Shown one piece after another: positions 1-33,174 of a stretch of 33,174 nucleotides of DNA; position 1 is the stretch's first letter, and each line of letters opens with the position of its first letter. This DNA is from Candidatus Woesearchaeota archaeon (lineage in GTDB: Archaea > Nanobdellota > Nanobdellia > Woesearchaeales > GW2011-AR4), in the NCBI GenBank assembly GCA_002686855.1, contig NYYQ01000032.1, forward strand, positions 1 to 33,174, in the 5' to 3' direction. The position numbers and the translations under genes were made by a program. Below the pieces are notes generated by a model. That model had not been told where the DNA came from and ran no database searches. It saw only the letters and a list, made by a program, of their open reading frames with translations.

Positions 1-165
1 AAGAAAGGTTTAGCTCTGAAGGAATTTAAGGTCAGTAAGGTTGAGAGGGAAAAGGGAGAATATTCCTGGGGCGGAGAAGCAGAGAAGACATATTATGGTT
101 TGGGAGAGAATGCTAAGCCTGCTGGTAATGATAAGGTTAAGGAGTATTTTGAGAAGAAGAACTAA
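1..165 (+). CDS. 3' end of a CDS running in from the left edge; hypothetical
   Basis: Frame 1 open from base 1 to TAA at 163-165 (...GENAKPAGNDKVKEYFEKKN*). Confidence 0.6.
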   Translation, partial: KKGLALKEFKVSKVEREKGEYSWGGEAEKTYYGLGENAKPAGNDKVKEYFEKKN

Positions 166-182
166 TTTTTCTATGTTTTAAA

Positions 183-1208
183 ATGAAGATAAAAAGAGGG
201 CAGGTTAGTATTTTTGTTTTGTTTGGTTTGATACTTTTGATTGCTTTTGGGTTTATTTTTTATTTAAATAATAGGATAGATGAAGTTGAAAGAGTAGTTA
301 AACAACCTTATGAGATGTTATCTGTAGAGAATAGTGTTCAGTCTTGTTTTGATTACTGGGCTAAAAACGCTTTGATTAAATTAGGAGAAAGAGGTGGTGT
401 GATAAATACAACACAAGGCTTTACAAATTTGATTTATAAAGTGCATTACGCGGTTACAGATGAGAAGATAATCTTTCCAGATAATAATGAGATAAAAATA
501 CAACTAGAAAATTATGTTGATGAGAATATTTATTTCTGCATTGAAGATCTTTTAAGCAAAGAAAATTTGTTAGGCCATGCCAGATTTGGTATGCCTAAAA
601 CAAACGTAAGATTATTTAAAGACCATATTATATTTGAGCTTAATCCTGATATTGTTTTCTCAACAAAAGACTATACAAAAACAATTAGAGCAATTTCTGA
701 AGATTATGATGTCAGGCTTTGGAATATCTTGGATATTTCTAGATCTATAATACATGACGCTTATTACAATGATATAATCCCTTTTGAAGCCCCAAAATTT
801 ATTGATCCTAATTTGGATGTGAATGTACAGCTTATATCTAGGGATAATGTTATGTATGTTTTAACTGATGATTTATCTAAGATTAGCGGGAATAATTATT
901 TTTTTAGATTTGTTATTAGCGTATACAAAAACTTAACTGGTGTTAATATGCCTCCTGTTGTTCAGGAAATTCCTTTTTTTATCTTAGGGGAAGGGAAGCA
1001 TTTTAACTACAAAATTAATGCATATGATCCTGAAGGCAAGGATCTAAAATATTCCGCTGTTACTATGTTATTTGATATAGACCGAAATGGAGAAATAGAA
1101 TTTTCAGTGAATAAGAATGATATTGGCAATTGGAATATACCGATAATGGTTGAAGATGCTGAAGGTGCTATTACAACAAAGTTCCTGAGTTTTAGGGTGG
1201 AAGGATGA
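183..1208 (+). CDS. Membrane-anchored surface protein with class-III/pilin-like N-terminus and C-terminal Ig/cadherin-like segment
   Basis: N-term MKIKRGQVSIFVLFGLILLIAFGF; paralogous N-terminus to ORF 30343..32223; C-term PPVVQ..NYKINAYDPEGKDLKYS.. Confidence 0.8.
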   Translation: MKIKRGQVSIFVLFGLILLIAFGFIFYLNNRIDEVERVVKQPYEMLSVENSVQSCFDYWAKNALIKLGERGGVINTTQGFTNLIYKVHYAVTDEKIIFPDNNEIKIQLENYVDENIYFCIEDLLSKENLLGHARFGMPKTNVRLFKDHIIFELNPDIVFSTKDYTKTIRAISEDYDVRLWNILDISRSIIHDAYYNDIIPFEAPKFIDPNLDVNVQLISRDNVMYVLTDDLSKISGNNYFFRFVISVYKNLTGVNMPPVVQEIPFFILGEGKHFNYKINAYDPEGKDLKYSAVTMLFDIDRNGEIEFSVNKNDIGNWNIPIMVEDAEGAITTKFLSFRVEG

Positions 1209-3481
1209 AGCCAAAATTAATACTAATCATTTTGTTGATTTTATTAGTTCCTGTTGTTCAAGGCAATGGGGAATTTGAAAATTACCTAAAATTAGAAAAT
1301 CCAACAATTAATGATTTTAATGATTTAAAGCCAGAGGATCAACATAAAGTTTATTCAGATAAAAATAATATTAGGAGATGCTCTGAATGCGATGATGCTT
1401 ATTTTGGAGGCAAAAACTCAGGATTGAATATGCAAAGAAATCCTGAAGCTGCAAAAGTCTATATAAGCAATCTTGCTGGAATGGATGTGGATATATCCCC
1501 ATCGTTAGGACAGGTAGCTGTTGTAGATGGGGTAGTTATTAATCCACCGGGATCCAGTTTGATAAAAAATTTAGCTGGTGTAAAGGCTGTTGCAAACAAA
1601 GAAGGGGGATTTACCTACATTAAATCCGGAAAAACGATTAAGGTTGTTGGAAATGAGGAAACAAATATTGAATTTAAAGATAATTCTGTTGTTACAGGTT
1701 CTGGAGCGAAGATTGACCTTTCTGATGTAACTTCAATAAAGATTGATGATAAAGAGAATACAATTATTTCAATTAATCAAAATAAGATTAAATTCGGAAA
1801 AGATGCAAAATTTGATTTAACTGGAAATAAATTATCTATGGGTAAAAATGTCGTTGGTCATATTAAAAAAGGAGATGATTGGGCAAATTTCAGGACATTT
1901 GACAGGACAGAAGCTGTTTTTGGAACTAATGGAAACTATGCTATGAATGGAAATTTCTTTTATAGTGGAAAGAACGAAATTGGAAGCATAACTGTTCCCA
2001 CAATACTTGAAGCTTCTTTAAGGAAAAAAGAAATCGAGAAAGGGCTTAAGTTAATTGATGGAGAAAGAAATCCAATTTCATTGTGTGTTGGTGATTGTAA
2101 AGAATTTGAAACTTTTTTAGATAAAAACCAGGTTTTAATATCTGATAATCAAGTAAGAGTGAAGGCATTTGGAAGCGTTGATGTTTTTGACAAAGATGAG
2201 GAAATACTATCTCTAGTTGGTCAACATGAAAAAGCTGATTTTGTAATTGAAAGAGACCAAGATAACAAATTGTTTATAACACAAAAAAATACACCACCTA
2301 TAACAGAAGAAACGTTTGAAGCTGAGGTTAAAACAAAACATGAAGAAAGGATTGATGATTTAACAAACCGTCGAGAAAATTTGCAGGAGGTTATTACAAA
2401 AGAAACTGACCCCCAAGCTAAAACAAAATTACAAAACCAAATAAAAGAAGTGGATAGGCTTATAAAAAGAGAACAAGATAAATATGACGCGGGAGACGCG
2501 TCTAAAAACATCGATTATGGTCTTATAAGTTATTCTAAAAAAGATACTTTGATTATAGGAAATATCGGAGCAAGACAATATGTGGGTGCTGATTATGAAA
2601 AAAGGGATTTTTATCCCATCACAACAGAACTTCATCAACTCAGTTACCAACATAGTACTTTAGGGGAAAAAGAGAAATATTTTACAATAATAACAGAAAG
2701 CAATGATCCTCAGTTCCAGACAAGAACAGAGGCTTATGAAGGCTATACAATAATGGATGTTACTGCTGGCGAAATGAAACTTACTGGTTCCCTAGGGGAG
2801 GATATCACTGGCAGAGGCAGAAATCTTAAAGGAAATGTTGACTATTATACACTAACCAAAACATTTACAACAGAAAAAAGAAATGAGATTGGGGTAAGTC
2901 TTATATTAAATCCTAGAGGCGCAATAGAAAGAACAACAACACTGGATTCCAGTGAGTTTGAAGCATTAAAAATAGGGAAGGTTACAATAACTCCTTCTAT
3001 GTCTACTGCTGATTTAGATTTTACTAAAATTCCTTCTGCCCCCGTTACTCCGTCTGGTCGCATAGGAGCTCAAATAAAAGAAGAGGCTGCAAAGGAGCTG
3101 AGAGATATTTTTTCAAAAGCCTCATTTAAAAATCCAGAGGATATAGGCAAGGGCTTTAAAAGCTTGGGCTTGGGACCAGAACTTACTAATTCGTTAATAA
3201 AAAGAGCTCCTGAAATTATAAATAGAGTAATAACTGATCCAAAACTTGATGGTGGAATATATAGGATGAACATAGTACAATTCGGAATAGGCGGAGACAG
3301 TACACAAGTTATCATAACTTTTGAACCATCAAATAAAAAACCTTATATGACCATTTTAAGAGGATCTAATTATGGTGAGAATTATAAAATAGTTAGAGAT
3401 AAATTAACAAGTGAAGACATCCCAGAACAAGCAAGAGCTGAGCTGAATAAGCAAAAAGAAGGGTTATTGAAATATCCATAG
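1205..3481 (+). CDS. Secreted hypothetical protein, repetitive beta-rich N-terminal half
   Basis: Signal peptide MKPKLILIILLILLVPVVQG; ATGA overlap with upstream ORF; serial short beta-like segments (KIDLSDVTSIKIDDKENTIISINQNKIKFGKDAKFDLTGNKLSMGKN). Confidence 0.8.
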   Translation: MKPKLILIILLILLVPVVQGNGEFENYLKLENPTINDFNDLKPEDQHKVYSDKNNIRRCSECDDAYFGGKNSGLNMQRNPEAAKVYISNLAGMDVDISPSLGQVAVVDGVVINPPGSSLIKNLAGVKAVANKEGGFTYIKSGKTIKVVGNEETNIEFKDNSVVTGSGAKIDLSDVTSIKIDDKENTIISINQNKIKFGKDAKFDLTGNKLSMGKNVVGHIKKGDDWANFRTFDRTEAVFGTNGNYAMNGNFFYSGKNEIGSITVPTILEASLRKKEIEKGLKLIDGERNPISLCVGDCKEFETFLDKNQVLISDNQVRVKAFGSVDVFDKDEEILSLVGQHEKADFVIERDQDNKLFITQKNTPPITEETFEAEVKTKHEERIDDLTNRRENLQEVITKETDPQAKTKLQNQIKEVDRLIKREQDKYDAGDASKNIDYGLISYSKKDTLIIGNIGARQYVGADYEKRDFYPITTELHQLSYQHSTLGEKEKYFTIITESNDPQFQTRTEAYEGYTIMDVTAGEMKLTGSLGEDITGRGRNLKGNVDYYTLTKTFTTEKRNEIGVSLILNPRGAIERTTTLDSSEFEALKIGKVTITPSMSTADLDFTKIPSAPVTPSGRIGAQIKEEAAKELRDIFSKASFKNPEDIGKGFKSLGLGPELTNSLIKRAPEIINRVITDPKLDGGIYRMNIVQFGIGGDSTQVIITFEPSNKKPYMTILRGSNYGENYKIVRDKLTSEDIPEQARAELNKQKEGLLKYP

Positions 3482-3877
3482 TTATTGCTTAACTATTTCA
3501 ACAAGTTCAACAAGTGTTGTTGATCTATCAGAAAAGCCTGGTTTCTCACAGTTTGTTCCTGGAGTCCTAACTTTTACCTTTACCCCATCTCCAACATTTA
3601 TTATTTCATCTAATTCATCTAAAGACATACCAAGCGTCATTCGTGTAATATGACCCTCTTCTGATTGTCCTGTTTTATACTCTATACCATCTGGTGTTTT
3701 TATTTTTATAAAATATCCTCCTTCAGGAGTTCTCCGTTCATTCATAATGGTGCCTTGAATTATTTTATGATAACTTCGATATCCATCACAATATTCTTTA
3801 ACACCAGCAATACCTATAGCTGTAGTTGCTATTGCAAGACCACCATACACTACAAGACTTCTTAACGCTTTTCCCAT
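3482..3877 (-). CDS. Small membrane-anchored hypothetical protein
   Basis: N-terminal TM, 131 aa; stop codon abuts the stop of the convergent ORF. Confidence 0.65.
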   Translation of the reverse strand: MGKALRSLVVYGGLAIATTAIGIAGVKEYCDGYRSYHKIIQGTIMNERRTPEGGYFIKIKTPDGIEYKTGQSEEGHITRMTLGMSLDELDEIINVGDGVKVKVRTPGTNCEKPGFSDRSTTLVELVEIVKQ

Positions 3878-3949
3878 TTTAACTGCTATTATTATGTAAG
3901 AACTACTATATAAATCTTTCTATTTTTAACCACTAGAAAGTAACTAAAT

Positions 3950-4642
3950 TCATTTCTTAAACTTCCTCAAGAACCCCATAACTGCAAAGGCCTCTCTTTT
4001 TGTTAATAATGCCTTTCCCATGATTCGTTTCCAGACTTTTTTTTGAGTAGCTTTTTTCCCTTTTGTGGAGAAATCCATTTTATTCAGTGTTTTATTTATG
4101 TATTCTGAAATAATGTCTTTGTCTTTTTTTGTTGCGAAATTAATGTGTGAATTTGATTTTTCATTGTTGAGTTTTTTGAATATTTCATACAGCATTATGG
4201 CAGCAGAATGGCTTACATTTAGTGTAGGGTATTTTTTTGATGATGGGATTGTAACGAGAATGTCACATAAATCTATTTCATTGTTTTTTAATCCAATTGT
4301 TTCCCTTCCAATTAGCAATCCAATTTTTTTATTTTTATTTATTTTTATTAATTTATTGGCTAATTGCTCTATGCTTATTGGATTTCTTGGTATATTGTAA
4401 TCAGTGCCTAAAATGGCAGTTGTTCCAATCAAATAATCAAATTTTTTTATATAAGAAAATGGCTTTATTTTTGTTTTTGCAAGAACACTTTGAGCGTGTT
4501 TTGCAACTTTACGTGCTTTTTTACCTATCTTGCATTTAGGATTAATCAAAACAAGGTTTTTAAAATCAAAGTTTTTCATTGCTCTTGCTACAGAGCCTAG
4601 GTTTTCCTGTTTTCGCGGTTCTAATAATAATACTTCAATCAT
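3950..4642 (-). CDS. SpoU/TrmH (SPOUT) family RNA methyltransferase, TrmJ-like
   Basis: Motifs ENLGSVARAMKNF, GLLIGRETIGLKNNEIDLCD, TLNVSHSAAIMLYE. Confidence 0.88.
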   Translation of the reverse strand: MIEVLLLEPRKQENLGSVARAMKNFDFKNLVLINPKCKIGKKARKVAKHAQSVLAKTKIKPFSYIKKFDYLIGTTAILGTDYNIPRNPISIEQLANKLIKINKNKKIGLLIGRETIGLKNNEIDLCDILVTIPSSKKYPTLNVSHSAAIMLYEIFKKLNNEKSNSHINFATKKDKDIISEYINKTLNKMDFSTKGKKATQKKVWKRIMGKALLTKREAFAVMGFLRKFKK

Positions 4643-4645
4643 TGT

Positions 4646-5827
4646 TTATTTGATAAAAGCAAATCCTATGTTAGTTAGGACTACAATTAGGAAAAACATG
4701 CTTATATAATACCAAATCTTGTCTCCTTTTTTTTCGTCAAAGAACCTATGGAGAACTAACTGGAGCATTCTGCCACCATCTAAAGGTCCTATGGGAACAA
4801 GATTAAACAAGCCAATGCCCAGGTTAAGTATTATTAACCAGCTGAATAATCCAGCAATCCATACTATTGCAGCAGGAATAAAATTCCCATATTTTTCTTT
4901 AAAAGAATCTTTTATTCCAGCTTCTTGCTGAACATATACTCCGAGATAACTGGATTCTTCTTTTTCAGGATTCTTTGCAAGGATTATGTTATAAGTATCT
5001 TTATCTGTCTTTAGTTTTACTGTGGTTCCAGGAGATTTATCTGATAATATGCCTGAGAATTCATCTAATGTAGTTATTTCTGTTTCGTCTATGCCTATTA
5101 CAATTTCTCCTTCTTCAATCCCTGCTTTTTTAGCAGGATAGTCACCTTCAATAAAACCTGTTATTTTTACCCCTTGGTATTCTGCCATACTATCAACAAT
5201 TGGAGAAATAGTAAAAACAGACAACCCCAGAACTATGAAAGCCAAAATTATATTTGCAAACGGTCCTGCTGCAAAAACACTAAGCTGCTGCTTGTGAGGC
5301 CTTTTTCTTAGTACTTTTTCATCTGGCTCAACAAAAGCTGCAGGAATTATTGGTATTAAAATTGCAAGGAATGCAAAACCACTGGATTTTACTTTTATAT
5401 CATGCACTCTAGCCACTATTCCATGTCCAAATTCATGGACTAAAGCAATGATGAAAATTGAGATAATCCAATGAAAGAATGGCACATAGAAAACCCCTTT
5501 GGCTTTAAAAGGCAAAACAAGACCAACTCCTGGCGCTGCTTCAGGTGTTATGAATAAAGTGTAAATGTTTTGTATAAGGGTAATGGCTAGAAATATCATT
5601 CCAAGAAATCCAATGGCAATCCCAAAATAACCAAGAAATTTTAAGGTTTTATTGAACTTCTTTGCGAAATTGTCCATAAAATTTAAACCAAATCTTGTCT
5701 TATACATAGAGAAATAGAGTAAAGGAAAAAATCCCTGCGTCTCTAATTTTTTTCTTTTCAAATATACATATATCGATAGAAGAATTAAAAAAATAATGGC
5801 GGAAATTGATTGGAAATCTAAAGGCAT
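4646..5827 (-). CDS. Site-2 protease-like membrane zinc metalloprotease (M50) with PDZ domain
   Basis: ALVHEFGHGIVARVHDI (HExxH in TM), PDZ-like GDYPAKKAGIEEGEIVIGIDETEI, NLVPIGPLDGGRML. Confidence 0.92.
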   Translation of the reverse strand: MPLDFQSISAIIFLILLSIYVYLKRKKLETQGFFPLLYFSMYKTRFGLNFMDNFAKKFNKTLKFLGYFGIAIGFLGMIFLAITLIQNIYTLFITPEAAPGVGLVLPFKAKGVFYVPFFHWIISIFIIALVHEFGHGIVARVHDIKVKSSGFAFLAILIPIIPAAFVEPDEKVLRKRPHKQQLSVFAAGPFANIILAFIVLGLSVFTISPIVDSMAEYQGVKITGFIEGDYPAKKAGIEEGEIVIGIDETEITTLDEFSGILSDKSPGTTVKLKTDKDTYNIILAKNPEKEESSYLGVYVQQEAGIKDSFKEKYGNFIPAAIVWIAGLFSWLIILNLGIGLFNLVPIGPLDGGRMLQLVLHRFFDEKKGDKIWYYISMFFLIVVLTNIGFAFIK

Positions 5828-5865
5828 TTTATTTGTTTCAAATACTCCTTTCCTTGTAATTATAG

Positions 5866-5952
5866 AGAAATGCGTTGATTAGATGAAATTTGAACGCATT
5901 TCTAATCTCGTGAAATGCAGATAATAATTAAACTAATTAGCGCATTTCACGA
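5866..5952. repeat. Two consecutive 11-bp perfect inverted repeats
   Basis: AGAAATGCGTT(5866-5876)/AACGCATTTCT(5893-5903); TCGTGAAATGC(5908-5918)/GCATTTCACGA(5942-5952). Confidence 0.85.
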
Positions 5953-6033
5953 TATTTGAATTTATGCCCCAATACTTATAGAGAATTTGGAACATTAAAA
6001 ATCTTAACAATATTATGGTGGAATTCGAGATTT

Positions 6034-6195
6034 TTACTTTTTCCTTACAGACCTGAACTTGTGGCTATTGCATCTTCTGCATTTTATTTTTTCCTGTATT
6101 ATTTTCATATTATTGGCCCTAATTTTAGTGCTGCATTTCTTGCAGATAAATATATTGCGAAATTTTCTTGCTTCTGCTTCCGGGAATTTTACCAT
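6034..6195 (-). CDS. rpl40e: 50S ribosomal protein L40e (eL40), 53 aa
   Basis: Minus-strand translation MVKFPEAEARKFRNIFICKKCSTKIRANNMKIIQEKIKCRRCNSHKFRSVRKK*; FPEAEAR N-term, two CxxC pairs; 4 nt downstream of aIF5A stop; missing from supplied track because of its size. Confidence 0.85.
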   Translation of the reverse strand: MVKFPEAEARKFRNIFICKKCSTKIRANNMKIIQEKIKCRRCNSHKFRSVRKK

Positions 6196-6199
6196 TTTT

Positions 6200-6592
6200 T
6201 TATCCTTTAACTTGCTTCATTACCTTATCACTCAATATAATCCAATACAAAACATTTGCCCCTTCAGTAACCTCTCCCTTTAATTCTTCAGGAATCTTTA
6301 AGTCAAATGTTTCATATGTTTCTGAGTCCATCACATTGGCAGTATCTTCTTTTATTGACAAAACCTGCGCTGTTTTTTTTTCAACAATTGGAACTTCTAT
6401 GTTATCATGGCCAGGCATCACAATAACCCTTTTTTTGCTATCCACAAGGCCAACTGCCGTCATTCTTACTTTTGCATGTCCGTGTTTTCCCGGTCTTGAA
6501 ACCTGGGTATCAGTTACTTTACAGGCAGCGCCTTCTAAAATAACATAGTTTCCTTTCTGCAAGCTGCCTACACTTGATATTTTTGTCGCCAT
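6200..6592 (-). CDS. eif5a: Translation initiation factor aIF5A
   Basis: Hypusine-loop motif SRPGKHGHAKVRM and full-length IF5A pattern. Confidence 0.95.
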   Translation of the reverse strand: MATKISSVGSLQKGNYVILEGAACKVTDTQVSRPGKHGHAKVRMTAVGLVDSKKRVIVMPGHDNIEVPIVEKKTAQVLSIKEDTANVMDSETYETFDLKIPEELKGEVTEGANVLYWIILSDKVMKQVKG

Positions 6593-6728
6593 GCTTGAAA
6601 ACCTCTGTTTGCTCGAAAACCCTCTTCGTTGATTTTCGGCGTAGACTTTGTGTATTTCGGCACCAATTCCGCTGGTAGATTCACCTTCTTTATTAGAAAA
6701 TTAGACAGGATATTTATAAAAGTTGTGC

Positions 6729-6938
6729 TTAGCTTTTTGATGCAAGCTTAATGTCTCTTGCTTTAACTGTTTTTCTTCCAGCATGGCTTGCAAGCTGTAT
6801 TGCTTTTTGAGATATTTCTTCTGCTAGATTTTCTACAACACCTTTTAAAGCAACCTTTGCCTTATCTGAGACTCTGTCTGCTCCAGCCTGCTTGAGTATT
6901 TTTTCCATTGCTGCCAAAGGAAGTAGTCTTGTAGCCAT
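6729..6938 (-). CDS. Archaeal histone
   Basis: [61 protein letters not shown], histone fold. Confidence 0.95.
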
Positions 6939-6992
6939 TTTACCGTCAAATTATATTTTATTGAGGAAGTTGGGTTGTATTTAAATGTTTTG

Positions 6993-7255
6993 CATGTTAG
7001 AATAATATTGTGCTATCACGTTTTTAGTTAACGCTTTTATCCCTATTTGTGGTAGTCGTAAAGAATAACAACATGGGACTCAAATACAGTCATTTGCTTT
7101 GTAAATGCCCTATTCCGAAAGGAAATTTTCACACTCAGTATGGAAATTCCCTCTCCAGTCACTTTTCGTCCATGTTATTCTTTACTCCATGGAAAGTGTT
7201 AACCAGTTTCGTGATGTTAACCAGTTTCGGGATAACAGACATGTTAGAATAATAT
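6993..7255. mobile_element. Candidate non-autonomous inserted element flanked by 16-bp direct repeats
   Basis: CATGTTAGAATAATAT at 6993-7008 and 7240-7255; 231-bp interior holds a 16-bp inverted repeat (7058-7076/7170-7185) and a 15-bp tandem repeat. Confidence 0.5.
7197..7229. repeat. 15-bp tandem direct repeat, period 18
   Basis: TGTTAACCAGTTTCG at 7197-7211 and 7215-7229. Confidence 0.9.
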
Positions 7256-7900
7256 AAACCTTTTTCTTGCTTTTTGCCTTACTAGTGTTTTAATCCTTTC
7301 TTCCATTTCATTGCTGTTTTCAAACTGCTTTTCTTTTTCTCTGAACTCTTTTGTATGGTGATAAGAGCGTCCGTTTTTGCTATGGAATTTATGCTTTTTA
7401 TGCAATATCTCATGATACATTACATAATCTAATACATCCATGTCAGCTTGAAGAATCTTGCTTATGGATATTGCGTCAGAACCATATTCATATGTTCCTA
7501 AGCGCCTTATTGAATCATGCCATTCCAGGTTTGGTTTTTCTATTAAGCCAAAAAAATAATTTTCATTAATTCTGTTAAAAGAATCTTCTAATACTGGATC
7601 GGTCTTTGTTTTTGGAACAGCAATATGTATCTTTTTCATAAAGCTGTTATAGAGGTCAATATTGAATGTATTTTTCTTTTCTTTGAATATTTTTAGCAAC
7701 AATCCTTGCAGAAGGCCTATTTGTATTTCTCTAGAAACACGCTTCCATTTTTTGCTTAAATTAAACTCGAAAAAGTTTTTCCTATATTTCACATTCGCAT
7801 TATAGGGTTTGAATCTATCTGTGTACTTTATGCTGAAATTGTAATCTTTTATATTTTTATCTGGAAACAAATCTTCAAAGGCATCAGTTATTATTGGCAT
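7244..7900 (-). CDS. SprT-like/zinc metalloprotease family protein
   Basis: VMYHEILHKKHKFHSKNGRSYHHTKEFREKEKQF: HExxH with following His-rich segment. Confidence 0.7.
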   Translation of the reverse strand: MPIITDAFEDLFPDKNIKDYNFSIKYTDRFKPYNANVKYRKNFFEFNLSKKWKRVSREIQIGLLQGLLLKIFKEKKNTFNIDLYNSFMKKIHIAVPKTKTDPVLEDSFNRINENYFFGLIEKPNLEWHDSIRRLGTYEYGSDAISISKILQADMDVLDYVMYHEILHKKHKFHSKNGRSYHHTKEFREKEKQFENSNEMEERIKTLVRQKARKRFILF

Positions 7901-7996
7901 TATTTTAAATAAATAATATTGGATATATAAAGCTTTATTAAACTGGAATATGGATATTCTTTTTTGTTTATAAAATTTTTATCCTTTTTCTAAATA

Positions 7997-8005
7997 TTTA
8001 TAAAT
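7997..8005 (+). promoter_or_regulatory. TATA box for ORF 8028..9428
   Basis: TTTATAAAT ~25-30 bp upstream of ATG, consistent with leaderless transcription. Confidence 0.6.
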
Positions 8006-8027
8006 AATAATAATCGATTAATAGTTA

Positions 8028-9428
8028 ATGTCAATTTTTGATGTAAACAAACTTTCAGATCAAGAGAGACTCCTATTATTTTATTGGTCTGAAGTTAATA
8101 AATATATCGGGCGAGATATTAGCACTATTTGGACAGAAAAGGTTCAGAGAGATTTCTTTAATATGCGAACTAGTGCAAAAAGAATTGAATTCTTACTTAA
8201 GCATTTGTGTGATAATCATTACATTGATAAGAGTAAATTCGCGAATGAGCTTATGCATATTGAGTTGCTAATTAGTCATTTGAGTAAAATTAAACCTAAG
8301 CGTAAATGGATTAGGAAGATATATTCTGATTTAGAATTAATTATTGCAGATGTTGGTTCTAGCATAAAGGAAACAGCACAAACTACTAAGAAATTTGGTA
8401 CAGGTATTAGCAGAAGAACTTTTCTTAAGCAAGCTACTGCTGCAGGAGTTATTGCTGCGAGTCCTTTTGGTGGTGCTAAGGCATCTGGAAGATTTTTTAC
8501 TGGTAGAGAATGGATTAATAAATTGAACAGTATTGGGCTAAGATCTATTAAAAGTCCCTGGTTGTCGAATAATCCTAAGGCTCCTACTATCATCATGCTT
8601 GAAGATGTGCATGGCAGTCCTCAAGAGGAATGGGATCAAATACGATTATTATATACAAAAGCTAATGTTGTTTTATTTGGTGTTGAAGGTTGGGCTGGTC
8701 ACGAAATCGATAGAAGCAGGGGTAGAAGGGTCTTGAATGCGGAAGTAGAACTAGTCAAAATACTTTTAAAATATGAAAGAAAAGGTTCTTTTCAGGTCAT
8801 AGGCCTTGAAGATGTGAATCTTCAATTTGTTTCCTTAGAAAGACATTTTGCGGTGTATTCTTATTTTATTAATGTAGCAAGAGATCAGTTAGTTGAAGTT
8901 GGATTTTCTGTTAGACAATTTCAGAAATTTTTTGATCTAATAGCGGTTATTATTGATGAAAAGTCCATGAAAGAAGATAATCATTTGAAGGTTAAGAGTA
9001 ATAGGGATTTTAGTAAACTTATAAGGTGGGTCGAGAGACAAGTTTCGTATCCACGAATTCAAGATATGCTAAAAAAAATAGGAAACTATTTAATGAACCT
9101 GATAGAATCTATATGGGAATTATATGGAATATATCCTCCTTCTTATTCTGACTATATCAGATTGTCCAATATGGTTATTAAAAAGCATTCAAAAATTGTA
9201 AAATCTTTTTCTAAAATAAATGATTTAGCAAAAATACGGGCACTTATAGAAAATGACCCTATTTGGGTTGGAGCTAGGAATGAATTTGCGGCTGAAAAAT
9301 TTATAAATGAGATGAGAAAAAGAAAAGCCAATGTGGCAGGAGTTGTTTTTGGTAAAACTCATCTTGATGGTTTGAGAAGTTCAATATGGAATAAGACCAA
9401 TGGAAATATTAATATCCTAGTTATCTAG
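8028..9428 (+). CDS. Tat-motif protein with EreA/ChaN/TraB-TIKI-like domain
   Basis: Internal SRRTFLKQATAAGVIAASPFGGAKA; then IIMLEDVHGSPQEEWDQI, VVLFGVEGWAG, VIGLEDVNLQ, RNEFAAEKF, VVFGKTHLDGL. Confidence 0.65.
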   Translation: MSIFDVNKLSDQERLLLFYWSEVNKYIGRDISTIWTEKVQRDFFNMRTSAKRIEFLLKHLCDNHYIDKSKFANELMHIELLISHLSKIKPKRKWIRKIYSDLELIIADVGSSIKETAQTTKKFGTGISRRTFLKQATAAGVIAASPFGGAKASGRFFTGREWINKLNSIGLRSIKSPWLSNNPKAPTIIMLEDVHGSPQEEWDQIRLLYTKANVVLFGVEGWAGHEIDRSRGRRVLNAEVELVKILLKYERKGSFQVIGLEDVNLQFVSLERHFAVYSYFINVARDQLVEVGFSVRQFQKFFDLIAVIIDEKSMKEDNHLKVKSNRDFSKLIRWVERQVSYPRIQDMLKKIGNYLMNLIESIWELYGIYPPSYSDYIRLSNMVIKKHSKIVKSFSKINDLAKIRALIENDPIWVGARNEFAAEKFINEMRKRKANVAGVVFGKTHLDGLRSSIWNKTNGNINILVI

Positions 9429-9429
9429 A

Positions 9430-9522
9430 TTTTTTGTGGTCTTTGGAAAGGATCATATGGAAGGTTTAATTAAAGAATTTCTAAGTCTAACAGGCAATAA
9501 AATAAACATTATTGTAATATAG
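9430..9522 (+). pseudogene. Decayed C-terminal copy of the preceding ORF
   Basis: Translation FFVVFGKDHMEGLIKEFLSLTGNKINIIVI* parallels GVVFGKTHLDGLRSSIWNKTNGNINILVI* of ORF 8028..9428, in a different frame directly after its stop. Confidence 0.75.
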
Positions 9523-9557
9523 ATGTTAATTTGTTTGAATAAGTGTTTTTAGCTAAA

Positions 9558-12182
9558 TTATTTTACCTCATACCTTAATATAGCGGCTACTTTCCCAATA
9601 TCTTTTAACTGGATGCCTTCCCTGGTTTCTATGGAAATTATTTTCACATCTGTTCCCATGAGGTTTGCTTGTTTTTCAAATTCCTCAATTTTTTTGTCTT
9701 CCAATTCTTCTGATATCAACAATGTTTCAACAGCACCCATTTTTAGGTTTTTCATTACTTCTTCCGTACCGTAAGAAACTATTCCTGGCTTTGTCGATAA
9801 TAATTCAAAAAATCTGTTAACAATCTTTTTTTCTTCTATTACATCCTCTTCTGCAAGCACATCCTGGCTTTTTTCTAATAATTCCTGCAATCCAAATTCT
9901 CCAGTATAAGATAAATCCTTTATAGCAAGGATTTTATTTTTTACATCTGCAGTTATATAACCAGAATCTATAAAATCATATTTGGTAGGGCCTGGACCAC
10001 CAACAATTATACCTTTCAAGTTTTTGTCTTTGAGGAATTTTTCTTTTAGGTATTCGGCTACTTTCTTGAAATGATCTTTTTTTGCGCCTTCTCTTAGACG
10101 CTCGAATCTGGCTGAAGAATTGTGGACAAAAATTCCATTTGCTATGAAATTTTGATTTTTTACAGAAATATCTATCATGTCTACTTTTTTGCTAGTTACT
10201 TCAATTTTTGTTATTTGAACTGGAAGAATTGGATAGTTATAGATATCTTCTAATTGCTTAAATAGTTTTTTGTCTTTTATGCATGATAAAATTGATTTTT
10301 TGAAAGTTTGTTTACTCATCATTCTTTCATTTCTAAAGAAACTGTTTACTTTAGGAAATAACTCTAAATTGTAACCCGCTTTTTCTATTATCTTTCTGAT
10401 TTTTTTACCTGGAATTATTATTTGCCTTACATAGCTAGTATCAGATTTATTCTTTAGAACTAGGTCAAGAATAGAAGATTTTCTAGAGGAAGTAAACCCA
10501 ATGCATTTTTTAAATTGTTTTAAAGATTCTTTTTCAGTTATTGATAGAGTAAATCTATGATTATCTGAATATGGATTTTTTCTATTATCATATTCACAAA
10601 AAGAAGAAATGATGCCAAATCTCAATAAGACCATTTGCATTTGCTGAATTATTAATTTATTATTAATTCCTATACCAATCCCCCTTTCAAGATTCGCATA
10701 ACCTTCAGCATCGAATAAACCTTTGAGAAATGAAGCAACAATTTTGTTTCTAGATTTCAAAATTTTTCCCGGTATTTTTGAATTCAATGCCTTTTTAATT
10801 TCTGGAAATTCATTTGAGATAAGCCTTACTAGAGGTCTACTGGTGAATCTTGTCTGATGATAATTTTTACTTTTTCTGAACCTATAACTAGAGCTTAAAT
10901 TAAAAAATTTATCAAAATTGTTTTTATAATCTAAGCAAACTTGCTTATCCTGTTCGAAGAGTGTTATTCTGTCAGTTTCTGCTGAGCCATCACCCATAAA
11001 ATAGCCAAGAAATTGAGCAAAATCTTCATTAACTTCTTTAGGAAGTTCAATATTCTTATATAAGTAAGGTTCACAAAATTTATGTAAAAACTCTTCATAG
11101 TTTAAATTTAAAGAATTACATAATTTTTCTAATAATTTCCCATTAATATTTCTTTTGCCTAATTCAATAACAGATATCGCTGTTTGAGTTACTCCAAGCA
11201 TTTTTGCAAACTGCTTTTGATGCAATTTTTTCTTCAATCTTTCCTTTTTTATTATTTCCTTTCCTTTTTTATTAATTTTAAATGAATTGTAGTATCTTAA
11301 GGAATTCAGATTTTGTGTCTGCCCACCTATGTTTATTTTTTCTGGCATAATTAAGGAATCTCCTTCTTTTAATTCTTCAGCAGCTTTTTCAATAATCCCA
11401 TTATCACTAACTACAAAAAACACGTGGTCTTTCGAAGCTTCTATTTCCAGACGAGGATTTTTAGTAACAATTTTATGAATCTGATTCTTCTTTATACTCC
11501 ACTTATTTGTTATGTTTGAATTCCTAATTGAGTGATTGTTTGTAATCATACTCTTGACTATGTGGGGATTATGAACATTCTCAATTCTAGGAAGAGAACC
11601 ATCAGATAATTGAACTAAAGAATTAGATAAAATACATTGCCCTCCGGCACGTGTCTTTCCAGGAACTTCAGAATGGGTCTTTAGCAATGGTATTATTATT
11701 TTGCCTTTTAAGTATGCAATAATTGCATCTCTTCTGTCAACAATAACAAGGCCATATACTTCTTTGGTATCAAGCATATCTCTTAACAGGTCTAATACAA
11801 ATTCCTTATCACATCTATAGATGCGAGTTTTTAACGGAATAGGGGGCTCAACACTCCAGACTTTGAAATCCTGCTGGCCTTCACGCTCTGCAACATTTCC
11901 TGAGAAAACAGCCAAGCCATTTTCAGGGGTTCTTTTGTATAACCTTAAGTGTTGAGTCATTTTTTCCAGAGCATCTATAACATTTTTCCTTGTAGAAGCT
12001 GATTTTATGTTTGTTGCAGTGCCCTTTTCCTGATCAAGATGATTTATTATCTTTGTCATCTCATAGCCTTGGGGGATATAAACAGAAACTAGCTCTGTAT
12101 GACGGCCTCTATGTGTTTCTAGTTCTTTAATGAGTTTCTTCAATTGGTGTTTTTGTTTTTCAGTTATTGACATTTTAACCAC
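9558..12182 (-). CDS. prf1: Peptide chain release factor aRF1 containing an intein
   Basis: NIKS motif (TATNIKSASTRKNV), YRCDKEF, GKTRAGGQ, SARFERLREGAKKDHFKKVAEYL, GAVETLLISEEL, AAILRYEV; interrupted by intein blocks. Confidence 0.93.
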   Translation of the reverse strand: MVKMSITEKQKHQLKKLIKELETHRGRHTELVSVYIPQGYEMTKIINHLDQEKGTATNIKSASTRKNVIDALEKMTQHLRLYKRTPENGLAVFSGNVAEREGQQDFKVWSVEPPIPLKTRIYRCDKEFVLDLLRDMLDTKEVYGLVIVDRRDAIIAYLKGKIIIPLLKTHSEVPGKTRAGGQCILSNSLVQLSDGSLPRIENVHNPHIVKSMITNNHSIRNSNITNKWSIKKNQIHKIVTKNPRLEIEASKDHVFFVVSDNGIIEKAAEELKEGDSLIMPEKINIGGQTQNLNSLRYYNSFKINKKGKEIIKKERLKKKLHQKQFAKMLGVTQTAISVIELGKRNINGKLLEKLCNSLNLNYEEFLHKFCEPYLYKNIELPKEVNEDFAQFLGYFMGDGSAETDRITLFEQDKQVCLDYKNNFDKFFNLSSSYRFRKSKNYHQTRFTSRPLVRLISNEFPEIKKALNSKIPGKILKSRNKIVASFLKGLFDAEGYANLERGIGIGINNKLIIQQMQMVLLRFGIISSFCEYDNRKNPYSDNHRFTLSITEKESLKQFKKCIGFTSSRKSSILDLVLKNKSDTSYVRQIIIPGKKIRKIIEKAGYNLELFPKVNSFFRNERMMSKQTFKKSILSCIKDKKLFKQLEDIYNYPILPVQITKIEVTSKKVDMIDISVKNQNFIANGIFVHNSSARFERLREGAKKDHFKKVAEYLKEKFLKDKNLKGIIVGGPGPTKYDFIDSGYITADVKNKILAIKDLSYTGEFGLQELLEKSQDVLAEEDVIEEKKIVNRFFELLSTKPGIVSYGTEEVMKNLKMGAVETLLISEELEDKKIEEFEKQANLMGTDVKIISIETREGIQLKDIGKVAAILRYEVK
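10119..11636 (-). mobile_element. Intein (506 aa) with HTH and LAGLIDADG endonuclease
   Basis: Starts CILSNSLVQLSDGS immediately after GGQ; ASKDHVFFV block B-like; XRE HTH (QKQFAKMLGVTQTAISVIELGKR); LGYFMGDGSAE and LKGLFDAEGYA; ends NFIANGIFVHN|S. 1518 nt = 506 codons exactly. Confidence 0.93.
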
Positions 12183-12350
12183 TTGGTTTTTAGAGGTATA
12201 ACTAACTAAATTAAGAATAAGTCATTCTGTTGTTTTGTTTTTGCTTATATTAATCATATTTCATTAAGAAACAAGGTTGTTTATAAATATTTTTATTAGC
12301 GGGGTATTAAATTGATTTTTTTGTTTCTTTTGTTTTAATTGTTATAAATG

Positions 12351-12489
12351 TCAGAATTTTCCATCCAGTTTCAGACTAGTGGCATACACTTCATGTGCCA
12401 AAATTCAGAAAATTCTGAGCATGCTCAAAAACCACTGTGCACTGTTGCGTTAAGCAATATGTCACCAGCCTGTGACCGGTGGTTTTTGA
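12351..12489. other. Highly structured intergenic region; candidate ncRNA or palindromic element
   Basis: TCAGAATTTT(12351-12360)/AAAATTCTGA(12409-12418) enclosing TGGCA/TGCCA; TCAAAAACCAC(12425-12435)/GTGGTTTTTGA(12479-12489) enclosing GTTGC/GCAAT and GTCAC/GTGAC hairpins. Confidence 0.6.
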
Positions 12490-12501
12490 CATAACAAAAG
12501 G

Positions 12502-12510
12502 TTTATAAAT
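12502..12510 (+). promoter_or_regulatory. TATA box for ORF 12537..14441
   Basis: TTTATAAAT 27 bp upstream of ATG. Confidence 0.6.
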
Positions 12511-12536
12511 AATTCACATTATACTAGTGGTATTAA

Positions 12537-14441
12537 ATGGTTAAAAAATCCAATAAGAAAAGTAATGTACAGAAAGAAAAGACAGCTAATCCTATTGTTG
12601 CACAGGAGAAAGCAACTTTTGAAAAACTACCCAAGGATGTTCAGGAGAAATTAAAAACTATAAAGACAAAACTGGATAAATTTCAGAAAAAAGTTCTTGA
12701 GAAATTTGATAAGTATATTGCGGGAATTACATTACTGCCTCCGCCAAAGCCAGAAGATCAGAAGCAGCAACAATCACCACCACAGCAACTTCAACAACCG
12801 CAGCAGCCACAACAGCCTATTGATAAAGATAAGATAAATGTTTTGGTATTAGTTGATGATTCTGACAGCAGAAAGATGTCTAAATTTGAGTTAAAAGATA
12901 AGTTGGGCGCTATTATAGGGAATATTGCGCAGGAAATTGATAAGAATTTAGCGCCGCAAACTGTTATTTTATCTGAATTGTGGCAGAACTGTTATGATGC
13001 AAAACATGAGTTATTGCAGTTGATAGCTATGTCTGCTCCAGTATTTGACAAAGGAATGCTTGCTGCAGTAAAAATAGCAGAAGTTCATAAGACTATGGTT
13101 CTTAAGAAATTTGAAAAATATATTGTGAGTTATGTTCTGGCTGGAAGTTTAGTTCAGGGAAGGGCAACTCCTACATCTGATATTGATGTGTGGATAGTTA
13201 TTGATGATACTGATGTTAAAAAGATGACAAGGGCAGAGCTGAAAGACAAGTTAAGAGCCATTATAATCGGGATGGGAATAGAGGCTGGTGAGTTAACAGG
13301 AATAAAAAATAAGATCAATATTCAAATTTATATTCTAACCGATTTCTGGGACAGCTTAAGGGAAGCAAACCCAATTATATTTACTCTGCTTAGAGATGGA
13401 GTTCCTTTTTATGATAGGGGCATATTTATGCCTTGGAAGCAGTTGCTTAAGATGGGCAAGATTAAGCCAAGCGCTGAGGCTATTGACATGTTTATGGGTT
13501 CTGGAGAGCAGATGCTGAAAAGAGTAGAGTTAAAACTTAAAGACATGGGTATGGAAGATATTTACTATGCTATTCTTACACCATCACAAGCCGCTTTAAT
13601 GCTGCACGGTATTCCACCTCCCGCTCCTAAGGAAACTGCGTTGTTAATGAAAGAAGTCTTTGTGCAGAAAGAAAGATTGCTTGAGGAAAAATATGTAAAA
13701 ACTTTGGAAAAAGTAATAGAAACAAGAAAAGCAATTGAGCATGGAGAAAAGAAAGAGATGACAGGCAAAGAAATAGATGAGCTTTTGAATGAAAGCAACA
13801 AATACCTAAAAAGGATAAAAAGGCTGTTTACACAGATAGAAAAAATAAAAGAAGAAGATGATATGATCAAGGTTTATGAAACTATAGTTACTATAATAAG
13901 GGATGTGTTGAAGCTGGAAGGTATAGAAAAAGTAGAGGATGAAGAGGTTGTTAAAACCTTTGAAGATGAGATGATAAGCCAGGGAAAAATACCGGTAAAG
14001 TTTTTGAGGATCCTTAACGAGATATTGAAGGCAAAGAAAGATTATGAGGATAAAAAACTGACAAAGGTAGAGGTTGAGAAAGTACAAAAAGATTCTAATG
14101 AATTGATTAAGTTTTTGGTTGAGTATATGCAGAGAAAAAGGGGGAGAGAAATAGAAAGAACAAAGATAAGGGTAAAACACGGCAAGAGATATGGAGAAGT
14201 AATTTTGCTGGATAAGATTGCTTTTATAATACATGATATTGATCATGAAGAAAAGGAAATAAGCAAGGCAAAAATAAAAGAAGACGGCAGCTTAGGAACA
14301 ACGCAGAAAAGTTCTCTTGCAGAATTAGAAAAAGCATTGACAAAAGCAGAAATACCTCCCAAGGTTTTCATCAAAGAGCCAATATTTGAAAACCTTAAGG
14401 ATATTTTTGGCAAGGATGTTGAGATTCTGGTTAATTATTAG
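12537..14441 (+). CDS. Tandem nucleotidyltransferase-domain protein (first copy degenerate)
   Basis: Second copy LAGSLVQGRATPTSDIDVWIVIDD (Pol-beta NTase GS..DxD); first copy retains flanking sequence but has PPPKPEDQKQQQSPPQQLQQPQQPQQP in place of the GS loop. Confidence 0.8.
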   Translation: MVKKSNKKSNVQKEKTANPIVAQEKATFEKLPKDVQEKLKTIKTKLDKFQKKVLEKFDKYIAGITLLPPPKPEDQKQQQSPPQQLQQPQQPQQPIDKDKINVLVLVDDSDSRKMSKFELKDKLGAIIGNIAQEIDKNLAPQTVILSELWQNCYDAKHELLQLIAMSAPVFDKGMLAAVKIAEVHKTMVLKKFEKYIVSYVLAGSLVQGRATPTSDIDVWIVIDDTDVKKMTRAELKDKLRAIIIGMGIEAGELTGIKNKINIQIYILTDFWDSLREANPIIFTLLRDGVPFYDRGIFMPWKQLLKMGKIKPSAEAIDMFMGSGEQMLKRVELKLKDMGMEDIYYAILTPSQAALMLHGIPPPAPKETALLMKEVFVQKERLLEEKYVKTLEKVIETRKAIEHGEKKEMTGKEIDELLNESNKYLKRIKRLFTQIEKIKEEDDMIKVYETIVTIIRDVLKLEGIEKVEDEEVVKTFEDEMISQGKIPVKFLRILNEILKAKKDYEDKKLTKVEVEKVQKDSNELIKFLVEYMQRKRGREIERTKIRVKHGKRYGEVILLDKIAFIIHDIDHEEKEISKAKIKEDGSLGTTQKSSLAELEKALTKAEIPPKVFIKEPIFENLKDIFGKDVEILVNY

Positions 14442-14629
14442 GTTATTTTTATTAATTAATTCTACAATAAAAAAAATAATTCCTATAAAAAAATCCAATA
14501 ATAATAAAAAATAATCCAATAAAAATATAAAATAAAAAACCCATAAAAAAATAAAATCATAAAAACAATGAATAATAATTTAAATTTTAATAATAATAAA
14601 ATAAATAAAATTGATTAAAAAATTAATTT

Positions 14630-14715
14630 ATAGTGGCGGAACTAAATAATTGAGCAAATTATTCCGCCACTATGTTCGAGAACACAAACTATTTTAATCA
14701 ATTATTTGTGTTCTC
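14630..14715. repeat. Two consecutive strong inverted repeats
   Basis: ATAGTGGCGGAA(14630-14641)/TTCCGCCACTAT(14662-14673), with inner AATAATT/AATTATT; GAGAACACAAA(14678-14688)/TTTGTGTTCTC(14705-14715). Confidence 0.9.
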
Positions 14716-14778
14716 CGCTATAGCTTCTTAAAAATATATAATGTTAAGGTTGTTTTCTATTTTTTGAAAAGCAATAAC

Positions 14779-14787
14779 TTTATAAAT
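14779..14787 (+). promoter_or_regulatory. TATA box for CBS-domain gene
   Basis: TTTATAAAT ~28 bp upstream of ATG at 14811. Confidence 0.6.
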
Positions 14788-14810
14788 TCCGAAACTATCT
14801 TAATTACAAA

Positions 14811-15371
14811 ATGAAGTCCGGAATTCAAGTTGCGGATGCGATGACAATAAATCCTGTTTCTATACAGTCCGATGTAACTTTAACTGAGTGCGCTAAAATA
14901 ATGTCGGGCAAGCATGTTGGCGCTGTTGTTGTTAAGGATGAAGGTTATTCAATTGGGATTTTAACAGAGCAAGATATTGTTAGAAGGGCTGTGGCTGCTG
15001 GTATGGATATGAATAAAGAGAAAGTAAAAAATTTCATGGAAACAAAATTAATTACTGTAACTCCCAATGCCGATATCTATGATGCTTTAATAAAAATGAG
15101 GGATAATAATATAAGGCATTTACCTGTTGTTGAAAATGATGAAATGGTGGGGTTATTAACAATAAAAGACATTCTTAAGATAGAGCCTCAGCTTTTTGAA
15201 TTGATTGTAGAAAAGTTTGAGTTAAGGGAGGAGAGCAGGAAACTGATAAATACTGTAGTGCCTACAGAAGGCCTTTGTCAAACATGCGGTGTGTATTCTA
15301 AAAATGTGAAAGAAGTTCGGGGAAGTGTTGTTTGCGGTAGGTGCGCTAAAGAACAGATGATGTTGGTTTAA
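14811..15371 (+). CDS. CBS-domain pair protein with C-terminal zinc ribbon
   Basis: Two CBS motifs (VADAMTINPVSIQSDVTLTECAKIM.., FMETKLITVTPNADIYDALIKMRDNNIRHLPVV) and CQTC..CGRC. Confidence 0.92.
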   Translation: MKSGIQVADAMTINPVSIQSDVTLTECAKIMSGKHVGAVVVKDEGYSIGILTEQDIVRRAVAAGMDMNKEKVKNFMETKLITVTPNADIYDALIKMRDNNIRHLPVVENDEMVGLLTIKDILKIEPQLFELIVEKFELREESRKLINTVVPTEGLCQTCGVYSKNVKEVRGSVVCGRCAKEQMMLV

Positions 15372-15381
15372 TAGTATAGTG

Positions 15382-15611
15382 GAAATGGCAAATTTTCGTA
15401 CATGATGGGAAAATTATAAACAGTGGGAAGTTCCTCTTTGGAATTTCCGAGCTTTGCCTTCGGCAAAGTTTTCCGTCACCCACTAAAGTGGGTTTAGTTT
15501 GCCATTTCGAATATGCTTGGAAATCAAAGATTTCCGGCATCCCGAAAATCTCGTAGATTTTCCGGGATAGCAACTGCGAATATATATTTGATTATTTAGC
15601 ACAGTTGCTAT
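15382..15611. repeat. Cluster of palindromes: outer stem enclosing three hairpins, then three more
   Basis: GAAATGGCAAA(15382-15392)/TTTGCCATTTC(15498-15508) encloses 15426-15448, GCTTTGCC-ttc-GGCAAAG(15451-15468), ACCCACT-aa-AGTGGGT(15478-15493); then GGAAATC-aaa-GATTTCC(15519-15535), GCATCCCGAAAATCT-cgt-AGATTTTCCGGGATAGC(15538-15571), ATAGCAACTG(15567-15576)/CAGTTGCTAT(15602-15611). Confidence 0.85.
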
Positions 15612-15648
15612 AGAAACATTTAAATATATTCTATACGAGATTTTCCTT

Positions 15649-16215
15649 ATGAACCCCTTACCTTTTGTGCATAAAGTTACTAGTACTCCCGCAGATGTTG
15701 CCTATGTGCAATACAAGGGTGTTTGGGATATGCAGGACCTGTATGAGTTTGTAGCTTCTTTTTTTAGCAAGAGTAAATTCAAGTTTTATGAGAAAAAATA
15801 TATACATAAACGTCCTGGGCCTTTTGGTCCTGAAACATATCATGTGTGGGAAGCTAGAAAAGATGAAGAAGAATATTATAGGACTTTAATTGATTTATTT
15901 TTGCATACATACGACACCCAAGATATTGAAGTTACAATGAAGGACGGCACCAAAAAAACTTTTACAAAAGGAAGATTGTGGATACAGATTAAAGGAACAA
16001 TACAGCTCGATTATGAAAAGAGATGGGAAGAAAAAGCTTTCTATGCCAATTTAAGGAATTTTTACCACAAGTATGTTATATGGAAGAAGATAGAGGCCAT
16101 ATGGTGGGATAAAATGCATTATACTCTTTTCTTGAGATTACATTCATTAATCAAAGAAAGGTTAAAGATGGAAGCTGATGCATATGAGCACAGATACTTC
16201 CATAAGGTAAGGTAA
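15649..16215 (+). CDS. Hypothetical protein, tandem paralog family member 1
   Basis: Shared pattern with the next two ORFs (..Y.G..D...LY.F..., VWEA, G.I.I...G.IQLDYEKRWEE.AFY..LRNFYHKYV). Confidence 0.75.
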   Translation: MNPLPFVHKVTSTPADVAYVQYKGVWDMQDLYEFVASFFSKSKFKFYEKKYIHKRPGPFGPETYHVWEARKDEEEYYRTLIDLFLHTYDTQDIEVTMKDGTKKTFTKGRLWIQIKGTIQLDYEKRWEEKAFYANLRNFYHKYVIWKKIEAIWWDKMHYTLFLRLHSLIKERLKMEADAYEHRYFHKVR

Positions 16216-16217
16216 AA

Positions 16218-16335
16218 CACATGAAAATGCGAAGCATTTTCTGTGAACTGAGAAATTCCAAAAGGAATTTTTTGTTTCCCAGAAACTCTTTGAGTTTCTG
16301 AGGATGCCAAAATTCGTGAGGTGAATTTTTAGCAT
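16218..16335. repeat. Four consecutive hairpins, last overlapping the start codon of ORF 16334
   Basis: CACAtGAAAATGC-gaa-GCATTTTCTGTG(16218-16245); AAATTCC/GGAATTT(16253-16270); CAGAAACTC-ttt-GAGTTTCTG(16280-16300); ATGCcAAAATTC-gtgaggt-GAATTTTtaGCAT(16304-16335). Confidence 0.88.
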
Positions 16336-16864
16336 GTCAGAACTAAGGTTAACTGTCGATCATTTAAGGCTTAATTATACTGGACCTTTTGATGCTAATG
16401 CACTATATAGGCATATAACTAGTTTTACAAAAGAAAGAGGTTTTGATTTATGGATACATAAAGAATTTGAGCATGATACAAAGACAGGAAAGCATATAGA
16501 ATGGCAGATAAAACCATGGAAACAAATATCGGATAATTTAAGGTATTTTGTCAAGGTACGGATTTTAATTTATAATTATAAGAAGGTTGATGCGATTGTC
16601 AATAAAAAGAAAACCAAGATTGGGAATGGGAAGATTGTTATATATTTAGATGGTTATGCAGAGCTGGACCAACATAACCGTTGGGAATATGTTCCTGCCT
16701 TTAAGTTTTTAAGCTCGATTTACCACAGTTTTGTTTATAAGGCTTATACAGAAAGATTTGAACAGAGATTAACATACGATGTGAATCATTTATACCATAC
16801 CATAGAGCAATTCTTTAATATGTATAAGCATTACAAGGTTGTATCAGCGGCTCCACATATTTGA
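16334..16864 (+). CDS. Hypothetical protein, tandem paralog family member 2
   Basis: LNYTGPFDANALYRHITSFTKERG..GKHIEWQIKPWKQ..GNGKIVIYLDGYAELDQHNRWEYVPAFKFLSSIYHSFV. Confidence 0.75.
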   Translation: MSELRLTVDHLRLNYTGPFDANALYRHITSFTKERGFDLWIHKEFEHDTKTGKHIEWQIKPWKQISDNLRYFVKVRILIYNYKKVDAIVNKKKTKIGNGKIVIYLDGYAELDQHNRWEYVPAFKFLSSIYHSFVYKAYTERFEQRLTYDVNHLYHTIEQFFNMYKHYKVVSAAPHI

Positions 16865-16877
16865 ATTCATACTTAAA

Positions 16878-17396
16878 ATGGTTGAGAAAAAACAAATAGT
16901 GCTTGATTTGATGCTAAAATATAATGGACCTTTATCTGTAGAGGATTTCTATAAAGAGGTTGCTAAGTGGATGGATGAGAAAGGTATGCAGAAGGAGATA
17001 AAGAGGAAGTCAGAGGAGGTTACTTCAAAAGGAAGGGGGATAGAATGGGTAATTGAAGCCTGGAAAAATCCGACACATGAACTAAAGCAAATGGTAAGAA
17101 TGAGGACTTTATTTAAAGATGTGAAAGAGGAAAGAGTAAAAAGAAAAGGGCGCAATATAAGAATAAACAGCGGCAACGTTCTTATAAATATAGATGGGTG
17201 GATTGAGAGTGAGCTTGCTGAAAGATGGACAATACAACCTTTTTATACATTACTTAGGACTTTTATAGATAAGTATTTCTGGGGAATAGGCCAAACTGAG
17301 ACAGAAAGACATGAAGGACCAGTCATTGATTACTGTTACGACCTTCATAAAAGGCTCAAGGCTTTTTTCGAATTGTATAAGATGAAGGTTAAATAA
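16878..17396 (+). CDS. Hypothetical protein, tandem paralog family member 3 (start moved from 16839 to 16878)
   Basis: MVEKKQIVLDLMLKYNGPLSVEDFYKEVAKWMDEKG..GRGIEWVIEAWKN..NSGNVLINIDGWIESELAERWTIQPFYTLLRTFIDKYF; start at 16878 aligns with member 2. Confidence 0.75.
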   Translation: MVEKKQIVLDLMLKYNGPLSVEDFYKEVAKWMDEKGMQKEIKRKSEEVTSKGRGIEWVIEAWKNPTHELKQMVRMRTLFKDVKEERVKRKGRNIRINSGNVLINIDGWIESELAERWTIQPFYTLLRTFIDKYFWGIGQTETERHEGPVIDYCYDLHKRLKAFFELYKMKVK

Positions 17397-17446
17397 TTAG
17401 CAATATTTAAAAATAGCTTTCTTTTCTATTTCAATGCCAGGCAATT

Positions 17447-17660
17447 GCGAGGGTAGTCATTAAGTTAATTCTTGGTGAACCTCAGAGCGAAGCCTGGTCA
17501 ATTGTGCATATCAAAAGGGATAGCGCAGACTTCACGCGCAGGACTTAAGCTGTAATGTGGCACTTCTTTGTACAGAAGATATCCTGTCACTTAGTGTGTC
17601 CGAGTGATTTTTTGGAAATTTTTTCAAAAATCCGGAAAGGTTCGAATCCCTCCCCTCGCA
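17447..17660 (+). tRNA. tRNA-Leu(UAA) interrupted by multiple insertions
   Basis: Acceptor GCGAGGG(17447-17453)/CCCTCGC(17653-17659)+A; GTCA..AGCCTGGTCAA D-arm; CAGGA-CTTAAG|insert|A-TCCTG anticodon arm (UAA); T-arm GAG|insert|GG-TTCGAAT-CCCTC. Confidence 0.8.
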
Positions 17661-17686
17661 TTTTTCTTATTTTTAAACTACTCAGA

Positions 17687-17809
17687 CATACTTTAGATGA
17701 TCCACTTAGTGAAGAATGTGCATATTTGGTGGGTAAAATAATGGCAGACGGCAATCTAGATTATAATTTCACATTATGGGAAGCTTTATATAGCGATAAT
17801 CTAAATTAA
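17687..17809 (+). pseudogene. Truncated LAGLIDADG homing endonuclease remnant
   Basis: HTLDDPLSEECAYLVGKIMADGNLDYNFTLWEALYSDNLN*: AYLVGKIMADG resembles a LAGLIDADG motif. Confidence 0.55.
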
Positions 17810-17813
17810 AGTC

Positions 17814-18788
17814 ATGGCAGCATCTCAGCTAATTTTGTGGAAGCCATTATATCAAACAACTGTTATAATGTTCGTTCTTGTTCTGATATTTGCGGTTATT
17901 TTTCCACCGGCTTCGGCAGTTTTGCTCTTTGCAATCATATCGTTGTGGAGCAGGATTCCGTGCATGATGTCGTGGTTCACTAAAGATATGGATCTTATAG
18001 ATTTTTTTACAGTAATATTAGCAGTACACGTTGGTGGACTTTTTGCAGGTACATTTGGCTGGGTCATGATGGTTTTTTCACGATTTTTTGGACCGACAGA
18101 AGATATGGATTATACTATTAAAGATGCATTTGCTTTCTTTTTTGGCGGTCTACTAACTCCTGTTTTTTATGCGCTGACTAATCAAAATTTGCTCATCACT
18201 ATGTACCTGTTCACACTGATTGGAAGGTATGGTGTCTACTTATTAGAAGATTTCATATTCACTCCTGGCCTTATTTGGCGTGACCTTGGGCTGATACTTG
18301 CAGGTGTTCCTCTTGCTTATTTTACGAACACAATTCTGGTATCCTTGTTTGGGGAATCATTAGACCGGCTATTTGAGACTGGTCTACGCATAAACTTTGG
18401 TTTGTTGTTTTTTGTGACTGCAGGATTAGTGGGATTCTTTGTGTTATCCCGGGTAATTGAACGGGGGGAGAGGGACACTAAGAGCAGCATTAAAAAACAC
18501 TCACATTATCAGGCGTCAATCTATGTAGACCCCCTTGATACCGTTATGGATTATTTTGATATATTTGCTGTGTCAGAGATTATTACTGGAAGTTTCTCGA
18601 ATTTTAAGCTAAAGATTTTCTTATCCACTTTTTTTTTAATGTCAATTTTTTTTCTGTACAAGGATTTTACGTTTAGGTGGTACCAAATAATATTCCTCAT
18701 TGTTGTCTTGTATATTTTTATTTCCGGGTTGATATGGGTGGTATTCTATCTCATGGGCGATAGGGAATCACGAAGTCATCCGAAATAA
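17814..18788 (+). CDS. Multi-pass membrane protein, unknown function
   Basis: Many hydrophobic segments; no recognised motif. Confidence 0.75.
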   Translation: MAASQLILWKPLYQTTVIMFVLVLIFAVIFPPASAVLLFAIISLWSRIPCMMSWFTKDMDLIDFFTVILAVHVGGLFAGTFGWVMMVFSRFFGPTEDMDYTIKDAFAFFFGGLLTPVFYALTNQNLLITMYLFTLIGRYGVYLLEDFIFTPGLIWRDLGLILAGVPLAYFTNTILVSLFGESLDRLFETGLRINFGLLFFVTAGLVGFFVLSRVIERGERDTKSSIKKHSHYQASIYVDPLDTVMDYFDIFAVSEIITGSFSNFKLKIFLSTFFLMSIFFLYKDFTFRWYQIIFLIVVLYIFISGLIWVVFYLMGDRESRSHPK

Positions 18789-18790
18789 GA

Positions 18791-18883
18791 AGTTAAGTAA
18801 GATTAAGTGACAAAGCTTAGAAGGCGCAAAGGCTTTCTTTGGGTTGTGGTCTATCATCACAACACATAGCACTTTACTTAACT
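18791..18883. repeat. 10-bp inverted repeat enclosing two hairpins
   Basis: AGTTAAGTAA(18791-18800)/TTACTTAACT(18874-18883); inner AAAGC/GCTTT and GTTGTG/CACAAC. Confidence 0.75.
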
Positions 18884-18891
18884 ATTTAATA

Positions 18892-19035
18892 GCAATTTTT
18901 AAAAACAAAACAGAATTGCTCTTAATTCAGCGGAAATTGGGTTTTATACCCCACAGCTTCGCTGTGGACATTTATACCAATTTCGAGAGTAAAAATTCCA
19001 AATGCCCCGCAGTTTGTTGCGGTTGAGATTTTTAC
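18892..19035. repeat. Nested palindromes upstream of tRNA-Thr
   Basis: AGCAATT/AATTGCT; GAAATTGG...CCACAGC-ttc-GCTGTGG...CCAATTTC; AGTAAAAAT...CCGCA/TGCGG...ATTTTTACT ending 5 nt before the tRNA. Confidence 0.8.
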
Positions 19036-19039
19036 TAAC

Positions 19040-19182
19040 GCCCCCGTGGCTTAGTGGCATAGCGCCAGATTGTAAGGTTTCTTACAGTCCGCTAAACCTT
19101 GGTAACTAAGCTGAAGAGGTGGAGGTCCCGAGTTCAATTATCTGAAAAGGAAACTTTCAGTTTGAAAGTCTCGGCGGGGGCT
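19040..19182 (+). tRNA. tRNA-Thr(GGU) interrupted by three insertions
   Basis: Acceptor GCCCCCG(19040-19046)/CGGGGGC(19175-19181)+T; D-arm GGCTTAGTGGCATAGC; CCA|insert|CC-TTGGTAA-|insert|-GGTGG; AGGTC; CCGAG-TTCAA|insert|GT-CTCGG. Confidence 0.85.
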
Positions 19183-19193
19183 TACTATTAAAA

Positions 19194-19919
19194 ATGGCAA
19201 AAAAATTTCTAATCAATACAGGAGGAAATAAGTTTTTAATTAAAGATACTGCTAAAGATTTCCATACTAAATTTGGATTTTTCAAGAAAGGAGATTTCAA
19301 ATCAAAAGGAAAAATCAAAACAAATACTGGAAAGGAGTTTTCTGTTTTTGATGCTGGCTTTATTGATTTGCATAGGAAAATAAAAAGAGATGCCCAGATA
19401 ATTCCTCTGAAAGATATTGGGTTAATTGTTTCTGAGACTGGTGTTAATCCTAAGAGTAAGGTTGTAGATGCAGGTTCTGGCTCAGGAGCTTTAGCTTGTT
19501 TTCTTGCAAATATTGTCAAGGAAGTTGTTACATATGAAATAAGAGAAGATTTTATCAAAATTGTGGAATACAATATCAAATTTCTTGGATTAAAAAATGT
19601 AAAAATAAAAAATAAGAATATCTATGAAGGGATTGATGAGAAGAATGTTGATTTAGTTGCTTTAGATCTTCCTGAGCCGTGGAGAGCTTTAAGTTCTGTT
19701 AAGAAAGCATTGAAAGTTGGAGGTTTTTTAGTTAGTTACAGCCCATCAATTCCTCAGGTAATGGATTTTGTTGATAAAGTTAGGAAAAATAAAAATTTTG
19801 CTTACATTAAAACTTCTGAGATAATTGAAAGGGAATGGGAAGTTGAGGGGAGGAAAGTAAGGCCTAGGAGCCAGGCTATTGGGCATAGTGGGTTTTTGAG
19901 TTTTGTTAGGAGGATTTGA
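19194..19919 (+). CDS. trmI: tRNA (adenine-N1)-methyltransferase TrmI-type
   Basis: VVDAGSGSGALACFLAN, DLVALDLPEPWRALSSVKKALKVGGFLVSYSPSIPQV. Confidence 0.9.
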   Translation: MAKKFLINTGGNKFLIKDTAKDFHTKFGFFKKGDFKSKGKIKTNTGKEFSVFDAGFIDLHRKIKRDAQIIPLKDIGLIVSETGVNPKSKVVDAGSGSGALACFLANIVKEVVTYEIREDFIKIVEYNIKFLGLKNVKIKNKNIYEGIDEKNVDLVALDLPEPWRALSSVKKALKVGGFLVSYSPSIPQVMDFVDKVRKNKNFAYIKTSEIIEREWEVEGRKVRPRSQAIGHSGFLSFVRRI

Positions 19920-20026
19920 GTCAATAATAAAAAGATCATTAAAAAAGAAAAACAATAATTCAATAAAATCAAACAATGAAAAATAAAATAATAAAAAAAT
20001 TTTAATAAAAATAATAAAATAAAAAA

Positions 20027-20650
20027 ATGATATTTGAGCAGATTGCTGTTGGGCAGATGCAGAACTTTTCCTATCTTATTGGAGATGAAGAAAGTAAGGA
20101 AGCTGCAGTAGTTGATCCTGCATGGGAAAATGATAAGATTTTAAGTATTGCAAAGAAACATGATTTAGATATTAAGATGATTTTAGTTACTCATACTGAT
20201 TATGACCATATTAGCGGAGTTAAGGATATGGTAAATGCTACTGATGCAACTGTATATGCGCATAAAGAAGGTGAAGAAGGTATTAAGAATCTTGGAATTA
20301 GTAAAATTCAAGCAATTGATGAAGGCTCTGAAATTGATATTGGAAAATTAAAAGTTAAGGTGCTTTATACACCGGGACATAATCCAACCCAGTGTTGTTT
20401 TTTATTAGATAATAAGCTTATAACAGGAGATACTTTATTTGTGGAAGGATGCGGCAGAGTAGACATGCCTGGGGGAGATATAAAAAAGCAATGGGAAAGC
20501 CTGCAGAGGCTAAAGAAGCTGGATGAGAACATAGGAGTTTATCCAGGCCATGATTATGGCAGTATGCCTAATTCTACAATAAAGCATGAAAAAGAAAATA
20601 ATCCTTATATGAGATGCGATAGCTTTGAAGAGTTTAGCACTATAAGGTAA
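20027..20650 (+). CDS. MBL-fold metallo-hydrolase (glyoxalase II-like)
   Basis: VTHTDYDHISG, TPGHNPTQCCFLLDNKLITGDTLFVEGCGR, PGHDYG. Confidence 0.9.
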   Translation: MIFEQIAVGQMQNFSYLIGDEESKEAAVVDPAWENDKILSIAKKHDLDIKMILVTHTDYDHISGVKDMVNATDATVYAHKEGEEGIKNLGISKIQAIDEGSEIDIGKLKVKVLYTPGHNPTQCCFLLDNKLITGDTLFVEGCGRVDMPGGDIKKQWESLQRLKKLDENIGVYPGHDYGSMPNSTIKHEKENNPYMRCDSFEEFSTIR

Positions 20651-20707
20651 TTGTTTTTGTGGTTTTAAAGCGAAAGGTTTATATTTAATCAAATAAAAAT
20701 TTAAAAT

Positions 20708-21442
20708 ATGATATGGAGATTATTGTTACTCTTGTTTGACCCTTCTCATAAGAGATCAAGTGAAATGACTATCGAGGAGCTTGTCGATAGCATAAATGTG
20801 AATAGAAAAAGAAGAGACCTGATTCTTGAGAGATCCGGTGTCTCTTATCAGGAAGCTTGGATTAAAGCTGCTAAGAAACTTCTTTATGATAAAGATGGTA
20901 ATCCCGATTTAGATAGACTGGACGATCCACTTGTGCAACAACAAATGGTAGAAATAATGCACGAGCATATGATTGATGAAGCGGCTGAATTCTTTAACCT
21001 TAAAGGGAAAGATGTAGATAGACTAAAAGAAGGAGACTTAATGAAAGGGGATATGCTGGCTAATGCTTATGCGGATGTTACTCAAGCCAAGCTTTCAGAG
21101 ATTGTTACTGCTGCTGGTTCTGATTACACCTTAGATGTGCACACTGCACAAGGTAATGAACTTAAAAAAGCTATGAAACAAAGGCTTACAGAAGCAGTCT
21201 ATGCTCCAGTAAAGAGGATTCATGCAAGAGGTGTTTTAGAGCATGTAGAGGCACCCTATTTGGCTCATCATGCTATGACTGAAACGGATGTAGCGGAAGT
21301 TCTTGAAAGATGGTTTGGTCAGAATAAACGCTTAGCCCCAAAGGATTTCAAAAACAAAGCTTACCTTAGAGCTGAATTCAGACCTTATAGACAACAGGAA
21401 CGTACAGAAAAACCTAAGAAGGTTCAGTATAAACCAAAATAG
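20708..21442 (+). CDS. Hypothetical protein
   Basis: Long ORF preceded by TATA-like TTTATATT (20678-20685). Confidence 0.7.
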   Translation: MIWRLLLLLFDPSHKRSSEMTIEELVDSINVNRKRRDLILERSGVSYQEAWIKAAKKLLYDKDGNPDLDRLDDPLVQQQMVEIMHEHMIDEAAEFFNLKGKDVDRLKEGDLMKGDMLANAYADVTQAKLSEIVTAAGSDYTLDVHTAQGNELKKAMKQRLTEAVYAPVKRIHARGVLEHVEAPYLAHHAMTETDVAEVLERWFGQNKRLAPKDFKNKAYLRAEFRPYRQQERTEKPKKVQYKPK

Positions 21443-21556
21443 TTCTTCATTAGATTTTTAAGCATAAATCTTCGAAAATTAAGAAAATTTCCGAAAGCTT
21501 TATATACTAGTTTTACCACTTTTTAATGGTTACACTATTACTACATTGGGTGGAAA

Positions 21557-22861
21557 ATGGGTTTAACATCTAGGATGAGTCTTGGAACTATGAATGTTCA
21601 TACTGACCATTTTTTTGGTCCAAGTACTGACAAGTACATAATTTCAAGAGGTTCTCCTGGTAAATTTGATCCTGGACCTGCTCCTTCTTTTTGGTTTAAG
21701 AACTTATGCAGTGCGAATACCCGGGAAGCATTAATGTCTAATTCATTGACAGTATATGCTACTAATGATAATCATAAGTTCAGGATTGTAACTTCTGGTG
21801 GTCAATATGAGGTTGGAAGAGGAGATATTGGACCTTGCCCTCAGGTGGAATATCTTTCAAGGAATTTTTTAAGATGGAAAGCTGCAGGAGAAAGTCCAGA
21901 AAATGCTATAGCATATTCTAAGTCCCGTAAGTTCAAGGAATTTGTTGTTGCACGCCATGAAAGACCAGCAAGTTCTATTGCAGACTCTAATGTTGGAAAA
22001 TATGTTACTGATGTATATTATGATGGCCCTATTAATGAATTTGGAATAAACTTATCAAGAGCTGCAACATTAAGACAGCAAAGGGGTATCTATGAAGCAA
22101 GCACTGTGGGGAAAGAATTGGCTTCTCTAAAATGGAGGGGAGAAGAAATCAGATATTTTGGCGTGACATCAAAAAAATGGGCTGTTTATTCTATTGGCAG
22201 GCTTAAAAATGGCAGTATTGGGCTTTTCATTGGCAGGGATTCTATTCAACAGCTTTCAAAATGGGCTGATTTTTATAATGTTTCTCTAGAGGATATGATA
22301 AATGCAGCGCATGGAGAAGAAGCTATGCATCTTTATAGGAATTCATTTGATAAAAGCTTAAGCAGAATTTCAGATAGGGTTGAGGAAGAGGCAGTTACTA
22401 AACTAGAACTATACCAATTTTATTTAAGATTGGCTGAAGGCGCTGAAGGCAATGAAGCATTAAAACAAAACTATCTTAGAATAGCTAGGCATATAATGCA
22501 TGATTTAGAGACAGTTGATAGGTATAGGAAACACTATACATCGAAAAACAAGGCTAATATTGAAAATCTAACAAACGATTTAATAGAAGAAGCTCATGCT
22601 CAAGGTTTGGAAACAGCAGAAGAAGTCTCCGAATATGTATCAAACAGATTAAGTGAAATAGCATCAGAAACAGGAGAAAGTGTGCTCGAAGAGGCAGTAA
22701 ATGAAGATAGTGAAATTTCTGAAGAAGGGATTGAAGATGGTGATGATTCTGGAAGTGAAGAAGCAGCAAATGATGATAATGAAGCTGCTAATGGTAATGA
22801 AGCAGAACAGTCAGACTCTGAGCCAGAAACAGAATCAGCAGCAGGAGAAGCATCAGAATAA
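21557..22861 (+). CDS. Hypothetical protein with highly acidic low-complexity C-terminal tail
   Basis: 434 aa; C-term ENDSEISEEGIEDGDDSGSEEAANDDNEAANGNEAEQSDSEPETESAAGEASE-like; internal HGEEAMH. Confidence 0.75.
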   Translation: MGLTSRMSLGTMNVHTDHFFGPSTDKYIISRGSPGKFDPGPAPSFWFKNLCSANTREALMSNSLTVYATNDNHKFRIVTSGGQYEVGRGDIGPCPQVEYLSRNFLRWKAAGESPENAIAYSKSRKFKEFVVARHERPASSIADSNVGKYVTDVYYDGPINEFGINLSRAATLRQQRGIYEASTVGKELASLKWRGEEIRYFGVTSKKWAVYSIGRLKNGSIGLFIGRDSIQQLSKWADFYNVSLEDMINAAHGEEAMHLYRNSFDKSLSRISDRVEEEAVTKLELYQFYLRLAEGAEGNEALKQNYLRIARHIMHDLETVDRYRKHYTSKNKANIENLTNDLIEEAHAQGLETAEEVSEYVSNRLSEIASETGESVLEEAVNEDSEISEEGIEDGDDSGSEEAANDDNEAANGNEAEQSDSEPETESAAGEASE

Positions 22862-23734
22862 TCACAAACTGCTTAATTTCTTAACAACAATAACAAAATA
22901 AATCTTGCTCCAGGCAAAAATCAATAGCATTAATATTAACCCAATAAATAGCAAAAATAAATTTATTTCTACTAAATAAGAGATTAATACTAAAGACAAT
23001 ATTATTAAAATTATAATTATCAGATAAGAAACTATTATTGAAATAAAATTCCTTGTTCCTATTCTAAATGTTTTTTTTACTAAGGTTTTGAATTCTTCAA
23101 TTTTAAATTTATTGAGTAATGGTATGACAATGTAAATAAAATAAATGGCTATTATTGCAACTATAAGCAAAGGTATAAAATTTGCTGGCTGGGTTGATAA
23201 AAAACCGCTGAAAGAAATATTTAAGAAATTATATGCAAATATGAATAATGACAAAGATAAGATCAAGGATACTATGAAAAATCTTGGCAGGTATGATAAG
23301 ATGTTTTTTAATGAGAACAATTTTTTATTCTTTTCGAGAATGTTTGAGGCAAAGTACCATATTAATCCATTGATTATTGTGAAGATGATAAAAATATAAA
23401 ATAAAAGGAATAATAGGTTTTTTTTCATTGCTTCATAATTCCTGCTTATTAATAATGGATTTTCTCCAAGAGGGTTTTTTTGCTGCAAAACATCAAATTT
23501 AGCTTTTTCAACATCTAGATTCAATGCATCCATATACTGCATAATTTCAACAGTGCTTTCCAATATCTTTGAAACATAGAACGAACTGACTATTAAAATT
23601 AAAAAGAAAAATAAAATTTGAAGGATAAATATTAATAAAAATATTTTTTTGTTTTTTGATATAGCTAAAAAAGATTCTTTTAATGAATTTGTTATTATGG
23701 AAGGCATTTTATTGATTTTACTCCCAGTAACCAC
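22862..23734 (-). CDS. Multi-pass membrane protein, paralogous to the partial CDS at the right edge
   Basis: C-term IPLLNKFKIEEFKTLVKKTFRIGTRNFISIIVSYLIIIILI..AWSKIYFVIVVKKLSSL resembles ORF 32776.. Confidence 0.8.
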   Translation of the reverse strand: MVTGSKINKMPSIITNSLKESFLAISKNKKIFLLIFILQILFFFLILIVSSFYVSKILESTVEIMQYMDALNLDVEKAKFDVLQQKNPLGENPLLISRNYEAMKKNLLFLLFYIFIIFTIINGLIWYFASNILEKNKKLFSLKNILSYLPRFFIVSLILSLSLFIFAYNFLNISFSGFLSTQPANFIPLLIVAIIAIYFIYIVIPLLNKFKIEEFKTLVKKTFRIGTRNFISIIVSYLIIIILIILSLVLISYLVEINLFLLFIGLILMLLIFAWSKIYFVIVVKKLSSL

Positions 23735-26700
23735 AGCACACTAAACCCTTCTCTTCTGGACAGCTTACAGTTTGAGGATTTATTCTTATTGACCTATCGC
23801 ATGTGCTGGTTGCTTCACATTTTCCCACTCTATTAAATTGTTGCCCATCACCTGGGCCGCATCTTACTGTAAATTCTTCTTCTTTTTCAGTTCTTTGGCC
23901 CATATCATCATGGGCTTCAATATTAATTTTATATTCTCCTGCTTGGTAATCAGTTAGTTTTATATCATCAAATAACTTGTTATTAATTGTTATAGTGCAT
24001 TTTATTTCTTTTTTGTCATTGGCTTTGCAATCTTTGTTATATTTATCTAATTCTTTTCCCTGTCCTTGTGGAGGAACAAGCCAATATTGTATTTGATTAA
24101 GCTTTTTATCTTTTCCTTCTTTATTTTCTCCCTGCGCAGCAACAGTGACTGTTAATCCTATTTCATCATTTTCCGGGTTTAAATATCTTTTATCATCAAA
24201 TTTAAAATCTATTTCAGGAGGCATTATTTCTTCTGCTTCAGTTCTTACTTGAAGAATGATCTTTTCTTTTTGCTCTCTGCCCTGATACTCTATCACTTTG
24301 CTTTTTTCATAAGTTTTGCAATTATTGGAGCCTTCATTTGCTTCGTATAATGACAGCCATAAATTCCAATTCTCAGAGCCTCCTTTTCTTGGCAATGTAA
24401 CTCTATATTCAATTTCTTCTAACTTATCATTAAATCCAACATTTTCTATCTTGAACTTTATTTTTTTATTTAGCAACTCAACAACTGGTTCACCACCTTC
24501 AAATGTCAGACTTCCAATTAGTTTAATTTGTTCACCACCTATTTTTATTTTATCTACACTATTTTCTCCTAAATCTATTCCATTAATACCATCTGCATTA
24601 ATGAACTTAAGTGTTGTCGAATAACCCCACTCATCATTCTCTGTGATAAATTCATGTTCTAATTTTAAATTTTCTATTAATTCTTTACAGTCTTTATCTT
24701 TAATCTTATTTTCATTTATTCTTGAATCTCCACAACCATATGGTTCAATCTCTGGTTTTGATTTGGATCTTGCAAACTCTAATTTATCTATTATTTCTTT
24801 TTCATAAGTGTACTTTCCATCAAAGTCTATGCGGATTACCTTAGGTTTATCAACTTTACTTTCCCCTTTTTTTTCTTTGTCAACACTAACTACCAGGCAT
24901 TTTAGACCTGAATCCTGGCTTTTGCGGACATCAACCTTTAATTTTAAAGGCTTGCCTATGAATACGGACACTTTTTTCTTTTCCGGCTTTTTATCATTTA
25001 TTTCAATGTCTAACATGTTTGCTATTCCTTTTGTGTTAAAGAAGCTTAGGCCTCCACTGCATTCAAATTCACCAGACTCTACATTCGCATGACACCCAGT
25101 TATGTCTCTTACACTTTTGTCTCTTAGGGGAAAATAAAAGATACCATCTTCATGTCCCGGAGGGAAGCATGTTTTTCTTGAATCTCCTCTCAGCTTTCTG
25201 TCAGGAGTTAATTTAATCTTAAGATGGTCGTATCTGTAAAAAGAAGGAATAATCTTGTTTTCACTGCCCTGTATAAATTGGTTTTGCTTTATTTTTCCTC
25301 TTGAGTTAAATAGTCTTGCTGTTTGTTCTTGGGTTAGTTTGCTATTTAAGCAATCACAATTACTTCCGTCTGGAGAGTTCACAGCGTCACAGCGAATTCC
25401 TTTTGTAGCTAAGCCAACAGAAGATAGAGGATCAATAAATTCCCCTTCACGCTCAAGCTCATTTCTGGTTACGCATGAAAGATCAACAGTATATTTTTCT
25501 AGATCACATCCTGGGTTTATTATCCATGATGCGCTATAATCATATCTTGCTTTATTATTAGTTGGGTCAATTGTCAGGTATTCTCTTGTTCCTGTTGTTG
25601 CTTGCACAACACTTGCGAATGTTTGCGAATAAGCGGCATCAATAACATTTTGCAAGGTAAGGTCCCAATCATAACCAAAAGCTGCTAAACATAGTTTTCT
25701 TGCGACTTCTCCTGTACTGGCTCCAATAAGGTTGTTCAGTTCTGCGTTTCCATATTCTTCTGTAAGCTCTGATTGTGTATCAGCAACGCTCTGGAATACA
25801 CTTTTGAAGCCACCTCCTACAGTTCCAAAGAAGTCCTCTTCTCTGCTCATGCCAAGAGAGAAAGGCGAGCATGAATTGGAAAAAGCGCTTATGACCTGCC
25901 ATATGCTTGAGCATACATATCTGGTAAATATTTCCCTGCATGCTAATGCATCTGAAGTTCCTGTTTCCCTTATATCTATCAAGCATCTGCCTAAAGCGCT
26001 CTGGAAATTATTTATCATAACAAGCCTTTGTTGGATACCACCAATGTTTGCGCATTGGAATGCAGCAATATGCTCTTGTCTCGAGTCTATTGTAACCAGG
26101 TCTCCAGTTTCTCCTTTTGGGACATTAGCATCATAAAACCAATTGTCCTGCCCAAAACATGCTGTGAAATCTCTGCCTTCTATGTACCTGTAGGGGTTAT
26201 ATTTTGTGTGGACTGCGGTTTCTTTACCTTCTTCTGCTTTTGATTTAGTTGTATAGCCTTCTTTCCAGTATCTATATGACCATTTCATGTCTGCAAATCC
26301 TGTTTTTGTGTCTGCGTCTTTTTTAGGGCATTCTTCTGATTTGCCTTTTGACTGGAATGCGCAATCTTTTTTACCTTCTTCTGCTTCTGGATTTTTATAT
26401 GGATTTATATCTTCCCAATCATAATAAATACTTGGAGGCTCATCTTCTACATTGATGCAGCAGCATTCATACCTTGATTTTGGGTCATTGCTTACTACAC
26501 TCTCACTTCTAAGGGCATTTCTCACATCACTAGGAGCTTTATCTGCTTTGTAAAAGCAATCTTGAGTATATCCACTAGGTGTTGCTTTACTTATATCCTC
26601 TTTGCCTCCTTTTGTTTTGGGTAAATTTACGCAATTATTTTTTGGTATGCATGACCACCATTCTTTCTTACTGGATTTGACGCTTTTTTTCTTATTCCCA

Positions 26701-29700
26701 TAATAAGTTAAGTCTTTTCCTTCTAATCCACAAACTTCTCTGCATGTTTTTGGTTGATAAGTTAGGTATTGGGTTTCTGTCTGCTTGATGACATAACCTA
26801 CCGTTTTTTTACTATTACCTGCCGTGTATCTCACATTATATAAATCGTTGACTCCTACAGGCCCTCCTAATTTATATAGAACTCTTTCTTTACCTGGCTG
26901 TTCTTGTACCTCAAGACAAGTATCTTCTAAGCCATAACGATCTGGTTTTATTTCATATTCTTCTTTTGCAATTGTTCTGCATTTTACTGCTCTTAATGGC
27001 TGGCCTCTAACATTTTCATCAGTAGCACAAGTCTGGCCTTCAAGAACCCTGTTAAATATTTTTTTATCTTCCAGTCCTTCTGTCCATGCTGAAGGTGTCT
27101 TGTGTCCAAAAACCCTGTCGCATGTAAATCTGTAATAGCCGTACATGTCTGCTTCTCTTTCCCAAGCATCCGCTACATTTGGGAAGCATCTTTCAAGGTC
27201 TTTATCGCTGAAATCCTTTAGATTTATTTCGCCAAGCGATCCCAGTATTAGCTCCTTTAGTTCTTCTCCAGTAGCTTCGGAAGAAATGCCTTTTTTGGCA
27301 ATACTTAAAGCAACCTTGTTGCAATAATCTTTATCTTCACTATTCTTTGGCTTAAAGTCTAGGTTTAGGTCATTAATATCAATGCCTGTCAGCTTTTTGG
27401 CAGCAAACGTATTTTCTTCAAAGAAGGTAATGAATCTTCTGTGGATCTGGATTGCGAACCTTATCATGAAGCTTGAGACACATCCAAATGCAGCATATTC
27501 AAGGACTTTGGTTACTTGTGTGTTGACTTTGTTTATTGTTTCTACCGAATCCCTGAGGAAATCAACAAGATCATACAAAACCCAGTCAGGCAATACTTTT
27601 CTAGGATCTATAAGGCTGTTATCCAGGACATATGTTACCTCATGGCAGGTTCTTTGTACTTCTTTTACCTCTTTTCCATCAACATCATGGGTGTATTGTA
27701 TTACAAATTTCATTGGAAAAGTAAGCTCATTACTTACAGAGTTAAAGAAATTCTTCCAGTCATTTTGCAGGAACCGGTCCATGCCTTCTGCCCTGTTTAG
27801 TTGGATACTGGTATAGGATACAGTGCCGTCATCATTAACTATTGTAGTGCCACTGGAAGGCATTATCTGGCAGCTTATGTTGAATCTTTTGTCACCTAAA
27901 AGCTCTTTTCCAGAACAGGCCCTGCTTATACTCATACCTGTTACTTTTCCATCTTCGCCTCTGCCAATATAAGAATAGTTAATGAAAAAATTAATGATTT
28001 CCTTGTTTTCAGCCAATCTTTGCGGGCTGATCAATGCAGGGCTTTGGTATTCTGTTAATGGTATTACATCCCAGCTCTGATTTCCAGACCAACATGTTCC
28101 AATCTGTAGTTTATGCTCCTTTGCATTTCTTAAACCAACTTCGTCAGTAGCTATGAAAATAAGCCTTGCTTTTCTTTCATCTTTAAATCCTTGTCTCCTG
28201 TCCATTTCGCTTGCAGGAATTTGCGGTATTTTCATGCCTCCGCTTATTGTACTTGTTAAATCAACATCCTCAAATTCAAAATTTCCACTGCTGTCTGCGG
28301 TTGTTGAGAAATCAGCTCCTGTTTTGCAAAATTGTGATCCTCCGAGTTTAAGTGAGCATTTTGCATCTAAGTCTGTCTCTTGTATGCTTGTTAATTTATC
28401 TGACATTGCGGTAATGCTAAAAGACTTGTCTAAAGCTCCAAAAGGTGTTCTGTCTATGAACAAATGCACTTTAGCGTTTGGATCAGTAATGCCTTTTATG
28501 TCAATCTCATTTGCATAGTTTTCAAAAATAAGCTGATTAGATGGGGGGCTAGTTATCTTTATATTTGGTTTTTTTGTGTCAAGCCTTATTGTTTTTTCAA
28601 TCACAACCCTGTTTTTTGCCCTGTCTAAAATTTCTATTACTAGTACATATTTTCCGTCTCTTGAAAGCTTTAGTGATTGTGAAAATGAGGCGCTGGTGTT
28701 GATTGTTGTTGTGGGTTTTACAATGATGAGTTTGTCTATTGGCTGTGGTTTTGGTATGTCAGTTCTTCCATTGGCTGTTTTTGCTGCAGCAGGCTCTGAT
28801 TTATCACTTTCCCTTCCAAATTTATTCACAGCACTTACCCAATAAACATATTCCCTGCCTTTATTTACTAATAAATCTGTATAGGCATTGTATGAGATTG
28901 ATTGGGTGATTGCAATAGGACCTACATCTTTCCTGTATATTATATAATGACTAAAGTCTTCTTCAGTGGTTTCATTCCATTCAAGCTTTATGGAGTCATT
29001 TTTTGCTACAGCTTTTAACCCAATAATTTTTTCTAGTTTTGTATCTGCTCCCAATCTCAAGAAAAAGTTTATGAAAACAAGCTCGTCTACTGTTCCAACA
29101 ACAGTTAAATTCTTTTTTGACGTTGCACCGGGGATTGGGTTTAAAACTACTATGGGCTTTTCTGTGTCAACACTTATGCGGAAAGTACTTTCATTTTTAT
29201 TGCCGGCCTTGTCAATAGCTAATAATTTTATTACATTCTCTTTTTGCAATTGTATATTAAAAAACCGGAAGGTTCCTTCTGATGTCTCTGAGCTGTCTAA
29301 TGCCCTTACTGGAAAGTTCATATCATTGACAAACAGCTTTATCGTTGAAAGTGGTTTTGTTGTTCCGGTAATGTCAATCTGCTTTTTATTGAAGAATTTC
29401 GGTATTTGAGTATCAATCTTTGGAGGGTTTATATCAATTCCAACCTTAAAAGTGGAGACTGATGAATCTATGCAGTTATTGTCCTCGTCGCATGACGTGA
29501 CAACAAAACTATAGGTAGCTTTTTCAAGATTTGCTAAGCTAATGGAATGGTTTTTTACTAAACCTACTGATTTCTTTTCCTTGTCTGATGTTTCCGTATA
29601 ATAATGAACAATTGATGCGCTGTCTTCATTTGTTGACCAGGTTATAGTTGCACCGTCCTCCTTGATATCGATTACTTTAACATTGCTTATTACTGGTTCT

Positions 29701-30341
29701 AAAAGATCCAAGGCCTCTGTTGTAATGGTTATTTCATTGGAATATTGCCCTTCATTTTCAGATGTATCAACAGCTGAAACTTTATATGAGTAAGTTGTTC
29801 CTGGCTCAAGGTTATTGCCAGTAAAAGTCGTGTCTGTTGTATTAAGTATATTTATGTTGTCCCTGTAAATGCTGTAATGGCCTAAATCTGAGGCATCTGA
29901 CTGCTGCCATGATATGGTAATTGAGTTTCTGGTTATGCTTACAATGTCAATTCCTGTTACTTTTTCCGGAGGTGTGTTATCCTTGGTTGTAAAGGAATAA
30001 AATTGTCCATTGTTATTATCAACAACGTACTGGCCATTGATGTTAGATGATTCTATCTCAAAGAAATATGTTGCTTCAGAATCCATGCCTTGTATTAACT
30101 GATTGTGCTCAAAGATATATGTACTATGTCTGGATGAAAATCCCAGATTTTGGTCAGGTCCGTATCTTACATTTCCATCTGCAACCTCATCTGTGAACCA
30201 TTTTATCCTTGCAGAGTTTGAGGTTATGTCTGTTACATCTACATTGGATATGCCAAGAGCATAAACAAAATTTACAGGATATAATATAGTCAGCTCTAGT
30301 AAAAACAATGCAATGAATTGCATTAAAATGGTTTTTTTCAT
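23718..30341 (-). CDS. Giant secreted/surface protein with FN3 and Ig-like domains and Cys-rich region (2207 aa)
   Basis: Signal peptide; FN3 repeats (PPEKVTGIDIVSITRNSITISWQQ...YSYKVSAVDTSENEGQYSNEITITTEA); Ig-like segments; Cys-rich centre and C-terminus. Confidence 0.9.
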   Translation of the reverse strand: MKKTILMQFIALFLLELTILYPVNFVYALGISNVDVTDITSNSARIKWFTDEVADGNVRYGPDQNLGFSSRHSTYIFEHNQLIQGMDSEATYFFEIESSNINGQYVVDNNNGQFYSFTTKDNTPPEKVTGIDIVSITRNSITISWQQSDASDLGHYSIYRDNINILNTTDTTFTGNNLEPGTTYSYKVSAVDTSENEGQYSNEITITTEALDLLEPVISNVKVIDIKEDGATITWSTNEDSASIVHYYTETSDKEKKSVGLVKNHSISLANLEKATYSFVVTSCDEDNNCIDSSVSTFKVGIDINPPKIDTQIPKFFNKKQIDITGTTKPLSTIKLFVNDMNFPVRALDSSETSEGTFRFFNIQLQKENVIKLLAIDKAGNKNESTFRISVDTEKPIVVLNPIPGATSKKNLTVVGTVDELVFINFFLRLGADTKLEKIIGLKAVAKNDSIKLEWNETTEEDFSHYIIYRKDVGPIAITQSISYNAYTDLLVNKGREYVYWVSAVNKFGRESDKSEPAAAKTANGRTDIPKPQPIDKLIIVKPTTTINTSASFSQSLKLSRDGKYVLVIEILDRAKNRVVIEKTIRLDTKKPNIKITSPPSNQLIFENYANEIDIKGITDPNAKVHLFIDRTPFGALDKSFSITAMSDKLTSIQETDLDAKCSLKLGGSQFCKTGADFSTTADSSGNFEFEDVDLTSTISGGMKIPQIPASEMDRRQGFKDERKARLIFIATDEVGLRNAKEHKLQIGTCWSGNQSWDVIPLTEYQSPALISPQRLAENKEIINFFINYSYIGRGEDGKVTGMSISRACSGKELLGDKRFNISCQIMPSSGTTIVNDDGTVSYTSIQLNRAEGMDRFLQNDWKNFFNSVSNELTFPMKFVIQYTHDVDGKEVKEVQRTCHEVTYVLDNSLIDPRKVLPDWVLYDLVDFLRDSVETINKVNTQVTKVLEYAAFGCVSSFMIRFAIQIHRRFITFFEENTFAAKKLTGIDINDLNLDFKPKNSEDKDYCNKVALSIAKKGISSEATGEELKELILGSLGEINLKDFSDKDLERCFPNVADAWEREADMYGYYRFTCDRVFGHKTPSAWTEGLEDKKIFNRVLEGQTCATDENVRGQPLRAVKCRTIAKEEYEIKPDRYGLEDTCLEVQEQPGKERVLYKLGGPVGVNDLYNVRYTAGNSKKTVGYVIKQTETQYLTYQPKTCREVCGLEGKDLTYYGNKKKSVKSSKKEWWSCIPKNNCVNLPKTKGGKEDISKATPSGYTQDCFYKADKAPSDVRNALRSESVVSNDPKSRYECCCINVEDEPPSIYYDWEDINPYKNPEAEEGKKDCAFQSKGKSEECPKKDADTKTGFADMKWSYRYWKEGYTTKSKAEEGKETAVHTKYNPYRYIEGRDFTACFGQDNWFYDANVPKGETGDLVTIDSRQEHIAAFQCANIGGIQQRLVMINNFQSALGRCLIDIRETGTSDALACREIFTRYVCSSIWQVISAFSNSCSPFSLGMSREEDFFGTVGGGFKSVFQSVADTQSELTEEYGNAELNNLIGASTGEVARKLCLAAFGYDWDLTLQNVIDAAYSQTFASVVQATTGTREYLTIDPTNNKARYDYSASWIINPGCDLEKYTVDLSCVTRNELEREGEFIDPLSSVGLATKGIRCDAVNSPDGSNCDCLNSKLTQEQTARLFNSRGKIKQNQFIQGSENKIIPSFYRYDHLKIKLTPDRKLRGDSRKTCFPPGHEDGIFYFPLRDKSVRDITGCHANVESGEFECSGGLSFFNTKGIANMLDIEINDKKPEKKKVSVFIGKPLKLKVDVRKSQDSGLKCLVVSVDKEKKGESKVDKPKVIRIDFDGKYTYEKEIIDKLEFARSKSKPEIEPYGCGDSRINENKIKDKDCKELIENLKLEHEFITENDEWGYSTTLKFINADGINGIDLGENSVDKIKIGGEQIKLIGSLTFEGGEPVVELLNKKIKFKIENVGFNDKLEEIEYRVTLPRKGGSENWNLWLSLYEANEGSNNCKTYEKSKVIEYQGREQKEKIILQVRTEAEEIMPPEIDFKFDDKRYLNPENDEIGLTVTVAAQGENKEGKDKKLNQIQYWLVPPQGQGKELDKYNKDCKANDKKEIKCTITINNKLFDDIKLTDYQAGEYKINIEAHDDMGQRTEKEEEFTVRCGPGDGQQFNRVGKCEATSTCDRSIRINPQTVSCPEEKGLVCCGYWE

Positions 30342-30342
30342 T

Positions 30343-32223
30343 CTATATCAGCTCTGGTTCAGGTATTTTATTGGAATATGAGCTAAGGCCTGAGATAAAC
30401 ATAAATCTGTCATCTTTGCTGCCTTTCTTTTCCAAAACATGGAATATTATTTTGTTTGCATCAGCTATCTGGTCTGCTGAGACTTTCCATGTTTTCTGGT
30501 AGCCTCCAATAAGATCTTCATCATCTGAAAGGTAGATTGTAATTTCATATTCATGGTCATCATTAAGCAGATTTATCGGAAAATTTTCTCCTGTTGGATA
30601 AATGCCAAATGCTTCAAAGCTACTTTTTGTTGAGCTTATTGTTATTGCTGCTTTTTCATTTTCTTCCAAAGGACTTTCATATGTTGGATCATCAAAATCA
30701 TGCTTTACAACCTCATAATTTGTGAATTCCCTGATTGGCTTTAGGTGCATAAAATGAGTTCCTGGAATGTCTGTTTGGATGAACATTTGCGCTTGCTCAT
30801 AACCTTGTTTGTTGCCCCTTAAAATTCCATTAACACAGTAAGGAAATCTTTTTGTGAGGCCAGCAGCAGCTCCAAAGCTCAGCCATTCTGTTTCTCCGAT
30901 ATCGCAAGTAAATACTCCGCAGGTAAATGTCAGATTAACATGCGCCACATCAATCTCGTCAGTTGCATTAGCAATTGTGTAAATGCTGATTTCATTAGCA
31001 AGGTCATTGCAAAAATCTTCTTGTTGTCCTAAATCTACCTGTTCAAGAAGGGTTGCTGCAAAGCTCTTCCTGTTTGGCTGGTTATGGTCAACACTTACCT
31101 TGAATGGGAAACTGAACTGGTATGGTATGGAATTAGGCGCGCTGTCTAATATGGTAACTTTAACAGGGTAGATGACATCATAAGTAAAGTGCCAGATATG
31201 CAGACAGAAGAATTTTAAGATGTCCTGGCCTTTTTGCGCATTTGATTTTAATAAGCCATTTTTGCTTGGCCTTGCGTAAAATTGGAATGGCCATCTTGGA
31301 TCATAATCAAAGGAAACTTTCAGGTTTTCATAATTTTTATCAGTTATCTGCCATTTGTAATGGGCATTATAGTAAGAATTCTTGTATGTATCTTCTCCAA
31401 ACGGATTTGGGACAAAAATTCCATCATTAAAATCAGAGCCGATTATGTTTATATATGGAATATTTACACCTAACAATTTTTTTAATTTGTTTTCTACTTT
31501 TTCTATTGGCCATACTTTCTGCTGGCATGTTGCTTCAATGTCAGTTGTTGGTATGTCTTTGTCTAAAGTTATTAAATCAATTGTCTTAAATTCCAAAAAG
31601 AAATCGCGGTTTTCAGCTTCCATTATGTCTTTTGCAGCTTCATAAATTTTCTTTAGCCTTATTGGTAGTGTCTGCTTGAAGTTTTCCAGCTTTATTGTTG
31701 TTTGGTTTAATCTGCTTACTAATTCCAAAGGATAATTAATATCAATATCAACATCGTGTTCGTTTAATGTTATCTTTACATTTAGGTTTCCTTTTTTTCT
31801 TATGTCAAACTGATTTCCAAATGCCCCGAAGTCTTCAACACATGTGTTAAGGTTGGAGGTAATGTAATTTTCTATCTGCCTTATTATGAATTCTTCTGAA
31901 GGAACTCTTTCAATGCCGTCATGCCACCAGTAAGGGTTTTTGATGCTGTTTATTGGCCCTAGCTGCAGGTAGGTTCTTGGGTCGTTTTCTATCTGCTCTG
32001 GGAAAGTTATATAGCCTCCATTCAGGCCAAGAATTTTAATACCTTGCACTGCAACATTGCTTATGCATGTTTCTATGAAATTCTTTACAGGCACTACTTC
32101 AGGAGCTATGGGTTCTGCTTTTTTTACAGATGTTCTCTGAGAATAAAAGAAAAATGAGCCCAATACTAAGATGATTACTGCCAATATCATGAAAATAGTT
32201 GCCTGACCTCTTTTTTTTGACAT
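30343..32223 (-). CDS. Membrane-anchored surface protein with pilin-like N-terminus
   Basis: MSKKRGQATIFMILAVIILVLGSFFFY; Cys and LGxxGG motif shared with ORF 183..1208. Confidence 0.85.
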   Translation of the reverse strand: MSKKRGQATIFMILAVIILVLGSFFFYSQRTSVKKAEPIAPEVVPVKNFIETCISNVAVQGIKILGLNGGYITFPEQIENDPRTYLQLGPINSIKNPYWWHDGIERVPSEEFIIRQIENYITSNLNTCVEDFGAFGNQFDIRKKGNLNVKITLNEHDVDIDINYPLELVSRLNQTTIKLENFKQTLPIRLKKIYEAAKDIMEAENRDFFLEFKTIDLITLDKDIPTTDIEATCQQKVWPIEKVENKLKKLLGVNIPYINIIGSDFNDGIFVPNPFGEDTYKNSYYNAHYKWQITDKNYENLKVSFDYDPRWPFQFYARPSKNGLLKSNAQKGQDILKFFCLHIWHFTYDVIYPVKVTILDSAPNSIPYQFSFPFKVSVDHNQPNRKSFAATLLEQVDLGQQEDFCNDLANEISIYTIANATDEIDVAHVNLTFTCGVFTCDIGETEWLSFGAAAGLTKRFPYCVNGILRGNKQGYEQAQMFIQTDIPGTHFMHLKPIREFTNYEVVKHDFDDPTYESPLEENEKAAITISSTKSSFEAFGIYPTGENFPINLLNDDHEYEITIYLSDDEDLIGGYQKTWKVSADQIADANKIIFHVLEKKGSKDDRFMFISGLSSYSNKIPEPELI

Positions 32224-32268
32224 GCTTAAAAATTTCCTCCGTTAATTTTTGGCATCAACTTCGTTGAT
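32222..32268 (-). promoter_or_regulatory. 5'-leader hairpins: Shine-Dalgarno in loop, start codon in stem
   Basis: Minus strand: ATCAAC-gaa-GTTGATGCCAAAAATT-aacGGAGGa-AATTTTTAAGCATG. Confidence 0.6.
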
Positions 32269-32506
32269 TTTACTTATTAAATTTATTTTATTAATTTTTT
32301 AATCAATTTTTTTCCATTGAAAAATTTAATTTTGTTGCATTGAATTATTGATTTTTAATCAATTTTATTTATTTTTTAATACTCCATTAATTCCAATTTT
32401 GATTTATTTTCCATTAATTTTTTTCAATTTTGATCAAATTTTTATTTTCCCATTGAAAACTTTTTAATTTTTCATTGTTTATCCTTTTTATTGATTTTTA
32501 ATTGGG

Positions 32507-32665
32507 TTATTTTTTTGTTTTTTTGTTTAGTGCTTTAACATCAATTCTGGTTAGGTCTATTTCTACATAGTCTTTTTCAGTTAGGTTTAGGAGGTTGACT
32601 ATATCTGCTGGAACTCTAACTACTATGCCGCCTGATGTCCTAATCACCTTTTTTGTAAATTTCAT
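32507..32665 (-). CDS. AbrB/SpoVT-like DNA-binding domain protein, 52 aa
   Basis: Minus-strand translation MKFTKKVIRTSGGIVVRVPADIVNLLNLTEKDYVEIDLTRIDVKALNKKTKK*; not in supplied track. Confidence 0.7.
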   Translation of the reverse strand: MKFTKKVIRTSGGIVVRVPADIVNLLNLTEKDYVEIDLTRIDVKALNKKTKK

Positions 32666-32672
32666 ATATATC

Positions 32673-32743
32673 TTATATATATTTCATAGCTGTATTAAAT
32701 ATATTTTATAGTTTTTAAAGCTAATATTTATATATATTTCATA
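32673..32743. promoter_or_regulatory. Exact 16-bp direct repeats upstream of AbrB-like gene
   Basis: TTATATATATTTCATA at 32673-32688 and 32728-32743. Confidence 0.6.
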
Positions 32744-32775
32744 TATGGGTATTTAAGGTTTTTGGTATTTTAGAA

Positions 32776-33174
32776 TTATTTACTTAAACTTTCAACGATT
32801 TCAACAAAATAATACCTCATCCAGGCTATGAAAATTAAAATAATACCAAAAAATATATTTGGATTTGCATCAATATTCAGTGTGATTAACTTGTATAGTT
32901 TTGAAATAATTAAGAAAAAAATAATTATTATTAAATAAGGCATGATGAAATGATGTATTTTTTTTATTCCTAGCTTGAAAGCTTCTTTAATAGTTTTTAT
33001 CTTGCTGTTCCCAAGAAAAGCCTTGCTTTTCTTGGCACCAGAAACGTATTGCGTTTCTGTGTGTTTCAGGAATAGTGGGTAAAGTATGTTTGTAAGGTAA
33101 AATGCTATAATTAAAATTATGACCATATATATTGGAGCTGTTGTTGGCTTTATAATTATGGCAAATAAAAATAT
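32776..33174 (-). CDS. Partial multi-pass membrane protein running off the right edge
   Basis: Frame remains open upstream of the track ATG to the window edge (IFLFAIIIKPTTAPIY-M...); paralog of ORF 22862..23734. Confidence 0.75.
   Translation of the reverse strand: MFLFAIIIKPTTAPIYMVIILIIAFYLTNILYPLFLKHTETQYVSGAKKSKAFLGNSKIKTIKEAFKLGIKKIHHFIMPYLIIIIFFLIISKLYKLITLNIDANPNIFFGIILIFIAWMRYYFVEIVESLSK
33011..33059. repeat. Two perfect hairpins inside a CDS
   Basis: CCAAGAAAAGC-ctt-GCTTTTCTTGG(33011-33035); CAGAAACG-tattg-CGTTTCTG(33039-33059). Confidence 0.9.

What the first reader, a model, noticed from the sequence alone, without database searches (positions are those of the whole stretch)
10119..11636. 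Intein inserted exactly after the catalytic GGQ of archaeal release factor aRF1
The sequence reads GKTRAGGQ|CILSNSLVQLSDGS ... NFIANGIFVHN|SSARFERLR. The coding insert is 1518 nt (506 codons) in frame, with Cys1, terminal HN and Ser+1. Removing it restores GGQSSARFERLR. GGQ is the peptidyl-tRNA hydrolysis motif of class I release factors, so unspliced aRF1 should be inactive. Termination would then depend on splicing, possibly redox- or temperature-gated. I do not recall aRF1 as a standard intein host, but that needs a database check.
Basis: partly seen in the sequence, partly recalled or inferred. Interest (0 to 1): 0.85.

Follow-up and report, generated by a model that had tools for sequence, protein, structure and literature searches.

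The report
Intein in an archaeal release factor
A self-splicing, mobile protein insert sits directly behind the catalytic glutamine of the only translation-termination factor found in a Woesearchaeota-like archaeon, so the cell should be able to end protein synthesis only after the insert cuts itself out; the same insert, in long and short forms, occurs at the same position in about one in seven sampled genomes of the phylum.

Summary
It is a LAGLIDADG homing intein: Pfam Intein_splicing E=1e-19, two LAGLIDADG_3 stretches, one XRE-type HTH; the splicing residues are invariant in 26 full-length relatives. The same site is occupied in 52 of 371 sampled genomes of the phylum (33 with endonuclease, 19 mini-inteins). 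The nearest aRF1 relative (88% identical exteins) has an empty site. Intein and host trees disagree, and in one family intein dS is well under extein dS: recent homing. Splicing should be essential; redox or temperature gating has no support. No held paper names aRF1 as an intein host, but key surveys are not held. Verdict: a new allele of a known kind, ordinary in mechanism, remarkable in place. Two side findings may matter more: (1) one genus encodes, downstream of aRF1, a free-standing Hint protein related to the mini-intein, stripped of its splicing residues yet under purifying selection; (2) one family has aRF1 with GGW or GGF instead of GGQ, together with apparent loss of the GGQ methyltransferase.

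The parts
9558..12182 (-). aRF1 precursor gene (archaeal class I release factor interrupted by an intein); GTG start at 12182, alternative ATG at 12173
   Evidence: ORF; TIGR03676 aRF1_eRF1 2.6e-117; eRF1_1, eRF1_2, eRF1_3
11637..12182 (-). N-extein (182 aa), ends with the GGQ codons at 11637-11645; NIKS motif present
   Evidence: eRF1_1 in Pfam
10119..11636 (-). intein, 506 codons, Cys1 ... His505-Asn506
   Evidence: Intein_splicing PF14890 1.3e-19
11322..11636 (-). N-terminal part of the Hint splicing domain (about residues 1-105; boundary approximate)
   Evidence: alignment with mini-inteins of the same site; A1 profile match
11424..11435 (-). block B, Ser-Lys-Asp-His; Ser and His invariant in 26 relatives
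11088..11252 (-). XRE/Cro-type helix-turn-helix (HTH_3), residues 129-183, accessory DNA-binding domain
   Evidence: Pfam HTH_3 1.3e-13; PDB C.BclI 2b5a 1.7e-5; absent in 4 of 26 full-length relatives
10983..11009 (-). first LAGLIDADG motif LGYFMGDGS (acidic residue Asp216)
   Evidence: Asp in 24 of 26, Glu in 1
10701..10727 (-). second LAGLIDADG motif LKGLFDAEG (acidic residue Glu311)
   Evidence: Glu or Asp in 26 of 26; LAGLIDADG_3 4.2e-19
10119..10256 (-). C-terminal part of the Hint domain with blocks F and G (MIDISV ... NFIANGIFVHN); start approximate
   Evidence: TIGR01443 intein_Cterm over cut-off; D489, H505, N506 invariant
9561..10118 (-). C-extein (186 aa) beginning with Ser+1 (SSARFERLR...)
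   Evidence: eRF1_2 and eRF1_3

Best explanation
A class 1, LAGLIDADG homing intein in aRF1 immediately after the catalytic GGQ. The precursor is translated as one 874-aa protein. The Hint domain folds, Cys1 attacks the Gln-Cys bond (N-S acyl shift), the N-extein moves to Ser+1, Asn506 cyclises and releases the intein, and an O-N shift leaves a native GGQ-SS bond, giving a 368-aa active aRF1. Until then aRF1 cannot place GGQ in the peptidyl-transferase centre. The released intein, using its HTH and its LAGLIDADG domain, cleaves intein-free aRF1 genes at the strongly conserved GGQ-Ser coding sequence and is copied in by repair. Shown here: precise insert, domain make-up, invariant splicing and endonuclease residues, same-site occurrence, empty sites, tree conflict, lower dS than the exteins, purifying selection. 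Inferred: that it splices, that the unspliced form is inactive, that the endonuclease cuts this site.
For: Domain hits. Splice junctions intact and catalytic residues invariant in 26 full-length relatives. 52 of 371 genomes occupied, in about 23 of the 99 families of the sample. Empty sites in the same family, including G104 with 88% extein identity. Intein tree against aRF1 tree: inteins of G149 (f69), G101 (f65) and G019 (f66) nest among those of the window's order although their exteins do not. In family f25, intein dS 0.08-0.20 against extein dS 0.38-0.43, with dN/dS 0.10-0.21 in the endonuclease region. Mini-inteins at the same bond keep the splicing residues.
Against: No splicing or cleavage experiment. 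The block-F His of many inteins is Gln here (NQNF). The window genome is 79% complete, so a second aRF1 cannot be excluded from it alone.
Confidence: 0.92

Rival explanations
1. A regulatory intein: splicing is gated by a condition (redox, temperature, ribosome state), so the cell uses it to control translation termination.
For: Position is ideal for a switch (after GGQ). Mini-inteins that cannot home are kept across many genera, e.g. in the 13 members of family f65 outside genus g163 that have a match.
Against: No Cys in the three residues before Cys1; close relatives do without the intein; full-length forms look like active homing elements. Retention of mini-inteins is also expected simply because precise loss is rare.
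Confidence: 0.06
2. A dead intein: Hint no longer splices, and aRF1 is a pseudogene or works unspliced, termination being done by another factor.
For: None beyond the lack of an experiment; a further match to the C-terminal half of aRF1, perhaps pelota, exists in the genome (C8).
Against: Splicing residues invariant; exteins under strong purifying selection, dN/dS 0.06-0.09; no second aRF1 seen in near-complete carriers such as G002; pelota lacks GGQ (PMC2613156).
Confidence: 0.015
3. Assembly or binning artefact joining an intein to aRF1.
Against: Same junction in about 50 genomes, mid-contig in most, including single-contig G074.
Confidence: 0.005

Closest known systems
Archaeal LAGLIDADG inteins with accessory DNA-binding domains (TliVMA, PI-TkoII; PMC8966425)
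   Same: Hint domain split by a LAGLIDADG endonuclease with a helix-turn-helix accessory domain; V-ATPase intein chains 7qsu and 7qss and PI-PkoII 2cw7 match by sequence
   Different: Host protein is aRF1, not VMA or PolB; the HTH is of XRE/Cro type and lies before the endonuclease motifs
Endonuclease of PDB 1dq3 (PI-PfuI, Pyrococcus furiosus ribonucleotide reductase intein, name from own knowledge)
   Same: Best solved relative of the endonuclease part, 5.6e-14 over residues 242-399
   Different: Host is ribonucleotide reductase; different site
Class 1 mini-inteins (gp41-1 6qaz, DnaX 7cfv, DnaB 1mi8)
   Same: Profile of the aRF1 mini-inteins matches them nearly end to end, 8.9e-15 for 6qaz; Cys1, block-B His, His-Asn
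   Different: Host and site; Ser+1 nucleophile in aRF1
aRF1/eRF1 family (TIGR03676)
   Same: Exteins are ordinary aRF1 with NIKS and GGQ
   Different: Interrupted after GGQ

Membership tests
Intein (class 1) | In-frame insert between conserved parts of a host protein, removal restoring the host sequence | tested here: met
   (empty sites GGQ|S)
Intein (class 1) | Nucleophile Cys/Ser at position 1 | tested here: met
   Cys1 in the window and in every intein listed (that extraction asked for Cys; no other residue was seen at an occupied site)
Intein (class 1) | Block B Thr/Ser-x-x-His | tested here: met
   Ser68 and His71 in 26 of 26
Intein (class 1) | C-terminal His-Asn followed by Cys/Ser/Thr+1 | tested here: met
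   HN|S in the window and relatives
Intein (class 1) | Hint profile match | tested here: met
   PF14890 71 bits, cut-off 35.8; TIGR01443 22.6 bits, cut-off 15.6
Intein (class 1) | Autocatalytic protein splicing | not testable with these tools
   needs expression and SDS-PAGE or mass spectrometry
LAGLIDADG homing endonuclease | Two LAGLIDADG motifs with acidic residues | tested here: met
   Asp216 and Glu311; two LAGLIDADG_3 stretches
LAGLIDADG homing endonuclease | Mobility into empty alleles | tested here: met
   indirect only: tree conflict and low intein dS
LAGLIDADG homing endonuclease | Cleavage of the empty aRF1 site | not testable with these tools
   needs a cleavage assay
aRF1 | TIGR03676 over cut-off, NIKS and GGQ motifs | tested here: met
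   392 bits, cut-off 234.7; NIKS and GGQ
Split (trans-splicing) intein | Two separate genes inside contigs | tested here: not met
   one ORF in the window; the two apparent splits elsewhere (G167, G328) lie at contig ends

The most novel reading that the evidence does not exclude
The aRF1 intein lineage has been domesticated at least once: in one genus a splicing-dead, free-standing relative of the aRF1 mini-intein is encoded downstream of aRF1 and is kept by selection, perhaps because it still binds aRF1 near GGQ and acts as a regulator or chaperone of termination; the long-kept mini-inteins inside aRF1 of related genera may be kept for a related reason.
Probability: 0.25. Interest if true: 0.8.

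Novelty: new member of a known kind. Interest (0 to 1): 0.57.

Why it matters
It adds, as far as the held literature shows, a new intein host: the single class I release factor, interrupted next to the residue that takes part in peptidyl-tRNA hydrolysis. Every stop codon in the cell, including that of the aRF1 gene itself, would then depend on protein splicing. The set of full-length, mini, empty, re-invaded and possibly domesticated states at one site in one phylum gives a natural series for testing the homing cycle, the fate of inteins that lose mobility, and whether an intein at an active site can be co-opted. GGW/GGF release factors would bear directly on how far the catalytic Gln is needed.

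Tried and rejected
Natural split intein: G167 and G328 looked split, but both halves end at contig ends. In-frame stops inside the intein: the G054 break lies at a run of N in the assembly; for G183 the ORF holding the whole aRF1 is open. Spread to Methanosarcinales (L013 title): its DNA is 100% identical over 5.6 kb to G245 of Nanoarchaeota, so it is a title or binning matter. Viral carriers: no relative in viral contigs; phage hits are only distant LAGLIDADG regions of other proteins. Structure: two AlphaFold jobs gave unusable models, so no fold search was made. Literature: ten searches, none naming aRF1/eRF1 as an intein host; the prokaryotic intein survey of 2016 (10.1093/molbev/msv271) is not held. 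GGW outside f64: the one further pattern match (G297) lies in a CTP synthase-like ORF. A search outside the phylum with the intein profile was not possible.

Full report
What is there. The window is part of a Woesearchaeota-like genome (G000:C32, 79% complete; nearest named records are Woesearchaeota and Nanoarchaeota MAGs). On the minus strand, 9558-12182, one ORF of 874 aa encodes aRF1 with an insert of exactly 506 codons (10119-11636) between the Gln of GGQ and the following Ser. The protein scores 392 bits against TIGR03676 (cut-off 234.7); the insert scores over the cut-offs for Intein_splicing, LAGLIDADG_3 and HTH_3.

Anatomy. From the N-terminus: Hint N-part with Cys1 and block B (SKDH), an XRE/Cro-like HTH, a LAGLIDADG endonuclease with two intact motifs (LGYFMGDGS, LKGLFDAEG), Hint C-part with blocks F and G ending NFIANGIFVHN, then Ser+1. 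In 26 full-length relatives Ser68, His71, Asp489, His505 and Asn506 never vary; the acidic residues of the endonuclease are Asp or Glu in 25 of 26 and 26 of 26. HTH accessory domains are known from TliVMA and PI-TkoII (PMC8966425), so the domain plan is not new. Four of the 26 lack the HTH.

Distribution. A profile of mini-inteins with 15 aa of flank on each side (A1) was run on 371 genomes of the phylum. Counting matches that begin in the N-flank, 52 genomes carry an intein at this bond: 33 with an endonuclease (421-510 aa where measured) and 19 mini-inteins (130-145 aa). They fall in about 23 of the 99 families of the sample. Many others have an empty site (in one search as matches that stop at residue 182 and resume at 688). 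In the window's own family 4 of 15 genomes carry it; the nearest aRF1 (G104, extein identity 88%) is empty.

Mobility. The intein tree and the aRF1 tree disagree: G149 (f69) sits inside a supported group of inteins (100/95) from f1, f25, f26, f49 and f54, and G101 (f65) and G019 (f66) also group with the window's order, although their exteins belong elsewhere. G288 and G019 inteins are 65% identical with exteins at 48%. In the f25 set, synonymous divergence of the intein is 0.08-0.20 against 0.38-0.43 in the exteins, and dN/dS in the endonuclease is 0.10-0.21. This is what recent homing by a working endonuclease would leave. No cleavage was tested.

How it works. Standard class 1 splicing is the only mechanism the residues suggest; it yields GGQ-SSARF, the native loop. 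GGQ lies at the end of a protruding arm of the M domain, and by analogy with bacterial RF1 is placed in the peptidyl-transferase centre (PMC2613156), so a 506-aa insert there should block release; that is inference. Regulation by redox or temperature is not supported: no Cys among the last three N-extein residues, empty sites in close kin, and marine names on several carriers.

A free-standing relative. All four genomes of genus g163 (family f65) that were searched carry, downstream of aRF1, a 130-aa ORF homologous to the aRF1 mini-intein over its full length. The gap is about 45 nt in G110, about as short in G378, 1.7 kb in G065 and 5 kb in G101. Cys1 is Ala, block-B His is Gln, block-F Asp is lost, and His-Asn is replaced by SE, TE or NE. 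They form one group (100/100) nested with mini-inteins of f65, f67 and f76 (95/97), on a long stem. Codon positions 1/2/3 differ by about 0.29/0.23/0.53 and dN/dS is about 0.14-0.31 (dS partly saturated), so they look like constrained proteins, not debris. Two of these genomes have an intein-free aRF1 (G110, G065); two carry a full-length intein in it (G101, G378), which looks like re-invasion. What the protein does is unknown; a role with aRF1 is a guess from its position.

Release factors without the glutamine. In family f64, aRF1 reads GGW in G033, G059, G317, G379 and G226 and GGF in G366, but GGQ in G010 and G381. G033, G059 and G379 carry a larger intein and G317 a mini-intein at the same bond; G226 and G366 have none. 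Only one aRF1 was found per genome. The archaeal HemK-related methyltransferase family TIGR00537, taken here as the enzyme that modifies the GGQ glutamine (own knowledge of Mtq2/HemK2; Mtq2-Trm112 in PMC7708063), passes its cut-off in 23 of 24 GGQ genomes tested and in none of the six GGW/GGF genomes (Fisher about 1e-5 by hand, not corrected for kinship; G317 and G226 have weaker matches at 78 and 76 bits, cut-off 87). The literature calls GGQ universal in a/eRF1 and cites a report that a Gln mutant of human eRF1 keeps some activity (PMC2613156). A DNA-pattern scan found no other GGW aRF1 in 371 genomes; GGF and others were not scanned.

Novelty and limits. No paper in the held open-access library pairs inteins with aRF1 or eRF1 as a host, but the main prokaryotic intein survey is not held and nr could not be searched, so 'first report' is not claimed. 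By kind it is a new allele of a known class of element. AlphaFold models were too weak to use.

Noticed in passing
L109 (G110), L110 (G065), L111/L115 (G101), L114 (G378): Free-standing ~130-aa Hint protein downstream of aRF1 in genus g163, related to the aRF1 mini-intein, with Cys1, block-B His, block-F Asp and C-terminal His-Asn replaced, yet dN/dS well below 1; a possible domesticated intein.
   Followed up: partly
L084 (G226), L086 (G366), L089 (G033), L088 (G059), L107 (G317), L131 (G379): aRF1 with GGW (five genomes) or GGF (one) in place of the catalytic GGQ in family f64, together with absence of an over-cut-off HemK-related methyltransferase (TIGR00537).
   Followed up: partly
L129 / G101:C50:15164-15274: A truncated (45-aa frame) second copy of the free-standing Hint directly downstream of the intein-bearing aRF1.
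   Followed up: no
window 7244-7900 (-) and 8028-9428 (+): A YgjP-like metallopeptidase gene (below the Pfam cut-off) follows aRF1 directly in several relatives (G183, G054, G179); in the window a 466-aa ORF with a predicted TAT signal lies between the two.
   Followed up: no
L064 (G180:C56:52557-53078): The HemK-related methyltransferase gene (TIGR00537) lies directly upstream of aRF1 in G180.
   Followed up: no
G000:C55 (L002, L004): Other intein-like matches in very long ORFs (2232 and 1635 aa) of the window's own genome.
   Followed up: no
L013 (JAFCBX010000040.1): Record titled Methanosarcinales carries DNA identical to G245 of the window's phylum; probable mislabelled or contaminated bin.
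   Followed up: yes
window 23718-30341 (-): A 2207-aa ORF that looks like a large secreted or surface protein with repeated stretches.
   Followed up: no
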